Positions 1-64,000 of a stretch of DNA of 64,000 nt are shown here, one piece after another. The stretch spans positions 62,001 to 126,000 of IMG/VR virus record IMGVR_UViG_3300044653_000098. One strand, written 5' to 3'. The stretch is from a virus. Numbering within the stretch: position 1 is the first letter of the stretch; the number at the start of each line of letters is the position of its first letter. A model generated the notes under the pieces. That model was not told the DNA's origin, searched no databases, and saw nothing but the letters and a program-made list of their open reading frames with translations. A program made the translations under genes and the position numbers.

Positions 1-24
1 CCGTAAGGCCGTTCACACGCGCCG

Positions 25-639
25 ATGTGTGCGAGCGTGCCTGTTGTCGACTCGGCGGATATCTCCGATCTTCCGCCGGCGTTGCGGCCGCGTAAGGCCA
101 GCGTGCCCGACGCGCTCTCTGATCTGCCCGTCGGGTTCAACGTGCTGCATGAGCCACGGCCGGCCGCTCAGCGCGCGGAGGCTGCACCGCTAGTTGTCCA
201 GTGCTATCACTGTGCGCGCATCCGCCACAGCAAGTGTGCGCGCATTGCCGGAACGGGCCCGTGCCTGTGCTACCAATGCCACAGATTTAAGATCATTGCC
301 GACGCTGAGTCAGCGCTCACCTCGCGTGACGCGCGGCGTTTGGCCGAATCGCTGCAGCTAACTCTGATCTTGCTAGCGCAGCGCATAGGCCGTGAGCCTA
401 AAGACAATCCCGACCCCTATCCTCCTCGCGCTTGCGCGTGCGGCTGTGGCCGGCTCGTCTACAGCTCATCCCGCGGAGGCGCACGGAAGAAATACGCTCG
501 CAAGTCATGCCTCAAGGCGGCCGACGCGCGACGTTCCCGGGCCCGCAAGCGAGAAGGGAAAACGGGCACGTTCGTGCTTATCTCCGCGTTCGATGCAGAT
601 GGTTTCCCCCTGCCTGGCATGGTGGCTCCGCCGGCCTAG
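25..639 (+). CDS. Cysteine-rich protein of unknown function, two zinc-binding-like clusters
   Basis: I do not recognise the family. Two cysteine clusters are visible in 204 residues: C60, C63, C71, C80, C82 and C85, then C137, C139, C141 and C162 followed and preceded by many lysines and arginines. Paired clusters with basic linkers are typical of small zinc-ribbon or treble-clef nucleic-acid-binding proteins, so a DNA- or RNA-binding role is an inference. The ATG follows an in-frame stop at 4-6. No good ribosome site is seen. It is transcribed against the neighbouring leftward genes, and its stop lies inside a hairpin shared with the next gene. Confidence 0.65.
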   Translation: MCASVPVVDSADISDLPPALRPRKASVPDALSDLPVGFNVLHEPRPAAQRAEAAPLVVQCYHCARIRHSKCARIAGTGPCLCYQCHRFKIIADAESALTSRDARRLAESLQLTLILLAQRIGREPKDNPDPYPPRACACGCGRLVYSSSRGGARKKYARKSCLKAADARRSRARKREGKTGTFVLISAFDADGFPLPGMVAPPA

Positions 640-653
640 GCGGGCCCTAGGCC
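633..653. terminator. Hairpin between convergent genes
   Basis: GGCCTAGG at 633-640 and CCTAGGCC at 646-653 form a perfect 8-bp stem with a 5-base loop. It overlaps the stop of the gene on the left and lies just beyond the stop of the leftward gene at 676, so it could end transcription from both sides. There is no T-tract. Confidence 0.45.
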
Positions 654-675
654 CGGACGGTATGCCACGATGCAC

Positions 676-975
676 TTATTTTGTGAGGTGCGCGTAGGGG
701 TCTTGACCTTCTGGGTAGATCACCCATGGCTCGTCTGGGCCAGCCTCCCCGTAGCACGTGCCTAGCGGGTGGGGGGTCTCGTTATCCGCTATGGCCAGGA
801 AAGCATCACGGTCGAATCCGGGTAGCAAGTTCTCAAGATCATAAGAGACTTGCTCCATGAAAGCTCCGGCTATCCGCGCGCAATCGTCGGTTGGCTCCAT
901 GCCCATATCGATCATCTGCCGGTACATTTCGCTCATGCGCCGTGCGAGCGTTCCGGTAAGGCTGTCTGTGCTCAT
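676..975 (-). CDS. Small acidic protein of unknown function
   Basis: A 99-residue acidic protein without cysteine clusters or membrane segments; no family recognised. The start at 975 (MSTDSLTG) was chosen because GAGGAG lies 8 bases upstream. An ATG at 981 and a GTG at 984 are also in frame but too close to that site. It is the last leftward gene of the left arm before the convergent hairpin. It lacks the conserved GCCTCCGTTT leader of its neighbours. Confidence 0.6.
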   Translation of the reverse strand: MSTDSLTGTLARRMSEMYRQMIDMGMEPTDDCARIAGAFMEQVSYDLENLLPGFDRDAFLAIADNETPHPLGTCYGEAGPDEPWVIYPEGQDPYAHLTK

Positions 976-1046
976 GGTCATCACTCCTCACCAATCCACG
1001 GCTATCCAGCAGATAGCCTCTCCGGACGGTGTGGGCACGGTGTCAG

Positions 1047-1994
1047 TCATGAGAGCGCGCCAATCTGGTAACCGAGGCGGGCAGTGAATGCGCGCATGCC
1101 GTCAAGATCCCCGGTGCAGCGGGGATCGGCTGTGGCAATCGAGAGCGTGAGCGCTCCCCATACCATCCACAGCTCAGCGAGCGACAGCACCCATGGCTGC
1201 GGGTTGCTGAGCTTGCCGTGGAGCGAGCGGAGCCGCGCGGAGTTAGCTTCCGTCGCGCCGGCGTTCTCAAGCTCGCTCAGCGCGTTCTCTGCGGCATCCT
1301 GAGCCATGGCACGCTCAGCGCTCGTGAGCAGTCCGGCCGGCCGCGGGTAGGTCTCTATCGGCCGTTGCTCTCCGTTGACGAACTGAAAATGATCTCCCGC
1401 GTACTCAGCCGACCACACGCGCTCGCGGTCCGCTTCCCGTGCCCACAGCTCAGACGCCATGAGCGCGGCTGAGTCAAAGTCAATCCCTGCGTACTGCTGC
1501 AGCGCTTGCGCTATCTGACACCAGCACGCGCACGTTCCCGCGTGCACAGGATTACCGCAGCTCTGGCACCAATCCGGAGCGCCGCGCGAGCGGAGCCATG
1601 CATCTACCGCGTCCGTAACCGCATTGGCCATGTCCGTTTCAGCGTCGCTGAACATCACCTCGCTCAGCTCATCCCCGCGCGGCTGGTAGCCGTCTAGCGC
1701 TGTGATCACGTATTCGTTGGCGTCCACATGATCATGCAGCTCAGCAAACGAGCGCGCGGTGTCCGGGATGACGCCGGCCGCTATGTCCTCCGTGATCATG
1801 CGCTGCACCTCTGTGGCGTAGCGCTGAATATCGGCCGGCTGTGGCACTATCGCTAGCGCATCCTTGTGCTCTGCCGACCGTAGGCAGTTCCCGCACGTGA
1901 CGTCAGACCATGCTGCGGTGTAGACGCAACGGTGCGCCGGCATGTGGCACGGTGACCAGGATGCGCCCGGTTGCCTGTAATGGGTCTTGCTCAT
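1047..1994 (-). CDS. Unknown protein with an N-terminal zinc-binding-like motif
   Basis: A 315-residue protein. The N-terminus has the pattern C-H-x3-H-x-C, then C-x2-C-x4-EH, suggesting a metal-binding knuckle in the first 45 residues. A second group, CQSCGNPVHAGTCACWC, sits near the middle. The rest is rich in Ala and Glu. The start at 1994 was preferred over upstream codons because AAACGGAGGC lies just before it, as in three neighbouring genes. The promoter region carries the 18-bp palindrome at 2044-2060. Function unknown. Confidence 0.65.
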   Translation of the reverse strand: MSKTHYRQPGASWSPCHMPAHRCVYTAAWSDVTCGNCLRSAEHKDALAIVPQPADIQRYATEVQRMITEDIAAGVIPDTARSFAELHDHVDANEYVITALDGYQPRGDELSEVMFSDAETDMANAVTDAVDAWLRSRGAPDWCQSCGNPVHAGTCACWCQIAQALQQYAGIDFDSAALMASELWAREADRERVWSAEYAGDHFQFVNGEQRPIETYPRPAGLLTSAERAMAQDAAENALSELENAGATEANSARLRSLHGKLSNPQPWVLSLAELWMVWGALTLSIATADPRCTGDLDGMRAFTARLGYQIGALS

Positions 1995-2001
1995 CTCGCT
2001 A

Positions 2002-2030
2002 GCCTCCGTTTGTGGGCTGTGGAGTCTCCA
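2002..2030 (-). promoter_or_regulatory. Conserved leader motif upstream of the gene at 1047-1994
   Basis: On the coding strand this reads GGAGACTCC, then CAGCCCACAAACGGAGGC, 7 bases before the ATG. The GGAGG is a ribosome site. The longer flanking identity with the leaders at 2654-2683, 2743-2761 and 4675-4691 goes beyond what a ribosome site needs. Confidence 0.6.
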
Positions 2031-2043
2031 CCGTACCATGCAC

Positions 2044-2060
2044 GGTTGACACGTGTCTAC
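2044..2060 (-). promoter_or_regulatory. GACACGTGTC palindrome box and promoter of the gene at 1047-1994
   Basis: In the leftward direction TAGACA is followed after 18 bases by TACGGT, a plausible -35/-10 pair. The -35 is buried in the palindrome GACACGTGTC, so a dimeric regulator bound here would block or steer polymerase. The same box recurs at 2697-2714 and, in variant form, at 4724-4741, 25320-25335 and 57461-57476. Confidence 0.55.
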
Positions 2061-2068
2061 TCAGCACA

Positions 2069-2095
2069 AGACCCCCGGAGGCTATCCGGGGGTCT
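2069..2095 (-). terminator. Hairpin downstream of the leftward gene at 2115-2645
   Basis: AGACCCCCGGA (2069-2079) and TCCGGGGGTCT (2085-2095) form a perfect 11-bp stem with a 5-base loop, 20 bases beyond the stop of the leftward gene. There is no clear T-tract, as is common in actinobacterial terminators. Confidence 0.6.
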
Positions 2096-2114
2096 GTGTG
2101 GGCTTGGTTGTGGC

Positions 2115-2645
2115 CTAGTGGTTGTTCCCCTCGTCATACAGCCACGTGCCGCACATACGCTCATCACGGCAGATTGCCGACCCGTAGACCTCCGTTTTCC
2201 AGCCGGCCACGAGCTGAGCGAACTCAAGGTCAAGGCTGATCAGCACTATGTCTTGGGCACCATCGGCCGTCCAGTCATACACGGTGTAGGTCACCACGCC
2301 GGCGTCTTGCGCGCGGAGCCATGCGTTGCCGGCCGGAATCGCGGCGAACATCGGCGCGCACTCTGAGAAGTCCTCCGCAAGCTCAGCCTCCGCTGCTTCT
2401 ACGCGAGCACGGTCGGCTGTCGGGTCGTACATTCGGTTCCCAAAGTGTGAGAGCGGTGCATGGATCGGTTCGTCAAGCTCTCCAGCCTCCGCGGCGTCCA
2501 TAGCTGCGCTAATGGCGGCCGAGTTGCGCTGCAGCTCATCCTGCAACTGTGCGGCCGCGCGCTTGGCTACGGCGATCTTCTGTTCCGGGGACAGCTCCCC
2601 AAACCTCTTGCCGGCCGGCCACGCTGTGGGATCGTTCGGGTCCAT
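2115..2645 (-). CDS. Unknown protein, helical N-terminal half
   Basis: A 176-residue acidic protein beginning MDPNDPTAWPAGKRF. Its first half looks helical (Ala/Glu/Gln-rich) and its second half mixes strands. No domain is recognised. The start at 2645 follows the conserved AAACGGAGGC leader. An in-frame ATG further upstream lies within that leader and was rejected. It is transcribed away from the gene at 2772, and the two share one palindrome-bearing control region. Confidence 0.6.
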   Translation of the reverse strand: MDPNDPTAWPAGKRFGELSPEQKIAVAKRAAAQLQDELQRNSAAISAAMDAAEAGELDEPIHAPLSHFGNRMYDPTADRARVEAAEAELAEDFSECAPMFAAIPAGNAWLRAQDAGVVTYTVYDWTADGAQDIVLISLDLEFAQLVAGWKTEVYGSAICRDERMCGTWLYDEGNNH

Positions 2646-2653
2646 TGCTCTGT

Positions 2654-2683
2654 GCCTCCGTTTGGTGGGCTGTGGAGACTCCA
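2654..2683 (-). promoter_or_regulatory. Conserved leader motif upstream of the gene at 2115-2645
   Basis: On the coding strand GGAGTCTCC and CAGCCCACCAAACGGAGGC precede the ATG by 8 bases. It matches the leader at 2002-2030 over nearly its whole length. Confidence 0.6.
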
Positions 2684-2696
2684 TAGTCGCATGCGG

Positions 2697-2714
2697 GGTA
2701 GACACGTGTCAACC
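2697..2714. promoter_or_regulatory. 18-bp near-palindrome between divergent genes, likely operator with promoters
   Basis: GGTAGACACGTGTCAACC is a near-perfect inverted repeat. Rightward, TAGACA plus 18 bases leads to TAGACT at about 2725, a good promoter for the gene at 2772. Leftward, the same bases read TTGACA for the gene at 2115-2645. A single site can therefore control both genes. The regulator itself is not identified. Confidence 0.6.
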
Positions 2715-2742
2715 AGACACGCTAGACTCATCCCACGATGCA

Positions 2743-2761
2743 CAGCCCACCAAACGGAGGC
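2743..2761 (+). promoter_or_regulatory. Conserved leader motif upstream of the gene at 2772-3101
   Basis: CAGCCCACCAAACGGAGGC precedes the ATG at 2772 by 10 bases. It is the rightward copy of the motif found in three leftward leaders. Confidence 0.6.
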
Positions 2762-2771
2762 AAAGACTCAG

Positions 2772-3101
2772 ATGGCAAACATCAAATCTCATGACGGCCA
2801 GGCGCACATGAGCGCCACCTACAGCAAGCCGGAAGAGACGGCCAGCCTCACCACAGACGGCAAGACGCACCTGACGCTGACCGTCACCACAGACGGCCGC
2901 TTGCTGCGCAAGACAGCTCACCGTTTCCGCTCATCACAGCGCAAGTGCGGCTACCGGCTCAGCAGCACGGATTACCGCCTCGTGACCAAGGTCAGGGTGC
3001 ATCCTTCCCGCCTCACAGAGGAATACCGGCCGCAGCTCCGCGCTGATCTGGCAGCCATAGCGGCACGGTGGGGGTATGCCCCCGACCACACGGAAGCCTG
3101 A
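2772..3101 (+). CDS. Small basic protein of unknown function
   Basis: A 109-residue protein beginning MANIKSHDGQ. It has alternating Thr-rich strands (residues ~25-45) and a basic middle, and ends in a short helix. No domain is recognised. The start was placed at 2772 because the conserved leader with GGAGG stands just upstream; longer in-frame forms would run through the promoter. A perfect 13-bp hairpin follows 42 bases after the stop. It is the only rightward gene of the palindrome-linked group in the left arm. Confidence 0.6.
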   Translation: MANIKSHDGQAHMSATYSKPEETASLTTDGKTHLTLTVTTDGRLLRKTAHRFRSSQRKCGYRLSSTDYRLVTKVRVHPSRLTEEYRPQLRADLAAIAARWGYAPDHTEA

Positions 3102-3143
3102 GCACGCCCACAGACGCACGTGCTGTTAGCTCAGCTCCCAAAA

Positions 3144-3183
3144 TACGGGCCGGAGGAAAAGCACAGCTAGCCTCCGGCCCGTA
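3144..3183 (+). terminator. Strong hairpin after the gene at 2772-3101
   Basis: TACGGGCCGGAGG at 3144-3156 pairs perfectly with CCTCCGGCCCGTA at 3171-3183 across a 14-base loop. Its position fits a terminator. The stretch from 3102 to 3455 otherwise shows only this hairpin and the one at 3375-3402. Confidence 0.65.
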
Positions 3184-3374
3184 CTCATGCGCCTAGGTGT
3201 CTCCACAGCAATCCGCGCACAAGAGCTAGCTCAGCTCTCCAGCCCCGCACAGCCGCTCGCGTGGCCTCCGTCCCGGGCGTGCCTGTGGGCATGATGTAGA
3301 GCCGTTATGCACCCATAGCCACAGCCCGCTAGTAGCGTCTGCGCGGGGCTGAGCTTAACGGAGACAGCCGTACA

Positions 3375-3402
3375 GCCCTACCCGTATGTAATCGGGTAGG
3401 GC
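3375..3402 (-). terminator. Hairpin after the leftward gene at 3456-4670
   Basis: GCCCTACCCG (3375-3384) and CGGGTAGGGC (3393-3402) form a perfect 10-bp stem with an 8-base AT-rich loop, 54 bases past the leftward stop. Confidence 0.6.
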
Positions 3403-3455
3403 AAACGGCAGAATCGCTCTCAGGGCCGTACAGCTACAAGCGCTGCAGCCATGCG

Positions 3456-4670
3456 TCATCTATCGCGGCGTCCGTCTTGCGGTGCTTGCCTTCCCGCGTG
3501 CCGCGCCTTCATGCCGGCCTCCCACCTGTCCAGAGCGGACAGCACGTCAGCCTGTGCAGTGAGGCTGAGTGTCGCGGTGTAGACGAGTCCGTCAATGACT
3601 ACGAGTGTCAGGCTGACATAGCACTGCGGGCACACGGGCATGTCCCCGCCACACAACTCGCTGTAGGCGGTCAGTGTGCCATCACACGGGGCTGAGCAGT
3701 TCTCACAGCTCACAAGCTCAGCCGGCGCGGTGTAGGGGTGACCCTGCCATGGTGAGTCCGGCCGGTGCGCGTTACGGCCGCACGTGGTGCAGCGCTTGGA
3801 GTTGTGAGCCCCGGACACGTCATCCTTGGCCGGCTGTGCCGTGTCCTCACGCACGGGGCGGAGGTTCGGCCACGTGTAGCCAAGCGCGTAGTGGTCGGCA
3901 CTGTGCCCGTCGGTGAAACTGCAGGTCAGACCCGGCATTCCGGGGTGCATGGACGGGCACGGCTGAGCGTTCGCGCTGGTCCGCTCTTCCGCCGGCTCGT
4001 GCCGTTCCGTGCACGGGATCACCGCTATGGAGTCCCCATCGCTGTAGTGCCGCAGCTCTTCGTGGTAGTGCAGCTCGTGCCGCTCGCTGATCTCGTCTAT
4101 GAGCGCGTTCGTGTCGGCTAGCTCCCGCGCGTCATCGGCCGGCAGCACCTCTAGCGGCTGGTCAGTGTCGTGGGGTCCGTTCATGCCCCGCGCGTCACAC
4201 AGCCACGTGCGCTCGTACTCCACGTACACCAGACGCCACGTGCCTCCGGGGGTCATGCGGAACACTGGCCGGTGACAGTAGCTGCAGGTTCCCTCTTCCG
4301 GCTTCTCAGCTCCCACAACCACAGCAGCCTGAGCGTGCCCGCGTACGCGCGCCTCTTCCGGGCTGGTCACCATGGCTAGCAGCTCATCCGCTACGTGGCC
4401 GGTCTCCGCCATGCGCACGCGCTTGCCTGAGTCCGTCAGCACGTTGCCGTTGTCCTCGTGTCCGGGGCTGAGCGCTTCCGCTGCGGCTGTGGGCACGTAG
4501 AACACCTGCAGCTCAGGGTGAGCCGTGCCAAAGATTCCAGCAAGCTCATAAGCCTGATCCCACGTGCCCGCGTAGTTCGCCGCGCGCTGGAACCGGTTGG
4601 CTGTGGGCTTGCGGTAGGCGATCGTCCATGTGGCTATGGTGCGACTCTCGTGCGTGTTGGTGCTGGTCAT
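3456..4670 (-). CDS. Unknown multi-zinc-motif protein
   Basis: A 404-residue protein with at least three CxxC-type modules: CSYCHRPVF near residue 125, CTTCGRNAH near 300, and CENCSAPC followed by CGGDMPVCPQC near 325-350. Linkers are acidic and proline-rich. The modules resemble zinc ribbons, so nucleic-acid or protein binding is likely but unproven. The start at 4670 sits 4 bases after the conserved AAACGGAGGC leader; an upstream in-frame ATG at 4706 lies inside that leader. It is the longest gene of the left arm. Confidence 0.65.
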   Translation of the reverse strand: MTSTNTHESRTIATWTIAYRKPTANRFQRAANYAGTWDQAYELAGIFGTAHPELQVFYVPTAAAEALSPGHEDNGNVLTDSGKRVRMAETGHVADELLAMVTSPEEARVRGHAQAAVVVGAEKPEEGTCSYCHRPVFRMTPGGTWRLVYVEYERTWLCDARGMNGPHDTDQPLEVLPADDARELADTNALIDEISERHELHYHEELRHYSDGDSIAVIPCTERHEPAEERTSANAQPCPSMHPGMPGLTCSFTDGHSADHYALGYTWPNLRPVREDTAQPAKDDVSGAHNSKRCTTCGRNAHRPDSPWQGHPYTAPAELVSCENCSAPCDGTLTAYSELCGGDMPVCPQCYVSLTLVVIDGLVYTATLSLTAQADVLSALDRWEAGMKARHAGRQAPQDGRRDR

Positions 4671-4674
4671 CTGT

Positions 4675-4691
4675 GCCTCCGTTTGCTGGGC
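4675..4691 (-). promoter_or_regulatory. Conserved leader motif upstream of the gene at 3456-4670
   Basis: On the coding strand GCCCAGCAAACGGAGGC precedes the ATG. It is the fourth leader copy. Two shorter copies of the core (GCCTCCGTTT) at 4788-4797 and 4868-4877 lie further upstream and lead only to very short reading frames. Confidence 0.55.
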
Positions 4692-4723
4692 AGTTGGGTC
4701 AACCATGCTCAGGCTTTCAATGG

Positions 4724-4741
4724 AGTAGACCTGTGTCTACC
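4724..4741 (-). promoter_or_regulatory. Variant palindrome box upstream of the gene at 3456-4670
   Basis: Leftward this reads GGTAGACACAGGTCTACT, a variant of the 18-bp box at 2697-2714 with a changed centre. TAGACA could serve as a -35, but no convincing -10 is visible 17-18 bases on. Confidence 0.5.
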
Positions 4742-4742
4742 C

Positions 4743-5262
4743 GTTCAGCTCCCATTGTTATCAACCTGTAACCTACCCAAACGATCAGCCTCCGTTTATC
4801 GCCAGGCGCGCTACCAGCCATGACTTACCATCCGCCGGCTAGCCCAGTACCCAAATAGATGGGTACAGCCTCCGTTTAGCTCAGCCGTTCCCATACCTCG
4901 ATAGTCCCACCCAATGGGACACCCCCCGCGCCAACCGCTGCAGCTCCCCTGTGCCCGTGCCGCACAGCTCCCCGTGCGCAGCTCTCAGCGCCACGCACAG
5001 CCGCTCACAGCCCCTGCCCTGTGTCAGCACATGGCCAGCACCGCAGCGTGCCTCTCAGCCCCGCGGGCACACAGCTCAGCTCGGCCGGTCAGCTCAGCTC
5101 CCCGCGGCCGTCCGTTCGGCTGCCCCCGTTGCCGGCTAGGCCCCCGCCCCCGCCGTGCCCGCCCCCCGTCGTGCGGGGCGATGAGGGTTAGGAGTCCCGT
5201 TCCTCCGCCCCCGCACTGACCGGCGCCTTCCATTAACAGATGCACCCGCACACGTCACAGCA
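4743..5262. other. Non-coding stretch with dyads and pyrimidine-rich low-complexity DNA
   Basis: No supportable gene. Two short dyads stand out: GTACCCA/TGGGTAC (4847-4853 and 4860-4866) and GTCCCA/TGGGAC (4904-4909 and 4915-4920). From about 4920 to 5220 the top strand is strongly C-rich and repeats words such as CAGCTCAGCTC (5072-5082 and 5090-5100). It forms the boundary between the left arm and the rest of the element. Confidence 0.6.
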
Positions 5263-5452
5263 CATCACCCGTCCCTGCGGAGCCCAGGGTTTGATGGCCT
5301 GGGGAAGTGATTGTGATGTGTGATGGGGCCCCCTGACCTGTGATAACTCCAGGAAAGGTGGTCACAGTGATGTACCGCATCACTCATGTGCCCGGATGAT
5401 GTCACATGCCGCTGACCTGGGCGCATCACTATCTTGTGATGGAGGACATCAC
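5263..5452. repeat. Cluster of eight CATCAC/GTGATG hexamers, possible origin or transfer site
   Basis: CATCAC occurs at 5263, 5378, 5424 and 5447. Its complement GTGATG occurs at 5313, 5320, 5367 and 5436. Two pairs form tight dyads: 5367-5383 (GTGATG, 5 bases, CATCAC) and 5424-5441 (CATCAC, 6 bases, GTGATG). Clusters like this act as iterons of replication origins, as partition sites, or as targets of TraB-type translocases. Which applies here cannot be decided from sequence, but a TraB/FtsK-type gene lies 2 kb away. Confidence 0.55.
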
Positions 5453-5605
5453 AGCTGCCGCCAAGTGGTGTGATCTGGCGCCTGGCCGGTAATAATGGCA
5501 GGGCGTGCCCCGGGGAGCCTGCGGAACGATGATCAGCGTCCTCGTTCCGGCCAGGACCGTTACCCCCCGGGGCCGCCCCGCCAGCGAAACGGAAGGCGGA
5601 GGCCC

Positions 5606-5773
5606 ATGAACGTAGCTAGCAAGGTGCCGGAGCGGCCGCAGCCGCCAGCTGCACCGGGCGGATATCACCAGGAAGCTGCGCCTGATAGTGCGTGGCGGGT
5701 GATCGGGGGGCTTGCCACGATCGGGAGCAAGCGGTGCCGGGCAGGCGCGACGCGGAACAAGCGGGCGGGATGA
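5606..5773 (+). CDS. Short protein of unknown function preceding the HNH gene
   Basis: A 55-residue basic, proline-rich protein beginning MNVASKVPERP. The start at 5606 has GGCGGAGG 4 bases upstream; an earlier in-frame start at 5495 lacks a ribosome site. Its stop overlaps the next start (ATGA at 5770), which suggests translational coupling with the HNH gene. No domain recognised. Confidence 0.5.
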   Translation: MNVASKVPERPQPPAAPGGYHQEAAPDSAWRVIGGLATIGSKRCRAGATRNKRAG

Positions 5774-6363
5774 GCCGCAGGCGCCGCAGGCGCCGCAGGA
5801 GGTTCCAGGCGGGCTGGCTGAGCTGGGCGGTGCCGCTGGCCGGGGGTGTGTGGATCTGGACGTCCCTGCACGATCCTGGACGCCAGGCGGGCATGTGGAC
5901 GATCGAGGGCGCCGCGGTGCTGGCCTGGCCGCTGGCGCTGACCGCGGCGTTCTACGTGCTGCCCGCGACTGCGATGTCTGCGGTACCGAGGGGGCTGCGC
6001 AAATGGTGGCGCCGGAGCTACACCGCGCGGCCGGCGATTCCGCTGTTCATCCGCCGGGCTGTGATGTACGCCGACGCGCACCGCTGTGTGCACTGCGGGG
6101 AGTGGCTGGACCTGCAGCTGGACCACGTCTTCCCCTGGAGCCTCGGCGGCCTGAGCGTGCTGTTCAACCTGATGGTGCTGTGCGGGACGTGCAACCGCGT
6201 GAAGTCCAACTACTGGCGGTTCCGCTCGGGGCATGAGATCTACCGGGCGTTCGACAACGCTGACAACATCCGGATGGCCCGGGAGATCCTGAGGTCGGAG
6301 AAGCTGGCGAGGATCAGCCCGCTGCGGTGGTACCGGGCTTCGCTCGCGCTAGGGGTGATCTAG
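5770..6363 (+). CDS. Membrane-anchored HNH endonuclease
   Basis: A 197-residue protein. An N-terminal arginine run is followed by two hydrophobic segments (residues ~14-32 and ~47-68). The C-terminal half is an HNH domain: CVHCGEW, then LDHVFPWSLGG, an asparagine, then LCGTCNRVKSN. The first and last CxxC pairs would hold a structural zinc, and the histidine of LDH is the catalytic base in this family. HNH enzymes nick or cut DNA in packaging, homing and defence. Two membrane segments fused to HNH are unusual and suggest action on DNA at the membrane, for example entering or leaving DNA. Confidence 0.8.
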   Translation: MSRRRRRRRRRFQAGWLSWAVPLAGGVWIWTSLHDPGRQAGMWTIEGAAVLAWPLALTAAFYVLPATAMSAVPRGLRKWWRRSYTARPAIPLFIRRAVMYADAHRCVHCGEWLDLQLDHVFPWSLGGLSVLFNLMVLCGTCNRVKSNYWRFRSGHEIYRAFDNADNIRMAREILRSEKLARISPLRWYRASLALGVI

Positions 6364-6795
6364 GTGAACTGGGGAGCGCTGGAGGCGGTCGCGGCCGGGC
6401 TGGTCACCGCCGTTGTGGTGGTTGGCCTCGTCTGGCTCTATGTGACCCATTCCCCAGCGGCCTTCAGGCACAAGGCCGACGAGCACTACCTGGAGGCGCG
6501 GGACGCGGTGCTGGCGGCCGTCAGGCACCTGCCTAAGCGCAAGGTGGTGGTCCGGTCGGCCGACGGCACGGTGTTCCAGGTCGCCCGGCGCCCTCCGCTG
6601 CGGATCTACCTGCTGATGGTCGGCTGCAAAGGCACGACGTTCAGCTTCGGCCGGGACGGCCGGGTCGACCTCGGCGGGAACCGCGGGCGGTCTCTGTCAC
6701 AGGCGATGCGGGACGGCCATCATTCGTGGGCGAGCAGGGCGGAGCTATTCAAGATGGCCGAGCAGCTGAAGACGGCAAAGCCGGTGAAGCGGTGA
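6364..6795 (+). CDS. Small single-pass membrane protein, unknown
   Basis: A 143-residue protein with a GTG start directly after the HNH stop. One transmembrane helix spans residues ~8-28, followed by a soluble domain with alternating strands and helices. No family recognised. It shares an operon with the HNH gene and overlaps the next gene by GTGA, so the three are probably made together. Confidence 0.65.
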   Translation: MNWGALEAVAAGLVTAVVVVGLVWLYVTHSPAAFRHKADEHYLEARDAVLAAVRHLPKRKVVVRSADGTVFQVARRPPLRIYLLMVGCKGTTFSFGRDGRVDLGGNRGRSLSQAMRDGHHSWASRAELFKMAEQLKTAKPVKR

Positions 6796-7112
6796 TAGAC
6801 GACATGCCGCTATGCGACTGCGAGTGGTGCCTGTCGTTCCGGCCTTACCCGGAGCCGCGTTGCCGTCCTCTGCGCTCTGTGCGCATCCGCGAGCGCCGGG
6901 CACGCAGGCGCCGCTGGCTCCAGGACGCCGCGTACATGCCGCTGTGGTGCCTGGATGCCACGCTGGGCGGGATGAGCCCCTCCGTGGCGCTGACGGCCGC
7001 CTGCGGGGTTTACCTAGGTGTGCTGTTCGAGATGCCGCTGTGGCTGGTCTGCGCCATCCTGTTCGTGGCCAGCGTCCTGCCCGCGCCCCCGGATCACACC
7101 TCCCAGCAGTGA
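6792..7112 (+). CDS. Small membrane protein with an N-terminal cysteine motif
   Basis: A 106-residue protein with a GTG start overlapping the previous stop. It begins with CDCEWC and a further cysteine, then an arginine-rich stretch, then two hydrophobic helices near the C-terminus (~60-80 and ~82-100). It ends 24 bases before the stop of the convergent translocase gene. Unknown function. Confidence 0.6.
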   Translation: MIDDMPLCDCEWCLSFRPYPEPRCRPLRSVRIRERRARRRRWLQDAAYMPLWCLDATLGGMSPSVALTAACGVYLGVLFEMPLWLVCAILFVASVLPAPPDHTSQQ

Positions 7113-7136
7113 TCTGGCCAGCTCAGCGGTGTGACA

Positions 7137-9176
7137 TCACTGCTGGGGCGGAGGCGGCGTCTTCGGGTACCAGCGGCCGTTCTTGCTGTCGAGCAGCTCA
7201 GCGTCACGGTCCTTGCCCAGCTCGCGCTGGATGTGCGCACGGTCGACCCCGATCCCCTCTCTCTTGAGGATCGTGAGGATCTCGCTGGTCGCGATGCCCA
7301 TCCGGGAGCGCTCCGCGATCAGCGCGTAGGCCCGCAGCTTCCACGCCGGGGCGTTGCCCTGCGGGGTGTATCCCTGGGCGAAGGTGGTCAGGTCCGCCAG
7401 GGTGTCGCCCATCATCTCCTGGAACACGTCCAGCTGGGCCCTGCGCTCTTCCTCGCGGTCGATCACCGCGGTAGCTGCGGCGCTGCGCGCCGGGGCGGCT
7501 GCGGCCGGGGGCTCGGGCGCCAGGTTCTGGAACAGCTCGGAGCGGTTCCACCGCTCGGTGTAGTCCTCGCCCAGCACGGCGAGGTCGGCCTCGTCAAAGA
7601 CCGGCCGTATGGACGAGCAGCGGGCCGCGATCCGGTCGACCTTCGCGCGGTCCTCGGGGTGCTCGTCGCCGGGGTCGAGGCGGAAGAACTTCCACACCTT
7701 CAGCTTCCGGTCACGGTCGCCCATCCGCCAGATGAGCCCGGTGCCCCTGTGCTGGAGGCGGGAGATCGCCTTGGCCGCCGGGTCGGAGTCCGGGACCGCG
7801 GACCGGGCGTCCATCTCCGTCATCTGGCCGAGAGTAATTTTCAGGCCGCTCTGGCTCTTGAGGTCGCCGGAGCCGGCCTGGGAAACGGTTGGCCGCTGTG
7901 TGGTCCAGATTGGGTCGACCGCGGACGGCCGGCCTTTCCGGGTGATGTCGTTGGCCCAGGCGACCATCTGGACGTTGGAGACGCCGGCCAGCTGCTGCTT
8001 CTCCCGCGGGGCGTCGAGCATGAAAATGTCGGCCACCTCATCGCCCACGAGCATCACCGCGGGCTTGGCCCGGCTCGGCACGAGCTTGGTCCGGTGCCTG
8101 ACGGCGTTCTCGTCCCGGCGTCCCGCCACGAGCCGGTCGGCTGCCTTGAACATCAGGTATGCCTCCGCTCTGGTGGTGGCGACCCAGTCGATGCACGGGC
8201 GCAGGCCCTTGGCCCCGTTGTTGAGTACCTCGTCGTTGATCCATGGCTGGATCCACGGTCCCGACAGCGAGCCGCCGCCGAGGTCGACGCACCAGACGAT
8301 GACGTCCTCGCACGCGGAGAACTGCGCGATCAGGACGTTGAGAAGATTGCTCTTGCCCCAGCCCCGGATACCTGTCAGGAACGTTGCTACCTCGCGGAAC
8401 AGGATGCGGCCCAGCTCTCCGATCGCTGCGACGCCGATTGGGATGGGCTTGTTGATGGTGAGGACTTCGTCGTGCTCGGGGAACAGCACGGTCTCCTCAA
8501 AGATGTCTTCCTCGTTGAGGGTCATGATGGCCTCGCCACCGTGCTTGCCCCCCTCGAAGGTGATCGCTCCCGGGTCCATCTTCAGCGGGATGCAGAGCTT
8601 CTCCACACAGGTCCGCAGGGTGTTCAGGGTGACCGAGCCGTCCGTCGGGAGGCGCAGGTACACGATGCGGTTGCCTCGTGCCTCCTCGATCTGGATGATC
8701 GAGATGTTCAGCAGGCCGATCCGGGTGAAGGCCGCGATGAGCTTGCGCCGCTCTGCCGCTGCGGCGAACGACGCCGCGCGGGTGTTCGCCTGGTGGCTCT
8801 CCATGGCATGGCGTTCCCAGACCAGGCCGCCAGCGACAATCACGGCCCCGATAACCGCGACCAGAGAGACCAACGCCGGCCAGTGCCACACGCCGGTCAG
8901 CTTCGCATACACCAGCCATCCCGGAACAGTGACCGCGACCGCTATGGCGCAAATGACGACCGAGGAGGACTTCGACCGGATCGAGATCCCGGCCGCAACT
9001 GAGCCGGAGATCACGAGTGCGAGCGCCCCCGCCGGGAAAGCGTGGATCTTGGTGAGTGCGAACAGGAACAACGCCACGCCCACAGCCAGCCCGGTCTCGA
9101 TCATGTGCGTCCACACATGACGGGGTGCCGGGTCAAGGGACTTCGCCGGGGCGGGCTGGCTGCGGGTCGTGGTCAT
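7137..9176 (-). CDS. FtsK/TraB-type DNA translocase
   Basis: A 679-residue protein with four predicted membrane helices in the first ~120 residues, then an FtsK-like motor. The Walker A is GIRGWGKSN near residue 270 and the Walker B is VMLVGDE near residue 375. The last ~75 residues look like a winged-helix domain, as in the gamma domain of FtsK or the DNA-reading tail of TraB. This layout fits the single-protein translocases that move double-stranded DNA between actinomycete mycelia. In a phage setting it could instead pump or partition phage DNA. It is the last gene of a leftward operon; AGGAGG precedes the ATG. Confidence 0.85.
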   Translation of the reverse strand: MTTTRSQPAPAKSLDPAPRHVWTHMIETGLAVGVALFLFALTKIHAFPAGALALVISGSVAAGISIRSKSSSVVICAIAVAVTVPGWLVYAKLTGVWHWPALVSLVAVIGAVIVAGGLVWERHAMESHQANTRAASFAAAAERRKLIAAFTRIGLLNISIIQIEEARGNRIVYLRLPTDGSVTLNTLRTCVEKLCIPLKMDPGAITFEGGKHGGEAIMTLNEEDIFEETVLFPEHDEVLTINKPIPIGVAAIGELGRILFREVATFLTGIRGWGKSNLLNVLIAQFSACEDVIVWCVDLGGGSLSGPWIQPWINDEVLNNGAKGLRPCIDWVATTRAEAYLMFKAADRLVAGRRDENAVRHRTKLVPSRAKPAVMLVGDEVADIFMLDAPREKQQLAGVSNVQMVAWANDITRKGRPSAVDPIWTTQRPTVSQAGSGDLKSQSGLKITLGQMTEMDARSAVPDSDPAAKAISRLQHRGTGLIWRMGDRDRKLKVWKFFRLDPGDEHPEDRAKVDRIAARCSSIRPVFDEADLAVLGEDYTERWNRSELFQNLAPEPPAAAAPARSAAATAVIDREEERRAQLDVFQEMMGDTLADLTTFAQGYTPQGNAPAWKLRAYALIAERSRMGIATSEILTILKREGIGVDRAHIQRELGKDRDAELLDSKNGRWYPKTPPPPQQ

Positions 9177-9185
9177 CTTGTCCTC

Positions 9186-10925
9186 CTACTGGGTCAGCCA
9201 GAGACGGTGCGCCGCGCGGTGCGTGGCGAACGCGTCGCTTGCCGCATCCCCCGTGCTGGCGAGAGCTGAGCCGTACTCCCTCAGGCTCTCGATGAACGCC
9301 GGGTGGATGTGCTCGTCCGTCATCCCGTCAGCGGCCGCCTGGACTGCTTTGCCGATCACGCTGGGCAGCTCGGCCATCCGCTTAGCCCACTGGTCCAGGT
9401 CGTCGCCGCTGGTGGGATGGAACGTGGCAATGTGGTCGTGGACGGCCTCCTCGACCGCATCAAGGTTTCCTGACATAGGGCCTCCTCTAGTTGATGGTGC
9501 TCGCTGCCTGCGCACCTGCGGTGCTTGCAGCCGGGGTGCCGGAGCGGGGGCCGACCTTGGTGCTCCCTGCGGGGAAGCTGGTGCCGGAGCGGGGTTTGGC
9601 TTGCTCTGGCGCTCCTGCTCCCGCCTGGCGCGCTCGCGCTCTCTCCGTTCCTCCCTCATCCGCTTGTTCCAGACCTCCTGCCAGCGGCGGCCAAGCTGAG
9701 CGCCGCTGAGCAGACCTGGAATCCGGCGCTGCCGGGGTTCTCCCAGCCGCGGGACCGGGCGCCATTTGCCTGGAGCCCAGTTGCCTTTGCCCTGGACTTT
9801 GCGCAGCTTGCGCCTGCGGTGCAGCTGGCGCAGTCCTGCAGCCAGGGCGATGGGAGCCAGAATCCGGTCCCGCCACCGTGGCCGCTGGCTGCGGATGTGC
9901 TGGCGCAGGGCTCTTCGCTGAGCCCTGGTCTGCTTGCGCAGTGTCCTGCGGCGCTGCCCGCGCAGCCGCCGGCCGTGGCCTTTGGCTCCAGGACCCCACT
10001 GAACCTGCGGGCCGCCTGCGGGACGGACCGCCCCTGGCTGCCGCCGCCGGAGCCTGGCCGGGACGAGCTTTCGCAGTCTCCTGCGTGCCCGCCCAGGCTT
10101 AGGCGTGCTGCCTGTCGGGATGCCCGGAGGCCGTCCGCCAGCTGGCCGCAGACCGCGGCGTCCGCGCACCCGCGGGCGGCTGCCCGTGCCTGGCCGTGCG
10201 CCTGAGCCTCCAGCAGTCCGGGGACGGTGCGGGATGAACCGCCTGATGCCCCCTCGCGGACGGCTGGCGGTACCCGGGCGCCGCCCGCCTCCTGGGCGCC
10301 CGCCCGCCGGGCGTGAGCCCGCTGGACGGTGTGGCCGGTGCGGCAGGAACCTCCGCATGCCACGACGTGGGCCGCCCGCACCGGTTCCTGTGCCGGAGCG
10401 CCGTCGACCCGCGCCCGGACCAGTTCCCGAACGGCGCCTTCCGCTCCCCAGACCGCCGCCTGGGGACATAGTGCGCCTGCGCGAGCGCCCGGACGATCCG
10501 GAAGCGCCTGACCCGGAGCGCCTGCCCCGTCCCAGGCCCAGACCGCCGCGCCCTGATCCGCCGCCGGATCTCCGGCCTCCGCCCGCACTGCCGCGCGAGC
10601 GGCCGCCTCCGCCGAGCCTCGGCAGTACCCTCCCGCCCGAGGACCGGCTGCTTGAGCGCCGCTCCCTGCGGGACGAGCTGCCCGGAGGCCGTGCGAAGTG
10701 CTTCCGGATACGCGGGTACTGCCAGATTCCGGCTGCCCCGGTCCCGGCTGCCCCGGTCCCGGCCGCTGCCATCTCCACCGGGCCTGCGCCGAAACCGTGG
10801 ACAGCTCCGACCACGGCCGCGATGCCTCCCAGCAGATAGAGAATCGGCCTGCGGCCCCGGACATGCCCCGGGCGTTCCTGCGGGCCTGCACGCGGCTCTT
10901 CATCGAGGGTCTCTTCATCAGCCAC
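9186..10925 (-). CDS. Arg/Gly/Pro-rich membrane protein with an internal start for its C-terminal domain
   Basis: A 579-residue open frame. It starts at GTG 10925 with AGGAGG upstream, overlapping the preceding stop by 8 bases. One hydrophobic helix (residues ~29-46) is followed by ~350 extremely basic, low-complexity residues. The last 96 residues are ordinary and acidic, and an ATG at 9476 with its own GGAGG could also yield them as a separate product. Basic membrane proteins of this kind lie beside traB in Streptomyces conjugative plasmids as spread (Spd) proteins; that link rests on position and composition, not on a recognised domain. Confidence 0.6.
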   Translation of the reverse strand: MADEETLDEEPRAGPQERPGHVRGRRPILYLLGGIAAVVGAVHGFGAGPVEMAAAGTGAAGTGAAGIWQYPRIRKHFARPPGSSSRRERRSSSRSSGGRVLPRLGGGGRSRGSAGGGRRSGGGSGRGGLGLGRGRRSGSGASGSSGRSRRRTMSPGGGLGSGRRRSGTGPGAGRRRSGTGTGAGGPRRGMRRFLPHRPHRPAGSRPAGGRPGGGRRPGTASRPRGGIRRFIPHRPRTAGGSGARPGTGSRPRVRGRRGLRPAGGRPPGIPTGSTPKPGRARRRLRKLVPARLRRRQPGAVRPAGGPQVQWGPGAKGHGRRLRGQRRRTLRKQTRAQRRALRQHIRSQRPRWRDRILAPIALAAGLRQLHRRRKLRKVQGKGNWAPGKWRPVPRLGEPRQRRIPGLLSGAQLGRRWQEVWNKRMREERRERERARREQERQSKPNPAPAPASPQGAPRSAPAPAPRLQAPQVRRQRAPSTRGGPMSGNLDAVEEAVHDHIATFHPTSGDDLDQWAKRMAELPSVIGKAVQAAADGMTDEHIHPAFIESLREYGSALASTGDAASDAFATHRAAHRLWLTQ

Positions 10926-11691
10926 TAGCCACCTCCTGTGCCATTCCTCGTGCTGCTGCCAGCACCTGCCTTGCGATGTGACGACTGCTCAGGCCGTACG
11001 CTTCGCGGAGCCCCCGCTCAGTGAAGCTCGTGCCCTTGCGGATTTCCTTGGAGATTTCTTGCACGAGCTGGCGCATCGCCGGGTCGGTGTCGAGCTTCGG
11101 CTTCGGGCCGCGCTTCGCGTTGATGCTGACCACGTTCTTCTCGCGCTGCTTTTCGGTGTGCTCGGTCACCACCACCGGGCGCTTGGGCTTCGGCTGCCTG
11201 CGCAGCTCCTCGGCTGCCTTGGCCTTGGCCACCGCGTCCTTGACCAGCCCGAGCCCAATGCCCAGCGCGATGGTGGCGACGAGCGGCGCAACGGCGCTGC
11301 CCAGCTTCACGACGATTCCGGCGTGCAGCCCGTCGTGCACGGCGTTTCCCAGGATCGATACCGTCAGTGCTCCGGTCGTCACGATCCATGCCCAGCCGCG
11401 GGTGCGCCACCGGGTGTCCCCGCGCAGAGCGCACAGGAACAGCCGCAGCTCCCCCAGGGCAATGAGCCAGTCAATTATGATGGGATAGCCAGCGGCCCAG
11501 GGCTCGTGAAGATGAAGGTAGTTAATAGCGAGAGCGAACAGGCCCCGGTAGGACTCCCCGAAAGCCCACGATGTTGCCGAAATGATGATTACTGTCAGGC
11601 CCCACATGGTAATGGGGTCTGCGCGCTGAAGCGCCTTGCTCAGGTTGCCTGCGTGTGCAGCTGCGCGGAACCTGGTCATCCTGCCGGCCAT
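10918..11691 (-). CDS. DUF2637-type membrane protein, plasmid-spread (SpdB-like) family
   Basis: A 257-residue protein with about four transmembrane segments in the first 140 residues, a charged linker, and a C-terminal helix-turn-helix-like tail (SFTERGLREAYGLSSRHIARQVL). This is the layout of the DUF2637 family, common on actinobacterial conjugative plasmids and integrative elements. The start at 11691 follows CCAGGAGGG. It heads the leftward operon with the basic membrane protein and the translocase, the order expected for a transfer/spread module. Confidence 0.75.
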   Translation of the reverse strand: MAGRMTRFRAAAHAGNLSKALQRADPITMWGLTVIIISATSWAFGESYRGLFALAINYLHLHEPWAAGYPIIIDWLIALGELRLFLCALRGDTRWRTRGWAWIVTTGALTVSILGNAVHDGLHAGIVVKLGSAVAPLVATIALGIGLGLVKDAVAKAKAAEELRRQPKPKRPVVVTEHTEKQREKNVVSINAKRGPKPKLDTDPAMRQLVQEISKEIRKGTSFTERGLREAYGLSSRHIARQVLAAARGMAQEVASG

Positions 11692-11809
11692 CCCGGACCC
11701 TCCTGGGTTCGTAGTCGGGTGGTTACAGCTCTCGGTGCGAGTTACTGTAGCCATAACGATTGTGGAACGCGATTGTTCCTGCGTATGCTGGCCTGTTCGG
11801 TGTTTGCCT

Positions 11810-11840
11810 TTGACACAGTGCTGGCCCTCGCCATTTAGAT
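11810..11840 (+). promoter_or_regulatory. Candidate promoter, rightward
   Basis: TTGACA at 11810-11815 is a perfect -35. TTTAGA or TTAGAT stands 18-19 bases downstream. It points toward the gene at 11876 and away from the DUF2637 operon. Confidence 0.45.
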
Positions 11841-11875
11841 GGACGCACTTATGCCGCCGTCGCCGTGGCCTGCCG

Positions 11876-12271
11876 ATGAACGCGGTCATGGACAGGAACC
11901 TAAGCCGTTTGCTCCAGACGGGGCACTCGATTCCCGCAGATCTCCAGCAAGACGACACCGGCCCGCAGGTAGACGCGGCGGCGGCCGGGTGGGCACGGGT
12001 GCGCCAGATCCGCGGTACACAGGCCGATCCGAGGATGCCCCGCGAGCAGACTCCGTCCCCGGAGCCGGGGCAGCCGCCGGTCAACCACGCGCTGAGGCAG
12101 TTCCTGGCCACCGGCTCCTCGGCACCTCCGAGTGTGCGTGCCACCGGCCGCACGCCGCAGGCTCCCAGCGAGGTGCCGCCTGCCAAGGATGACGGCCGGT
12201 GGACCGGCCCCGGTTCAGCAGCGGCCGCGGTCCCGGTTGGCCTGGAGCAGGCGATGGGGCAGGACCGGTAG
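11876..12271 (+). CDS. Proline-rich protein of unknown function
   Basis: A 131-residue hydrophilic protein rich in Pro, Gln and Ser with no recognised domain. Codon third positions are GC-biased, which supports coding. The start at 11876 is uncertain: ATG 11888 is an alternative and neither has a clear ribosome site. It is divergent from the DUF2637 operon. An overlapping +1 frame (11839-12192) looks less like protein. Confidence 0.45.
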   Translation: MNAVMDRNLSRLLQTGHSIPADLQQDDTGPQVDAAAAGWARVRQIRGTQADPRMPREQTPSPEPGQPPVNHALRQFLATGSSAPPSVRATGRTPQAPSEVPPAKDDGRWTGPGSAAAAVPVGLEQAMGQDR

Positions 12272-12607
12272 CCGCCCCGTATAAGGTGCAGGCGCGGCTC
12301 CTGGCTTCTCTTGACCGGGGTTGTCTGGGAGCCGTGCCGCAGATGTCTCAGGCACGACAGCTGTCCCGTGCCCCTCCTGGGAAGGGCACGGTCCCGAGCC
12401 CGGAGTCTGAGACGCGGAGACGAGGGAGGGGCCTTTAAGCAGGTCCCCTGTAGGTCCCTCCCGACTCTCGGCGCCGGAAGATCACGACTTGGCACCTCCC
12501 CTTTTTGCGGTCTTGTCATTTTCTGGACACGACCGGTAGCCTCCAGCCGATAAGAGACGCCCCTGAGGCGCAGGTCACTGGTCTTGCACCTCGGCTAGGG
12601 GGCGTTC
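12272..12607. other. Intergenic region with hairpin and promoter
   Basis: No gene is supported here. A hairpin (CCGTGCCC 12366-12373, GGGCACGG 12384-12391) could end the upstream transcript. A promoter-like pair lies at 12513-12518 (TTGTCA) and 12537-12542 (TAGCCT), spacing 18, ahead of the gene at 12608. Confidence 0.5.
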
Positions 12608-12949
12608 ATGAATGCTGCTGCGAAGGTCCGGCATGAGCCGGCCGTCTACTTCGTCACCGTCCTGGGCACGCTCGTCGCGCTCATCGTGGCGTTCGCCCAC
12701 CTCTCCCAGACCGATGCCGCCTACCTCGGCATGCTGGTTACCGGGCTGGGCACGATCATCACCGCCCTGCTGGCCCAGCCGCGCCACGTCGCGGTCATCG
12801 GCGGGGCGGCCGCTGACATCCTGCAGTCCCTCGTGCTGTTCAAGATTCACATGAGCAGCGGGGAGCAGGCCGCGATCCTCCAGGCGGTGGCGCTGCTCAC
12901 TGGCTACCTGGCGATGCGGCCGAACCTCACGCCCGACCACAGCGACTGA
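12608..12949 (+). CDS. Small membrane protein, possible holin
   Basis: A 113-residue protein with two clear hydrophobic helices (~15-32 and ~40-57) and a third weaker one near the C-terminus. Size and topology match phage holins, which permeabilise the membrane for the endolysin. The endolysin gene is far away (39899) and no holin family signature is recognised, so this is only one possibility. GGGGGCG precedes the ATG. Confidence 0.6.
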   Translation: MNAAAKVRHEPAVYFVTVLGTLVALIVAFAHLSQTDAAYLGMLVTGLGTIITALLAQPRHVAVIGGAAADILQSLVLFKIHMSSGEQAAILQAVALLTGYLAMRPNLTPDHSD

Positions 12950-12973
12950 TCCGGGCGGAGCGGGGACCAGCAC

Positions 12974-13702
12974 ATGATGTTCATCGGTGGTATTTGCGTT
13001 TCCCAGGAACAGGCCGTCCATGCCCTCGACGTCCTGCGCGAAAGCCCTGGGATGATGGTCCGGCAGCCTCTCCAGCGGGCCGGGAACCCGCTGGCGGCCT
13101 GCGACTACCACGCGGCCGCAGCGCCGTACCGTTCCCGGCCCCAGGATGTGCCTGCGGCCGGCCGGGGCGCTGCCGGGCGGCACCTGACCAAGCCCGCGTT
13201 CGTGCTCGCGGTTGAGACAGCCCTGGCCCTCGACCGCCAGGCGGACGAGCGCAAGGCCGAGCTGGAGCGTGCGGTGGCTGCTCTGCAGCCACCTGTGTCC
13301 CGCGAGGATGTCGACGCGGCCATGGCAGCCTTCGCCGTTGATTGCTCTTACGTGACCTCGATGGCCAATAACGCCGTCGCGGTCCTGCGCAAGCGCTACG
13401 CCACGGGCCGGAGGTTTGCCCTCCGCGCGGCCTCCCAGGCGGCCGTGGCGCTGTGCTCCAGCCGTCCGGGTGCGTTCCGGTGCGCCGCGGTCGCGCCGTG
13501 CGGGACGGGAGACTGCAGGCTCGCCCGCGGGGTGCTGGCGGGGCTCGACATCCCGGCCGGCCGGGAAGCACGCGGCCCGGCGCTGGCCCGCCCGGGCAAC
13601 CATGTGGCGGCCGGGGACCGGTTCGCGCCTGATGTCATGCTCGACTCGCTGCTGGAGCGGCAGCCCTGGATCGCTGGCGGGGGTTTGTCTGTCGCCGTAT
13701 AG
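12974..13702 (+). CDS. Unknown protein sharing a domain with the sigma-like protein at 25411
   Basis: A 242-residue protein. Residues ~8-45 contain VLRESPGMMVRQPLQRAG, closely matching VLRSAPGIMVRQPLAKAG in the C-terminal part of the sigma-like protein at 25411-26499. The shared block looks like a small helical DNA- or protein-binding module. The remainder is Ala-rich and basic, with a scattered group of cysteines near residues 160-185. Function unknown. It lies alone between two membrane-protein genes and is followed by a strong hairpin. Confidence 0.6.
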   Translation: MMFIGGICVSQEQAVHALDVLRESPGMMVRQPLQRAGNPLAACDYHAAAAPYRSRPQDVPAAGRGAAGRHLTKPAFVLAVETALALDRQADERKAELERAVAALQPPVSREDVDAAMAAFAVDCSYVTSMANNAVAVLRKRYATGRRFALRAASQAAVALCSSRPGAFRCAAVAPCGTGDCRLARGVLAGLDIPAGREARGPALARPGNHVAAGDRFAPDVMLDSLLERQPWIAGGGLSVAV

Positions 13703-13770
13703 TGACCGGTGCCTCCAGCCATCGCGCTGGGTGGCGGACAGCCCAGCAGGCGAGCAGGGCTGATGAAGCA

Positions 13771-13802
13771 GAGGGCCGGGGCCTACCGTGATCCCGGCCC
13801 TC
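13771..13802 (+). terminator. Intrinsic-type hairpin
   Basis: GAGGGCCGGG (13771-13780) pairs perfectly with CCCGGCCCTC (13793-13802) across a 12-base loop, between the genes at 12974 and 13825. TATGCT at about 13813 lies just after it and could be the -10 of the next gene. Confidence 0.6.
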
Positions 13803-13824
13803 CTGCATCTCCTATGCTCTCCCG

Positions 13825-14466
13825 GTGCCTGAAGTCCCTACCCTGCGCGAGAAGTGGCCCTCCATCCTGGCCACAGTGATCATTGCCCCAGCATCAGCGT
13901 GGCTGCTGAGTTTCGCCGGGGTGGCCGGCACCGTCACCGGGATCGCCGTCGGCAGCGCGCTGTCGGGCACGGCCGGGTCGGTGGTCGAGCGGTGGATCCG
14001 GCTGTCTCACCAGGCAGCCGCCCGCAAGCTGACCGAGCACAAGGCAGCATCCGCCCACGGCCGCCAGCCTCCTGCGCATGCGGAGGTGGAGGATCCCTGG
14101 GAGAGCTACTACCGGCCGGGCACGGCGGTGCGGCGTTTCGACATCCCGTGGCGCAGGGCGGCGCTGTGGGCAGCAGCCGCCATCGTGCTGTCCGGAGGAT
14201 CGGTAGTGGTGGCCCAGGCGGTCAGCCACCGTTCGGCCAGCGATCTGGTGCGGGGGATACCGGCGCGGCGTCGACCAGTGCCTGAGAACACGGTTGCTCC
14301 CGTTCCGTCCTATTCTCCGTCACCTTATGTAAGCCCTACGCCGGCCGTGACCCCCAGCTCATCACCCTCCGTCACGCCCAGCCCTTCGTCGTCGCCTTCC
14401 CCCACACCGGTCCCCTCCTCCACCCCGACGCCGGTCATCAGTCCGTCTCCGATAATCCCGGAGTGA
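13825..14466 (+). CDS. Membrane protein with a Ser/Pro-rich tail
   Basis: A 213-residue protein. Hydrophobic helices at ~13-32, ~35-50 and ~112-130 flank a charged loop. The last ~70 residues are a Pro/Ser/Thr repeat-like tail (SPSP, PTPV), likely extracellular. The GTG start at 13825 is 6 bases after a TATGCT -10-like box, which suggests a leaderless mRNA. No family recognised; a role in cell-surface interaction or superinfection exclusion would be a guess. Confidence 0.65.
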   Translation: MPEVPTLREKWPSILATVIIAPASAWLLSFAGVAGTVTGIAVGSALSGTAGSVVERWIRLSHQAAARKLTEHKAASAHGRQPPAHAEVEDPWESYYRPGTAVRRFDIPWRRAALWAAAAIVLSGGSVVVAQAVSHRSASDLVRGIPARRRPVPENTVAPVPSYSPSPYVSPTPAVTPSSSPSVTPSPSSSPSPTPVPSSTPTPVISPSPIIPE

Positions 14467-14497
14467 GGATCGTCGCTGATCTGACGATGGCGCGGGC

Positions 14498-14941
14498 ATG
14501 AATGTCGTCACGGCGCCTGACCCGCGCTCTGCGCGGCTGCCGGTCCGGAGTCTTCTGCTCATCGCCGCGCTCTGCGTGCTCGCGGTCTTCTACACGATCC
14601 ACATGCGCCAGTGCCAGTCCGAGGCGTGGCGGATCATCGGCTCGCGCGACCCCTCCGGCGCTTGGTACGGGTTCTGGTCGGGGCTGGGCGGCTCGCTGCC
14701 GGACATCGCGCTGTTCACCGGGGTGACGGCGTGGTATCTGCACCACACCTGCCATATGAGCCCCTGGTGCCTGCGCTGGGGCAAGTTCGAGGCTGCCGGA
14801 GGGGTGTTCAGGCTGTGCCGTCACCACCACCCAGACATCGACGCGCTGAAGCATCTCTCGCGCCGCGACATGATTCACAAGCTGCACCGGGAGCACCTGG
14901 ACCGGACCTCTCGCAGAGCGCCGGCCAAGCCCAGGGCATGA
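14498..14941 (+). CDS. Membrane protein with Cys/His motif
   Basis: A 147-residue protein with helices at ~18-36 and ~62-80, followed by HHTCHMSPWC and CRHHHPD. The Cys/His spacing could bind a metal on one side of the membrane. Its stop overlaps the start of the potassium-channel-like gene (ATGA at 14938), so the two are likely translationally coupled. They may work together. Confidence 0.65.
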   Translation: MNVVTAPDPRSARLPVRSLLLIAALCVLAVFYTIHMRQCQSEAWRIIGSRDPSGAWYGFWSGLGGSLPDIALFTGVTAWYLHHTCHMSPWCLRWGKFEAAGGVFRLCRHHHPDIDALKHLSRRDMIHKLHREHLDRTSRRAPAKPRA

Positions 14942-15294
14942 ACGGCCACCACAAGGCCGCGCTCGCGACGATCTCGGCCTGCTCGGCCCTCACGATGCTG
15001 TGGGGCTGGCTGTTCTCGCTGGCCGAGCAGCTGCCGGCCACCACCGGCCTGTACTGGTCGGTGATCACCGCGGCGACCGTCGGCTACGGCGACGTGATCC
15101 CGCACAACCCGCTGGGCCGGCTGATTGCCGTGGCCGCCGCCATCACCGCGATCCCGCTCTACTCGGCCAGCGTCGGCCTGTTCATCGGGGGAGTGGCTGC
15201 CCGGGTCATCCACAACGTTGTGCACGATGCCAAGACCGAGATCAAGGACCATGTCGAGGAGCGTCTGCGGCATCATCTGCAAAACCGCATGTAG
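14938..15294 (+). CDS. Minimal potassium-channel-like pore protein
   Basis: A 118-residue protein with two transmembrane helices enclosing a pore loop that reads TAATVGYGDVIP. TVGYGD is the potassium selectivity filter of two-helix channels (Ion_trans_2 type); four copies would make one pore. The C-terminal helix is charged (HVEERLRHHLQ). Viral two-helix K+ channels are known from algal viruses, where they depolarise the host membrane. Finding the filter in a presumed actinophage suggests control of membrane potential during entry, lysis or exclusion. That role is inference. Confidence 0.85.
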   Translation: MNGHHKAALATISACSALTMLWGWLFSLAEQLPATTGLYWSVITAATVGYGDVIPHNPLGRLIAVAAAITAIPLYSASVGLFIGGVAARVIHNVVHDAKTEIKDHVEERLRHHLQNRM

Positions 15295-15364
15295 CCTGCG
15301 CGTTCGCCTGCGCTGGGCACCTCACCTGCGGTAAGTTCACCGCGCAGCCTCCGGAAGGGACGCC

Positions 15365-15970
15365 ATGAGCAAGCAGCTGGGCCGCCGCGACGCACTCCGG
15401 ATCGAGGCGCTGCACGCCGCGGTCGCTTTCGCGGCCTCGGCTGAACCGGAGGTAGTGCTGCTTGCAGTAGCCGACGACTGTTTCGGCTGGCTCGTACGGC
15501 ACGAGACGGAGAAGCTCGCCGTCTCCGTTAAGGTGACCCGTCCCGATGGGACAGTCGCATTCACCGCCCAGCTCACCCAGTCAGCAGGAGAAGGGAACAC
15601 GCCGCTCATGACCGCTATGTTCGACGCAGACACCGCCACCATCACTATCGAGCCGGAAGACTCGATGAACCAGCCGACCGGCGACAGCCTGACCGTTGCG
15701 CAGAGCGACAACGGCACGCCGACGACCGGCGGCGCCCCGGCCACGCCTGGCACGATCGCCAACGTCACCTACACCACCGACGACAACGGCGCGATCACCG
15801 ACGTCACGGTCGCTCCGGTGGCCACGGGCTCGGTCACGATCACGGTGTCGGACCCGAGCGCGCCGGGCGTGGCCCCGTTCACCAACACCTTCGACGTCGC
15901 TGCGGGCGCAACTGCGTCGCTGGTCGGCGCCGTCACGGTCAACGCAGGGGCGAACTCGCCTTCTGCCTGA
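15365..15970 (+). CDS. Unknown protein with a beta-rich C-terminal half
   Basis: A 201-residue protein. The N-terminal ~50 residues look helical, and the rest is Thr/Val/Ala-rich with alternating strands, as in immunoglobulin-like or other virion-surface domains. GGAAGGG lies upstream of the ATG. A virion role is plausible but not shown. It is followed by a strong hairpin. Confidence 0.6.
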   Translation: MSKQLGRRDALRIEALHAAVAFAASAEPEVVLLAVADDCFGWLVRHETEKLAVSVKVTRPDGTVAFTAQLTQSAGEGNTPLMTAMFDADTATITIEPEDSMNQPTGDSLTVAQSDNGTPTTGGAPATPGTIANVTYTTDDNGAITDVTVAPVATGSVTITVSDPSAPGVAPFTNTFDVAAGATASLVGAVTVNAGANSPSA

Positions 15971-16024
15971 TTTACCGGACGATGCCCAGGACGTGAGCCC
16001 TGAGGCACGTGCCGGCGCAGCCGG

Positions 16025-16061
16025 GAACTGGCGGTCCTTTCCTCCTCTGGTCCGCCAGTTC
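16025..16061 (+). terminator. Hairpin after the gene at 15365-15970
   Basis: GAACTGGCGG (16025-16034) and CCGCCAGTTC (16052-16061) form a perfect 10-bp stem across a 17-base loop. Confidence 0.6.
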
Positions 16062-16136
16062 GTCCGGCCGGCGCGCTTTCATGACCCCTGATCTGCTCTC
16101 ATCTGGGCATAGAGGTGCCCGATAGCAAGCCACCGG

Positions 16137-16142
16137 TATAAG
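16137..16142 (+). promoter_or_regulatory. TATAAG box 4 bases before the start of the helicase gene
   Basis: TATAAG is followed by four bases and then GTG 16147, so transcription would begin at or near the start codon (leaderless). No TTGACA is seen upstream. The same four-base spacing occurs at 24559 and 30386. Confidence 0.45.
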
Positions 16143-16146
16143 AGAC

Positions 16147-17868
16147 GTGATCGCTGACGTCAGAACGTGGGATCCGCGTGTCCGCATGCAGGCTGCCTGG
16201 ATGGCCCACGAGGCGCCCGACATCACCGACTACGAGGTGCCAGCCTGCTGGAATGATAGAGTCTGCCTCCAGCACCGGCAGTCTGCCGGCCGCTGCCCGC
16301 TGTGCGGCTCGGACCGCAGCCCGCACCTGTGCCCGCTGTGCGACTACTGCGGGGTCATGCTCCGGCGCCACCAGCGGACTGGTTCGATGTGGCTGTTCCT
16401 GGCCGGGGATGCCCTGCTGGCGGACACGGTCGGCCTGGGCAAGACGCCCTCGGTGACCGGGATGCTCGCCTTCTGCAAGGAATCCGGCGAGCTGAGCCTG
16501 CAGAACCGGGCGGTGGTCGTCGCCAAGTCCAGCGCCGTCGGCCAGTGGGCCACGCAGCTGACCCGCATGATTCCGTCGCTGCGGGTGATCGCCACGACCG
16601 GCAGCATGCCCAAGCAGCAGCGGATCAACGCCTACCTGACCCCGTGGGAGGTAGCGGTCATCTCCGAGCGCACGCTGGCCTCGGCCCGCGGGGCGAAGCG
16701 GAGCAAGGAAGGCGACCTCACGTACCTGTCGCACTTCCCGGTCGGGATCGTCGTTGCCGACGACACCGATGCCATGCGCACCCGCACGACCCGGACGTCG
16801 CACGCGGTCCGTGAGCTGGCTGGCCGGGCGTCCAGGGTGGTCATCGTGCACGGCACGCCACTCCAGAAGAAGATGGATGAGCTTTACAACTTCCTGGAGC
16901 CGATCGGCGGCCCGGCCCGCCTCGGCAGCCAGCGGCAGTTCCATTACCGGTACGTCACCACCTCGACCGACTCCTACTACACCCGTGACAGCACCGGGCA
17001 GGTGGTCGAGTGCGAGCGCACCACCGACACCGGGGTCAAGAACGAGCAGGAGCTGCAGCGGCTGATCGCCCCGCTGATCCTGCGCCGCCGGCCCGAGCAC
17101 GTGGACGACATGACCCTGCCCGCGATCCAGCCGCACGTGGTCTGGCTCGACCCCTCCCCGGCCCAGGCCCGGCGCTATGCCGAGCTGCAGGACGGGGTGC
17201 TGCGTCTGATACGGGAGCAGGGCGAGACCATCTCCCGGCCGCAGGCGGCCGCGCTGTGGACCCACGGCTGGCAGATCTGCTCCGGGCTGGCCACCCTGGA
17301 CGAGGGGCCCGGTGACGACAGCATCAAGCTCGACTGGATCATGGAGCATGTCGAGCCGCCGAGCGCCATGAGCCTGGGCGGGTTCGCCGGCGATAAGGCC
17401 GTGGTCTTCGTCAACTTCAAGCCGAATGTGGAGGCCCTGTCCCGGAGACTGGACGTCGCGGGCATCCGGCATGTAGTCATGTGGGGGAACGAGACCGGCC
17501 AGGCCGAGCGTGACCGCCGGCTGGCCGCATTCCGCCAGGATCCTGGCTGCCGGATGCTGATCGGGACGACGACTATCGAGATGAGCCTGAACCTTCAGGC
17601 CGCGCGCCACCTCGTTGCCGTCGATACCATCCCGAACCCCGCGCGCATGACGCAGCTAGCGGGGCGCGTGAGGCGCGCGGGGTCTCCGTTCAGCACGGTG
17701 TACTTTCATCAGCTTCTGCTTCGTGGGACGCAGGAGGAGGGTATTCTCAACCAGCTGTACTCCGAGCAGGAGACCGCGGACACCGTCTGGGGAGAGCAGG
17801 GCGATCTGTTCCAGGACAGAACCCCGCTGGAGATGCTGCGGATGATCGCAGCCCGGAGGGCGGCATAG
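16147..17868 (+). CDS. SNF2-family helicase/translocase with zinc knuckles
   Basis: A 573-residue SF2 ATPase. Near residues 56-74 sits a double CPLC knuckle (CPLCGSD...CPLCDYC). Motif I is DTVGLGKT near residue 95. The Walker B position reads VVADDTD instead of the usual DEAH. Motif III-like HGTPLQKKMDELY follows, and the C-terminal lobe has NPARMTQLAGRVRRAG (motif VI). Such phage SNF2 proteins remodel DNA-protein complexes during replication or recombination. GTG start with a TATAAG box 4 bases upstream. It heads a long rightward run of genes. Confidence 0.8.
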   Translation: MIADVRTWDPRVRMQAAWMAHEAPDITDYEVPACWNDRVCLQHRQSAGRCPLCGSDRSPHLCPLCDYCGVMLRRHQRTGSMWLFLAGDALLADTVGLGKTPSVTGMLAFCKESGELSLQNRAVVVAKSSAVGQWATQLTRMIPSLRVIATTGSMPKQQRINAYLTPWEVAVISERTLASARGAKRSKEGDLTYLSHFPVGIVVADDTDAMRTRTTRTSHAVRELAGRASRVVIVHGTPLQKKMDELYNFLEPIGGPARLGSQRQFHYRYVTTSTDSYYTRDSTGQVVECERTTDTGVKNEQELQRLIAPLILRRRPEHVDDMTLPAIQPHVVWLDPSPAQARRYAELQDGVLRLIREQGETISRPQAAALWTHGWQICSGLATLDEGPGDDSIKLDWIMEHVEPPSAMSLGGFAGDKAVVFVNFKPNVEALSRRLDVAGIRHVVMWGNETGQAERDRRLAAFRQDPGCRMLIGTTTIEMSLNLQAARHLVAVDTIPNPARMTQLAGRVRRAGSPFSTVYFHQLLLRGTQEEGILNQLYSEQETADTVWGEQGDLFQDRTPLEMLRMIAARRAA

Positions 17869-17871
17869 GCC

Positions 17872-18066
17872 ATGGCTGTCACCGATCAGTTCTGGCGAGT
17901 GACTTTGAGACTGCCCCACGGAGCCGTGATGATATTTTCCGTAACGGGCGCTACGCGCCGGGACGCTGCGGCGGCCATGTTCCTGCACCTGCTGCACCAT
18001 GGCCCAGCCCCTAGCAAGATCAGCGACATCAAGTTGTGGCAGCAGGCTTCTCGCGTTAAGCCGTGA
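17872..18066 (+). CDS. Short unknown protein
   Basis: A 64-residue protein with no recognised domain. It begins 3 bases after the helicase stop and overlaps the following sigma-factor start (GTGA at 18063), so it is wedged in an operon and probably real. Confidence 0.5.
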   Translation: MAVTDQFWRVTLRLPHGAVMIFSVTGATRRDAAAAMFLHLLHHGPAPSKISDIKLWQQASRVKP

Positions 18067-18746
18067 CGCCGGAGATCGAGCGTCTTGTTGCGGAGCTGAT
18101 GCCCCAGGCCAAGGCCGAGGCGTGGAAGCTGTTCAACACGGCGCCCCAGCAGCTGAGCCTGGACGAGCTGGTCTCCTGGGCTTATCTCGGGCTGTCCAAG
18201 GCCGGGGACCGGTGGCAGGGGTACTGCGAGAAGAACAGCTACAGCCCGGATGCCACGCAGTATTTCGCTGCGTATGCGCTGCGCTACATCCGCGGGACGA
18301 TGGTCGACTCCCTGCGCTCCTCCGACCACGTCACCCGTTCGATGCGCCGCCGGGCCAAGGATCTGCGCGACGCCGGCCAGGATCTTGGCGTCGGTGAGAG
18401 TGAGCTGGCGGAGAAGACCGGCCTGACGGTCCAGCAGATCCGGGCCACGGTTGCCGCGGTGGCCCGGCGGCCGGTGTCCATGGATGCCGAGCCCGTCGAC
18501 ATCGCGGATGATGACGACGTGGAGGGCCAAGCGGTGGTTAACACCGTGCTGGCCGCCGCGGTGCAGGTGCTGCTGGCCCAGCCCCCCGACGTCCAGGCCG
18601 TGATCGCGCTGCGCTACCACCAGGGGATGGACCTGCGGGCGGTGGCTACGCAGCTGGGCTGGCCGGAATCCGAGGTGGGCGACCTGCACACCGCAGGCAT
18701 CCTCGCCGTGCACGAGGCCATGCTGTCCGCGGTTGATGAGTCCTAG
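18063..18746 (+). CDS. RNA polymerase sigma factor (sigma-70 family)
   Basis: A 227-residue protein. Residues ~30-95 match sigma region 2 in layout (LDELVSWAYLGLSKA, then YALRYIRGTMVDSLRSSD), as in FliA/WhiG-type factors. A region-3-like stretch follows (SELAEKTGLTVQQIRATVAAV). Residues ~165-215 form a region 4 helix-turn-helix (VIALRYHQGMDLRAVATQLGW). It would redirect host polymerase to element promoters, perhaps the TATAAG/TAATAC/TAATAG boxes ahead of several genes. GTG start overlapping the previous stop. Confidence 0.8.
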   Translation: MTPEIERLVAELMPQAKAEAWKLFNTAPQQLSLDELVSWAYLGLSKAGDRWQGYCEKNSYSPDATQYFAAYALRYIRGTMVDSLRSSDHVTRSMRRRAKDLRDAGQDLGVGESELAEKTGLTVQQIRATVAAVARRPVSMDAEPVDIADDDDVEGQAVVNTVLAAAVQVLLAQPPDVQAVIALRYHQGMDLRAVATQLGWPESEVGDLHTAGILAVHEAMLSAVDES

Positions 18747-18763
18747 GGAGCGGTAACAGCCTC

Positions 18764-19228
18764 ATGCTGGATCGTGCAGAGAAGCTGGCCGGGCGCTGGT
18801 TCAAGGCGCAGATGGATGCCTACCTGGACCGCCTGAACGCCGAGGATCCCCCGAACTTCACGGTGCCTGAGGTGCTGCGCAACCCCCGCCACGACTGCAA
18901 GCACCGCGGCGGGATGTCGACGTCCTTCCGGATGGCGGAGATCTACGTCACCTCGCCGGAGATCTGGATCTGCTATTGCAGCAAGACTGGCCTGATGGGG
19001 CCGGACTTCCCTCATGACGACTGCCAGGGAGGCGTCGTGGCTGCCGTGGAGGCCCGCTTCGGCTTCCTGTACTCCGAGGGCCGGTGCCGCTGCGGGATCC
19101 ACGGCCGCTCGCCTCATGGCCGCATTGTCGATGCCGTAGAGCGTCCTCCGATCGGAAGGGTACGGGCGTGGCAGACGACGGACATGGCGGCAAAGTCCCC
19201 GGGAAGTGGAAGGACGCCCTCCCGGTAG
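18764..19228 (+). CDS. Unknown cysteine-containing protein
   Basis: A 154-residue protein with cysteines and histidines spread as CKH, CYC, C and CRCGIH, possibly one metal site. The C-terminal ~20 residues are encoded by DNA that also encodes the start of the next gene in another frame. No family recognised. Confidence 0.6.
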   Translation: MLDRAEKLAGRWFKAQMDAYLDRLNAEDPPNFTVPEVLRNPRHDCKHRGGMSTSFRMAEIYVTSPEIWICYCSKTGLMGPDFPHDDCQGGVVAAVEARFGFLYSEGRCRCGIHGRSPHGRIVDAVERPPIGRVRAWQTTDMAAKSPGSGRTPSR

Positions 19229-19782
19229 TCCCCGATAAGGTTGCGGAGCACCTCGATGCGGGCCACGACGTGCCGCTGGAGGCCATGGTCAGCGAGAAGG
19301 CCATGGAGCAGTTCGAGGACCATGTCAGGCGCCAGGCAGAGCCGGTGCACGCTGAGGATCTGATCCCGGTCGCCCGCAACGACCCGCGGATCCAGGGGCC
19401 CGCCCCGGGCAACGGCTCGGTGCTGCCCAAGGTGCCGGTCCGGCGCCGCGTCATCCCCGCCCCGTTCAAGCGGCCGAGCATCCACATCGACCACCACGGC
19501 AAGAGCTGGCAGGTTAAGCACGTTGAGTCGGTGCAGGCCGGCGACATCGTGCCGGACGTCGGCCGGGTGGCCAAGGCTGAGCAGCGGACCCGGTACGTGC
19601 GGATGTCGGAAGTGATGAGGCTGGAGGATCTTCAGCTGCACGCCCTGAACCCGCACAAGCAGGTGGCGGTCGGCCTCGAAGTCGTGCTCACCGGTATAGA
19701 TGGCCGTGAGCACCTATTTGAGCCGTCTCAGCGCATACGAGTCTTCACCGCGGAAGAGCACGCGGGTGCCAGCGCCGACTAA
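19168..19782 (+). CDS. Unknown protein
   Basis: A 204-residue protein with a GTG start at 19168 preceded by GGAAGGG, overlapping the upstream gene by 61 bases. The middle is proline-rich and the C-terminal ~90 residues look like a compact mixed fold (SIHIDHHGKSWQVKHVESV). No domain recognised. It lies in the helicase/methylase operon. Confidence 0.6.
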   Translation: MADDGHGGKVPGKWKDALPVVPDKVAEHLDAGHDVPLEAMVSEKAMEQFEDHVRRQAEPVHAEDLIPVARNDPRIQGPAPGNGSVLPKVPVRRRVIPAPFKRPSIHIDHHGKSWQVKHVESVQAGDIVPDVGRVAKAEQRTRYVRMSEVMRLEDLQLHALNPHKQVAVGLEVVLTGIDGREHLFEPSQRIRVFTAEEHAGASAD

Positions 19783-19966
19783 GGCCGAGCTGGGAGCCGT
19801 CCCGGCCGGCCTGATCACCGGCCTGCGCCCGCACGACTGCATCAACTGCACCTGGACCATGGTCCGCGGGGTGTGGACCCTGAAGTTCATCCACTCCGAG
19901 TGCCCGGCGCACCGCGGCCTGCCGCGCGCCACCGACGGCCTGCGCTCCTGGATGCTTACCGGATGA
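19766..19966 (+). CDS. Small unknown protein with CxxC
   Basis: A 66-residue protein from GTG 19766, preceded by GCGGAAGAG. A start at ATG 19700 is also in frame but would overlap the previous gene by over 80 bases. It contains CINCTW and a later cysteine and histidine, suggesting a small zinc site. Stop and next start overlap (ATGA), coupling it to the methyltransferase. Confidence 0.55.
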   Translation: MPAPTKAELGAVPAGLITGLRPHDCINCTWTMVRGVWTLKFIHSECPAHRGLPRATDGLRSWMLTG

Positions 19967-20571
19967 AGACAGGCAGCCTCTGCACGGGCTACAGCGGCCT
20001 GGAGCTGGGCGCTGCCGCCTACTTCGACATCGACTTGCAGTGGGTGGCTGACAACGACTCTGACGCCGCGGTGGCGCTGGCTGAGCACCATCCTGGGGTG
20101 CTGAACCTCGGGGACATCAAAGAGGTCGACTGGTCCCGCGTCACCCCGGTCGAGCTGCTGCTCCTGGGCTTCCCGTGCCCGGACGTCTCGTCGGCCGGCC
20201 GGCGGGCAGGGCTGCAGCCCGGTAACAGGAGCGGGATCTGGTCGCACTGCGCTTATGCGATAGGAGTGCTACGACCTCAGCTGATCTTGGTGGAAAATGT
20301 AAAGGGGCTGCTCAGTGCTCGTGCCCACAGCGACGTGGAACCCTGCCCGTGGTGTATGGGAAACGCCACAGATCGCATCCTGCGGGCACTTGGTGCCGTA
20401 CTCGGTGACCTTGCCACGCTCGGGTACGATGCGGAATGGGAAACTCTATCCGCCTCTGACGCCGGCTGCTGCCATCCCCGTGATCGGGTCTTCATCGTCG
20501 CCTGGCCCCGTGCTGCTGAAGACACCGACAGCCCAGCTGGGGATCAACGGCGGGAGCCAGCATCCGTCTAA
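19963..20571 (+). CDS. C5-cytosine DNA methyltransferase, catalytic part
   Basis: A 202-residue protein with the ordered motifs of C5 methyltransferases: motif I (TGYSGLELGA), motif IV with the catalytic cysteine (GFPCPDVSSAG), motif VI (VENVKGLL) and motif VIII (HPRDRVFIVAW). It lacks the target-recognition domain and motifs IX-X, which are encoded by the overlapping next frame. It transfers methyl groups to cytosine in DNA, probably for protection from host restriction or for marking replicated DNA. It may work as a two-subunit enzyme or through a frameshift product. Confidence 0.8.
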   Translation: MKTGSLCTGYSGLELGAAAYFDIDLQWVADNDSDAAVALAEHHPGVLNLGDIKEVDWSRVTPVELLLLGFPCPDVSSAGRRAGLQPGNRSGIWSHCAYAIGVLRPQLILVENVKGLLSARAHSDVEPCPWCMGNATDRILRALGAVLGDLATLGYDAEWETLSASDAGCCHPRDRVFIVAWPRAAEDTDSPAGDQRREPASV

Positions 20572-21037
20572 GCGCAAGGCAGGCGGCCACGGCCCGACCC
20601 TGGCCGACGAGGTCGAGCACGAGATCCTGCTGAGGGACTGGGATCTGCTGCCAACGCCCGCGGCCCGCGACTTCAAATCAGGCGAGTCGAATCTGCTGGA
20701 GCGCAATGCGCGGCCGCTCAACGAGGTAGCCGTCAACTGGCTGCGTCCGGCCGGCGGGGTGGTCGACTGGGGCAAGTTCGCCCGTGCGGTGTTGCGGTGG
20801 GAGCAGGTGTTTGGTCACCTTGTGCCCTGCCCCCTGGAGCCCGGCCGGTTTGGCAACCTTGTGCTGGCTCCTGTGTTCGTGGAGTGGATGATGGGACTGG
20901 AGCCTGGGTGGGTGACGGACCTTCCCATCTCCCGTAACGCCAAGCTGAAGCTGCTTGGCAATGGTGTGGTTCCCCAGCAGGTGGCGCTTGCGCTGCCCCG
21001 GCTGCTGCAGCGGGTACCAGTGTCATGGATTCGCTAG
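20315..21037 (+). CDS. C5-cytosine methyltransferase, C-terminal/target-recognition part in an overlapping frame
   Basis: A 240-residue protein in the +1 frame relative to the upstream methylase, overlapping it by 257 bases. The N-terminal part has LPRSGTMRNGKLYPPLTP and LLKTPTAQLGINGG, stretches seen in phage methylase-associated proteins. The C-terminus has the end motifs of C5 methyltransferases (PAFVEW-like VFVEWMMGLEPGW, then KLLGNGVVPQQVALAL). GTG start with AAAGGGG upstream. Both frames look genuinely coding across the overlap. Confidence 0.75.
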   Translation: MLVPTATWNPARGVWETPQIASCGHLVPYSVTLPRSGTMRNGKLYPPLTPAAAIPVIGSSSSPGPVLLKTPTAQLGINGGSQHPSKRKAGGHGPTLADEVEHEILLRDWDLLPTPAARDFKSGESNLLERNARPLNEVAVNWLRPAGGVVDWGKFARAVLRWEQVFGHLVPCPLEPGRFGNLVLAPVFVEWMMGLEPGWVTDLPISRNAKLKLLGNGVVPQQVALALPRLLQRVPVSWIR

Positions 21038-22506
21038 ATCACGGAAAGCGTGTTCTGGGAACGATACTGGGCCACCAGGACCGGCAGGCTCTCGACTACG
21101 CCCTGCGCTGGCTCCAGCCCGAGCACTTCACCGACGCCGTCCAGGCCAACATCTGGGTGATGTGCCAGCGGTACCTGGACCAGGCTGGCCACGTGCTTAC
21201 CCGCAGCGCGCTGGAAGACATCATGAGCCACCAGCCGCCCGGCACAGCCCTCATGTATACGGAGATGTTCGACAGCCTCGTGACGTGGAAGGCCGACGCC
21301 ACCGCGGCCGGCGTCGCTGCGTTTCAGTGGTCGGTGCAGCAGCTGCGCGATCTGGCCGCCGAGCGGCTGACGGGCGAGGCCCTGACCCGCGGGATGGAAA
21401 TCCTGCGCCGGGGCTGGACGGAGGGCCGCCAGTCCTGGTCCGGCCACGACGACGCCCGGCGCTGGCTGATCACCCGTTTCTCCGAGATCGAGCGCCAGAT
21501 GCGTTACGCCGAGGTGCCCGAGGGCGACATGCGCACCGAGGGCGCAGCCATGCTGAGCGAGTACGGAAATCGCAAGGCCATGGCTGCCCGAGGCGAGACC
21601 GGGAGCATCGCCACTGGCATCCTGGAGCTGGACAAGCTGCTCGGCGGCGGTCTGGAGCGGGGCGAGCTGGATTTCATCGCCGCCTACACCAGCGTCGGGA
21701 AGACCAGCCTGTGCGTCCACCTCGCCTGGCACGCCGCAGTGATGCAGGGCAAGAACGTCGTCTACTTCACCAGCGAGACGCTGCGCGAGCAGATCAAGAT
21801 CAAGGTGATCTCCCGGCACTCCCGGCTGGAGAAGTTTGGGCTGAAGTACGGGCTCAACAGCAAGGACATCAAGGCGGGACAGCTGACCCCGGAGGGCGAA
21901 CGGTCCTTCGCCGCGGTGAGGGACGATTTCGACCGGATCGCCGGGCGGCTGTTCATTGCCCAGGTGCCCAAGGGCGCCACGGTCAGCGTCATCGATGCGA
22001 GCCTGGAGCGCATTACCCGGGACTGGGAGGCCGATCTGGTCATCCTGGACTCGGTAAACCTGCTGCGGCCTGAGGAGACGCGCCGGTCCGGCTGGGAGGA
22101 GCACTCCCGCACGATCAAGGCGTCCAAGGAACTGGCAGCCACCTACCACGATGGCCGTGGGGTGCCTTTGGTTAGCCCGTGGCAGATATCCGAGTCCGGC
22201 CAGCGCGCGGCCCGCGAGCGCGGGCACTACCTAGTCGGGGATTTGGCCGAGTCACACGAGGCGGCCACCAGCTCGGATGTGGCCCTGTCGCTCATGAGTC
22301 CCGCGGACTTTGGCGGCGGCCGCAACGTCACGCTGGAGATGAGCGTGCTGAAGAACCGCGACGGTGAGTCCCTGCAGGGCGCAAGCTCCACCATCAAGCT
22401 GCGCACCGACTACGCCACGAGCTACTTCATGGCCCAGGGCGGAGGCTCCGACAGCGTCACCCAGCTGATGCAGTACCAGGCCAACGGGTCCAATGTCTTC
22501 GGGTGA
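21025..22506 (+). CDS. dnaB: Replicative DnaB-type helicase
   Basis: A 493-residue protein. The N-terminal ~110 residues match the helical DnaB N-domain and the C-terminal half is a RecA-like motor. Walker A is AYTSVGKTSL near residue 216, and Walker B is LVILDSVNLL near residue 340. A long helical linker joins them. It would unwind DNA ahead of the element's polymerase. It overlaps the upstream methylase by 13 bases and the following primase-like gene by 14, so these are one operon. Confidence 0.85.
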   Translation: MDSLDHGKRVLGTILGHQDRQALDYALRWLQPEHFTDAVQANIWVMCQRYLDQAGHVLTRSALEDIMSHQPPGTALMYTEMFDSLVTWKADATAAGVAAFQWSVQQLRDLAAERLTGEALTRGMEILRRGWTEGRQSWSGHDDARRWLITRFSEIERQMRYAEVPEGDMRTEGAAMLSEYGNRKAMAARGETGSIATGILELDKLLGGGLERGELDFIAAYTSVGKTSLCVHLAWHAAVMQGKNVVYFTSETLREQIKIKVISRHSRLEKFGLKYGLNSKDIKAGQLTPEGERSFAAVRDDFDRIAGRLFIAQVPKGATVSVIDASLERITRDWEADLVILDSVNLLRPEETRRSGWEEHSRTIKASKELAATYHDGRGVPLVSPWQISESGQRAARERGHYLVGDLAESHEAATSSDVALSLMSPADFGGGRNVTLEMSVLKNRDGESLQGASSTIKLRTDYATSYFMAQGGGSDSVTQLMQYQANGSNVFG

Positions 22507-23062
22507 GCTGGCCGGCGGCGAGCTGATCTCCCTGGCCAACCGGATCGTGCCTTTCCCGCTGGCATGCCGCGAGGCCGGGATGGACAACGTGCCAGAGCCC
22601 CGGCAGAGCGGCAGCCGGGCCTATTGCCCGTTCGGTGAGTTCAGCCACCCCGATGGTGGCCGGGATCAGGCGCTGCGCGTCTACTACGATCACGGGTTCT
22701 GCTTTGCGGAATGGCTGTACCTGTCCCCGGTCAAGATCCTCGCTCTGGCCCGGGATCTCGCCGCGGAGGAGGCTGCCAGGCACCTGCTCGACTGCGTCGG
22801 GTACCAGCCGGCCTCGTGGCAGGAGCGGTGGGAGGAGCTGCTGGAAGAGCGGCCGGAACCGGATTACGCTGCCCTGGCCCGTGCTCTTCGTTCCCGGCTG
22901 GAGGTTAGGTACGCTGACTGGGGGAATCGCCAACTCGATTCTAATGTTTCGACAATGCTGGCCAGCTGCCTTGGGCTGCTGACACGGGTCCACTCGGAGG
23001 CGGACTGCAAGCTTTGGCTGGAGCGGTCCTCAGAAGTGATGGCGCAGGCACTAGGAGGATGA
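22493..23062 (+). CDS. Primase-associated zinc-binding protein
   Basis: A 189-residue protein. Residues ~43-80 read YCPFGEFSHPDGGRDQALRV..., then a cysteine in FCFAEW. This resembles the zinc-binding N-domain of DnaG-type primases (CPFH...HSD...), with some ligands replaced. No TOPRIM domain follows, so it is either a helicase-partner subunit or a reduced primase. Its position directly after the DnaB-type gene supports a priming role. Confidence 0.6.
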   Translation: MSSGELAGGELISLANRIVPFPLACREAGMDNVPEPRQSGSRAYCPFGEFSHPDGGRDQALRVYYDHGFCFAEWLYLSPVKILALARDLAAEEAARHLLDCVGYQPASWQERWEELLEERPEPDYAALARALRSRLEVRYADWGNRQLDSNVSTMLASCLGLLTRVHSEADCKLWLERSSEVMAQALGG

Positions 23063-23063
23063 G

Positions 23064-23354
23064 ATGACTGCAAAGACCACGCTGAACGTCCCAAAGCTGC
23101 CCGGATGGATCACGCTGAGCGAGGCGGGAAAGATCCTGGGAGTCTCCCGGTGGGCGGTCCACAAGATGTGCGACCGGGAAGCTCTCAAGCCGGGTGAGAA
23201 GCCGGTGCTGAATGCTTTCTACATCGGGGATCCGGACCGCCCGGTATACCTTGTGCGCGAGGCGGAAGTCTCGGCCCTCAAGAGGAACCGGGGCCGCCCA
23301 GCCCAGCCCTCGGCTAGTTCCGCAGAGGCAGTGCCCGAGGTGCAGACGGCGTAA
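23064..23354 (+). CDS. Helix-turn-helix DNA-binding protein
   Basis: A 96-residue protein. LSEAGKILGVSRWAVHKM is a clear helix-turn-helix, like excisionase/MerR-type or small phage regulators. A strand-rich wing and a polar tail follow. GGAGG precedes the ATG. It sits at the end of the helicase operon, just before a strong hairpin, and may be a transcriptional regulator or a replication accessory. Confidence 0.75.
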   Translation: MTAKTTLNVPKLPGWITLSEAGKILGVSRWAVHKMCDREALKPGEKPVLNAFYIGDPDRPVYLVREAEVSALKRNRGRPAQPSASSAEAVPEVQTA

Positions 23355-23364
23355 CAAGAGCAGG

Positions 23365-23396
23365 GCCCTGGGATCCACGGGCGGTGGTCCCAGGGC
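23365..23396 (+). terminator. Strong hairpin ending the helicase operon
   Basis: GCCCTGGGA (23365-23373) pairs with TCCCAGGGC (23388-23396); flanking AAGAG and CTCTT can extend the stem with a small bulge. It is followed by CTTCACGTT, weakly T-rich. Confidence 0.7.
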
Positions 23397-23419
23397 TCTT
23401 CACGTTGGAGGGTGGGGAT

Positions 23420-23914
23420 ATGGCGATCTTCGCGGACATGGTGGCCGAGCAGGCGACGGAAGCTGCTGCCACCTATGATGGCCACCGCTGGCGCTGGCTG
23501 GTTGAGCAGTGGGGGCGCCCGGTACGCAGAAACGGTCTTGTCCTCCCGGAGCAGCAGCTGAGCGACGGCGCGGTTATTGATGTAGCAGGCGCCCTGACCT
23601 GTGATGCTGTCATGCGGCGCTGGCTTGGGCTGCCTGGCGAGGAGAATGCCCCCAGGCGGCGGGCTGCCCTGGAGCTGCAGGAGGCCCTGCACGGCTTCGA
23701 GATGGAGCGCGCAGCCCGGCCGCCGCAGGTGACCTACTCGCTGCCGCTCAGTGCTCCGGTGACGGAGGATCCGTACGGCAGCACCTATCCCATCCCCGCG
23801 CCTGCCACCAGCCCGGCAACCATGCCCGTGCCCGCGGTGCATCCGGCCCGTCCCGGCCTCATCGAGACCACCCATCAGGTCCGGGCGTTTCTCAGAGACC
23901 GCCTGCACAGATGA
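23420..23914 (+). CDS. Unknown protein
   Basis: A 164-residue protein beginning MAIFADMVAEQ, with GGAGGGTGGGGA upstream. The N-terminal ~100 residues are helical and acidic; the C-terminal part is Pro-rich. No domain recognised. First gene after the terminator at 23365-23396; overlaps the next start by ATGA. Confidence 0.6.
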   Translation: MAIFADMVAEQATEAAATYDGHRWRWLVEQWGRPVRRNGLVLPEQQLSDGAVIDVAGALTCDAVMRRWLGLPGEENAPRRRAALELQEALHGFEMERAARPPQVTYSLPLSAPVTEDPYGSTYPIPAPATSPATMPVPAVHPARPGLIETTHQVRAFLRDRLHR

Positions 23915-24315
23915 AAACCATCCTCACGTTCCTGGCACCGCGGGAGATGCTGTCTCCCGCACAGCTGTGGTTCCTGGCCGGGCAGGACCCCGCTCGCTAT
24001 CTGGAGCTGATGCGTGAGTATGGGTACATCGTGCCCTCCCGTGGCGCTCCCCAGGAGCCACTGCCGTGCGGCTGGCCAGACAATGGGCACCGGGTGCCAC
24101 TCGAGTATGACGACACCCTGGTCTGGGAGGAGCCGTCGGACAGCGGCAACGGTGTCTACCTGGTTCGCCAGCTGGCCGATGGGCGCTGGTACTGCCCATG
24201 TGAGGACTTCGAGTACCGCGGCATGGAGCGGCCTTGCAAGCACATCGTGCGCCGGCAGCGGAAGATCGCAGAGGCTGTCGCAAGCCAGGACGGCAGAGGT
24301 AGGGTGACGGCGTGA
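23911..24315 (+). CDS. SWIM-type zinc finger protein
   Basis: A 134-residue protein. Near residues 93-112 WYCPCEDFEYRGMERPCKHIVRR follows the SWIM pattern CxCx(n)CxH. SWIM fingers bind DNA or proteins and occur in helicases and plasmid proteins. The rest of the protein is unknown. It is coupled to its neighbours by ATGA and GTGA overlaps. Confidence 0.65.
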   Translation: MKTILTFLAPREMLSPAQLWFLAGQDPARYLELMREYGYIVPSRGAPQEPLPCGWPDNGHRVPLEYDDTLVWEEPSDSGNGVYLVRQLADGRWYCPCEDFEYRGMERPCKHIVRRQRKIAEAVASQDGRGRVTA

Positions 24316-24563
24316 ATGAGCTGCTGGAGGAACGCGGGTGGGAAGAGCTTCCTCCAGGGGAGCTGTGCTGGCTGGACTGTGCCGGGCAGGCCCTGCACAA
24401 GGAATGGCATCACAGCGAGATAGATCTCTGCGAACCGCACGCCCTGGTGCTGGAATCCGGGCGCAAGAACGCCACCTACGCTGGGGCGCTGACCCCGTCC
24501 GACTCGGTTGCAATCGAGTGGCCGTGGCGCCGCATTGCCCGTCAGCTTGTCGACGTCGTATAA
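24312..24563 (+). CDS. Small acidic unknown protein
   Basis: An 83-residue protein with GTG start 4 bases inside the preceding gene. Contains two cysteines and several histidines but no clear motif. No family recognised. Confidence 0.5.
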   Translation: MNELLEERGWEELPPGELCWLDCAGQALHKEWHHSEIDLCEPHALVLESGRKNATYAGALTPSDSVAIEWPWRRIARQLVDVV

Positions 24564-24564
24564 G
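24559..24564 (+). promoter_or_regulatory. TATAAG box 4 bases before the next start
   Basis: TATAAG overlaps the stop of the previous gene and is followed by four bases and ATG 24569, the same spacing as at 16137 and 30386. A leaderless start is possible. No -35 is evident. Confidence 0.35.
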
Positions 24565-24568
24565 TCCT

Positions 24569-24835
24569 ATGGCGGCAGGACGATGCGAGGGCTGTGGCAG
24601 ATCAGACTCTGCGTCCAAGATTGCGCGTCACATCCAGGCATGCGATGAGTGGCTGAAGCTGTACGCCAGGGATCCGGCGCTGGCGCTGTCTCCCGAGGAG
24701 TCGGCCCGGCGGTGGAAAGGCGGGGGCCGCGCTTCCGAGCGCGCGGCATATCTGCTGGCTGTAACCTCTGACATCGAGGAGCGCCGGGCCGCTGCCCTGG
24801 AGCGCTTCCGTCCCGCCGACATCCTGGCCGATTAG
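24569..24835 (+). CDS. Small zinc-finger protein
   Basis: An 88-residue protein. CEGCGRSDSASKIARHIQAC is a C2HC-like finger at the N-terminus. The rest is helical with many alanines and arginines. A nucleic-acid-binding role is likely by motif only. Confidence 0.6.
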   Translation: MAAGRCEGCGRSDSASKIARHIQACDEWLKLYARDPALALSPEESARRWKGGGRASERAAYLLAVTSDIEERRAAALERFRPADILAD

Positions 24836-24842
24836 GAGCGCC

Positions 24843-25283
24843 ATGCCCGATGATGCGCAGCCCACGACCAACTCCAAGATCGAGAACATGAAGCGGGCGC
24901 GGGAAGCTCAGTTCGCCGGCTGGTTCGAGAAACGGCACTGGCGGGTGGCCGAGGAGACCAACGGCCTGCGGACGCGCGATGGCATCACCATTCTGTACGA
25001 CCACGGGGAGTTCTGGGTCCAGCATCCCGGTGTGTTCAAGACCCCGCTCGGGCACCGCGGCAAGCGCGGGTTCCTGGTCAGGGAGACCGACGCCAAGGGC
25101 AATGACCTTGATCCTGCGTCGGTGCAAGCCTTCGGCCATCTCACCCTGAAGACGGCCGGGGAGCGCTACGGGACGATCCACGGCCTGCCGGCCGAGCCCC
25201 GCAGAGAGCCTCCTGAGGAGCTGCTGGGACAGCTGGACCCCCCTCACCCGGATTCGGACGACCCTCCTGAGCCGACTGGCTGA
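24843..25283 (+). CDS. Unknown protein
   Basis: A 146-residue charged protein with a compact middle (residues ~20-110, alternating strands and helices) and a Pro/Asp-rich tail. No domain recognised. GGAG precedes the ATG. Last gene before the boxed promoter at 25320. Confidence 0.55.
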   Translation: MPDDAQPTTNSKIENMKRAREAQFAGWFEKRHWRVAEETNGLRTRDGITILYDHGEFWVQHPGVFKTPLGHRGKRGFLVRETDAKGNDLDPASVQAFGHLTLKTAGERYGTIHGLPAEPRREPPEELLGQLDPPHPDSDDPPEPTG

Positions 25284-25319
25284 GAACTGTCGCCCCTGGG
25301 TGGTAGGATTCCCTTCCAG

Positions 25320-25348
25320 TTGACACGGGTCTACCTCCCGGCTAGTCT
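25320..25348 (+). promoter_or_regulatory. Promoter with TTGACACGGGTCTACC box
   Basis: TTGACA (25320-25325), 17 bases, TAGTCT (25343-25348). The -35 lies within TTGACACGGGTCTACC, identical over 16 bases to the box of the tRNA-array promoter at 57461 and related to the palindromes in the left arm. Confidence 0.7.
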
Positions 25349-25410
25349 GCTAGATGGAAGAGCCCAGCACGCCTGGGCGCGCATTCCAGCTCGGAAGCAG
25401 GAGGATGCGC

Positions 25411-26499
25411 ATGCCGCAACCTGTAAGTGCAGTGCCGTCATCGCCGGAAGAGTTCGTCAGGCTGTACCGCGATTATGTCGTGCATCTGGTCCGCAAGCTC
25501 GGGGTTCCGGACCAGGACTGTGAGGACGTCGCGAACGACATCCTGGAGAAAGAGCTGAGGGCCAGGGACACGCTCGGCCGCGAGGTCGGGGTCCTGGCGC
25601 TCTACAACCCCCGGCACGAGGTCGAGTTCCAGGGCGAGCGCAAGCGGGTAACCTTCCGCGCGTTCCTGTCCGCCCGGGTAGCCCTGAGAGTGCGGGGCAA
25701 GCGCGAGACCATTCAGCGCCGCGCCGGGCGCGAGCTGCTGATCTGCGACTCCGCGGTCAGCGACGGCCAGAGCTGGATCGACCTGTTCGGGGGATCGGTC
25801 ACCGACGACTACAGCCACCTGGACGCCGAGGAGTGGCTGGCCGCCATGCGTGACCGGCTGGCCCGCGTTCCCCGCAGCTCCCCCGGTGACAGCTGCGACC
25901 TCATCGCCTTGTTTGATGAGCTGGTCAGCCAGATCAAGCGGACCGGGGCGATCGACCGGTCCGCGGTGCAGTCCCGCTTCGACGTTGCCGACACCACGGT
26001 GACCAACTGGCTGCACCGGCTTCGCGAAATTATGGGCGCCGTCCCCGGCACCGAGCTGGCCCCGCCGGAGAGCCGCGTCATCGGCGGCGTGACCCTGACC
26101 ATGGCCGACATCCGGATGGCGCTCAACGTTCTGCGCAGCGCCCCCGGCATCATGGTCCGGCAGCCGCTGGCCAAGGCCGGGCACCCGCTGGCCAGGGCCG
26201 AGGCGGGCTGGTACCACTCTTTCTCCAAGGAAGAGATCAAGGCTTTCCCCGAGATCGCGGTCGACCCCCAGACCCACCGCAAGCCTGCCGGGCACGTGAA
26301 GCTCGCCGTGATCCACCGGCTGGAGCGGATGCTCGGGCTGCTCATGGCCGAGGCCCCGGCGCCCGAGCCGGAAGAGCCGCTGACCGAGTGGGAGCTGACC
26401 GAGGCCCGCCTGTGGTCGGCCGGCCTGAAGGACACCTCGGTGCTGGATGAGATCCACAAGTGGTGGGAGACCAGCCACTCGGAGGTATCAGTCGCATGA
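25411..26499 (+). CDS. Sigma-like regulator with an extra C-terminal domain
   Basis: A 362-residue protein. The N-terminal ~110 residues resemble sigma region 2 of ECF type (EEFVRLYRDYVVHLV, DCEDVANDILEKEL, FLSARVALRVRGKRE). Residues ~175-215 look like a region 4 helix-turn-helix (AVQSRFDVADTTVTNWLHRL). The following ~100 residues share VLRSAPGIMVRQPLAKAG with the protein at 12974. Start at 25411 is 6 bases after AGGAGG; in-frame starts at 25354 and 25405 are less well placed. Its boxed promoter suggests it belongs to the same regulon as the tRNA array. Confidence 0.65.
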   Translation: MPQPVSAVPSSPEEFVRLYRDYVVHLVRKLGVPDQDCEDVANDILEKELRARDTLGREVGVLALYNPRHEVEFQGERKRVTFRAFLSARVALRVRGKRETIQRRAGRELLICDSAVSDGQSWIDLFGGSVTDDYSHLDAEEWLAAMRDRLARVPRSSPGDSCDLIALFDELVSQIKRTGAIDRSAVQSRFDVADTTVTNWLHRLREIMGAVPGTELAPPESRVIGGVTLTMADIRMALNVLRSAPGIMVRQPLAKAGHPLARAEAGWYHSFSKEEIKAFPEIAVDPQTHRKPAGHVKLAVIHRLERMLGLLMAEAPAPEPEEPLTEWELTEARLWSAGLKDTSVLDEIHKWWETSHSEVSVA

Positions 26500-26642
26500 T
26501 GGCAGAACAGACGGTTGTCGTTCAGGGTCTGGATGTCCTGGGCATCGTTGCAAGTATCGGGCTGGTGGTACTGATCTTTGGTCTTGTGTGGGTCATCAAT
26601 CTCCTGGGCGACATCCGCAGAGAGCTGCGGAGGAATCGGTGA
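26496..26642 (+). CDS. Tiny single-pass membrane protein
   Basis: A 48-residue protein with one hydrophobic helix (residues ~13-33) and a charged C-terminal tail (DIRRELRRNR). ATGA overlap with the upstream gene and GTGA overlap with the downstream one support its reality. Function unknown. Confidence 0.55.
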   Translation: MMAEQTVVVQGLDVLGIVASIGLVVLIFGLVWVINLLGDIRRELRRNR

Positions 26643-27427
26643 TCGTCGGCCACGACCGCGTCATGACCGAGTTGCTGTGCTGCTCCGAGCCGGCCATGCT
26701 TCTGCAGGGCCCCGCCAGCGTCGGCAAGTTCACCGCAGCCCGTCACGTCGCCTACTCCTGGGAAGTGCAGCAGGCCGACCTGTTCTGCATCGAGAAGCTT
26801 TCAGCAAACGATGCTAAGCGGGTGGCTGACCAGCTGGCTTACATCCCGCCGTTCGGTGAGCTGAAGGCGTTCATCATCCGGACGGACGGATCCACCCCCA
26901 TCGCCCAGAACATCCTGCTGAAGACGCTGGAGGAGCCCACGCCCGGCATCCGGTTCTTCCTGGTGGCTTCGGAGCCTGTGCTGCCCACGATCGCCTCGCG
27001 GTGCCGCCTGTTCCAGTTCGGGCTGCTCAGCGACGGTGAGGTCGAGCAGGTGCTTCGCCAGACCGGGATGAATGCCGAGTCGGCCGCCTTCCACGCACCG
27101 CTCGGCGCGGGCCGGGTGCAGGCCGCCAGGGCCGGGGTCAGTCCCCATGCCCGCGGTCAGGTCGTCTCAGCGCTGCGTGCGCTGGCCGCCAGGGATCCGT
27201 CCATGCTGCCCGCCGCCCTGAGGGAATGGGACGAGGCGGCTCACGAGCTGCTCAAGTTGTGGGCTGCTGAGGCCGCCTCCGGCCGGTGGCGCGTGTTCAC
27301 TGACGAGAGCGCCCCCGGTGCCAGTGCGGACATGGCCCGGAAGTTGCTCGGCCGGCTGGGCAGCTACTCCCAGAGCGCTCCCAAGCTGGCGGCTTACGCC
27401 GCGCTCGACTCCCTGTGCTGGAGCTGA
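26639..27427 (+). CDS. DNA polymerase III delta'-like clamp-loader subunit
   Basis: A 262-residue AAA+ protein. The P-loop region reads QGPASVGKFTAARH (residues ~22-35). The stretch APIAQNILLKTLEEP followed by FFLVASEP and TIASRCRLFQF is the typical order NALLKTLEEP / sensor 1 / SRC of delta' and gamma subunits. The Walker B acidic pair is replaced by RTDGST, as expected for a non-catalytic delta'. It would help load the element's clamp (43656). Confidence 0.75.
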   Translation: MIVGHDRVMTELLCCSEPAMLLQGPASVGKFTAARHVAYSWEVQQADLFCIEKLSANDAKRVADQLAYIPPFGELKAFIIRTDGSTPIAQNILLKTLEEPTPGIRFFLVASEPVLPTIASRCRLFQFGLLSDGEVEQVLRQTGMNAESAAFHAPLGAGRVQAARAGVSPHARGQVVSALRALAARDPSMLPAALREWDEAAHELLKLWAAEAASGRWRVFTDESAPGASADMARKLLGRLGSYSQSAPKLAAYAALDSLCWS

Positions 27428-27489
27428 TTTCCTGCGCGATACCCCTCCTGTCGTGCAGCATTGCACCGACCACATAGGAGGGGAATACG

Positions 27490-28047
27490 ATGCCTGACGA
27501 GATCGGGGCTGTCGACCTCAGCGGACTGCCCGGCAGGATGGATGCCGCCCGGCGGCAGAGGAGTGAGCCGCCTCACCCGCAGCGCCCTCCGTCCCGGACC
27601 ACCGCCAGGGTGCACTCGGCGGTGACCAATCCAGATGGATCTGGCGTAGCCCAGATCATGGTCACGGACGACGCTCCTCCGTGGATGACCCCTGAGCTGG
27701 AGCAGAGCCACAAAGACCTGCTCGACCTGGGTGAGCAGGTGCAGCGGCGCAGTCAGGAGGTGCTGCGCTACGGGGGGAACATCCCCCTGGAGAGCATGTT
27801 CTCCCTGCAGCTGTTCACGCTGGTCGACATGCTCTTCCCGCGGACCACCGAGCGCGGCCAGAGGCAGTTTCTGGAGTATCAGGTCCGGGTGCAGAACCGG
27901 CTGCTGGAGATTCTCGACTCCGTTGAGGCGCAGATCCACCAGGCAGCCCTGGCCGCCGGGAGTCACGTTCCCCCGGAGGCCCTGGCCCGGATGGCTGAGC
28001 GCGCCGGGATACCCACCCCGGCGGCCGAGCAGAGACGAGGTGGATGA
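27490..28047 (+). CDS. Unknown protein, probably helical
   Basis: A 185-residue protein with a disordered Pro/Arg-rich N-terminus (to ~60) and a helical C-terminal part with a coiled-coil-like run (LEQSHKDLLDLGEQVQRRSQ). No family recognised. AGGAGGGG precedes the ATG. It lies between the two clamp-loader genes. Confidence 0.6.
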   Translation: MPDEIGAVDLSGLPGRMDAARRQRSEPPHPQRPPSRTTARVHSAVTNPDGSGVAQIMVTDDAPPWMTPELEQSHKDLLDLGEQVQRRSQEVLRYGGNIPLESMFSLQLFTLVDMLFPRTTERGQRQFLEYQVRVQNRLLEILDSVEAQIHQAALAAGSHVPPEALARMAERAGIPTPAAEQRRGG

Positions 28048-29015
28048 TGGCAACTTACGGGCAGTGGGCTAAGAAACGGGAGCTGGGCAGGATCAGCTGG
28101 GTCTGCGGCAATGAGCCCGTGCTGATCGAGGAGATCGTCGCCACGGCGCTGGCGCAGGCCACGTCCAGCCTCGTCCTTGATGCGGCGGAATGCACTGAGG
28201 CCGACGTCTGGTCCGCGGCCGCCTCACCGCCGGCCGATCCGGACGAGCGCCTGCTGGTTCTCGTCCGCAGCGCCCAGCGGCTGAAACGGTGGGATCAGCT
28301 CGCCCCGCTGCTCACCGCCCGCGACCTCGGTCAGGTCCGGGTGCTGTTCGTCTCCTCTGAGGAACGGCTGGCCAGGCGCCGCGGTGAGGACGAGGAGAAG
28401 GCGGTCCTCGCACCGCATCTGGCCCTGCTGCGCGACAGCCGGCCGGGGATGGTGGTGGAGTGCCGGGTGCCGGAAGACTGGCGGGACATGCCCGAGTGGC
28501 TGCTTGAGTGGGCCAGCACGGCGCTCGGCGGTGCCGGGCGCGTGGCCGGGGAGATGCTGCTCATGCTGTCCGGCAGCATCACCGAAGCGGCTGCGGTGGC
28601 TGCCAAGCTCACCGGAGCCGGGATCCCCCCGAGCCGGGAGATGATCACTGCCCTGGCCGACCCGGCCGCTTCCTACACCGAGGCTGTGATAGCTGGACGC
28701 ACGGCGGAGGCCCTGGCAGCGGCCGCGGGCATGACCCGCGAGGACACCGGGGCTGCGATCGGGCTGCTTGCCTCCCGGCTCGACCTGCTGCTTGCCCTCC
28801 ACGAGGCCGCCATGAGGCACTGGGACGCCCGTGAGACCGCGGTGAAGGGCAGCGTGCCCAGCTTCCTCCAGCTGCGCTACAGGGCCGCTGCGGCCTCGTA
28901 CAGCCACGAGCGTGCCCGCTCGCTCCGGCTGGTCCTGGCGGAAGCTGACGCAGCGTGGCGCTCGGGAGCCCAGGATGGGGTGCCGGAGTTCGTCGCGGTG
29001 CTGTGGGCGGCTTAG
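28044..29015 (+). CDS. DNA polymerase III delta-like clamp-loader subunit
   Basis: A 323-residue protein with the layout of delta (HolA): a degenerate P-loop region (WVCGNEPVLIEEIV), LVLVRSAQRLKRWDQLAPLL, then FVSSEERLARR. The C-terminal helical collar contains AIGLLASRLDLLLALHEA and TAVKGSVPSFLQLRYRAAA, as in delta. Sequence identity to bacterial delta is low by eye. Its proximity to the delta'-like gene supports the call. Confidence 0.65.
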   Translation: MMATYGQWAKKRELGRISWVCGNEPVLIEEIVATALAQATSSLVLDAAECTEADVWSAAASPPADPDERLLVLVRSAQRLKRWDQLAPLLTARDLGQVRVLFVSSEERLARRRGEDEEKAVLAPHLALLRDSRPGMVVECRVPEDWRDMPEWLLEWASTALGGAGRVAGEMLLMLSGSITEAAAVAAKLTGAGIPPSREMITALADPAASYTEAVIAGRTAEALAAAAGMTREDTGAAIGLLASRLDLLLALHEAAMRHWDARETAVKGSVPSFLQLRYRAAAASYSHERARSLRLVLAEADAAWRSGAQDGVPEFVAVLWAA

Positions 29016-29029
29016 GAGGTAGCAGGGAC

Positions 29030-29470
29030 ATGACGACCAAGCCACGCCAGCGCCCTGGCGATCAGCCGCTGCCGGTCCCGAATGAGCGTCCCTCGATTCA
29101 TGATCTGGCAATCGAGGATCTGACGACCGGGCTGTTCAGTGATCCCGCCCCCGGCATCGACCTCATGGGGTCGCGCAAAGACCTTGGACTGGAGCGGTAC
29201 GGCTCCCTGCTGCAGGCGTTCAACGGCCGTGACGCGCACCGGGATTCCCTGGAAGAGATGGCTGATCTAATCGTCTACACCAGGCAGATGATTGAGGAGC
29301 ACCGGGAGGCTGGAACACCCCCTGGGCCCATGCTCATTAGGCTGGAGGTTGTCTACCAGACCCTGCTGTTCCTGCTAGTCGATATGTCGACACTCTCGCT
29401 TCCTGCGCCAGAGCCGAGCTATGGTGATGGTGAGCAGGCAGGAGAGCCTGCGGACGGAGCTGGTTCATGA
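29030..29470 (+). CDS. MazG-like / dATP-dGTP pyrophosphohydrolase-related protein
   Basis: A 146-residue protein. The stretch RYGSLLQAFNGRDAHRDSLEEMADLIVYTRQMIEE resembles the all-alpha NTP pyrophosphohydrolase (MazG-like) core found in many actinophages, with an EE..D arrangement for metal binding. It would cleave nucleoside triphosphates and reshape the nucleotide pool. GGAGG stands upstream of ATG 29030. Confidence 0.6.
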   Translation: MTTKPRQRPGDQPLPVPNERPSIHDLAIEDLTTGLFSDPAPGIDLMGSRKDLGLERYGSLLQAFNGRDAHRDSLEEMADLIVYTRQMIEEHREAGTPPGPMLIRLEVVYQTLLFLLVDMSTLSLPAPEPSYGDGEQAGEPADGAGS

Positions 29471-29859
29471 CAGGCGCAGCCCCGCCCAGCTGGCGGGTTT
29501 ACCAGAAGGAATGGACCGTCGTCTACACCAGTGATGCAACGGACAAGGAAGGCGCGGCGGAGACCAGCCGGTTCCTTGCCGAGCATTATGATGGCCGCCT
29601 GAACGACGAGGACATCCGGATGAGTCTTACGGTCCCTGTCCTCGTGAACGGCCAGCGCCCCGAGAACTGCGAGCCAACGCATGCGCGCGGCTCGGTGCGG
29701 ACCTGGAACCTCCGTGGTGAGTGGGGCCTGCGCGAGGACGCAGACAACCACGTCGAGAGGATCTGGGCCGCAGAAGGTGTAGTCCCTACCGTGGTGGGGG
29801 CAGAAACACCACAGGAGCAGGAGCTGCTCGATTACGGGAAGAGGATGCTGCCCGCATGA
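29467..29859 (+). CDS. Unknown protein
   Basis: A 130-residue protein, mixed strands and helices, no recognised family.  Its start overlaps the upstream stop (ATGA) and its stop overlaps the next start, so it belongs to a coupled run. Confidence 0.55.
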   Translation: MTGAAPPSWRVYQKEWTVVYTSDATDKEGAAETSRFLAEHYDGRLNDEDIRMSLTVPVLVNGQRPENCEPTHARGSVRTWNLRGEWGLREDADNHVERIWAAEGVVPTVVGAETPQEQELLDYGKRMLPA

Positions 29860-30032
29860 GCCCAGTTGCTGTCGAGGCACTCGAAACCAGGCTGGCGCAG
29901 ACAGAGCGCGAGCGTGACTTCGCGAACACGGTGGCCGCGGAGGCCGTCCGCATGCTCAGCGATGATCAGCTTCACGCGCTGCGCCGCCGGCTGGCGGGGT
30001 GCGACGAGCCTGCGCTCGTCCGCACGGGCTGA
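29856..30032 (+). CDS. Short helical protein
   Basis: A 58-residue protein that looks fully helical, rich in Ala, Glu and Arg. Overlaps both neighbours by 1-4 bases. Unknown function. Confidence 0.5.
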   Translation: MSPVAVEALETRLAQTERERDFANTVAAEAVRMLSDDQLHALRRRLAGCDEPALVRTG

Positions 30033-30373
30033 TGCGTGTCTACCGGGATCGCTCCGGGCGTGTCGCCGGCACGTCCCAGGGCTGCTTGTCCTACTTTATC
30101 GGATGGTCGTTCGGGGTCATCCTCACACTTGGGGGAATCGCCCTCATCTTCCTGTGGCCGCTGGCGGTCTTCCAGGGACCTAACGACTGGCAGCCCCGGC
30201 TCTTCTGGTTCTTCACCCAGTGGTTCCTCGTCTCCCTGATCGTCCGCCGGGTCTCCCGCGTCGCCAGGCGCCGCCGGCTCGCCGCGCAGGCCGACCGGGC
30301 CATCGCTGAAAAGTACGGGCCCGGCCCGAGGGACTGGTCGCCCATGACCGACGACGGCCGACGGGCAATCTGA
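30032..30373 (+). CDS. Two-helix membrane protein
   Basis: A 113-residue protein with hydrophobic helices at ~20-45 and ~55-72 and a basic, soluble tail. Its ATG overlaps the upstream TGA by one base (TGATG). No family recognised. Confidence 0.55.
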   Translation: MRVYRDRSGRVAGTSQGCLSYFIGWSFGVILTLGGIALIFLWPLAVFQGPNDWQPRLFWFFTQWFLVSLIVRRVSRVARRRRLAAQADRAIAEKYGPGPRDWSPMTDDGRRAI

Positions 30374-30385
30374 GCCTCACACGAG

Positions 30386-30391
30386 TAATAC
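30386..30391 (+). promoter_or_regulatory. TAATAC box 4 bases before the polymerase start
   Basis: TAATAC, four bases, then GTG 30396. The spacing equals that at 16137 and 24559, suggesting leaderless transcription from an element-specific promoter. Confidence 0.45.
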
Positions 30392-30395
30392 AGGC

Positions 30396-32927
30396 GTGAG
30401 CCAACCCACGACTGCGTTTGCGCCGGACTACGGTCTTATCTCCAGCGACGACGAGTTCGAGCAGCTCTGCCAGAAGCTGGTAGAAGATGGTCTGCCCTTC
30501 GGCTTTGACATCGAGACCAGCTATGACGGCGAGCCCCGCGAGGAAGCCCAGCTGCACCCGGAGACTAACTTCGTCTGCGGGCTGAGCTTCACCAATGCCA
30601 CGACCTGGGCCCGGTATGCACCGCTGCGCCACGACTTCGGGTTCAACCTGGACAACAAGCGCGCCGCCGTCGCCTTCTGGCAGGTGGTGCAGACCCGGCT
30701 GGGGATCCCGCACAACGCGAAGTTCGAGCGTCGCTGCCTGTCCCGCTGGTTCATGGAGTACCTGGGCGATCACCCGCTGCTGGGCGCCGCGGTGCGTGCG
30801 GCCTGCGGGTACTTCGACGTCCTGTCCGACACGATGCTGGAATCCTACGTCGAGGCGGCCAACCAGAAGCACGGGCTAAAGGAAATCACCTTCCTCAACT
30901 TCGGCCACAAGATGGCTGAGATCTTCGACCTGTTCCCGCAGCGCCTGACCAAGGGCGGCAAGCCGCGCAAGCTCACGCAGAAGGAACAGAAGAGCATCCG
31001 GTTCAGTGAGCTGGACCAGCACGACCCTAAGGTCATCGCGTACGCCTGCGAGGACTCCCTGTGGGCGCTGGTCCACCACTACCGCCGCTACCCGGTGGTC
31101 AAGGACAACTGGATCTACCAGCTGGAGATGGCGATCCTGCCGATCGCCTGCAAGATGGAGGACCGGGGGGTCCAGTACGACTGGAACTTCCTGCGTGAGG
31201 GAGCAGTGCGCGCCCGGGCGTTCCAGGACAAGCTGGCGCGGGTGATCAACGCTGAGCTGACCAAGCTCGTGCGCGGGATGGACCCGGAAGCCGACGAGGT
31301 TGACATCAACCTCGCCTCCCCGGCGCAGATCTCCGCGGTGCTCTACGACAAGCTCGGGTTCACGACCCGGCGCAAGACCAACAGCGGGAAGAACTCGACC
31401 GACGAGGTCGCGCTGACCGGGCTGGCCAAGTCCTATCCGGTGGTCCAGCGGATCCTGGACTGGAAGTCGCTGAATAAGCTCGCAGGCACCTATCTGGAGG
31501 TCTACGAGGAGCGGTTCAGCTACGCACCTGATGGCAGGGCCCACCCCGGCTGGCTCCAGCATGGGGTGCCGGCCGGCCGGTTCGCGGCCGCGGGGCCGCC
31601 GGTCCAGCAGAGCCCCAAGCACTACCACTACAAGATCACCCGCGAGGAGTGGCAGGAGGCCACCGGCACCGCGGCGGAGCAGGACATTACCTTTGACTTC
31701 AACTTCCGCGATGCGATCGTCGCCCCGCAGGGCTACTACCTGATCGGGTTCGACTACAAGAACATGGAGCTGCGGGTTCTGGCCGGCGAGGCCCAGGAGC
31801 CCGCGCTGCTGGAGGCGTTCGGCCGAGGCGAGGACGTCCACATGCTGACCGCCACGCTCATGCTCGGGCGCCCGGCGGCCCAGATCGCCAAGGACGACCG
31901 GGACAAGTTCGGCAAGATCATGAACTTCGCCCTGTCCTATCAGATGGGTGTTGACGGCCTGTCCCAGCGTCTCGGTGTCAGCAAGGACGAAGCTCAGGCT
32001 TTGTTCGATCAGTATTTTTCTGCCTACACCCGGATCAAGGCGTACATGGACCAGACCGTGGCCAGCGCCAAGGCGCTCGGCTACATCACCACCCGGTTCG
32101 GCCGGAAGGTGAAGATCTGGGAGTTCCTGAGCAATGAGCGGTGGATCTACGCCGCCGGGGAGCGCCTGGCTGGGAACGCGCCGATCCAGGGCGCCGGGAC
32201 CGGGGACTACCCGAAGATCGCCATGGTGCGCGCTGAGGCGGCTCTGCAGCAGGCTGGGCTGGCGGACTCGGCCGAGCTGGTCATGAACATGCACGACGCC
32301 CTGTACTGGTACGTGAAGGCCGACGTGGCCCCGGCCGACGTTATTCGCGTCCTGCAGCCCGCGGTTGTCTTCCCGGTTGAGGGCTGGCCGCCTATCGAGG
32401 TCGAGTGGTGCGCCGGGTACCGGTGGGGATCAATGAAGGACTTGGAGGTGCTGCCAGATGGCTCTGTACGGATCGCCGGAGCAGAGGAGCCAGCAGTCGG
32501 AGTACGTGAACCGGCTGGAGTACCTGAGCAAGATGAACCAGCCGCTGAGCCAGTCGGAGCGCGAGTGGCGGTTCCAGAGCCGGCGGTGGCCAGCGCTGCT
32601 CCTGCTGTGCTCGCTGGGCCTGCTCGCAGCCCTGACCCTGGCCTACCTGCTCTGGACACTGCGCCCCGCACTGTGATCGTCACGCTCGAACGTCAGCCCG
32701 AGGTCTTGGCCTGGACGGGTTTCTGCGGCTGGTTGCAGAGCGATGAGATGGCCGGGAGCAACCGGGTGATCGTGCGTGTGCCCGCGGGAGAAGTGGAGCT
32801 GGATATGCGGTGCAAGCTCGACCCGGCGTGGCAGCCTAATGTGTCCCTGCTCTTCGGCGGGGCGGTGGTCAACTACGCTCCTGATAGCGTCGATACAGGA
32901 GCCCTGGCCGCCGGACTGAGCCTTTAG
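30396..32927 (+). CDS. polA: Family A DNA polymerase with 3'-5' exonuclease domain and an odd C-terminal extension
   Basis: An 843-residue open frame. Residues ~1-220 are a DnaQ-like exonuclease (FDIETS, NAKFERR, YACEDSL). Residues ~230-685 are the polymerase domain: motif A DYKNMELRVLA, motif B KIMNFALSYQMG, motif C MHDAL (HDA where HDE is usual). The family normally ends near residue 690. Here about 150 more residues follow: an Ala/Pro linker and a compact ~80-residue domain. A separate membrane-protein gene sits in another frame inside the linker, and a GTG at 32673 could start the last domain as its own protein. Confidence 0.85.
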   Translation: MSQPTTAFAPDYGLISSDDEFEQLCQKLVEDGLPFGFDIETSYDGEPREEAQLHPETNFVCGLSFTNATTWARYAPLRHDFGFNLDNKRAAVAFWQVVQTRLGIPHNAKFERRCLSRWFMEYLGDHPLLGAAVRAACGYFDVLSDTMLESYVEAANQKHGLKEITFLNFGHKMAEIFDLFPQRLTKGGKPRKLTQKEQKSIRFSELDQHDPKVIAYACEDSLWALVHHYRRYPVVKDNWIYQLEMAILPIACKMEDRGVQYDWNFLREGAVRARAFQDKLARVINAELTKLVRGMDPEADEVDINLASPAQISAVLYDKLGFTTRRKTNSGKNSTDEVALTGLAKSYPVVQRILDWKSLNKLAGTYLEVYEERFSYAPDGRAHPGWLQHGVPAGRFAAAGPPVQQSPKHYHYKITREEWQEATGTAAEQDITFDFNFRDAIVAPQGYYLIGFDYKNMELRVLAGEAQEPALLEAFGRGEDVHMLTATLMLGRPAAQIAKDDRDKFGKIMNFALSYQMGVDGLSQRLGVSKDEAQALFDQYFSAYTRIKAYMDQTVASAKALGYITTRFGRKVKIWEFLSNERWIYAAGERLAGNAPIQGAGTGDYPKIAMVRAEAALQQAGLADSAELVMNMHDALYWYVKADVAPADVIRVLQPAVVFPVEGWPPIEVEWCAGYRWGSMKDLEVLPDGSVRIAGAEEPAVGVREPAGVPEQDEPAAEPVGARVAVPEPAVASAAPAVLAGPARSPDPGLPALDTAPRTVIVTLERQPEVLAWTGFCGWLQSDEMAGSNRVIVRVPAGEVELDMRCKLDPAWQPNVSLLFGGAVVNYAPDSVDTGALAAGLSL
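32458..32676 (+). CDS. Small membrane protein embedded in the 3' end of the polymerase frame
   Basis: A 72-residue protein with a polar N-terminus (many Gln, Ser, Glu) and a strong hydrophobic helix (residues ~46-66, LLLLCSLGLLAALTLAYLL). GGAGGT lies 7 bases before the ATG. It is read one base shifted relative to the polymerase. In this interval the polymerase frame gives only Ala/Pro-rich linker, which suggests that this frame is the selected one. Its stop overlaps a GTG (32673) in the polymerase frame. Confidence 0.55.
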   Translation: MALYGSPEQRSQQSEYVNRLEYLSKMNQPLSQSEREWRFQSRRWPALLLLCSLGLLAALTLAYLLWTLRPAL

Positions 32928-32941
32928 GGAGTAACAGGATC

Positions 32942-33325
32942 ATGGATATCGAATACCACTGGGCGAGTGAGTACGCCCGCCGCAAGTTCGGCGTCACATT
33001 GAACGATGGAGACGATCTCTACCGTCTCCTCCGGGACATCCACCTCCGGGGCAGCGCCCCTGAGATTGCTGCGAAGCTGACGGGCGATCAGGTGTTCAAC
33101 CTGCTGAGCCTGGAGGCTGAATACCGCGCTCTTACCGCATACGGGATCTACGTCGGCGGCCTGTACGAGGCCGGAGGCGAGGCTGCGCTGCCTCCCGATG
33201 CACAGGACACCGCCACTAGGCTGCGTAAGCTGGCGGCGACACGCCAGGAGATGTTCGCTGACCTGCGCTCCAAGTTCGGGGCCGAGGAGCCTGCTATGGC
33301 CGGCGCGGCCGGGGCCGGTGTCTAG
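32942..33325 (+). CDS. Unknown protein
   Basis: A 127-residue acidic helical protein. No family recognised. The following gene starts inside its last codons. GGAGTAACAGG precedes the ATG. Confidence 0.55.
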   Translation: MDIEYHWASEYARRKFGVTLNDGDDLYRLLRDIHLRGSAPEIAAKLTGDQVFNLLSLEAEYRALTAYGIYVGGLYEAGGEAALPPDAQDTATRLRKLAATRQEMFADLRSKFGAEEPAMAGAAGAGV

Positions 33326-33830
33326 CCCGGACCCATCCGCTAACCTCCGCGCTGCGATACTCAGCTGGCTTCAGGAGGCACAGCGCCTGCGCGCTCAGGT
33401 GTCGGCCGCTGTGCCTCCTCTGGGCTCTCACCCGGACCGCTTCGCTGAGGCGCTGCTGGTGGCCCGCGGGTGCCAGGACCGGGTCGAGCAGATCCTCGGT
33501 GAGGCGGAGAGCCTGCGGCACATGTCCCGTCGGTGGGCCTGGGATCTGGAAGCCACCGCCGACGACGCCTACGATGCCCAGGTGGCTGCGAACCGCCAGA
33601 TGGGTCGCGGCGGTGAAGGCGACTACCGCACCGGCCGCGAGCGCCAGGCGGAGATCAATCTTTCGATACTTACCCAGCTTCAGGCTCACCGGAGCGCCCG
33701 TCGTTTCTACGATGAAGTGGACGAGCTGGTCGAGCGGCTGCGGATCCTGCATCGCGGGATTGATGGAACGCGCCAGGATCTCGGCAACTACCTGCGTCAC
33801 GTGCAGTGGGAAAAGAGCATGGAACGATGA
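33318..33830 (+). CDS. Unknown helical protein
   Basis: A 170-residue protein from GTG 33318, predicted to be long helices (LRHMSRRWAWDLEATADDAYDAQVA). Similar-looking helical proteins occur in actinophage replication regions, but no function is known to me. It overlaps the previous gene by 8 bases and the next by ATGA. Confidence 0.55.
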   Translation: MSSPDPSANLRAAILSWLQEAQRLRAQVSAAVPPLGSHPDRFAEALLVARGCQDRVEQILGEAESLRHMSRRWAWDLEATADDAYDAQVAANRQMGRGGEGDYRTGRERQAEINLSILTQLQAHRSARRFYDEVDELVERLRILHRGIDGTRQDLGNYLRHVQWEKSMER

Positions 33831-34057
33831 GATGCCACAGGTGCCATAAAATGATAGGCCCTGGCGTCGCATGGGCTAAGCACGTGGAGTGTCGCCGGGT
33901 AGATGGAGTGCTGAAGGTCTTCGGCAAAGACATGCCGGACGGGAAACTGGCCGACGCCCGCGGCGAGCTGGTGTGGGCCAAGGACTCCAAGTGCTACTGG
34001 ATTGATGCAAAGCATGAAAAGCGATCTGGAACTCCTGCGTCAGCGGCTGCGAGCTAA
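33827..34057 (+). CDS. Small zinc-finger-like protein
   Basis: A 76-residue protein. MRCHRCHKMIGPGVAWAKH followed by a cysteine gives a CxxC...H...C arrangement at the N-terminus, then a lysine-rich body. Nucleic-acid binding is likely by composition. Confidence 0.55.
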   Translation: MRCHRCHKMIGPGVAWAKHVECRRVDGVLKVFGKDMPDGKLADARGELVWAKDSKCYWIDAKHEKRSGTPASAAAS

Positions 34058-34196
34058 GCAGGCCGAGCGCGCCGCTGACCCCGGCTACCGGGAACGGCCG
34101 TCATCCGATTGGCGTCCCCAGGATGTAGCCGACGTGGAGGAGCTGCTCAGTGCTGGCCAGCAAGATGAGAGACGAGCTGGACGAGAAGATCAATGA
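34014..34196 (+). CDS. Short charged helical protein
   Basis: A 60-residue protein beginning MKSDLELLRQRLRAKQ. An ATG at 34005 and a TTG at 34002 are alternative starts. Highly charged and helical; function unknown. Overlaps both neighbours in different frames. Confidence 0.45.
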   Translation: MKSDLELLRQRLRAKQAERAADPGYRERPSSDWRPQDVADVEELLSAGQQDERRAGREDQ

Positions 34197-34314
34197 GTTC
34201 GGGGACTTTGATGTCTGCATGGTCGACACTCTGCAGCCGGAGTGGCGCATTCCGGTGGCCGACATAGTTGTAGAGCTGGGCGATGCAGATAGATTCACGC
34301 TCGTCTCCGAGTAA
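34150..34314 (+). CDS. Short acidic protein
   Basis: A 54-residue protein from GTG 34150, with GTGGAGGAG upstream; ATG 34165 is an alternative. It is acidic (DELDEKINEFGDFD) and ends before the promoter of the next gene. It overlaps the preceding gene in another frame. Modest support. Confidence 0.4.
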   Translation: MLASKMRDELDEKINEFGDFDVCMVDTLQPEWRIPVADIVVELGDADRFTLVSE

Positions 34315-34339
34315 GTGGCTTTGTCAGAGCCCTCGGGTG

Positions 34340-34345
34340 TAATAG
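34340..34345 (+). promoter_or_regulatory. TAATAG promoter-like box
   Basis: TAATAG stands 33 bases before the SSB-like gene start, in a short non-coding gap. The same hexamer precedes the gene at 37500 (37465-37470). No consensus -35 is visible for either. Confidence 0.35.
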
Positions 34346-34378
34346 CTGTAACGATGACCCAAGCGCGAGGAGCGTGGC

Positions 34379-35830
34379 ATGGGACGAGTTCCATACAACG
34401 AAGAGTTCGGCGGCGGTACCGGCGGCCCCAAGTTCCCCAGGGTGTCTCTGGTCAAGGATCAGAAGATGCGTCTGATCTGCCCGGAGCAGCCTTACATGGA
34501 GTGGGTGCACAGGCTGGAGGCTCCCGAGTTCCAGAATGGCGAGCCCCTGAAAAAGAAGAGGGAGGGCCGTAACGGCGAACCGGACACCCTGGTCTGGTCG
34601 CTGGAGTGGATGGGCAACCCCATCTGCGCGGGCGTCCACGAGACGCTCAGGGCCAACGCTGGTCTGGACCCGCAGAACTGCCCGATCTGCGCTGTTTCCG
34701 TGCAGATGAACGGCAGGGGAGTTCGCGCGGCGCAGTGCCGGTACGCGATGAACGTGCTGGAATACCCGATGCTGCCGAACGGTCAGCTGGTCAGCCCGTT
34801 CAGCCTCCGGGTCCTGCTCTGGGCGTTCACGTCCAGGATGTACGACAAGCTCGTCGCGCTGCGGAACGAGCACGGCAGCTTCCAGGACCACGACATCATC
34901 ATCGGCCCGGTCGAAGGCCCGATCAATTTCCAGAAGTACCCGATCGAGATTGGGCGGCAGGCGTACTGGCAGCAGATCCCGAACGGCGAGCAGGTGGTCC
35001 GGGGCACCTACACCCCTGCCAATCTGGCCACCGAGATTCAGCTGCGTGACGCTTGCGGGCGGCCGCCGTCGCAGTACCTGACCCAGGATCTGGAGCGGGT
35101 GCAGCAGCGGTGGCAGATGGCTGACGCCGCGGAAGCTCAGGCCAACGGCAGCGCGGCGCCGCAGTTCAGCGGCCAGCTGCAGGCTCCGGCGCAGCAGAGC
35201 CTGCAGGCGGGGTTCGAGAACGTCCTTTCCGGAGGGCAGCAGGGCGGCCCGGCTCAGCCCATGTACGCCGGGCAGCAGCAGGCTCCGGGACAGTCCCAGT
35301 TCGGCGGGTTCCCGGCCCAGCCGCAGAACGGCCAGGCACCCCAGCCCGCGGCGGTCGCCGCGCCTGTGGGTAACCCGTTCGAGCAGCAGGCTGCTGCTCC
35401 CCAGGGCAACCCGTTCCCCGTGCAGGAGCAGCCCTCGGCTCAGCAGCCGGACTTCGCTGGGCAGGGGTACGGTCAGGGCTTCGGTCAGCAGCCACCTGCC
35501 ACTCCTCAGGGCAACCCGTTCGCCCCGCAGCAGGCAGCCGCGCCGCAGCAGCCCGCCCCTCAGGGCAACCCGTTCGCGCCGCAGCAGGGTGCTCCGGCCC
35601 AGGCCCAGCAGCCGTTCGCCGGCGTCCAGCCGGCGCAGCCTGCCCCGGGCCAGCAGCTGCCTCCGGGTCTGGCGATGTTCCAGCCCATGACCCAGGGTCA
35701 GCAGGCGCCTGTTCAGCCGTCGCTCGAAGCTCCGCCCGCTCAGGCTGCCCCGCAGGCTGGCCAGTCGGTGGCTTTCGGAGATCTCATGAACATGGGCGGC
35801 CAGCCACAGCAGGGCCCGCCGAGCCAGTGA
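34379..35830 (+). CDS. Single-stranded-DNA-binding-like protein with Gln/Pro-rich GNPF-repeat tail
   Basis: A 483-residue protein. The N-terminal ~250 residues form a structured domain with a possible metal site (C ... CAG ... CPIC). The C-terminal ~220 residues are disordered, rich in Gln, Pro, Ala and Gly, and repeat GNPF four times. A folded core with a long disordered tail in a replication/recombination operon before ruvC and recA suggests the phage SSB, but no OB-fold signature is certain by eye. The RecA encoded downstream ends in VGNPFATT, sharing the repeat motif. Confidence 0.55.
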   Translation: MGRVPYNEEFGGGTGGPKFPRVSLVKDQKMRLICPEQPYMEWVHRLEAPEFQNGEPLKKKREGRNGEPDTLVWSLEWMGNPICAGVHETLRANAGLDPQNCPICAVSVQMNGRGVRAAQCRYAMNVLEYPMLPNGQLVSPFSLRVLLWAFTSRMYDKLVALRNEHGSFQDHDIIIGPVEGPINFQKYPIEIGRQAYWQQIPNGEQVVRGTYTPANLATEIQLRDACGRPPSQYLTQDLERVQQRWQMADAAEAQANGSAAPQFSGQLQAPAQQSLQAGFENVLSGGQQGGPAQPMYAGQQQAPGQSQFGGFPAQPQNGQAPQPAAVAAPVGNPFEQQAAAPQGNPFPVQEQPSAQQPDFAGQGYGQGFGQQPPATPQGNPFAPQQAAAPQQPAPQGNPFAPQQGAPAQAQQPFAGVQPAQPAPGQQLPPGLAMFQPMTQGQQAPVQPSLEAPPAQAAPQAGQSVAFGDLMNMGGQPQQGPPSQ

Positions 35831-36357
35831 GCGACCTGCGCATCGCCGGGCTGGATCTGAGCCTCACCAGCACAGGTGTCGCTCTCATCCAGCCCGGCGG
35901 TCCCGTCTCTGTGTACCGGATCCAGCCGCCGTCCGCGGCCAAGGCCACTGTGCACGAGCGCCTGAAATTCCTCTACACCGAGGTCCGGCAGCTCGTGGCT
36001 GGCGCTACCCACATCACCGTCGAGGGGCCCGCATTCAACCAGAATGCGGCCGCCCACAAAATGGGCGGCGTGTGGTGGAACGTGATGCATGTTCTCTGGC
36101 TCGATAACCCCGATGCTGAGGTCGTGGTGGTGTCCCCGACCACGCTCAAGGTCTACGCCACCGGCCGGGGTAACAAGCTGGAAAAGGACGAGGTGGCCAT
36201 CAAGGTGGTCCGCCGCTACCCGGCCGTCGACATCCGTAATAACGACATGGCCGACGCGTGGGTCCTGGCGGCTATGACCGCCGATCAGCTCGGCTGCCCG
36301 GTGGTCGAGGTTCCCAAGGATCACCGCCGGGCCCTGAAGGACTGGCCCTACAAATAG
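35827..36357 (+). CDS. ruvC: RuvC-type Holliday junction resolvase
   Basis: A 176-residue protein with RNase H-fold motifs: GLDLSLTSTG with the first catalytic Asp (residue 10), VEGPAF with the second acidic residue, and NNDMADAWVLAAM carrying the last acidic pair. It would resolve or debranch four-way junctions before packaging. GTG start overlapping the previous stop; RecA follows 9 bases later. Confidence 0.85.
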   Translation: MSDLRIAGLDLSLTSTGVALIQPGGPVSVYRIQPPSAAKATVHERLKFLYTEVRQLVAGATHITVEGPAFNQNAAAHKMGGVWWNVMHVLWLDNPDAEVVVVSPTTLKVYATGRGNKLEKDEVAIKVVRRYPAVDIRNNDMADAWVLAAMTADQLGCPVVEVPKDHRRALKDWPYK

Positions 36358-36366
36358 GAGCGCTAC

Positions 36367-37440
36367 ATGGCAGGTAAGACCAAGCAGGACGGTGCTGAGG
36401 TTGCCGACCCGCTGGCTGCGTTCATGGCCAAGGTCAACAAGGAACACGGTGAGGGGTCCATGCTGACCCTGAATGACAGCGCCATCGAGGTCGAGCGCAT
36501 CACCACCGGCTCGATCGGCCTGGATGACGCGCTCGGTGGCGGACTGCCCCGCGGCCGGATCGTGGAGATCTACGGCCCGGAGAGCTGCGGGAAGACGACC
36601 GTGGCCCTGCAGGCGGCCTACCGGGTGCAGCAGGCTGGCGGGCGGGTGTTCTTTGTCGACGCCGAGTATGCGCTGGACCCGGACCTGTGCCGGGGGATCG
36701 GGATCGACACCGACCAGCTGTATTTCCTTCAGCCTGACACCGGGGAGCAGGGGCTGAACGTCACCCAGGACGCGATTGAGTGCGGGCTGTTCGACCTGAT
36801 CATCGTGGACTCGGTCGCGGCCCTGGTGCCCAAGGCGGAGATCCAGGGGGAGATCGGGGACTCGTTCGTGGGGCTTCAGGCCCGGCTTATGTCACAGGCC
36901 ATGCGAAAGCTGGTCGGGGCGTTCCCGGGCCCAGGTGAGCCCGGTCGCCGCGCGGTCGTCATTTTCATCAACCAGCTGCGCATGAAGATCGGTGTGCAGT
37001 TCGGCAGCCCGGAGGACACGCCTGGCGGCAAGGCGCTGAAGTATTACTCCTCGGTCCGGCTCGACGTCCGGCGCATCGAGACCCTTGGCGGCCACGCCGC
37101 TGCCTACGGCAACAAGCTGAGGATCAAGGTCACCAAGAACAAGGTCGCGCCGCCGTTCAAGACGGCTGAGGTGGACCTGCTGTTCGGCCGCGGGATCAGC
37201 CGTGAGGGCGAGCTGGTCGACCTGGGTGTGGAGCGGGGTGTCATCCGCAAGTCCGGCTCCTGGTACATCTACGGGGATCTCCAGATCGGGCAGGGCAAGG
37301 CCAACGCCGTCGACTGGCTTGCTGCTAACCCGGACATCGCTGGGGAGATCGACGTCCAGATCCGGGCGCTGCTGGCCAGTAGCGCTCCGGCCCCCGTCCC
37401 GGTGGTGGCTGAGGTGGGGAATCCGTTCGCCACCACCTGA
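36367..37440 (+). CDS. recA: RecA recombinase
   Basis: A 357-residue RecA with N-terminal [13 protein letters not shown], Walker [10 protein letters not shown] (residues ~71-79), Walker [11 protein letters not shown], and the L2-region [14 protein letters not shown]. It catalyses strand exchange and could induce SOS-type cleavage. Length matches bacterial RecA. The C-terminus lacks the acidic tail of bacterial RecA and ends [12 protein letters not shown] precedes the ATG. It lies in an SSB-ruvC-recA run. Confidence 0.95.
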
Positions 37441-37464
37441 TGGTGCTTCCTGTCCCCTGATGCG

Positions 37465-37470
37465 TAATAG
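37465..37470 (+). promoter_or_regulatory. TAATAG promoter-like box before the DUF932-like gene
   Basis: TAATAG lies 29 bases ahead of ATG 37500, in the gap after recA, followed by GAGGAGG. It matches the box at 34340. Confidence 0.35.
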
Positions 37471-37499
37471 CGTCAGAAGCTCATGTCCGAGGAGGCACT

Positions 37500-38678
37500 A
37501 TGGCAACCGTTACCTTCGAGCAGATGCGTGACAAGCTCCTGACCGTCGACCAGACTCTGGAGTCGCTGCGCTCGACCGAGCCCCTGACCGAGGTGGTCTT
37601 CCATCCGGCCGAGACCGTCACGTTCCGGATCGCGCCCGGCTGGCAGGAGGGGAACAAGAACGACAACTACGCCGCGGTCGACGCCCACATCCAGATCCCC
37701 AGTGGCGAGGAGTACCAGCTGAGCCGGCTGGCGCTGCTGGAGGCCGGGGCTCTCGCTGGCATCCCGCGGCACAAGCAGGAGGAGTGGCCGGCCTCGTTCA
37801 TGGAGACCCTGCTCAACTGGTGGTTCCAGGAGAAGGCCGAGCGTGACCACAAGCTGCTCATCCGCGCAGCCAACGGCGGCAACCCCTCGCTGGCTCTGGC
37901 CGCCTGCCGCTCGACCATCACGCCGTTCTCAAACGTCCGGCTGATGGAGATCATGATCGACCGGGTCCGCCACAAGCTCGGTGCCGACGCCGAGGTGCTG
38001 GTCGACTACAAGTTCAGCCACAGCCTGGAATGGACGACCCTGCGGCTGGTCGTGCCGGACCTCAACCGGGTCATCACCGGCACCCGCGACGAGAACGACA
38101 CGTGGTGCGGCGGGATTGACCTGTCCAACTCGCTGGTCGGCATCCACCCAAGCCGCCTGCAGGGTTACGCCTTCCGGTGGTGGTGCACCAATGGCGAGAC
38201 CACCGACCTCGCCCAGACCACCCAGTTCTCCCGCAAGGGCTCCTACGACCCTGCCGACGTGTGGGCGTGGGCCCGGACCTCGGTAGATGAGATCCTGGGC
38301 GGTCTGAGTGGCGTGTTCGATAGCGTCCAGCAGCTTACCGCGGCGCCGGTTACCGGAGACTCCGCGAGCGTGACCGCGATCCTGCACGACCTGTTCGCCC
38401 GGTACAACGTCCCCGTCCGCGAGCGCAACCGGATCATCGCCGGGCTGGCTGACCTGGGTGGGGATATCACCATGTACGACCTCATGCAGGAGGTCACCCG
38501 CGCAGCCAACATGGATGGCCTGCCTCCGCGGGCGGTCGCCCAGCTCATGGCGCTCGGCGGTCACATGGCCGAGGCGGGCACCGAGCGGTGCACCGAGGAG
38601 CACCCGTGCCGTCGGCTGCTGCCGCCCGACTTCCAGATCCCGCGCTCGCGCGTCCGGCAGAACCCCGCCACCAACTAG
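37500..38678 (+). CDS. DUF932-like phage/plasmid protein
   Basis: A 392-residue protein. The central region (TRDENDTWCGGIDLSNSLVG..., then YAFRWWCTNG) resembles the DUF932 family of phage and plasmid proteins, whose members are often encoded next to recombination genes and whose activity is unknown. GAGGAGG precedes the ATG. Location after recA fits a DNA-metabolism role. Confidence 0.6.
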   Translation: MATVTFEQMRDKLLTVDQTLESLRSTEPLTEVVFHPAETVTFRIAPGWQEGNKNDNYAAVDAHIQIPSGEEYQLSRLALLEAGALAGIPRHKQEEWPASFMETLLNWWFQEKAERDHKLLIRAANGGNPSLALAACRSTITPFSNVRLMEIMIDRVRHKLGADAEVLVDYKFSHSLEWTTLRLVVPDLNRVITGTRDENDTWCGGIDLSNSLVGIHPSRLQGYAFRWWCTNGETTDLAQTTQFSRKGSYDPADVWAWARTSVDEILGGLSGVFDSVQQLTAAPVTGDSASVTAILHDLFARYNVPVRERNRIIAGLADLGGDITMYDLMQEVTRAANMDGLPPRAVAQLMALGGHMAEAGTERCTEEHPCRRLLPPDFQIPRSRVRQNPATN

Positions 38679-38680
38679 CC

Positions 38681-38926
38681 ATGCCACACGGAGACTCAGA
38701 CGAGCAGGCCCGCTCCGGCGGGCCTCTCGTTCTGACCGCCCTGGTCGACTGCGCCATGGACGAGGGCGGCTGCGGGACGACCTTTCAGGCCATCTGGACG
38801 GACGACTCCCTCTCGGTCGAGGACATGGCCGAGCCCCCGGTGGCCAGCATCACCTGCCCGGAATGCGGCCACGTCCACGTGGCCATGGAATGGCCGGGCT
38901 GGACCTTCTACAGTGAAGCCGGGTGA
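38681..38926 (+). CDS. Small zinc-ribbon protein
   Basis: An 81-residue protein with C-x5-CG and, later, CPECGH, together a likely four-cysteine zinc ribbon. It starts 2 bases after the upstream stop. Unknown function. Confidence 0.55.
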   Translation: MPHGDSDEQARSGGPLVLTALVDCAMDEGGCGTTFQAIWTDDSLSVEDMAEPPVASITCPECGHVHVAMEWPGWTFYSEAG

Positions 38927-38935
38927 TAGAGCAGG

Positions 38936-39862
38936 ATGATTGACACCCTGGAGATAGAGAACTACCAGTCGCTGCGGAAGGTCCGGCTGCGCCTTGGCCG
39001 GTTCACCGTTATCACCGGGCCGACCGGCTCGGGCAAGACCGCGATCTTCCGGGCCGCCCGGCATCTGGTCTTCAACTCCCGCGGGGACTCCTACATCACC
39101 CGCGGGCAGAAGAGCTGCAAGGTGATCGCCAGCGTCCAGGAGGAAGGCTGGTCGGCCGGGATCGAGCGCGGCAAGACCAGCTGCTACCGGATCTCCAAGC
39201 TCGCAGGTGAGCCCGAGACGGCAACCTTCACCAAGCTCGCCGGGGGCGTCCCTGACGCGGTTACCGGGTTGCTGCGGCTGGGCAAGCTGAACTTTGCCTC
39301 CCAGTTCGACGGCCCGTTCCTGCTGGAGGAGTCGGCCGGCGAGGTCGCGCGGGTGCTCGGCGCGCTCACCAACGTCACCGTGGTCTTCGAGGCCGCCCGC
39401 GAGGCGACCCGGCGCAAGCAGAGGCTGGGCGACCAGCTGAAGGACCGCCAGGCAGAGCTGGCCCGGCTCCAGGAGGAGGCGCAGGGCTTCGCTGGCCTCC
39501 CGGGCCGCCTGCAGGCTGTCCAGGCGGCTGAGGCCGCTCAGGAGCGTCTGGAGGGTACCCAGGCCAGGGGGCAGCGCCTGCAGCAGCTTCTGGCGCAGCG
39601 CGCGGCCGCTCACGAAGCGCTCCAGCGAGCGGCCGCCGCGGTGCGGCCGGTGCCAGATCTTGATAAAGCTGAGGCCGCGTACTCACGCTGGAGGCGTCTG
39701 GCGGACCTACTTACTGAGCGCGAATCGCTGCGGGTGCGGTACATGGGAGCCGACTCCGACGTGGCGCTTGCTACCGAGCGGATCCTCGGCCTGGAGAGAG
39801 AACACCACGAGATGCTCACGCAGGCCGGGGTCTGCCCGGTGTGCGGGCAGGCGGTCGGGTAG
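38936..39862 (+). CDS. Rad50/SbcC N-terminal half (split SMC-like ATPase)
   Basis: A 308-residue protein. It begins with the SMC-type ATPase start (LEIENYQSLRKVRL) and Walker A GPTGSGKT (residues ~29-36), then a coiled coil (residues ~160-290). It ends at CPVCGQAVG, the CxxC of the Rad50 zinc hook. The second ATPase half is absent here and appears as a separate gene at 44920-45591. With the Mre11-type nuclease (40971) it would form an SbcCD complex that trims DNA ends. Confidence 0.8.
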   Translation: MIDTLEIENYQSLRKVRLRLGRFTVITGPTGSGKTAIFRAARHLVFNSRGDSYITRGQKSCKVIASVQEEGWSAGIERGKTSCYRISKLAGEPETATFTKLAGGVPDAVTGLLRLGKLNFASQFDGPFLLEESAGEVARVLGALTNVTVVFEAAREATRRKQRLGDQLKDRQAELARLQEEAQGFAGLPGRLQAVQAAEAAQERLEGTQARGQRLQQLLAQRAAAHEALQRAAAAVRPVPDLDKAEAAYSRWRRLADLLTERESLRVRYMGADSDVALATERILGLEREHHEMLTQAGVCPVCGQAVG

Positions 39863-39898
39863 GGTCGATTGGCCGGGTGTGCCTAGCCGGGAGGATCC

Positions 39899-40963
39899 GT
39901 GAGCGCAGAGGGCCAGGACCGCAGCAACTGGCAGCGTGTCGGGCCCTGGACCGGCCTCGGGTTCGGATTCTGCAAGGCCACCGAGAGCACCAACTACGTC
40001 GACCCGACCTTCGCCTCGAACTGGGCGAACATGCGCAGCGAGGGTGTGCCCCGCGGCGCCTACCATTTCTTCCACCCTTCCGTGGACGCGGCCGCGCAGG
40101 CTGAGTTCTTCGTCGCCCGCGTGCGCGACGAGGGGCTGGCCGACGGGGACATGCTCGTCTCCGATACCGAGATCACCGTGGGCACCGACGGCACGCTCCG
40201 GATGAGCCCGCACGCTGCCCGCCGCTCGGCCCTGTTCGACACCGACGAGGACAGCCGGCTTGTGCCGCTGGCCACCGACACCGGGGCCATCCCGCTCACG
40301 GCGGACGCAGCGGCGTTCCCCGGCTCGGTCAAGACGTTCCTGGACAGGGTGCACGAGCTGGCCCCGCACAGCCCGGTGCTGATCTACACCAACCTGTCGG
40401 TGGGGCGCCAGCTGGCCAGCTGCTCCGGCTACCTGCTGTGGATCGCCTGGCCAGAGGACACCCCGCCGCCGGACGTGGCCCCGTGGAAGAGCTGGAAGTT
40501 CTGGCAGTGGTCGTGGAGCGGAGGGTTCGATAACTGCGACCGGGACGCCTACAACGGCACGGTCGCTGAGCTGCACGACTGGCTGGGCAAATACAGGCGG
40601 GCGGATCCTGCCCCTGCGCCAAAGCCGGCGCCTGCTGTTCACCTGATGGAGGAAGACGTGCCGGTACTCAACACCGGGATCAACGCCCAGACGGAAATCT
40701 CGGTCCAGAAGGGCCAGGCCAAGGCCATCCAGTTCATCAACGACTGCGAGGGAGCTGGCGACCCGGCGCCCCATCTGCGCGTCGCGATCCTGTCCGAGGA
40801 GCACGGCTGGAGCCAGATCGAGGGCGCGCAGGAGGGCACGTTCGTGCTGAAGCCCTCGGGCGCCACCCAGGTCAACTTCACGGCCGGCGACGTCGTAGGG
40901 GTCAGCGTGAGCCGGTACGCCCAGGGCGCGCAGGTGCAGGTGGCGTACGCGCTTTTGACGTAG
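39899..40963 (+). CDS. GH25 muramidase endolysin
   Basis: A 354-residue protein. The N-terminal ~220 residues are a glycosyl hydrolase 25 (N-acetylmuramidase) domain: DRSNWQ near the start, GFCKATES, YHFFHP, the catalytic DTE in VSDTEI, and FWQWSWSGG. A Pro/Ala linker (ADPAPAPKPAPA) leads to a ~100-residue C-terminal domain, probably wall-binding. No signal peptide, so a holin is needed. GTG start. It cleaves peptidoglycan at lysis and is the best single sign that this is a phage. Confidence 0.85.
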   Translation: MSAEGQDRSNWQRVGPWTGLGFGFCKATESTNYVDPTFASNWANMRSEGVPRGAYHFFHPSVDAAAQAEFFVARVRDEGLADGDMLVSDTEITVGTDGTLRMSPHAARRSALFDTDEDSRLVPLATDTGAIPLTADAAAFPGSVKTFLDRVHELAPHSPVLIYTNLSVGRQLASCSGYLLWIAWPEDTPPPDVAPWKSWKFWQWSWSGGFDNCDRDAYNGTVAELHDWLGKYRRADPAPAPKPAPAVHLMEEDVPVLNTGINAQTEISVQKGQAKAIQFINDCEGAGDPAPHLRVAILSEEHGWSQIEGAQEGTFVLKPSGATQVNFTAGDVVGVSVSRYAQGAQVQVAYALLT

Positions 40964-40970
40964 TAGAGGT

Positions 40971-41999
40971 GTGGCCAAATACCTCATCTTCGGTGACGTC
41001 CATCTCGGGCCGACGCCGAGCAGCTGCACCGGCACCTACGTAGATGATCTGTTCGATCTGCTGGAGCAGTGCATCTACCTAGCGCGTTCCCGGAACGTGG
41101 CTGCCGTGGTGATCGCCGGGGATCTGTTCCACTCGAAGGCACCGACGCGCACCAGCCACGCGCTGGTGACCCGGCTGATCAAGCTGCTGCGGCGGTTCGG
41201 GGTCACGGTCTGGTTCGTGCCCGGCAACCACGACATGCAGCACGACCGGATCGAGTCACTCGATGAGACTCAGCCTGCCGGGGAACTCCTGGCCTCCGGC
41301 GTGGTCAAGCTGCTGGACGGCTGGGACGACGAGTACAAGCACCTTTACGGCGTGCCCTGGCAGCAGCTCTGGGAAGACGAGATCGTCTTTGGCGCGCTGG
41401 CGGACTACCGGTCTCTGCACGAGACCCGGCCGCCGGAGCATTCTCTGGTCGTGACCCATGCCCCGCTGTACCCGCCTGGCCTGGAGCTGGCATACGAGTT
41501 CTACCCGCCTGGGAGATGGGCTTACGCCATGGGCCCGGGCCAGCACAGCTGCTACTACGGGCATGTGCACGAGCGCGCGGGCATCTGGCAGGTCCAGCCG
41601 CCCGACCTTCGTCCCGGGCACGATGTTGTCTATGCCGGGGATCCTCCGGGTGCAAGCGTTGTCACCTTCTGCAACCCCGGCGCCCTGTCCCGCGGCAGCC
41701 TGCACGAGCACAACCTGACCCGGATGCCCGCGGTCGCGATCTGGGACTCCGCCGACGGCCAGTTCACCGAGATCACCCTGAATGCCAAGCCGCCGGAGGA
41801 GGTCTTCCGGCTCCAGGAGAACCGCCAGACCACCGACATGACCGGCCGGCTGGAGGAGTTCCTGGTCTCGGTCGGCAGCACCCAGCTGGAAGTGATGAGC
41901 GTGGAATCCGTGGCGGCGCATGTCCGCGGCCTCGGATTGTCAGAGGCCGACACTACTTTGGCCATAGAACTATTGATGGAGGCTGCCAATGTCCGCTGA
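40971..41999 (+). CDS. sbcD: Mre11/SbcD-type nuclease
   Basis: A 342-residue calcineurin-fold phosphoesterase. The metal-binding motifs appear in order: GDVHLG, AGDLFHSK, PGNHDM, VTHAPL, YYGHVHERAG. This is the nuclease partner of Rad50/SbcC; it opens hairpins and trims ends. Encoded between the two Rad50 halves. GTG start after GTAGTAGAGGT. Confidence 0.9.
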   Translation: MAKYLIFGDVHLGPTPSSCTGTYVDDLFDLLEQCIYLARSRNVAAVVIAGDLFHSKAPTRTSHALVTRLIKLLRRFGVTVWFVPGNHDMQHDRIESLDETQPAGELLASGVVKLLDGWDDEYKHLYGVPWQQLWEDEIVFGALADYRSLHETRPPEHSLVVTHAPLYPPGLELAYEFYPPGRWAYAMGPGQHSCYYGHVHERAGIWQVQPPDLRPGHDVVYAGDPPGASVVTFCNPGALSRGSLHEHNLTRMPAVAIWDSADGQFTEITLNAKPPEEVFRLQENRQTTDMTGRLEEFLVSVGSTQLEVMSVESVAAHVRGLGLSEADTTLAIELLMEAANVR

Positions 42000-42558
42000 C
42001 GCCAGGACCGCGGTGCTGTTCGACCTGGATTCGACGCTGCGCAACTCCCGCCAGCGCCACCACCTGTCCCCGGTCCGTCTGGCCAACGGCCAGCCTCCGG
42101 ATAACGGGGGCCTGACCCCTCGGGACTGGCACGATTATGCGATGGCGGGAATCACTGACGTGCCTATGATGGGCCCGATCACCGCGCTGCGGCTGTTCTG
42201 GCCACACCATCAGATCCACATCGTCTCCGGCAGCAACGAGTCAGCCCGCGGAAACACCCTGCAGTGGCTGGACCGGCATGTCGGCCTGAACTGGATCGAC
42301 GGCGTCCACCTTCGCGCCGACGACGACTTCACCGAGAACGGTCCGTACAAGGTCGCCCACGTCCTCGCGCTGCGCGAGCAGGGGATCGAGACCGTGCTGT
42401 TCTTCGAGGACTGGGCGCCCGCCGCGCAGCATATCGAGGCTGTGGGCCTGGTGCCGGTCGTCTGCGTGAACCCCTGCTACCCGTGCAAGACGTGCGGCGT
42501 CGACCCGCTGGCGGATGCGCTGGCCGGGCAGATCGACAACCGTGGCGGGGGGCTGTGA
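41989..42558 (+). CDS. HAD-superfamily phosphatase
   Basis: A 189-residue protein with the HAD nucleophile motif FDLDSTL near residue 12, a motif II-like HIVSGSNES, and FFEDW as the late acidic motif. Related phage enzymes are the 3'-phosphatase domain of polynucleotide kinase and small nucleotidases. A cysteine group (CYPCKTC) lies near the C-terminus. Substrate unknown; repair of 3'-phosphate ends of DNA or RNA is one option given the SbcD neighbour. Confidence 0.7.
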   Translation: MSADARTAVLFDLDSTLRNSRQRHHLSPVRLANGQPPDNGGLTPRDWHDYAMAGITDVPMMGPITALRLFWPHHQIHIVSGSNESARGNTLQWLDRHVGLNWIDGVHLRADDDFTENGPYKVAHVLALREQGIETVLFFEDWAPAAQHIEAVGLVPVVCVNPCYPCKTCGVDPLADALAGQIDNRGGGL

Positions 42559-43397
42559 GCGTCCTCGCCGGCGCAGAGGAGCGTGCACTCAGGGTCAGCT
42601 GGAGCCTGATGCGCGTGAACTTCGAGTGCAAGCAGAAGCGCCATCTCAAGCAGACCACCAAGAAACCTACCAACATGGACATCCGGAACTTCTTCCCCGG
42701 AACCGTGGTGGACATCTGCATGCGCCGCTGGCTGGAGCTGGACGACCCCCCGGCCGGCGGCATGCAGGCCATGCTGGATGAGGTGCTGGAGTTCGCTGAG
42801 ACCAACGCCCGCGAGACAGGCGATGGGATCGTTCAGTGGCGCGACCTGCACGATAAAAAGCGCGTCCGGGCGGACTGCTGGGAGCTGCTCGGCCGGCTGG
42901 AGCCGATCCTGCACCGGTATGCGCTGTCCGTCGACTACTCCCCCGCGGTGCGGTTCAAAGAGCCGTTCATCCTGCCGTACCTGGACGGCACTCCGCAGCA
43001 GATCTGGCTCGTGGGGGAGATGGACCTGTTCACCCGCACCCAGCCAGTGCCTGACCTGCGCGTCTGGGACCTGAAGAACACCAAGAACGCCCAGTACTGG
43101 CGCAAGACCGTCGGCCAGCTGCTGTTCTATGACCTCGCGGTGTGGGCACAGCACAAGCAGTGGACCGTCGAGTGCGGCCTGATCCAGCCCATGTGCCCTG
43201 AGCAGGTGCTGTCGTTCCAGTTCACCGACCAGAACCGGCGTGAGCTGATGATGCACCTCGCTGCCTTCTGCCGGGATGTCTGGATCAAGGACGTCACCCC
43301 AAAAGCCGGGACTGAGGGCTGCTCGTACTGCGAGATGCGCACCGCCTGCGTCCGGTATGCGGGCAACCGCGGCCGCGTCGCGTGGCCCGCGGCGTAA
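42555..43397 (+). CDS. Cas4/RecB-like PD-(D/E)XK nuclease
   Basis: A 280-residue protein. The catalytic core reads GEMDLF, then VWDLKNTKN (the D-x-K motif), then QLLFYDLAVW. The C-terminus has CSYCEMRTAC, and with an early cysteine this could hold an iron-sulfur cluster as in Cas4/AddB-type nucleases. It probably works with RecA and SbcCD in recombination. GTG start overlapping the upstream stop. Confidence 0.8.
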   Translation: MSVLAGAEERALRVSWSLMRVNFECKQKRHLKQTTKKPTNMDIRNFFPGTVVDICMRRWLELDDPPAGGMQAMLDEVLEFAETNARETGDGIVQWRDLHDKKRVRADCWELLGRLEPILHRYALSVDYSPAVRFKEPFILPYLDGTPQQIWLVGEMDLFTRTQPVPDLRVWDLKNTKNAQYWRKTVGQLLFYDLAVWAQHKQWTVECGLIQPMCPEQVLSFQFTDQNRRELMMHLAAFCRDVWIKDVTPKAGTEGCSYCEMRTACVRYAGNRGRVAWPAA

Positions 43398-43404
43398 TAG
43401 AGCC

Positions 43405-43659
43405 ATGGACGATCTCGAACAGCGGCTGGCCGGCGTGCGCGCCCAGGCTGAGCAGGCGCGTCAGCGCCAGGCGCGGGCGGAAGCTGAGCGCCACCAGGCC
43501 CAGGGCTCCCTGGCTGCCGCAGACCAGACGCTCCGGGACGAGTTCCCTGAGCTGGTGAGCCAGAATCCGGAGAGCCTGCTGGCCGCGCTCCGCCAGCAGG
43601 CCGAGGCCGAAGTCAGCAACGTACTGACGGCCCTGGCGGCCGCGGAGGGAGCGTCATGA
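43405..43659 (+). CDS. Short coiled-coil protein
   Basis: An 84-residue protein that is almost entirely coiled coil (LAGVRAQAEQARQRQARAEAE). It lies between the nuclease and clamp genes and between the two Rad50 halves. It could be a remnant or separate piece of the Rad50 coil, but nothing in its sequence proves that. Confidence 0.5.
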   Translation: MDDLEQRLAGVRAQAEQARQRQARAEAERHQAQGSLAAADQTLRDEFPELVSQNPESLLAALRQQAEAEVSNVLTALAAAEGAS

Positions 43660-44912
43660 CGGCAATCAGTGAAGTGCTCGGGGCGCCGGAAGACAGCCCG
43701 TTCGCGGCAGCGACACCGCCGGTCTCGGCCAGCCACCAGGAGTTCAGCTTCACCTGCCCCCGGTTCCAGCTGGCCCTCATGGCCACCCGCGCCGGGAACG
43801 TGGTGCCTGCCCGCGAGGGCCACCAGATGGTTCTCAACAACTTCGCCATCCAGGTCACGGCTGATCCGCCCCGGCTGGAGGTCACCGGCACCGACCTGGA
43901 GCTGCGCGTCATCGCCGCTACCCCCGCAGTGCAGGTGACCCGCTCGGCCGACCAGGACTCGCTGCCGCTGCTCATGCTGCCGGCCAAGCGCCTGCAGGCG
44001 ATCCTGTCCGAGGCGCCCGATGGCGACGTAACGGTCAGCGTCAAGGGGGACAAGGCTGTCATCACCGCCGGGTCGGTGAGCTGGGAGCTGCAGGTGCCTT
44101 CGGATGGCTCGGACTACCCGCGCCCGCCCGCCCTGGACGAGGTGGACTGGCAGGAGACCGCGCGGGTGCCGCTGCTGTCGGCGTTGCGCACGGTCCGGCA
44201 CGCGGTCAGCAAGTCCGGCACTAAGCCGAACCTCTCCCAGGTCGACATCCGCTCCCGCGACACCGACGGCGTGCCGTGCATGACCGCGGCCGATGGCACC
44301 CGGTTTGCGCAGATCCCGCTGCCCGGGTTCCCGGTCGAGATGCGGATCCCCGCTGCGGGCTCCCCGGCCGCCACCGACGAGCTGATCCGCCTCCTGATAG
44401 CTTCCGAGGCGGACACCGTGCGGGTGGGAAAGCAGGGGAAAAGCTTGTTCTTCGGTGTGGATTCGACGGTTTTCCGGGTTTTTCAGCTGCCGCTGGAGTA
44501 CCCGGACATCTGGAAGCTGCTGCTGGAGCCCACCCTGGCCAACACCGACCTGCTCACGGTCAGCCGCGACGAGCTGAAGCGCGCGATCAGCCGGGTGCGG
44601 ATCAACGCCGACGACGGCACGCACGCCATCGGCCTGCAGCTGTGCGCCGGCCGGCTGACCGTCTTCACCCGCGACACCCGCGGCAATCAGGCTGAGCAGA
44701 CGATCGAGGCAACCTGGGATCAGCCGGAGCGCTCGCTGCTGGTCAACCACCTGTTCCTGGCCGAGATGCTGGGCGTCCACCCCAGCGGCGAGTGCATCTT
44801 CCGGCTCGGCAGGGACTCCGGGAAAAAGCGCTCGGTGGTGCTGCTCCGCGACGATGCGAGCGGGATCACCGGCATCATCAACCAGATGTCCGGGTCGCTG
44901 GCCGGGGCGTAG
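43656..44912 (+). CDS. dnaN: DNA polymerase sliding clamp (beta subunit)
   Basis: A 418-residue protein with three-domain beta-clamp layout. Domain 1 has VLNNFAIQV and ELRVIAATPAVQV, the middle domain has DGTRFAQIPLP, and the C-terminal part has DELKRAISRVRI and LLVNHLFLAEMLG. It encircles DNA as a processivity factor. Together with delta, delta' and DnaX genes here, the element carries its own clamp and loader. Confidence 0.8.
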   Translation: MTAISEVLGAPEDSPFAAATPPVSASHQEFSFTCPRFQLALMATRAGNVVPAREGHQMVLNNFAIQVTADPPRLEVTGTDLELRVIAATPAVQVTRSADQDSLPLLMLPAKRLQAILSEAPDGDVTVSVKGDKAVITAGSVSWELQVPSDGSDYPRPPALDEVDWQETARVPLLSALRTVRHAVSKSGTKPNLSQVDIRSRDTDGVPCMTAADGTRFAQIPLPGFPVEMRIPAAGSPAATDELIRLLIASEADTVRVGKQGKSLFFGVDSTVFRVFQLPLEYPDIWKLLLEPTLANTDLLTVSRDELKRAISRVRINADDGTHAIGLQLCAGRLTVFTRDTRGNQAEQTIEATWDQPERSLLVNHLFLAEMLGVHPSGECIFRLGRDSGKKRSVVLLRDDASGITGIINQMSGSLAGA

Positions 44913-44919
44913 CAGGGAC

Positions 44920-45591
44920 ATGAGCACCGAGCTGGCACAGCGGGTCAGGGCGGCACGCAGCCGCACCGACATGGACATCGGCCGCGCCCGCGAGGTGGGC
45001 CGGGCCGGGCAGCTGGCCGAGTCCGCCGTAGCCCGGCTACAGGAGGAGATCGAGCGCCACGAGCGCACGGCGAAGCTGTTCACCACCATTGGCGAGACGC
45101 GCCAGGAGCTGGCCCGCCAGCAGATCGAGGGTCTCGTCACCCGCGGGCTGCAGACCATCTTCGATGAGGATCTGAGCTTCCACCTCGTGCCGTCGGTGCG
45201 GGGGAACAACGCCCAGGTCGACTTCATGATCCGGTCGGTGCACGACGTGCCGCCAGATCCTGAGAGGCAGACCTACGGGCCGGTCCAGGTCGACACCCCG
45301 GTGCTGGAGGCGCGCGGCGGGGGCATGGCTGTGGTTGTGGCCTTCATGCTGCGGCTGGTCGTGCTCCTGCTTACGCCAGGCACCCGCAAGGTGCTGTTCC
45401 TCGATGAGAGCTTCGCTCACGTCTCGCGTGGCTACGAGCCGAGAGTGGCCGAGTTCCTGAGAATGGTGAGCGAGAATGCTGGGGTGCAGATAGTTCTGAT
45501 CACCCACTCTGACGCGTTCTCCGACCTTGCCGACGCCCTCTACCGGCTGGAGCTGGAAGGCGGCGTGACCGTGGTGCGCCAGGAGGGCTAA
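44920..45591 (+). CDS. Rad50/SbcC C-terminal half (split SMC-like ATPase)
   Basis: A 223-residue protein. The N-terminal ~70 residues are coiled coil. The rest is the second ATPase lobe: a signature-like EARGGGMAVVVAFMLRL, Walker B KVLFLDESFAHVS, and the switch ITHSD. It completes the ATPase begun at 38936-39862. AGCAGGGAC precedes the ATG. Confidence 0.8.
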   Translation: MSTELAQRVRAARSRTDMDIGRAREVGRAGQLAESAVARLQEEIERHERTAKLFTTIGETRQELARQQIEGLVTRGLQTIFDEDLSFHLVPSVRGNNAQVDFMIRSVHDVPPDPERQTYGPVQVDTPVLEARGGGMAVVVAFMLRLVVLLLTPGTRKVLFLDESFAHVSRGYEPRVAEFLRMVSENAGVQIVLITHSDAFSDLADALYRLELEGGVTVVRQEG

Positions 45592-46229
45592 TGCGGCCTC
45601 TCCTGAGCATTCTCATCGCGACGCTGGGCAGTCGGCAGGACAAGTTCTTCGAGCTGCTCGATATGCTGCTGCCGCAGGCAGAGGAAAGCGGCGAGGTGGA
45701 GGTCACCGGCCTCTACAACCACGGCGAGCACCGGCTGGCGGTCGTCCGGCAAAGGCTGCTGGAAAGTGCCAGCGGCACGTACCTGTGCTTCGTGGATGAC
45801 GACGACATGGTCAGTCCGGACTATGTGGAGACCCTCCTGGCCGTCCTTCGGGACCACACCCCTGACTCGGTTGGGTTCAAGGTGTTCCTGAGTCACCGTG
45901 CCCAGGTCTCCACCTGCAGCCGCGTCCGCTTTGGCCAGAAGGTTTACGGCCACACCTGGGACTGGGGCATCATGACCCCGGTCCGGACTGAGATCGCCCA
46001 GAAGTGCCGGTTCGACACCTACACGGGCGGCCGCGTCGGTGAGGACGGCTGGTTCAAGGCCCAGCTGTTGTCCCTGCTCGGCCCCGAGGAGTTCATAGAT
46101 AAAGTGCTCTATGAGTACCGGTGGGACGCTGAGGACTCGACGCAGACCCACCTCGCCCGGCAGCCTCGCCTCCCGCGGCCCTACGTTGGGTCACTGGCGT
46201 TCCGGTGGCATGAATGGAGCAGCAGATGA
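45591..46229 (+). CDS. Family 2-like glycosyltransferase
   Basis: A 212-residue GT-A fold protein: LSILIATLGSRQDKF at the start and the metal-binding run FVDDDDMVSPDYVETLL near residue 68. It would transfer a sugar from a nucleotide donor. It starts at the last base of the upstream stop. First gene of the sugar/radical-SAM region. Confidence 0.75.
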   Translation: MRPLLSILIATLGSRQDKFFELLDMLLPQAEESGEVEVTGLYNHGEHRLAVVRQRLLESASGTYLCFVDDDDMVSPDYVETLLAVLRDHTPDSVGFKVFLSHRAQVSTCSRVRFGQKVYGHTWDWGIMTPVRTEIAQKCRFDTYTGGRVGEDGWFKAQLLSLLGPEEFIDKVLYEYRWDAEDSTQTHLARQPRLPRPYVGSLAFRWHEWSSR

Positions 46230-46417
46230 AAGACCGCAGCAAGATTGTCTACTGCACCATGGACAGCTCTCAGTGGCTGATCCTGATCCCGCCCGCAGGC
46301 TTGGTGTCCCCTCCGGTGATAACCCTGCATCAGTCATTTGTCGGGCCCGTGGAGTTCTACCACGCCTCGGCCTACAACATCCCGGTGCCCGACGACGCTA
46401 AGGCGGCCGCGAAATGA
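46226..46417 (+). CDS. Short unknown protein
   Basis: A 63-residue protein with mixed strands, no motif recognised. ATGA overlaps on both sides couple it to the glycosyltransferase and to the radical SAM gene. Confidence 0.5.
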   Translation: MKDRSKIVYCTMDSSQWLILIPPAGLVSPPVITLHQSFVGPVEFYHASAYNIPVPDDAKAAAK

Positions 46418-49365
46418 CCAGTCCTGCGTCCGTCCAGAGCTGGCTCGACCAGACCGCCTACAAGATGGACCTGAGCTGCCAGTACCTCGGGGATGAGCCG
46501 AACACCCTGAACCGGGACTGGGACTCCGCCACGCTGCGGTGGCTCATGTGCGCGAGCTGGCCCTATGAGCATGCGGCCGGCAACCAGTCGATCCCCTACG
46601 TCGCCAAGGCGGTCACTGATGCTTCCCCGCATTATCTGTGCGACCGGTTCTACCTGCCTGCGACGCCACGCGATATGCGACTTCTGGAGCGCGGGGGCGT
46701 GCCCGTATTCGGTATCGAATCAAAGCACCAGCTCAGTGACTTTGACGTGGTGGGAACCTCTATCTCCTACCTTGTTCTGCTGATGAACTTCGCCAAGATG
46801 CTGACCATGAGCGGGATTCCGCTGCGGTGGCGCGAGCGGGAGGACGACCCCGGCGCCTACCCCATGGTCATCATCGGCGGCCAGGCGTTCAGCGCCCCTG
46901 CTGCGATGGAGCCGATCGCGGATTGCATCTGGCTGGGCGAGGCCGACACCGAGCCCGGCAACGGCGGGATGGCCGCGGTGTGCCGGAGGATCGAGGAGTT
47001 CAAGGCCGACGGCTCCTGGCGGCAGGACCGGATCGGGTGCTACCGCGAGCTGGCGCTGGAGTTCGGGTACCTGCACTTCCCGCGGTTCGTGAAGACGCAC
47101 TACCGGTACGAGGACCGCGGCCTGCCGCAGCCCTCGAAGGTGGTTGCGGGCTATGAGTCCCTGCTGCCGGGCATGACCTTCCCCCGGCGCTCGCGCCGGG
47201 TCCGCGACATGAACGCCATCTCCCCGCTGACCGCCGCGCCGCTGCTGTACTCCGACCCCGCGCTCGGCGCCGGGGACATGGAAGTCGCCCGCGGCTGCCC
47301 GGCGTGGTGCAGCTTCTGCCGGCTGAGCTGGCTGACCAAGCCGTACCGCCAGCGGGACGTCGCCTTGTCCGTCGAGCACGCTGCTCAGTGGCACCGCGCC
47401 ATGGGTGCGGTCGAGCTGAGCCCGTTCGCCCCGGACTTCCCGATGCACACGCAGCGCCAGCTGCTGATCAAGCAGTTGCTGGAGCAGGTCAACGACGAGG
47501 CCGACGCGGTGGCCATGCGCATTGACGACGCCATCGCGGACAAGGGCGTTTACATCCAGCTCCAGGCCCTCGGCGGGATGGACGCGATCACCCTCGGCCT
47601 GGAGGGCAACTCCCAGCGCATGCGTGACCTCGTCGGCAAGGGCACCTCCGACAACGAGGTGATCGAGGCGGTCCGGCAGGGGATCCAGGCTGGCCTGCGC
47701 AAGTTCAAGCTCTTCATGATCACCAACCTGCCCGGCGAGGAGAAGGGCGACGTCCTGCGGATCGTCCGGCTGGGCGAGCAGCTGGCCGCGGTCCGCGACG
47801 AGCTGGGGCAGCCAAACGTCCAGATCCAGTTCAGCTGGACTCCGCTGCTCATCGAGATGGGCACGCCGTTCCAGTGGTTCGCCGTGACCCACGCCGACCA
47901 CACGCTGATCAAGATCGCTGAGTTCTTCCGCGACCTGAAGATCGCCTTCAAGATCGGGACCAAGGCCGAGCCCAACAAGGTGGCATTCTTCCAGCTGTGC
48001 CAGCGAGCCTCCGCCGAGGTGGGCGAGGCGATCGTGGACGTCATGGAGGAGATGGACATCGCCTGCTGGGGTGGTGTGCCCCGCGGCGATCCAGGCAAGC
48101 GCAACGGGATGAAGGACCGGCTGGAGGACGCCCTGATCGCCCACGGCTTCCTCAACGGTTTCGATGACTGCTTTGACGAGCGTCGCCTGCGTGACCTGTT
48201 CGGCGCCGAGTACATCGACACCGGGGTGCCCCGCCGGCTGCTGTGGAGCACCTATCTCCAGATGGTGGAGTTCCTGGAGCAGACGGACGCCGACACCTAC
48301 GACGACCTGCTCGACCCGGCCTACCGCGGCAACGAGTGGGTCGGCCGGTGCGACACCGCCTGCCAGGGCAATTCCTGCGGAGTGTGCTCACGCAGTGACT
48401 TGGAGTTGCGACGGGACTACATCAGTGCTGCGAAGAATGAGCTGACCACCGGCCTAGCGGGGGTCCGGCCGATCGACCAGTCTTCGGTGGTCATGCGCAT
48501 CCGGCTCCGGCTGGTCCGGAGCGAGAAGTACCGCTTCGTCGGCAACGACCACTGGCGGTTCGCGGTCCGGCGCGCGGCCTACCAGGCCGCCTACGCCATG
48601 GCCAACACGCTGCCTTCCGGCTTCTCGATAGCCAAGCGCACCATCCGCTTCGCCAGCGATAGGTTCGGCAGCCAGGGGCTGGCGGGCACCGACTACGTCG
48701 AGTTCGGGATCACCCGCGAGCTGGATGACTGGCAGCTGCACGCGTTCGTTGCCGGGATGTCAGCTCTTCTGGACCGGTGGGTGTCGGTGATCGAGGAGAG
48801 CCGGACCCAGCTGCCCCCGGTGGCCGGGGAGCTGCGCAAGGACGCGGATGTCAGCTTCTGCTCTATGACCCTGGCAGCGAGCCCTGACGTGGCCGCTGCG
48901 CGCCTCGCAGCCTGGGGCCGGGCAGAGACCGTGCCCATGATCCTGCGCCATCCTGGGGTCTACTTCGGGCTCGCCGCCGAGGAGGTCGACGCCCGCGAGT
49001 TCGTGGACGACATGTGGGTGGCTGCCACCGGCAACAAGCTCGAACTCAAGATGTTCACCCGCGGGGAGCCGGGGCCCTACCAGCTGATGTCGACGCTCAT
49101 GGGCAAAAAGAGCTGGATCGAGGCCATGGCTCACCCGGCGTGGCGGCATGACTTCTTCCTGCCTGGCGCGACCGGGCTGGCTGCCATCCAGGGCGACATG
49201 CTGGCGGCCGCCTGCACGGAGTGCGGGCTGCCAGTGCCATACGGCGCCGACGGCCAGCCGTGGCTGCGCGCAGACCTCAGCGACTCCCTCGACATCTGCC
49301 CGCGGTGTCTCGATGAGCGCCATGGCCGGGTGCTCGCGGGCCTGCCCCGCCTCGCGGCCGTATAA
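46414..49365 (+). CDS. B12-binding-type radical SAM protein with C-terminal DUF2344-like domain
   Basis: A 983-residue protein. Residues ~110-185 resemble a B12-binding Rossmann fold (VVGTSISYLVLLMNFAK, VIIGGQAFSAPAAM). Near residue 295, ARGCPAWCSFCR is the radical SAM Cx3Cx2C iron-sulfur motif. Residues ~690-800 (RIRLRLVRSEKYRFVG, ...LPSGFSIAKRTIRFASD) resemble the DUF2344 domain linked to such enzymes in actinobacteria. CTECG and CPRC close the protein, probably a zinc ribbon. It likely performs radical chemistry on RNA, DNA or a sugar; the substrate is unknown. Confidence 0.75.
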   Translation: MTSPASVQSWLDQTAYKMDLSCQYLGDEPNTLNRDWDSATLRWLMCASWPYEHAAGNQSIPYVAKAVTDASPHYLCDRFYLPATPRDMRLLERGGVPVFGIESKHQLSDFDVVGTSISYLVLLMNFAKMLTMSGIPLRWREREDDPGAYPMVIIGGQAFSAPAAMEPIADCIWLGEADTEPGNGGMAAVCRRIEEFKADGSWRQDRIGCYRELALEFGYLHFPRFVKTHYRYEDRGLPQPSKVVAGYESLLPGMTFPRRSRRVRDMNAISPLTAAPLLYSDPALGAGDMEVARGCPAWCSFCRLSWLTKPYRQRDVALSVEHAAQWHRAMGAVELSPFAPDFPMHTQRQLLIKQLLEQVNDEADAVAMRIDDAIADKGVYIQLQALGGMDAITLGLEGNSQRMRDLVGKGTSDNEVIEAVRQGIQAGLRKFKLFMITNLPGEEKGDVLRIVRLGEQLAAVRDELGQPNVQIQFSWTPLLIEMGTPFQWFAVTHADHTLIKIAEFFRDLKIAFKIGTKAEPNKVAFFQLCQRASAEVGEAIVDVMEEMDIACWGGVPRGDPGKRNGMKDRLEDALIAHGFLNGFDDCFDERRLRDLFGAEYIDTGVPRRLLWSTYLQMVEFLEQTDADTYDDLLDPAYRGNEWVGRCDTACQGNSCGVCSRSDLELRRDYISAAKNELTTGLAGVRPIDQSSVVMRIRLRLVRSEKYRFVGNDHWRFAVRRAAYQAAYAMANTLPSGFSIAKRTIRFASDRFGSQGLAGTDYVEFGITRELDDWQLHAFVAGMSALLDRWVSVIEESRTQLPPVAGELRKDADVSFCSMTLAASPDVAAARLAAWGRAETVPMILRHPGVYFGLAAEEVDAREFVDDMWVAATGNKLELKMFTRGEPGPYQLMSTLMGKKSWIEAMAHPAWRHDFFLPGATGLAAIQGDMLAAACTECGLPVPYGADGQPWLRADLSDSLDICPRCLDERHGRVLAGLPRLAAV

Positions 49366-49407
49366 GGCACCAAGCAGCACTCCCTAACCGAGCTGGGGAG
49401 CGCAGCA

Positions 49408-49467
49408 GGCGCGGAGGGCGCCGGTATCCAAGTATGGCTACTGGGATCGCACGTCGCCCTCCGCGCC
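49408..49467 (+). terminator. Long-loop perfect hairpin between genes
   Basis: GGCGCGGAGGGCG (49408-49420) and CGCCCTCCGCGCC (49455-49467) form a perfect 13-bp stem with a 34-base loop. It may terminate the radical SAM transcript or be a structured leader of the next gene (GTG 49495). Confidence 0.55.
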
Positions 49468-49494
49468 GAATAGCCCAGGAGTCTGGAGGGCGCG

Positions 49495-49743
49495 GTGGCC
49501 GAGGTGTGGGTTGACGGGGCGGTGTCCTGTTATGACCCTGAGTGCTCCGGCCACGCCGAGCCCGAGAGTGACGGCGAGACGCGCTGGTACGAGTGCACGA
49601 AGTGCGGCTACCAGTTCGAGTTCCGGGTGGTCCGCCAGGCGGACTCCGGAACCTGCGCCATCGGTGTGAGCGCCGAGACCCGGCGTGCCGCTCCTGGACC
49701 GGTCCTACTGCAGATCGGGAGGCGGCCAGATGACCGACACTGA
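49495..49743 (+). CDS. Small zinc-ribbon protein
   Basis: An 82-residue protein with C-x4-C and CTKCGY, a probable four-cysteine ribbon. GTG start with GGAGGGC upstream. Overlaps the next gene in another frame. Confidence 0.55.
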   Translation: MAEVWVDGAVSCYDPECSGHAEPESDGETRWYECTKCGYQFEFRVVRQADSGTCAIGVSAETRRAAPGPVLLQIGRRPDDRH

Positions 49744-50302
49744 GACAGCACAGCAGCCCAAGTCCCTGAGCGCGATGGCTGACGAGGTTCTGGCATGGTG
49801 CCAGGACAAGGGCTGGTACGACACCCCGGTCAGCTTCGCGGAGGCCATGGCCCTGCTGCACAGCGAGGTGGCCGAGGTCTCCGAAGCGTGGCGGCAGTGG
49901 GGGCTGGCTGACAACACTGCCGTGCTCACGTATACCGACCAGGCCACCGGACAGTACGCACTGGCAAAACCCGAGGGCGTCGGCAGCGAGTTCGGAGACA
50001 TCCTGATCCGGTGGCTGGACGACTCCCGGCGCTTTGGCGTCGACCCCGACCTCAAGGTCAACTCGCTGCCCAAGATCTCCAGCTCGTTCCTGGAGAACAT
50101 GAACGCGCTGCACACGCTGATCGCCTCGTCGTCCGAGGCGTTCTACGAGAACGACGCTTGGTGGTACCGCAAGCACGCCCGGATCGTCACGTTCCTGCTC
50201 CAGCTCTGCGCGCACTACGAGATCGATCTGCAGGCGGAGTACGAGCGGAAGATGGCCTACAACCGCACCCGTGCCTACCGGCACGGCGGTAAGCGCCAGT
50301 AA
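49730..50302 (+). CDS. MazG-like nucleotide pyrophosphohydrolase
   Basis: A 190-residue helical protein with the MazG metal-binding pattern: LLHSEVAEVSEAW near residue 42 and GSEFGDILIRWLD near residue 85. It would hydrolyse NTPs or dNTPs, adjusting nucleotide pools or alarmone levels. GGGAGG precedes the ATG. Confidence 0.75.
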   Translation: MTDTETAQQPKSLSAMADEVLAWCQDKGWYDTPVSFAEAMALLHSEVAEVSEAWRQWGLADNTAVLTYTDQATGQYALAKPEGVGSEFGDILIRWLDDSRRFGVDPDLKVNSLPKISSSFLENMNALHTLIASSSEAFYENDAWWYRKHARIVTFLLQLCAHYEIDLQAEYERKMAYNRTRAYRHGGKRQ

Positions 50303-50508
50303 TGGCTGGCGGAAGGCCCCAGAAGTACCCGTGGGATGAGTGGGCGGACGGCCGTGAGCATGTGATCTCCCGCGGCACGCACTTCCAGGTGCCGGTGGAG
50401 ACCATGCGGGTCAATCTGCACAAGTTCGCTGTCGGCCAGCGGCTGAAGGTGAGCACGCGCCGCCGGCAGGACAGCCTGAAGTTCACGTTCTCGGAGGCAG
50501 CTACATGA
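50302..50508 (+). CDS. Small DNA-metabolism-associated protein, unknown
   Basis: A 68-residue basic protein (GRPQKYPWDEWADG, ...VSTRRRQDSLKF). Similar short proteins occur in actinophages, function unknown. It overlaps both neighbours (TAATG-type and ATGA). Confidence 0.5.
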   Translation: MAGGRPQKYPWDEWADGREHVISRGTHFQVPVETMRVNLHKFAVGQRLKVSTRRRQDSLKFTFSEAAT

Positions 50509-51668
50509 TCGGTGACGACCTGGAATCCCTGGCTCTGCGCTACCGCCCGCGGCGGTTCGCTGACGTGGCCGGCCAGCTTGCTTCGGTGGCGGTGCTCTAC
50601 CAGATGTCTATCCGCGGGAAGATCCCGGGCGCCTCGATCCTCTATGGCAACCGGGGGTCAGGCAAGACCACCTCAGCCCGGATCGTCGCGGCCGCTCTCA
50701 ACTGCAAGGCAGGCCCCGGGCAGCCGGACGCCTACCCGTGCCTGGACTGCCCGTCCTGCCGGGCGGTGTGGAACAACACCAGCCTGGACTACATGGAAAT
50801 CGACGCCGCGAGCAACGGCTCGGCCGAGAAGGTGCGCACGCTTCGTGAGGAGCTGGCCTACTCCAGCTCGACCGGGCAGCGGGTTGTGGTCCTGGACGAG
50901 GCGCACTCGATGTCCGTGGTGGCGTTCAATGCCATCCTCAAGCTGCTGGAGGAGCCACCTCCCGGTGTGTCGTTCATCCTGTGCACCACCGAGCTGGCCA
51001 AGATTCTGGCCACGGTGCGCAGCCGGTGTGTCCCGTTCCGGTTCGCCCGGCTGGGGATCGACGTCATCGCCTCCCGGCTGGCCTGGATCTGCCAGCAGGA
51101 GAGCATCCCGGCCGAGCCAGCGCTGCTGGCTGCCATCGCTGAGCAGGCTGACGGCGCTATGCGCGACGCGGTCATGACGCTGGACCAGCTGCAGAGCGTG
51201 GGGATCTACGACCTCGCCCGCTTCCAGGCCATGACCGGCTGGGCCGACTACGCTCCGGGCCTCATCTCCGCCATGCTGGCCGGGGACGACGCCTCGATGT
51301 TCACCCAGCTCGACACGGTGCTTCAGCAGAACGGCGACTACGCCGAGGTGAGCACCAAGCTGACGGGCTGCCTGCGGGACATTCTGGTGCTGCTCGGCGG
51401 CGGCCAGATCACCGCTCAGGGAGCTGCCCTGGAGGCCCGCACGTCACTGGCTAGCCGGCTGGACGCCCCGCGTGTTGCCCGCGCCATGCGGGTGATGTGG
51501 GAGCTGAAGACCCGGGTGGCCAAGACTGAGCCCAAGGCCACCCTGGAGCTGGCGTGCTCGGTGATCTCCGCCGAGCTGCGCCCGCCGCAGGCCGCCCCGT
51601 CGCTGTCCGCGGTGCCGCAGCCGCTGACCCTCGCTCAGATGGGGAACGGGCACCGCGTTTCTGCCTGA
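50505..51668 (+). CDS. dnaX: DNA polymerase III gamma/tau-like clamp-loader ATPase
   Basis: A 387-residue AAA+ protein: Walker A GNRGSGKTTSA (residues ~48-58), a zinc module (C...CLDCPSC), Walker B VVLDEAH, then ILKLLEEPP, sensor CTTE and SRC. The long tau C-terminus of bacterial DnaX is missing, so this is a gamma-like loader motor. With the delta- and delta'-like genes it completes a clamp loader for the clamp at 43656. Confidence 0.9.
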   Translation: MIGDDLESLALRYRPRRFADVAGQLASVAVLYQMSIRGKIPGASILYGNRGSGKTTSARIVAAALNCKAGPGQPDAYPCLDCPSCRAVWNNTSLDYMEIDAASNGSAEKVRTLREELAYSSSTGQRVVVLDEAHSMSVVAFNAILKLLEEPPPGVSFILCTTELAKILATVRSRCVPFRFARLGIDVIASRLAWICQQESIPAEPALLAAIAEQADGAMRDAVMTLDQLQSVGIYDLARFQAMTGWADYAPGLISAMLAGDDASMFTQLDTVLQQNGDYAEVSTKLTGCLRDILVLLGGGQITAQGAALEARTSLASRLDAPRVARAMRVMWELKTRVAKTEPKATLELACSVISAELRPPQAAPSLSAVPQPLTLAQMGNGHRVSA

Positions 51669-51704
51669 GGCTGCCGCCGGTCACCGGGTGGCGATAGCTC
51701 GTGC

Positions 51705-52661
51705 ATGAGAATCCTGGTGACCGGCGGGGCCGGCTTTATCGGGTCGGCCCTGGTTCGCCGGCTGGCAGGGGAAGATCATGAGGTCGTCGCGCTGGACGAC
51801 TGCTCCCGCGGGCAGTTCGAGCGCCTGACGGGGGTGCCCTGCCGCCGGATTCCCGGGGATGTCCGGGATGAGGACGCGGTCCTGGAGGGTATGCAGGGCT
51901 GCGATGCTGTGATTCACGCCGCGTACTTGCAGGGCACTCAGACGTTTTACGCCGAGCCCAGGCAGGTTCTCGACGTCGCACTGCGCGGGATCCTGAACGT
52001 CCTGTCGGCCTGTGAGAAGCGCGGGACTCCTGACCTGCTGCTCATCTCCAGCTCCGAGGCATACCAGGTTGCTCCCACGGTGCCGACGCCTGAGGAGATC
52101 CCGCTCGTCGTCCCCGATGTGCAGAACCCGCGGTACAGCTACGGGGGCGGGAAGATCTCCTCCGAGCTGGCTACTCTCGCCTGGCATCACGCCGGGGTGC
52201 TCGACCGCGCCATCATCGCCCGGCCGCACAACGTCGTTGGCCCGGACATGGGCCGCGAGCATGTGATCCCGGAGTTCGCCATCCGGATGGGCAAGCTCGT
52301 GCGCGAGTACCGCAGCGGGATCATCCCGTTCCCGATCCAGGGCACGGGCGAGGAGACGCGCAGCTTCTGCTACATAGATGACTGCGTGGAGCAGCTGTAC
52401 CGGCTGCTCATGCGTGCGCCGGAGGGCCCGAGCGTCTGGCACGTCGGGAACATGGACGAGCGCACGATAGCTGACGTCGCGCACGCTGTGGCTGCCTGCT
52501 ACGGCCGGGAGATCAAGGTCGTCCCCGGCAAGCTTCCCAAGGGCTCGCCCCCGCGGCGCCTGCCGGACACGGCCAAGATCGAGGCTCTCGGATATAAGGC
52601 CGTGGTTCCCTTTGATGAGGCTGTGCGGCGTTCCGTGGAGTGGTACCAGCACAATGGGTGA
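51705..52661 (+). CDS. NAD-dependent sugar epimerase/dehydratase
   Basis: A 318-residue extended short-chain dehydrogenase. The NAD-binding GGAGFIGSALV is at the N-terminus, the active-site tyrosine and lysine are in YSYGGGK, and SSSEAYQ supplies the usual serines. It would convert a nucleotide-activated sugar (epimerisation or dehydration). First gene of the sugar cluster. Confidence 0.85.
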   Translation: MRILVTGGAGFIGSALVRRLAGEDHEVVALDDCSRGQFERLTGVPCRRIPGDVRDEDAVLEGMQGCDAVIHAAYLQGTQTFYAEPRQVLDVALRGILNVLSACEKRGTPDLLLISSSEAYQVAPTVPTPEEIPLVVPDVQNPRYSYGGGKISSELATLAWHHAGVLDRAIIARPHNVVGPDMGREHVIPEFAIRMGKLVREYRSGIIPFPIQGTGEETRSFCYIDDCVEQLYRLLMRAPEGPSVWHVGNMDERTIADVAHAVAACYGREIKVVPGKLPKGSPPRRLPDTAKIEALGYKAVVPFDEAVRRSVEWYQHNG

Positions 52662-53784
52662 GGTAACCGAGTGCGGGATCTGCGGCAGCCCGGAGCTGGA
52701 CCGCATCCTGGACATGGGTTTGCAGCCGCTGGCCGAGCGCGAGAGTGATCTGTACCCGCTGGCTCTGCTGAAGTGCTCGAACTGCACGCTGGTGCAGCTC
52801 AGTTACATCGTGGATCAGCAGGAGGTGTTCCCGCTCAACCACCCGTACGCCACCGGCAACACCAGGTTCCTGCGGGAGCACTTCGCTAAGCTGGCCGCCG
52901 AGCTGGCGGACCAGAGGCTGAAGCCCGGCGATCTGGCGGTCGACATAGGCGCCAACGACGGCACCCTGCTGGCTGCGATCGGGCTGGCAGCGCCGGGCGT
53001 GCGTCTGGCCGCGGTCGAGCCCACCAACCAGGCCCGCAAGTGCCGTGAGCGCGGCATCAGCACCTACCAGAAGTTCTTCACGCCCGCGGTGGCCGGCGAG
53101 ATCCTGCACGACCTCGGATGGGCCAAGGTCGTCATCGCCAGCAATGTGCTGGCTCACGTCCCGGACCCGCACGGGTTCGTGCACGGGGTCACCACGCTGC
53201 TGGACCCCGCTGGCGGGGTGTTCATTACCGAGAACCATGATTGGGCCAGCATCCTCAATGGTCTGCAGGTAGACACCATCTACCACGAGCATCTGAGGTA
53301 CTACTCTGTCGCGGCTCTGTCGCATCTGCTGGCCGTGCACGGCCTTGAGGTGGCCGGTGTCGAGCCGGTGCCGACACACGGGGGATCCCTGCGGGTGACC
53401 GCCCGCAAGACCAGAGGCTCGCTCAGGGACCGCTCCCGGGACGCCATGTACCGGCTGCGTAACCTGCTGGCCCAGGCAGCGGCTCGTGGCGCGGTCTACG
53501 GCATCGGAGCGGCGACCCGCGCGACGCCGCTGATCCACTATGCGGATATCGCCGGCTTTATCGACTGCGTCTGCGAGGTCTCCACCAGCGAGAAGATAGG
53601 AACGTGCATGCCGGGCACCTCTATCCCGGTGGTGGACGAGGCCAAGCTGGTGGCTGACCAGCCGCCGCACGCTCTGCTGTTCTCCTGGCACATCGCGGAC
53701 AGTCTGGTCCCCAAGCTCCGTGAGATGGGTTACCGTGGCAGGCTGATCGTCCCCCTCCCAGAGCCGAGGATCATAGATGGCTGA
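52654..53784 (+). CDS. SAM-dependent C-methyltransferase of sugar type
   Basis: A 376-residue protein with three modules: a zinc-binding N-terminus (CGICGSPEL ... CSNCTLVQ), a class I methyltransferase core (VDIGANDGTLL), and a C-terminal domain containing YGIGAATRATPLI. This is the layout of NovU/TylC3-type sugar C-methyltransferases. Start at ATG 52654 overlaps the epimerase gene by 8 bases. It would add a branch methyl to a nucleotide sugar. Confidence 0.8.
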   Translation: MGEVTECGICGSPELDRILDMGLQPLAERESDLYPLALLKCSNCTLVQLSYIVDQQEVFPLNHPYATGNTRFLREHFAKLAAELADQRLKPGDLAVDIGANDGTLLAAIGLAAPGVRLAAVEPTNQARKCRERGISTYQKFFTPAVAGEILHDLGWAKVVIASNVLAHVPDPHGFVHGVTTLLDPAGGVFITENHDWASILNGLQVDTIYHEHLRYYSVAALSHLLAVHGLEVAGVEPVPTHGGSLRVTARKTRGSLRDRSRDAMYRLRNLLAQAAARGAVYGIGAATRATPLIHYADIAGFIDCVCEVSTSEKIGTCMPGTSIPVVDEAKLVADQPPHALLFSWHIADSLVPKLREMGYRGRLIVPLPEPRIIDG

Positions 53785-54139
53785 CCGGTTCGAGGATCAC
53801 CGTGGCGTGATCCAGGACATCCTGCCCGGCCCGATCGACTGCGTCACCCGGATCTTCACCCGGGCCGGGATGGTTCGCGGGAACCATATTCACCGCGAGA
53901 CCCACCAGTGGACCTACATCATCAGCGGGACCATGGAGACGGTCCTGTCGGATGATGTAGGGCGTGTGCACACGGATACCCGCATGACGGGCGACCTGTT
54001 CCACGAGCCTCCGGGGATGGCGCACGCCTGGAGAGCTGTGTCCGATGTCTGGGTGCTGGTTTTTACCCGTGGGCCGCGCTCGGGCGAGAACTACGAGAGC
54101 GACGTCCAGCGCCTGGCACCGGAGGAACACCTGCTGTGA
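53777..54139 (+). CDS. Cupin, sugar isomerase/WxcM-like
   Basis: A 120-residue single-domain cupin with GNHIHRETHQWTYIISG and a later PGMAHAW, giving the His/Glu metal ligands. Small cupins in sugar clusters often act as ketoisomerases or epimerases (FdtA/WxcM type). Overlaps the preceding gene by 8 bases. Confidence 0.7.
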   Translation: MADRFEDHRGVIQDILPGPIDCVTRIFTRAGMVRGNHIHRETHQWTYIISGTMETVLSDDVGRVHTDTRMTGDLFHEPPGMAHAWRAVSDVWVLVFTRGPRSGENYESDVQRLAPEEHLL

Positions 54140-54960
54140 GCGACTTCAAGGACATGTGCGTCATCGTGATGGCGTGGCGCAGGCCCTACTACCTGAAGCA
54201 GACCCTGGAGTCCTGGGCAGCGGCCGACGGCATCAAGGACATCCGCAGCTTCATCGTCGGGCTCGGAGAGCACCCGCGCAAAGGCGAGAACCTGGCTGTC
54301 ATAGCCGAGGCTGAGCAGGCGATGGGGCGCCCGATCTGGATCCTGGAGGACAGCGACCGGGCCAAGGCCAGCCCGGCCATGCACCGCCCTATGGCCGAGG
54401 CGTGCAACGCCGCCTGGGGCAGCCACGTCGAGGGCGTGCCGGACGCCGGGTGGGTGATCCTGTCGGAGGAGGACAACACCGTCGCTGATGACGTTCTGCA
54501 CTACAACAGCTGGTGCCGCGATACCTTCCAGGACCGTAAGGATGTGCTGCTGGTCTGCTCCCACGACATCCCCTGGGTGGAGGGCTGGTTCGGGCCCGCG
54601 CCGGCTGAGCGTGAGCCGCTGCGCGCCGACGGCGACCCCAACCCCGAGATCGTCCGGCTCAAGCTCGGGTTCGACTCCCACGCCTGGGGCACGTGGCGCG
54701 ACCGGTGGGAGCAGATCCTGGAGCCCACCTGGGACTATGAGTGTAACTCCGGCGGCCCCGACAACTCCGGGTGCGACTGGAACATCGCCACCCGGGTCAT
54801 GCCCAACGGCGGGTATCTAGCGGCCTGCCCCGATGCCTCCCGCTCGTGCAACATCGGCCGCGATGAGGGCGTCTACATGCGCCCGGAGAACTGGCACGTC
54901 AATGAGGCGTTCAAGCCGGTTTACGGGCAGCAGAAGTACCGGCTGGTCGAGGGCTCCTGA
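54136..54960 (+). CDS. Glycosyltransferase-like protein
   Basis: A 274-residue protein with a GT-A-like start (CVIVMAWRRPYYLKQTLESW), an acidic metal-binding candidate (LSEEDNTVADD) and SNIGRDEGVYMRP near the end. GTG start coupled to the cupin gene. Confidence 0.65.
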   Translation: MSDFKDMCVIVMAWRRPYYLKQTLESWAAADGIKDIRSFIVGLGEHPRKGENLAVIAEAEQAMGRPIWILEDSDRAKASPAMHRPMAEACNAAWGSHVEGVPDAGWVILSEEDNTVADDVLHYNSWCRDTFQDRKDVLLVCSHDIPWVEGWFGPAPAEREPLRADGDPNPEIVRLKLGFDSHAWGTWRDRWEQILEPTWDYECNSGGPDNSGCDWNIATRVMPNGGYLAACPDASRSCNIGRDEGVYMRPENWHVNEAFKPVYGQQKYRLVEGS

Positions 54961-55583
54961 TGGCTGACATCTCCGTCCTGCTGCCGACACGCAACCGGCC
55001 AGAGCTGCTGTGCCGCAGCCTCAACTCACTGTTTAACCTGGCAGATGAGCCGGACCAGATTGAGGTCTTGCTGGCGGAGGACCCGGATGCGATCTACGAC
55101 CCCAAGTACGGCAACGTCCTCATCTGGGTGGCTCCGGAGCGCTACGGCAGCGCCCGGATGCACGAGTATTACAACGCCCTGGCCCGGCTGGCTCACGCTC
55201 CGCGCCTTATGATCTGGAATGATGATGCGCTTATGTGCTCCTGGGGGTGGGACACTGCTGTGCGCAGTGCGCCCCCGGACGGCTGCCTGTGGCTGGACCA
55301 CATGGGCACCGGTCCTGATCACTGCAACATGTTCCCGGTCTGGCCCAAAGCCTGGACTGACCTGCTGGGTCACATCGCTGACGGCTCTCCCCGCGTGGAT
55401 ACCTGGATCCAGGAAGTGGCCGAGATCATGGGCCGGCAGGTGAAGGTGCCGGTCCAGCTCCGGCACATCAGCCCGGACGATCAAACGTGGCGAGAGGGGC
55501 GGGAGTATTTCCTGCCCGAGTTCCATGCGCTGCGGCATCTGCGCGAGCGTGACGCCGAAATCCTGCTGGCTAGCGGATTCTAG
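54960..55583 (+). CDS. Family 2-like glycosyltransferase
   Basis: A 207-residue protein beginning ISVLLPTRNRPELLCRSLNSL, the typical GT2 start, with IWNDDAL as the DxD-like metal site. Start overlaps the previous stop by one base. Confidence 0.75.
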   Translation: MADISVLLPTRNRPELLCRSLNSLFNLADEPDQIEVLLAEDPDAIYDPKYGNVLIWVAPERYGSARMHEYYNALARLAHAPRLMIWNDDALMCSWGWDTAVRSAPPDGCLWLDHMGTGPDHCNMFPVWPKAWTDLLGHIADGSPRVDTWIQEVAEIMGRQVKVPVQLRHISPDDQTWREGREYFLPEFHALRHLRERDAEILLASGF

Positions 55584-55591
55584 GAGCTGAG

Positions 55592-56374
55592 ATGGCCCGG
55601 CGCTGGCATCCCATGATGTTCTATAACGAGCTGGACTGGCTGGAATGCCAGCTCTGGGAGACCTACGAGGTGATGTACCGCTACATCATTGTCGAGGCCA
55701 CCCTGGATCACCAGGGCCATCCCAAGCCGCTGTACTACGACGACAGCAAATCGCGCTTCGATCAGTGGCGAGACAAGATAATTCACGTCATTGTGCGCGA
55801 CCTGCCGACGGCGCAGACGACGGCCAACCACTGGGAGAGGGAACGGCCGCAGCGCGACGCGGCTATGCCCGTCCTCTTCGAGCAGGGCAAGCCGGAAGAC
55901 CTGATCTTCAACCTGGATGTGGACGAGATCCCGAGCCAGACCGCTCTGGCTGCCGAGACCCCGGAGATCAAGGGCCTGCAGCTGAGCAACCACCTGTTCG
56001 CGGTCGACTGGTACTCCGAGATGAACGTCATGGGATCGCTCGTGCCGGTGAACTGCCTGGAGCGGTCCATGCAGCCCTCCGAGTTGCCAGGCGCGGTCCG
56101 CGGCGGTCTGTCCTGGATCCGGGAGCACCGCTACGGCTACCCGGTCATCCACAACGCCGGCTGGCACTTCAGCTGGGTCGGCGGGGTGGACGAGTACATC
56201 TCCAAGGACCAGCGCACCCCGCACACCGAGCACCACGATGAGCGAATGCGCCCCGGCGGACCGGAATACTCCTACTATGAGGGAGCCGGGCAGACGCCTG
56301 TCGATGTTGGCCCGGACTGGCCGCGGTACATCCGGGAGCGCCGTTGCCCTGCCAGCTGGTTCCGGCCCCGGTAG
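55592..56374 (+). CDS. GT17-like glycosyltransferase
   Basis: A 260-residue protein resembling the GT17 (N-acetylglucosaminyltransferase) family: FYNELDWLECQLWETYEVMYRYIIVEA at the start, FNLDVDEIPS as the DxD site, and HNAGWHFSWVGG later. It would add a hexosamine to an acceptor glycan. Family call by pattern only. Confidence 0.7.
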   Translation: MARRWHPMMFYNELDWLECQLWETYEVMYRYIIVEATLDHQGHPKPLYYDDSKSRFDQWRDKIIHVIVRDLPTAQTTANHWERERPQRDAAMPVLFEQGKPEDLIFNLDVDEIPSQTALAAETPEIKGLQLSNHLFAVDWYSEMNVMGSLVPVNCLERSMQPSELPGAVRGGLSWIREHRYGYPVIHNAGWHFSWVGGVDEYISKDQRTPHTEHHDERMRPGGPEYSYYEGAGQTPVDVGPDWPRYIRERRCPASWFRPR

Positions 56375-56382
56375 GAGTCCTC

Positions 56383-57048
56383 TTGCTGATCGCGATGCCG
56401 GTAGACAGCCACTCCCCCGGTGATCTCGCTCACTCCCTAGATAGCTGGAGCCGGGTGCGGCCGCCGGGCGGCGAGCCTCTGGAGTTCATCTTCGCGGTCG
56501 AGCCTGACCCCGACATCGTCCCGGAGGTCATCAACCGCTACGCCGGGACGTTCAGCTGGAAGGTGGACATCTTCCAGAACGAGAACCGGCTGGGCCCGGA
56601 CCTCAACCCCGCCCACGTGCTGGAGCTGGCGTTCCGGCGCTCGCCTCAGGTGGTGTTCGCTGACGCCAGCGCGATCGTGTCCACCGACGTTGCCGAGTAC
56701 CTGAGCTGGGCCCTGGAGTGGTTCGAGCACGATGCTCAGTGCCTGGCGGTCTGCACCTTCGAGGAGCACGGCACCTCGCTCAACCCGTCTCTCGCGCGCA
56801 CCGACTTCGCGTTCACCCCGGCCTGCTTCGGGATGTGGGGAAACCGGTGGGACCGGATGCGGCACTGGGATTTCAAGGCCACGGATGACTTCCGGTGGAC
56901 CGACTACGTCCAGCAGCGCCACCTCATGCCCACCGGCCGGTATGTGATCAAGCCCTGGCAGTCCCGCTCGCAGCCGATCCGCGGACCGCGGTCCGCCAGC
57001 TTCGAGCAGGAGGTCGAGCCTCAGCCGACCTACAGCCTGACGGCCTGA
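56383..57048 (+). CDS. Glycosyltransferase-like protein
   Basis: A 221-residue protein with TTG start at 56383 after TAGGAG; ATG 56395 is an alternative. GT-A-like features include FIFAVEPDPD, a VVFADASAIV segment and a late aromatic region. Last of four tandem transferase-type genes. Confidence 0.6.
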   Translation: MLIAMPVDSHSPGDLAHSLDSWSRVRPPGGEPLEFIFAVEPDPDIVPEVINRYAGTFSWKVDIFQNENRLGPDLNPAHVLELAFRRSPQVVFADASAIVSTDVAEYLSWALEWFEHDAQCLAVCTFEEHGTSLNPSLARTDFAFTPACFGMWGNRWDRMRHWDFKATDDFRWTDYVQQRHLMPTGRYVIKPWQSRSQPIRGPRSASFEQEVEPQPTYSLTA

Positions 57049-57073
57049 TGAAGCCCTGCACCGTAACAGGTGC

Positions 57074-57310
57074 ATGCCAAGAGGATGGGATCCCGCGTAC
57101 GACCCGTTCGGCGGGTACCGGGCAACCCGGTCGTTCCTGGGTGTCCGGATCAGCGACAAGACTTTCTCAGACGACTCGATCGACAAGATCCTGAAGGACG
57201 GCAAGGACCCGAAGAAGGTGCTCGGCAAAAAGATGAAAGAGCTGAGCATCAAGGACAAGCAGAAGCTGATCAGGCGTATCGAGGCCCGTGAGAAAAAGAG
57301 AAACCAGTGA
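57074..57310 (+). CDS. Short lysine-rich protein
   Basis: A 78-residue protein with a Tyr/Pro-rich start (WDPAYDPFGGYRATRSF) and a lysine-rich helical tail. Highly basic; may bind nucleic acid or be a small virion protein. Unknown. Last protein gene before the tRNA array. Confidence 0.55.
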   Translation: MPRGWDPAYDPFGGYRATRSFLGVRISDKTFSDDSIDKILKDGKDPKKVLGKKMKELSIKDKQKLIRRIEAREKKRNQ

Positions 57311-57342
57311 GGAAGAGATGATCTTACGCAGGGGGAGACCCA

Positions 57343-57423
57343 GCCCCCGTAGCCCAAAACACCAAGAGGCAGAGGCGCCGCTTTAAAACCGGTCGAGTGT
57401 GGGTTCGAGCCCCACCGGGGGCA
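57343..57423 (+). tRNA. trnL(uaa): tRNA-Leu (anticodon UAA), enlarged D-loop
   Basis: Acceptor GCCCCCG/CGGGGGC, anticodon loop TTTAAAA, T-arm GTGGG TTCGAGC CCCAC, and CCA encoded at 57424-57426. The variable loop is short, unlike normal bacterial tRNA-Leu. The D-loop is about 8 bases longer than usual. There is a C-C mismatch at the top of the anticodon stem. It lies before the array promoter. Confidence 0.7.
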
Positions 57424-57460
57424 CCAGATGGAAGTTCTGCAAGATGGTCCGGAAAAAGAG

Positions 57461-57489
57461 TTGACACGGGTCTACCGGCATCGTAAGGT
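57461..57489 (+). promoter_or_regulatory. tRNA-array promoter with TTGACACGGGTCTACC box
   Basis: TTGACA at 57461-57466, 17-base spacer, TAAGGT at 57484-57489. The box TTGACACGGGTCTACC is identical over 16 bases to that at 25320-25335. Confidence 0.75.
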
Positions 57490-57611
57490 GGGTACATGAT
57501 GCAACGCAGGTACTCAGAGCAGCGGAATCAGGATGGGCATTTTGCCATCCCGTGCCCCGCCATGCTGGGGACCAGCGAGGTGGCTTCTGGGTAGAGGAAG
57601 ATCAAGCTCGG

Positions 57612-57649
57612 AAGCCGCCCGCAGGGACAGAAGCCCTCGCGGGCGGTTT
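57612..57649 (+). terminator. Hairpin between array promoter and second tRNA
   Basis: AAGCCGCCCGC (57612-57622) pairs with GCGGGCGGTTT (57639-57649), and the inner AGGG/CCCT lengthens the stem. It ends with a short T-run, like an intrinsic terminator or attenuator. Confidence 0.65.
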
Positions 57650-57666
57650 GCGTTACAGCTGAACAT

Positions 57667-57737
57667 GGGGAGCAGGCGACGGCTGCCGGCGGGATTCCAA
57701 ACCCCGCGACGAGTGGGTTCGACTCCTACGCACCCTG
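57667..57737 (+). tRNA. trnW(cca): tRNA-Trp-like (anticodon CCA), degenerate
   Basis: Anticodon loop TTCCAAA, T-arm GTGGG TTCGACT CCTAC. The acceptor GGGGAGC/GCACCCT has one A-A mismatch and one G-T pair, and the D-arm is irregular. Length 71. Possibly functional, possibly decaying. Confidence 0.55.
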
Positions 57738-57896
57738 CGGAGCACCACCCTGAAGGCTGGGGTGAACGTGCCAGCAGATTGATAACTCAACAGCGTGAGC
57801 ATCGCCCAGGGCGCCATCCCTGGGCACAAGCTCCCCCGTCCGCGCCTGCGCTCAGGTCTTCCTGGGTCACCATCGGGCACGGCCGGGGGAGATCAT
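57738..57896. other. Array spacer with hairpins, no gene seen
   Basis: About 160 bases without a T-arm or reading frame. GCCCAGGG/CCCTGGGC (57804-57811 and 57818-57825) is a perfect hairpin. CTCCCCCG and CGGGGGAG near the two ends could also pair. Smaller spacers at 59587-59683, 61129-61216 and 61435-61520 likewise show hairpins but no gene. Confidence 0.5.
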
Positions 57897-57968
57897 GGGG
57901 ATGAGAAGCTGAGGTAGCGACCGCGCCCTGCAAGCGTTGGTGACTCGGTTCGATTCCGAGCATCTCCA
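57897..57968 (+). tRNA. trnA(ugc): tRNA-Ala (anticodon UGC), C33
   Basis: Acceptor GGGGATG/CATCTCC contains the G3-U70 pair that identifies alanine tRNAs. The anticodon loop is CCTGCAA, read as UGC with C at position 33, and the T-arm is CTCGG TTCGATT CCGAG. The D-arm is short and irregular. A Cys (GCA) reading would break the anticodon stem. Confidence 0.65.
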
Positions 57969-58047
57969 CGAGACCGCCGCTTGGGGAACAGCTGGGATGG
58001 CCTGGTACCGGGCGTTACCCCCAGACCTGAAACGGAGCGGCGGCAGA

Positions 58048-58122
58048 CTGGGTATAGCTCAGGTTGGTCAGAGCGCGCGGTCCGGGGCCGCGAGGCCGCT
58101 GGTTCAAATCCAGCTACTCAGA
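58048..58122 (+). tRNA. trnP(cgg): tRNA-Pro (anticodon CGG), C33
   Basis: Acceptor CTGGGTA/TACTCAG, anticodon stem CGCGG/CCGCG with loop TCCGGGG, T-arm GCTGG TTCAAAT CCAGC. C replaces U at position 33. Its 3' end abuts the 3' half of the permuted tRNA. Confidence 0.8.
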
Positions 58123-58124
58123 CC

Positions 58125-58258
58125 GGGGGGAGATGCGGGTTCGAGTCCCGCCCTGTCCGTGAAAACTCTCCGCGGTGGCCGATCTGCAGGCGGCTGGCCG
58201 GCCAGGGCCCTGGTCAGGAGAGGGACAGGTAGTCCAATTGGCAGGACGCCCCCTACAT
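58125..58258 (+). tRNA. Candidate circularly permuted tRNA (3' half before 5' half)
   Basis: The 3' half comes first: GGGGG (58126-58130), a T-arm GCGGG TTCGAGT CCCGC (58135-58151) and acceptor strand CCTGTCC (58152-58158). The 5' half follows at 58223-58258: acceptor GGACAGG (58223-58229), D-arm GTCC/GGAC, and CCCCC (58249-58253). The acceptor strands pair 7/7 and the anticodon-stem strands 5/5. The 64-base link also pairs, CTCTCC (58166-58171) with GGAGAG (58217-58222), extending the acceptor helix. Neither half has another partner nearby. The anticodon cannot be assigned because the loop is broken between the halves. Confidence 0.6.
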
Positions 58259-58382
58259 TTTCTGGTGCGGCTTACCACGATCCGGCTGGGGTTCGGGAGA
58301 AGAACGTCCGGGAGGTCGAGCGCAATACGCGGGCGCAGTTCCGCGCAAACGGCGGCCGGATGCTGTGGGAGCACCAGAACAA

Positions 58383-58454
58383 CGGGATGTCGCGTAAGGG
58401 TTAGCGCGCCTGGTTTGGGACCAGGCAGTCAAGGTTCGAGTCCTTGTATCCCGA
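58383..58454 (+). tRNA. trnP(ugg): tRNA-Pro (anticodon UGG)
   Basis: Acceptor CGGGATG/TATCCCG, anticodon stem CCTGG/CCAGG with loop TTTGGGA, T-arm CAAGG TTCGAGT CCTTG, and CCA encoded at 58455-58457. Canonical U33. Confidence 0.85.
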
Positions 58455-58524
58455 CCAGCGGCCAGGATGTTCACCGTGTCCTGGTGCAGCGGAGGCTCGT
58501 TAGGGAGCACCCAACGGTGACGGC

Positions 58525-58597
58525 GGGTCTGTAGCTCAGACGGGAGAGCGGTCCCCTGAAAAGGGACAGGTGGAGGATTCGATCGCCTCCGGGCCCA
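58525..58597 (+). tRNA. trnF(gaa): tRNA-Phe (anticodon GAA)
   Basis: Acceptor GGGTCTG/CGGGCCC with wobble pairs, anticodon stem GTCCC/GGGAC with loop CTGAAAA, T-arm GAGGA TTCGATC GCCTC with one mismatch. Confidence 0.75.
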
Positions 58598-58615
58598 CGC
58601 TGTAGCAGGTAGCCC

Positions 58616-58687
58616 GCCGCACTAACACAATGGCTAGTGTGTCTGTCTTCCAAGCAGAGAATGCGAGTTCGATTCTCGCGTGCGGCT
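58616..58687 (+). tRNA. trnG(ucc): tRNA-Gly (anticodon UCC)
   Basis: Acceptor GCCGCAC/GTGCGGC, D-stem ACAC/GTGT, anticodon stem TCTGT/GCAGA with loop CTTCCAA, T-arm GCGAG TTCGATT CTCGC. Confidence 0.85.
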
Positions 58688-58792
58688 CGGTGACGAGCAG
58701 AGCTGAAACCTCTGTGATCGCGCAAGTGGCTGGCAGGCCACGGCCGGGCAGGCTCTGGGGGACTGCCATCTCGCAGGGGTGCCCGGTTCTGA

Positions 58793-58865
58793 GTGCCGCT
58801 AGCACAACGGTTACTGCACCTGACTCTTAATCAGGGGGTTCTCGGTTCGAGTCCGAGGCGGCGCA
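58793..58865 (+). tRNA. trnK(cuu): tRNA-Lys (anticodon CUU)
   Basis: Acceptor GTGCCGC/GCGGCGC, anticodon stem CCTGA/TCAGG with loop CTCTTAA, T-arm CTCGG TTCGAGT CCGAG. Confidence 0.85.
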
Positions 58866-58866
58866 C

Positions 58867-58942
58867 GGGCGAGTACGTCCAACTGGCAGAGCGGCCGGCC
58901 TCAAAATCCGCGCGGTTGCGGGTTCGACTCCCGCCTCGCCTA
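58867..58942 (+). tRNA. trnL(caa): tRNA-Leu (anticodon CAA), short variable loop
   Basis: Acceptor GGGCGAG/CTCGCCT, loop CTCAAAA, T-arm GCGGG TTCGACT CCCGC. Anticodon stem has two mismatches. Lacks the long variable arm normal for tRNA-Leu, as does the UAA gene at 57343. Confidence 0.7.
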
Positions 58943-58947
58943 CACGA

Positions 58948-59021
58948 TGGAGCATGGTGGTAATTCGGTATCCCACTGGGCCCTGAACCCAGGGATCCAG
59001 GTTCGAGTCCTGGTGCTCCAG
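58948..59021 (+). tRNA. trnQ(cug): tRNA-Gln (anticodon CUG), C33
   Basis: Acceptor TGGAGCA/TGCTCCA, perfect anticodon stem CTGGG/CCCAG with loop CCCTGAA, T-arm CCAGG TTCGAGT CCTGG. C at position 33. Confidence 0.8.
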
Positions 59022-59120
59022 CTAGTCCTGGCCCGGCTTTCCCTGAATTGACAGGCGACCCCGAAGCGTGACGGCGCATAAGGGGACGGGCACGACGGTG
59101 CGGTCCGGCCGGGACTTCAT

Positions 59121-59192
59121 GCCTCCGTAGCTCAATGGTGGAGCAGTGCCCCCGTAAGGCACAGGCCGCAGGGTCAGTACCTGCCGGAGGCT
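59121..59192 (+). tRNA. trnT(cgu): tRNA-Thr (anticodon CGU), C33
   Basis: Acceptor GCCTCCG/CGGAGGC, anticodon stem GTGCC/GGCAC with loop CCCGTAA, T-arm GCAGG GTCAGTA CCTGC (T-loop departs from TTCRA), CCA encoded at 59193-59195. C33. Confidence 0.8.
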
Positions 59193-59196
59193 CCAT

Positions 59197-59282
59197 GCGC
59201 TCGTGGCGGAATAGGTATACGCGCTAGCCCGAGATGCTAGTGCTCCGCGAGGGGCGTGCGGGTTCGACTCCCGCCGAGCGCA
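59197..59282 (+). tRNA. trnL(gag): tRNA-Leu (anticodon GAG), C33
   Basis: Acceptor GCGCTCG/CGAGCGC, anticodon stem CTAGC/GCTAG with loop CCGAGAT, long variable arm, T-arm GCGGG TTCGACT CCCGC, CCA encoded at 59283-59285. Class II Leu with C33. Confidence 0.8.
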
Positions 59283-59359
59283 CCACGCCGCCGCGCACGG
59301 CTTGCGGCCCGGCTCCTGTAAAGCTGGAGGTCCGGATCGGCACCGGACGGCGGCTCTGC

Positions 59360-59433
59360 TCCGGGATCGGGTTGCCGGCATCCCGACGCGGCTTTGGACC
59401 GCGGTCACGCTGGTTCGAGTCCAGCTCCCGGAA
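59360..59433 (+). tRNA. trnQ(uug): tRNA-Gln (anticodon UUG)
   Basis: Acceptor TCCGGGA/TCCCGGA, anticodon stem CGCGG/CCGCG with loop CTTTGGA, T-arm GCTGG TTCGAGT CCAGC. Confidence 0.85.
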
Positions 59434-59437
59434 CGAT

Positions 59438-59509
59438 GCCTGCCTAGTGATAACGGCAGCACGCGTCCTTGGTAAGGACGTAGACGGAGTTCAATTCTCC
59501 GGGCAGGCT
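59438..59509 (+). tRNA. trnT(ggu): tRNA-Thr (anticodon GGU)
   Basis: Acceptor GCCTGCC/GGCAGGC, anticodon stem CGTCC/GGACG with loop TTGGTAA, T-arm CGGAG TTCAATT CTCCG. Confidence 0.85.
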
Positions 59510-59513
59510 CTGT

Positions 59514-59586
59514 GTGGACGTGGCGAAGCTGGTATCGCATCTGCTTGCCAAGCAGAAGATCGCGGGTTCGATCCCCGTCGTCCACT
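59514..59586 (+). tRNA. trnG(gcc): tRNA-Gly (anticodon GCC)
   Basis: Acceptor GTGGACG/CGTCCAC, anticodon stem TCTGC/GCAGA with loop TTGCCAA, T-arm GCGGG TTCGATC CCCGT. Confidence 0.85.
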
Positions 59587-59683
59587 CTCCGGCTGCGGTG
59601 TTCACCGTGCCAATGCGAAGGGCCCGACAGGTTCGGTAACCCGGATGGATAAGTCTGCTAGGCCAGCAGGCAAACGGTTGAAT

Positions 59684-59767
59684 GTCCCGGTGGCGTAATT
59701 GGTAGCCGCGCACGGCTCAGACCCGTGTGCCTTAACGGGCGTGAGGGTTCGACCCCCTCCTGGGACA
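59684..59767 (+). tRNA. trnL(cag): tRNA-Leu (anticodon CAG)
   Basis: Acceptor GTCCCGG/CTGGGAC, anticodon stem CACGG/CCGTG with loop CTCAGAC, long variable arm, T-arm GAGGG TTCGACC CCCTC. Class II Leu. Confidence 0.85.
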
Positions 59768-59887
59768 CGATCGGAACTCCCTCCCGCCGCGGTTCGCGAA
59801 CGCGGTGATCAGGAGAGCTAAGGGTCTGGCCCCGCGCCCGGCCGGAGGAGTTCACAGTCAATGCGCATGGCAAGCGGGGCGTGACAT

Positions 59888-59961
59888 GGTCTGCGACCAG
59901 CTGGAGGTTGGAGGCGGCCTGCAAAGCCGTCAGCAGCGGGGTTCGATTCCCCGGCGGGCCT
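59888..59961 (+). tRNA. trnC(gca): tRNA-Cys (anticodon GCA)
   Basis: Acceptor GGTCTGC/GCGGGCC with two G-U pairs, D-stem CCA/TGG, anticodon stem GCGGC/GCCGT with loop CTGCAAA, T-arm CGGGG TTCGATT CCCCG. Confidence 0.75.
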
Positions 59962-60102
59962 CTAACAGGCTCCGTCTGCGTGGATTTCGCAGTTCGGGCC
60001 GTTCCCCGGCGGGATGGCATTGGCGGAGGCTGCGGCCGCGCTCAGGAGGGTGCCGAGTGCAATACCCGCGGCGAGAAGGGCTGCTAGAAGTCGGTAGCGC
60101 AT
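59962..60102 (-). CDS. Tiny secreted peptide on the antisense strand of the array
   Basis: A 46-residue frame on the strand opposite to the tRNAs. It begins MRYRLLAALLAAGIALGTLL, a textbook signal peptide with a probable cut after ASANA, and leaves a ~17-residue mature peptide with two cysteines (PNCEIHADGAC). AAAGGTG precedes the ATG. It fills the largest tRNA-free gap in the middle of the array. A secreted or surface peptide is likely if expressed; function unknown. Confidence 0.55.
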   Translation of the reverse strand: MRYRLLAALLAAGIALGTLLSAAAASANAIPPGNGPNCEIHADGAC

Positions 60103-60164
60103 GGTCTTCACCTTTCTGCTGGTAGCTGTCACGGTACGCCTAAGTGATTGTTCTGCACAGGCAT

Positions 60165-60249
60165 GGAGCGGTGGCCGAGCGGCCTATGGCGGTGTCCTGC
60201 TAAGGCACTCACCGGAAACGGTGCGCGGGTTCAAATCCCGCTCGCTCCT
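60165..60249 (+). tRNA. trnS(gcu): tRNA-Ser (anticodon GCU)
   Basis: Acceptor GGAGCGG/TCGCTCC, anticodon stem GTGTC/GGCAC with loop CTGCTAA, long variable arm, T-arm GCGGG TTCAAAT CCCGC. Confidence 0.85.
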
Positions 60250-60252
60250 CTT

Positions 60253-60337
60253 GGAAGGTAGCGCCGAGGATGGCGAACTGGTCCCGAAAACCAGGCCGGG
60301 GTGAGTAGCCCCGAGGGTTCGATTCCTTTACCTTCCT
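60253..60337 (+). tRNA. trnS(cga): tRNA-Ser (anticodon CGA), C33
   Basis: Acceptor GGAAGGT/ACCTTCC, perfect anticodon stem CTGGT/ACCAG with loop CCCGAAA, long variable arm, T-arm GAGGG TTCGATT CCTTT. C33. Confidence 0.8.
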
Positions 60338-60341
60338 CTGA

Positions 60342-60415
60342 CCGCCCCGGCTCAGCCGGTGAAGAGGCCCGTCTGATAAGCGGGTAGTCGCATGGTTCAA
60401 CTCCATGGGGGCGGA
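60342..60415 (+). tRNA. trnI(gau): tRNA-Ile (anticodon GAU)
   Basis: Acceptor CCGCCCC/GGGGCGG, anticodon stem CCCGT/GCGGG with loop CTGATAA, T-arm CATGG TTCAACT CCATG. Confidence 0.85.
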
Positions 60416-60416
60416 C

Positions 60417-60488
60417 TGGCCAGTAGCACAAAGGTAAGTGCACCCGTCTTATAAGCGGGCGATACGGAGTCAAGACCCGGCTGGCCTA
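60417..60488 (+). tRNA. trnI(uau): tRNA-Ile (anticodon UAU), mismatched first pair
   Basis: Acceptor TGGCCAG/CTGGCCT pairs except T1-T72. D-stem GCAC/GTGC, anticodon stem CCCGT/GCGGG with loop CTTATAA, weak T-arm, CCA at 60489-60491. UAU reads AUA directly; bacteria normally use a modified CAU tRNA. Only one base separates it from its upstream neighbour. Confidence 0.75.
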
Positions 60489-60491
60489 CCA

Positions 60492-60564
60492 GCTCCCCGC
60501 GCCCGACTGGACGGGCACCGGACTTTTAATCCGGACTGACTGGGTTCGATTCCTTGGGGGAGCA
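60492..60564 (+). tRNA. trnK(uuu): tRNA-Lys (anticodon UUU)
   Basis: Acceptor GCTCCCC/GGGGAGC, D-stem GCCC/GGGC, anticodon stem CCGGA/TCCGG with loop CTTTTAA, T-arm CTGGG TTCGATT CCTTG. Confidence 0.85.
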
Positions 60565-60569
60565 CGCAA

Positions 60570-60641
60570 GCGTCGCTGGTGTAAAGGAAGCGCGCTCGCC
60601 TTCTAAGCGAGATGGTCTCAGTTCGATTCTGGGGCGACGCA
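60570..60641 (+). tRNA. trnR(ucu): tRNA-Arg (anticodon UCU)
   Basis: Acceptor GCGTCGC/GCGACGC, anticodon stem CTCGC/GCGAG with loop CTTCTAA, T-arm CTCAG TTCGATT CTGGG. Confidence 0.8.
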
Positions 60642-60642
60642 C

Positions 60643-60713
60643 GGCTCGTTAGGTTAACGGCAGACCGCCTGGTTCTCAGCCAGGGAGCAGGGGTTCAATT
60701 CCCCTACGAGCTA
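60643..60713 (+). tRNA. trnE(cuc): tRNA-Glu (anticodon CUC)
   Basis: Acceptor GGCTCGT/ACGAGCT, anticodon stem CCTGG/CCAGG with loop TTCTCAG, T-arm AGGGG TTCAATT CCCCT. Confidence 0.85.
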
Positions 60714-60717
60714 CTTT

Positions 60718-60795
60718 GCCGCTGTTACTCTGATGGTAAGGGGTAGCCGGGTTTTCACCCCGGACACGACGCGGGTTCGAGTCCCGTCAGCGGCT
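60718..60795 (+). tRNA. trnE(uuc): tRNA-Glu (anticodon UUC)
   Basis: Acceptor GCCGCTG/CAGCGGC, anticodon stem CCGGG/CCCGG with loop TTTTCAC, T-arm GCGGG TTCGAGT CCCGT. Confidence 0.8.
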
Positions 60796-60796
60796 C

Positions 60797-60870
60797 TGCG
60801 GACAGCAGCACCGGTCGTGCTGAACGGTCTCATAAGCCGAGATAGCTGGGTTCGACTCCCAGGTCCGCAA
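60797..60870 (+). tRNA. trnM(cau): tRNA-Met (anticodon CAU)
   Basis: Acceptor TGCGGAC/GTCCGCA, D-stem CAGC/GCTG, anticodon loop CTCATAA, T-arm CTGGG TTCGACT CCCAG. The T1-A72 pair argues against an initiator. An Ile (modified CAU) identity cannot be excluded. Confidence 0.8.
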
Positions 60871-60883
60871 CTGTTCAATCTGA

Positions 60884-60957
60884 TCCGGCGTAGCTCAGTC
60901 TGGTAGAGCAGCCGCCCGTTAAGCGGAAGCGCGCAGGTTCGAGCCCTGCCGCCGGAG
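60884..60957 (+). tRNA. trnN(guu): tRNA-Asn (anticodon GUU), C33
   Basis: Acceptor TCCGGCG/CGCCGGA, D-stem GCTC/GAGC, anticodon loop CCGTTAA on a CCGC/GCGG stem, T-arm GCAGG TTCGAGC CCTGC. C33. Confidence 0.8.
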
Positions 60958-60969
60958 CGCAGTAATCAT

Positions 60970-61042
60970 GGTTCTGTAGCTCAGTGGTCAGAGCGTCCGC
61001 CTGTCGAGCGGAGGGCCGCGGGTTCGACTCCCGTCAGGACCG
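60970..61042 (+). tRNA. trnD(guc): tRNA-Asp (anticodon GUC)
   Basis: Acceptor GGTTCTG/CAGGACC, anticodon stem TCCGC/GCGGA with loop CTGTCGA, T-arm GCGGG TTCGACT CCCGT. Confidence 0.85.
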
Positions 61043-61053
61043 CGCATGATAAA

Positions 61054-61125
61054 GGGTGCTTAGCTCAGCGGAAGAGCAGCAGCACGACACGCTGAAGGCC
61101 GCAGGTTCGATCCCTGCAGCGCCCA
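61054..61125 (+). tRNA. trnV(gac): tRNA-Val (anticodon GAC), C33
   Basis: Acceptor GGGTGCT/AGCGCCC, anticodon loop ACGACAC on CAGC/GCTG, T-arm GCAGG TTCGATC CCTGC, CCA at 61126-61128. C33. Confidence 0.8.
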
Positions 61126-61216
61126 CCATGCGCGTTACGCCGGAGAACGGCCGCCCAATACGCGCAGCAGGGGACTGTCGTACAGGCGGAGGAAGTCGGC
61201 TTGGCGGTCCCAACTA

Positions 61217-61288
61217 GCGTCCATCGTTCAACGGATAGGACGGCAGGCTACGGACCTGCTGATGGGAGTTCGAGTCTTCCTGGACGCA
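61217..61288 (+). tRNA. trnR(acg): tRNA-Arg (anticodon ACG)
   Basis: Acceptor GCGTCCA/TGGACGC, anticodon stem GCAGG/CCTGC with loop CTACGGA; A34 would be edited to inosine by the host deaminase. Confidence 0.85.
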
Positions 61289-61289
61289 C

Positions 61290-61361
61290 GGGCCGTTAGC
61301 TCAGCGGCAGAGCGGCGCCCCCACACGGCGCGCAGCGGAGGTTCGAGTCCTCCATGGCCCA
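61290..61361 (+). tRNA. trnV(cac): tRNA-Val (anticodon CAC), C33
   Basis: Acceptor GGGCCGT/ATGGCCC, perfect anticodon stem GCGCC/GGCGC with loop CCCACAC, T-arm GGAGG TTCGAGT CCTCC. C33. Confidence 0.8.
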
Positions 61362-61363
61362 CT

Positions 61364-61434
61364 GAGGGCGAACCGCATGGCGCGGAGGCTGGTTGTGAGC
61401 CAGTCAGCAGCGGGTTCGAATCCCGTCGTCCTCC
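61364..61434 (+). tRNA. trnH(gug): tRNA-His (anticodon GUG)
   Basis: Acceptor GAGGGCG/CGTCCTC, D-stem CCGC/GCGG, anticodon stem GCTGG/CCAGT with loop TTGTGAG, T-arm GCGGG TTCGAAT CCCGT. Position -1 is T rather than the usual G, opposite C73. Confidence 0.75.
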
Positions 61435-61520
61435 CTTTCCCCCGGTCGTAGGGCCGCACCCGGCAGGGTGATCCGGAGAGCCTGTGTCCATCAGGGCGGG
61501 GATCAAAAACTCCGGGCTAT

Positions 61521-61601
61521 GGCGGAGTGACCCGAGATGGCATGGGAGCGGTCTGTAAAACCGTCGCTTCGGCACGGCTGGTTCGATTCCAGCGTCCGCC
61601 A
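61521..61601 (+). tRNA. trnY(gua): tRNA-Tyr (anticodon GUA)
   Basis: Acceptor GGCGGAG/GTCCGCC with one mismatch, anticodon stem GCGGT/ACCGT with loop CTGTAAA, variable arm, T-arm GCTGG TTCGATT CCAGC. Confidence 0.8.
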
Positions 61602-61656
61602 CTCTCCGGGTGCAGGAGCCACACGGCTTGGCCGCCGTGCCTGCCCCGGAGCGTAA

Positions 61657-61728
61657 GCGCCTATCGTTCAGTGGATAGGATCGCGGCCCCCGAAGCCGCA
61701 GACGCTGGTTCGAGTCCAGCTGGGCGCA
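61657..61728 (+). tRNA. trnR(ccg): tRNA-Arg (anticodon CCG), C33
   Basis: Acceptor GCGCCTA/TGGGCGC, perfect anticodon stem GCGGC/GCCGC with loop CCCCGAA, T-arm GCTGG TTCGAGT CCAGC. C33. Confidence 0.8.
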
Positions 61729-61729
61729 C

Positions 61730-61801
61730 TGGCCTGAAGCTCAATGGACGAGCGGTCGCCCCCTAAGCGAACGGCTGCGGGTTCGAGTCCCGTCAGGCCG
61801 G
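61730..61801 (+). tRNA. trnR(ccu): tRNA-Arg (anticodon CCU), C33
   Basis: Acceptor TGGCCTG/CAGGCCG, D-stem GCTC/GAGC, anticodon loop CCCCTAA on TCGC/GCGA, T-arm GCGGG TTCGAGT CCCGT. C33. Last tRNA of the array. Confidence 0.75.
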
Positions 61802-61927
61802 CCACATCGATGCTCACGCTGCGAGTTGTCCTGGTATCCGGTTCGGCGTTTCTTGCCCGTCGTCCTATCCGGCCCGGCCCCGTCCAAGCGCTCCCGCGGA
61901 GATAGCTGTTGTGGCGGGGCCCGGTCG

Positions 61928-61933
61928 TATGAT
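61928..61933 (+). promoter_or_regulatory. TATGAT -10 box before the right-end genes
   Basis: TATGAT is a near-consensus -10 in the 215-base gap after the array. No clear -35 is seen 17 bases upstream. It would drive the genes from 62017 on. Confidence 0.5.
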
Positions 61934-61949
61934 AGAGTTGCTTTCGTAA

Positions 61950-61988
61950 CCGCCCGGACCTGCCTATCAGTGCGACGCAGCCGGGCGG
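61950..61988 (+). terminator. Hairpin in the leader of the right-end genes
   Basis: CCGCCCGG (61950-61957) pairs with CCGGGCGG (61981-61988), followed by CGCTTTTCC. It may end array transcripts, or attenuate the promoter at 61928. Confidence 0.5.
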
Positions 61989-62016
61989 ACCGCTTTTCCG
62001 GGCCGATGAGCCGGCC

Positions 62017-62511
62017 ATGGACCTGTCCGGCGCCACCCTGGCTGAGCTGAACGCCGAGCTGATCACGCGCACCGCCCCGGTCGAGTCGCTCGACCGGCTG
62101 TTTGCGTTGCCTGATTGGGTGACCGACCCGGATCTGTGCAACTCCTACGAGGTGCTGGTCGCCCGGCTCCGGAGAGAGACCGACCACCTGCCCCTGAACA
62201 CGCTCCAGCAGATGAGGATCGAGCGGATCGTCTTCAACTACATCGTGCTGAAGTTCAGGGAGTCTCACGCGGGCAGCGACCACCAGTTCACGGACCACCT
62301 CAAGGACTGGAACACCTACTGGGCCTCGATCACCCGGGAGTTCGACGCGGTGCTGCGCGCCTGGCAGCCCAAAGAGCAGGACGCGATCATGCACATGGTG
62401 AAGCTGGCCGTCGAAGAGGTGATCGCGACGATCGAGGACACCGGGGTGCGCAATGACCTCGTGCGGAGGTTCCCCGACACCTTCAAGCGCATGGGCCTGA
62501 TCAGCGCCTGA
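62017..62511 (+). CDS. Phage protein, possibly terminase small subunit
   Basis: A 164-residue helical protein (LPLNTLQQMRIERIVFNYIVLKFRE; WNTYWASITREFDAVLRA). Size, helical content and position at the head of what seems the late region recall small terminase subunits of large actinophages, but there is no recognised DNA-binding motif. The ATG has no strong ribosome site. Confidence 0.5.
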   Translation: MDLSGATLAELNAELITRTAPVESLDRLFALPDWVTDPDLCNSYEVLVARLRRETDHLPLNTLQQMRIERIVFNYIVLKFRESHAGSDHQFTDHLKDWNTYWASITREFDAVLRAWQPKEQDAIMHMVKLAVEEVIATIEDTGVRNDLVRRFPDTFKRMGLISA

Positions 62512-62524
62512 CGAAGTATCGTGC

Positions 62525-63103
62525 GTGGCTGGCTACCTGGACAAGCTCCTGGGACTCGCCGCGGTGCGGGTGCCGGAGTACCAGCGCCGGAGCGCGAAGG
62601 GCGGCGCGGTAAGCGTCTCCAGCTATACCCGCATGGGCCGCGACGCGATGCAGTCCCACCTGACCTCCTCGCACGGGATGGACGCCCGCGGGCTGGGAAA
62701 GGACTTCAGCCACCCGACCAGCCTCGCCGCTTGGCACGGCGCCGACCACGTCGCCCGCGGCGACGGGCTGGACCACCAGCACCCCGAGGGCATCGCGGCG
62801 CACGCCGACCACGCCGTGGCTCATGAGAGCGAGCATGGCCACGGGCTCGGGGCTGTGGCCGGCCACATGGCGGTCTGGGAGGCCCCTGCTATCGCCCACC
62901 GTGAGGTGCGCCGGACCGTCGACCGCCAGACGCGCCGCCGGCTCTACCGGCTGGACAAGCACCGCGGTGGCTCGAAGAAGCGCCCAGGAGGCGGCTTCGC
63001 GTCCGGTGTGGCGTCAGGAGCGTCGGGCTCCTCCTCCGGTGGGGGCGGAGGATCGGGTGGCTCAGGGAGCAGCTCAGGCTCGTCTGGAGGCAACAGCCAG
63101 TGA
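62525..63103 (+). CDS. His-rich protein with Gly/Ser tail, likely virion or late protein
   Basis: A 192-residue protein from GTG 62525. It begins MAGYLDKLLGL, has a strikingly His-rich middle (residues ~60-110), and ends in ~45 residues of Gly/Ser repeats. Its start resembles that of the next gene (VTYLERLLAL), hinting at related N-terminal segments. Function unknown. Confidence 0.55.
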   Translation: MAGYLDKLLGLAAVRVPEYQRRSAKGGAVSVSSYTRMGRDAMQSHLTSSHGMDARGLGKDFSHPTSLAAWHGADHVARGDGLDHQHPEGIAAHADHAVAHESEHGHGLGAVAGHMAVWEAPAIAHREVRRTVDRQTRRRLYRLDKHRGGSKKRPGGGFASGVASGASGSSSGGGGGSGGSGSSSGSSGGNSQ

Positions 63104-64000
63104 CGTACCTGGAGAGGCTCCTCGCGCTCACGCCGCAGACGCCCGAGGCGTCGACCGTGCCCAAGCCCATCCACCCTGGTGGCCCTGGTCTCTGGCACCA
63201 TAAGAAATGGATGGCGCCACCCTACGTGGAGCACGTCGCCCAGGCTCTGATGCGCCGGGGCAAGTCCGAGTCCGAGGCGTACCACCTGGCGGTCGGATTG
63301 ATGCACTCATGGAGTGCAGGTCACGACGGTCATGGACACCACGTGCACGCCGACGTCAAGGCGGCGGCCGCCGCCAACCTCGCCAAGTGGGAGGAGCTGC
63401 GCGGCCGCGCCCACGCCAGCCACTTGGCCAAGAAGGCAAAGGGGCACAGCAAGAGCCATCACGATCTCGCGGCGAGCGCTGCGTGGGACGAGATCGGTGA
63501 GCTGATGGTGGAGTTCGCCCGGACCGCCCCGCTCGACATCATGGAGCTGGCCTCGGGCCCGACCTACTTCTACGACGCTTCGATGCTCAAGGGAGGATCG
63601 GAGGCCAGCGCGCCGGGCGCCAAGCGGATCACCAGCAACCAGCTGCGCCAGAATCCGAGCCAGACAGTTGCCGCCAACCCCCCGCTACCGCCCGGCGTCA
63701 CGCTGCCCACCCCGGCCGAGCTGAACCAGCTCGCCGCGAATATCTCCTCGGCCGGCCTGCCCGAGAGCGACCTCATCCGTGGCGCCCGCGATCACGCCAG
63801 GGCAGCAGCCATGAAGATGCAGGCTAACCAGCCGGTCGACGCGCTGCACATGCTGCGCGCGTGCCAGGCGGGGATCGTCTCAGCCCACCGGGAGTACAAC
63901 GGCAGTCTCATCCCGGTGGCCAATGTGTTCAGCGCGCGGCTGGCGCCTGCTGAAGCAGCCTCGGCGCGGGCCGAGATGTTCGAGGGACTGAAGACCCGCG
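63100..64000 (+). CDS. Phage late protein, truncated by the window edge
   Basis: At least 300 residues, running off the right end. It starts at GTG 63100 overlapping the previous stop (GTGA). Residues ~24-95 include PPYVEHVAQALMRRGKSESEAYHLAVGL and KAAAAANLAKWEELRGRAHA. This small helical module is seen in actinophage structural or head-associated proteins as I recall them. The full function needs the missing C-terminus. Confidence 0.6.
   Translation, partial: MTYLERLLALTPQTPEASTVPKPIHPGGPGLWHHKKWMAPPYVEHVAQALMRRGKSESEAYHLAVGLMHSWSAGHDGHGHHVHADVKAAAAANLAKWEELRGRAHASHLAKKAKGHSKSHHDLAASAAWDEIGELMVEFARTAPLDIMELASGPTYFYDASMLKGGSEASAPGAKRITSNQLRQNPSQTVAANPPLPPGVTLPTPAELNQLAANISSAGLPESDLIRGARDHARAAAMKMQANQPVDALHMLRACQAGIVSAHREYNGSLIPVANVFSARLAPAEAASARAEMFEGLKTR

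Follow-up and report, generated by a model that had tools for sequence, protein, structure and literature searches.

A circularly permuted tRNA-like element in a phage tRNA array as a candidate stand-alone tRNA mimic

What is encoded at a position of a phage tRNA array where two tRNA halves stand in reversed order, with a T-arm and 3' acceptor strand preceding a 5' acceptor strand and D-arm? The window, which is the whole 64,000-nucleotide stretch of DNA analyzed here, is part of a 141,724-base virus record carrying approximately 35 tRNA genes, and because the ends of that record (G000:C1:1-183 and 141542-141724) overlap by 183 bp with one mismatch, the phage genome is probably complete, although the record lists no completeness value. 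Our answer, which we hold with moderate confidence, is that the element is a stand-alone, phage-encoded, non-coding tRNA mimic that would be released by maturation of the flanking tRNAs, and is not a tRNA gene whose halves are spliced together.

The element occupies positions 58125-58253 of the plus strand, on which its parts and the features flanking it also lie, and it is found immediately 3' of tRNA-Pro(cgg) (58048-58122), whose own 3' maturation would set the 5' end of the element. It is a circularly permuted cloverleaf that begins with the 5' strand of a closing stem in the anticodon-stem position, GGGGG(G) (58125-58130), followed by the variable region AGAT (58131-58134), the T-arm GCGGG-TTCGAGT-CCCGC (58135-58151), the 3' acceptor strand CCTGTCC (58152-58158), a 64-nt hairpin linker (58159-58222), the 5' acceptor strand GGACAGG (58223-58229), the D-arm GTCC-AATTGGCA-GGAC (58232-58247), and finally CCCCC (58249-58253), the closing stem's 3' strand, paired with the initial G run. 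The linker is composed of a G and a TGAAAA bulge, two clamp strands and two internal hairpins, and the clamp CTCTCC/GGAGAG (58166-58171 and 58217-58222) extends the acceptor helix. The sequence-only reading of this locus had placed the two halves in this reversed order with coordinates that are exact to the base, and its acceptor strands do form seven of seven Watson-Crick pairs, with both the CCCCC pairing and the clamp present as it described. Beyond the closing stem is an open region in the position of an anticodon loop, TACATTTT (58254-58261), which is the least conserved stretch (TCTAGTT in the relative L002) and is without a conserved anticodon. Directly 3' of the element, and overlooked by that reading, a second hairpin domain of 116 nt (58262-58377), closed by CTGGTGC/GCACCAG, occupies the room up to the 3' neighbor tRNA-Pro(tgg) (58383-58457). 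A coding role for 58262-58377 was considered and rejected, for although the frame is open, the changes relative to L002 are mostly non-synonymous when judged by eye.

RNAfold and RNAalifold predict exactly this structure, with RNAfold giving the same fold for the window and for L002. The folding energy is unremarkable for such a GC-rich sequence (z = -0.29 in one test and -1.36 in another), and the case therefore rests on the pattern of pairing and on comparison with other phages. Neither half has a normal partner, as had been supposed, since ARAGORN and Rfam call no tRNA including either half above threshold. The halves might be remnants left by the deletion of tRNA genes, with their pairing a coincidence, an explanation to which the frequent rearrangement of tRNA arrays lends some credit: when acceptor strands of the array were combined in 1056 non-cognate ways, four combinations gave seven standard pairs with G-U allowed, and none gave seven Watson-Crick pairs. 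Intact tRNAs with the same GGACAGG/CCTGTCC acceptor exist, and those found are tRNA-Ser genes. The 6-bp clamp was reached by 0.56% of shuffled linkers, and a detector for the full permuted cloverleaf, which demanded a T-arm, acceptor, D-arm and closing stem, all paired, matched once in shuffled sequence totalling 1.72 Mb. Run on real sequence (1.7 Mb, counting both strands), it gave a few dubious matches, most with linkers of 60-129 nt, and as these mostly share the long-linker class of the window element, comparison is needed. The matches at L002:9273, L093 and L143/L144:8427 were regarded as chance, and the candidate G022, with a 61-nt linker, was dropped when its predicted fold gave no support.

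The only near relative in IMG/VR is L002, a 132.5-kb record; scans of IMG/VR with strings specific to the element found nothing beyond this contig, and blastn of the element against annotated phages and plasmids returned only short matches, mostly to T-arms. The element and the second domain, the latter also when taken singly, are 93% identical between the window and L002, a value that alone is no proof of constraint because some other spacers of the array are also 80-93% identical, and array recombination could be the source of part of the high identity. The linker is identical at 61 of 62 positions, with a single difference, and those differences that are located in stems preserve pairing. 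In L002 the element sits between Pro(tgg) and Phe, and in the window it sits between Pro(cgg) and Pro(tgg); judged from these two records, the unit has remained intact, bounded by tRNA genes on both sides, through a rearrangement of its array neighbors. In the more distant phage G003 a compact permuted cloverleaf fills the same slot, between Pro-CGG and Pro-TGG, and has the closing stem GCAGG/CCTGC where the window has GGGGG/CCCCC. The permuted order is conserved in related phages, and where an intact tRNA in this slot would have counted against the earlier reading, G003 too has a permuted element.

Compact elements of this type, without a basal stem, are present inside the tRNA arrays of other phages. 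G002 carries two, one of which lies between Ala(ggc) and Ala(cgc) with 1 + 4 nt to spare, and G013 carries one between Gly and Glu (3 + 7 nt spare). Microbacterium phage BAjuniper has two permuted tRNA-like modules in tandem with AA between them (L036:2495-2635), and the Streptomyces phages HaugeAnator (L148:4000-4074) and JPandJE (L149:1000-1074) have a compact cloverleaf between Pro(tgg) and Gly(tcc), with 3 + 8 nt spare, which lacks annotation in the public records. Ten closely similar Streptomyces phage records match, comprising these two, in which the flanking tRNAs were read, and eight others. Most compact elements start 0-3 nt past the upstream tRNA, and they mostly end 3-8 nt before the next one. 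When nine elements were aligned and their loops trimmed, standard pairs made up 98.4% of cells, and two-sided changes are found at 19 of 21 pairs, compared with 3-4 in slid controls, these counts being partly circular because the detector selected for pairing; the slot position and the site shared with G003 are outside its selection criteria. Two-sided changes occur in all four stems, with compensatory differences between phages in the acceptor pairs, bearing out the covariation on which the earlier reading had staked its pairing, and the two strands of the closing stem (58125-58130 and 58249-58253) covary as well. With the conservation in L002, the permuted element in the same slot of G003, the changes in all four stems and the recurrence in other phages set against it, accidental pairing of remnant halves is highly improbable and already disfavored. 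The element is not debris; it is real, conserved and structured, and its recurrence in several phages suggests that a recurring viral tRNA mimic, and not a functional tRNA gene, is encoded here.

What separates the window element from the compact ones is its 64-nt linker, where the relatives have loops of 5-11 nt, and the extra 116-nt domain, which is not present in the compact elements of other phages. Because the spacer before Pro(tgg) ends similarly in the window (GAACAA) and in G003 (GAAACAA), the long linker and second domain appear to have been inserted into an originally compact element. For the origin proposed earlier, by tandem duplication followed by loss of the outer halves, no supporting intermediate was seen.

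The reversed order and the perfect acceptor helix are also what would be expected of a permuted tRNA gene of the algal and archaeal type, in which the 3' half likewise precedes the 5' half and an intervening sequence separates the paired acceptor strands (PMC3978253), and in which the ends are joined by splicing enzymes via a BHB motif and the linker is removed to yield a decoding tRNA. In the window, however, the joined loop would be TACATTT, and in L002 it would be TCTAGTT, neither having U33 in the natural register, and while a shifted register yields U33, the resulting anticodons disagree (ACA versus CUA). No usable anticodon was found in the window element or in its compact relatives, the latter being without a common anticodon loop, and there is no match to RtcB (PF01139) or RNA_ligase (PF09414) in the self-closing 141,724-base phage genome; a search of the same genome for T4-type Rnl1 (PF09511), run without a working positive control, also gave no match. 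A tRNA gene joined by splicing, the precedent that the sequence-only reading had brought forward, is therefore very unlikely here. In comparison with ordinary tRNAs of phage arrays, the element shares the array, the slots and similar T- and D-arm sequences, but it has the half order reversed, no anticodon loop and a closed acceptor end. In the literature searched on permuted tRNA in bacteriophages and bacteria, the coverage of which was limited, there was no report of such an element.

The linker could alternatively be cut out by RNase P and a 3' nuclease with the pieces left unjoined, giving a two-piece tRNA-like RNA held together by the acceptor and closing stems, comparable with two-piece tmRNA. 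The acceptor/T-arm stack is of the kind recognized by RNase P, and it is followed by a discriminator-like G and then by the unpaired TGAAAA. The order of the pieces is that of permuted tmRNA, which has an acceptor piece, a spacer and a 5' piece with an additional domain (PMC3978253), and in the window the conserved second domain is joined to the 5' piece. The element nevertheless has a D-arm, it has A-U at pair 3-70 in place of the G3-U70 of tmRNA, and it has no Rfam match to tmRNA or permuted tmRNA, while its relatives have just the 5-11 nt loops and no CCA end. The clamp lengthens the acceptor helix, and since pairing between leader and trailer reduces RNase P efficiency (PMC9433436), it may hinder RNase P, which favors the prediction that the acceptor stays uncut. 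We consider a two-piece RNA unlikely.

A more relevant precedent, absent from the earlier reading, is the permuted tRNA-mimic domain of the bacterial Y RNA YrlA (Rfam RF02553), which has the same inside-out order of T-arm, capped acceptor helix, D-arm and a stem at the anticodon position (PMC8394870). The Rfam YrlA model aligns to the full length of the window element with 30.2 bits (E 7.6e-5), under its 69-bit gathering cut-off, and it scores the HaugeAnator element at 36.9 bits against the same cut-off and matches the BAjuniper elements in the tRNA-like part only. A Y RNA beside the Ro gene of Microbacterium phage Magritte also misses this cut-off, with 36.6 bits. A phage Y-RNA covariance model (R1) was set aside as not discriminating, for it gives the element 39.5 bits and neighboring ordinary tRNAs up to 40.7, a failure to separate them that is due to the long linker. 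Judged by DNA polymerase (35% identity), Magritte is the nearest among cultured phages, and it has a gene for a Ro-like protein beside its tRNA array, with three permuted tRNA-like RNAs upstream of that gene whose basal stems contain GGTTATC or a close variant of it. The same type of RNA is found in prophiGD43A-5, Phabba, FuzzBuster, Cashline and SM23, and a TROVE gene accompanies the motif-bearing RNAs in six of six phages. All of these appear to be YrlA-type phage Y RNAs, and mycobacteriophage Y RNAs are noted as previously reported in PMC12282133, which cites Chen 2014.

This raises the alternative that the window element is itself a genuine Y RNA of the YrlA type, partnered by a host-supplied Ro60, as might be argued from the shared permuted tRNA-like domain, from the Rfam YrlA match, and from the recurrence among actinophages of clear Y RNAs in or near tRNA arrays. 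However, the upstream strand that a Ro-binding stem would need is missing, as tRNA-Pro abuts the element, and the Ro-binding motif GGTTATC/GGTTACC carried by Magritte, Phabba, FuzzBuster, Cashline and others was not found near it. The 141,724-base genome has no TROVE (Ro60) match, in contrast with all six phages that have motif-bearing Y RNAs, and there is likewise no TROVE match in the searched genomes of the compact type, BAjuniper included. The element further differs from YrlA in its extra 3' domain and in its 64-nt linker, compared with 3-9 nt in YrlA-type RNAs. We give the Ro60-dependent alternative only a small chance of being right, and because the basal stem, Ro gene and motif are all missing, the element is not to be filed as a Y RNA, though its mode of action is most likely that of a Y RNA's mimic domain.

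Several further elements met in these comparisons are Y-RNA-like. The element G003b and that of RcXuper were set apart on account of repeated flanking motifs, different from the motif of the Magritte type, and their records have no PF05731 match. The elements at L139:781-850 (minus strand) and L037:3620-3840 have a repeated motif around CTTCCTTC/CATCCTTCTA, and no TROVE protein was found in these phages; they are possibly another type of Y RNA, or may have a divergent partner protein. Others, at L016:16029-16105, L030:2484-2562, L034:2463-2529 and L037:2294-2369, overlap features that public phage records list as tRNA-Arg, tRNA-Thr, tRNA-Asn and tRNA-Met, respectively, and these tRNA annotations are probably wrong.

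For the stand-alone mimic that we favor, the core is an inside-out tRNA consisting of a T-arm, an acceptor helix capped by the linker, a D-arm, a 5-bp stem at the anticodon-stem position and an open loop. The element occupies a tRNA slot and, once transcribed, would probably be freed by 3' processing of the upstream tRNA and by RNase P acting on the downstream one, a route suggested by the 0-3 nt spacing to the upstream tRNA. With its acceptor end closed and with no anticodon, the element would neither be charged nor decode, and it may instead act as a tRNA elbow lacking both an anticodon and a free acceptor end. By analogy, its partner might be PNPase, which is bound by the YrlA tRNA-like domain (PMC8394870), or another tRNA-binding protein, the assignment to PNPase being the least certain part of this proposal. 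In the Salmonella literature such a domain has been proposed as a possible competitor for anticodon nuclease (PMC7790460), and phage tRNA arrays have been read as a defense against host tRNA-cutting enzymes (PMC10264068), and a decoy role, on which the earlier reading had speculated, would fit these two precedents.

More tentatively, and at a little short of even confidence, we suggest that the window and compact elements belong to a recurring phage class of stand-alone inside-out tRNAs that sit in array slots, would be freed by maturation of the flanking tRNAs, have no anticodon, free acceptor end or Ro60, and would act as tRNA-elbow decoys or as ligands of a host tRNA-binding protein, for example PNPase or a tRNA-targeting defense enzyme. 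If some slots do encode tRNA mimics, then both the annotation of tRNA arrays and the theory of array-based defense need extending, and the tRNA mimic of Y RNAs would be shown to occur independently of Ro60. Direct tests of the class are feasible in cultured phages, since the HaugeAnator group (grown on Streptomyces griseus ATCC 10137) and BAjuniper (on Microbacterium foliorum) carry compact, unannotated versions.

Elsewhere in the array of the window, tRNAs missed by ARAGORN were recognized by eye as Leu(taa) (57348-57425), Trp(cca) (57668-57735) and Ala(tgc) (57893-57969), and, with additional support from Rfam, as Ile(tat) (60417-60488) and Tyr(gta) (61521-61601). The inter-tRNA spacer at 59023-59120 is 93% identical to L002, which is above most spacers, and it may represent a further non-coding RNA.
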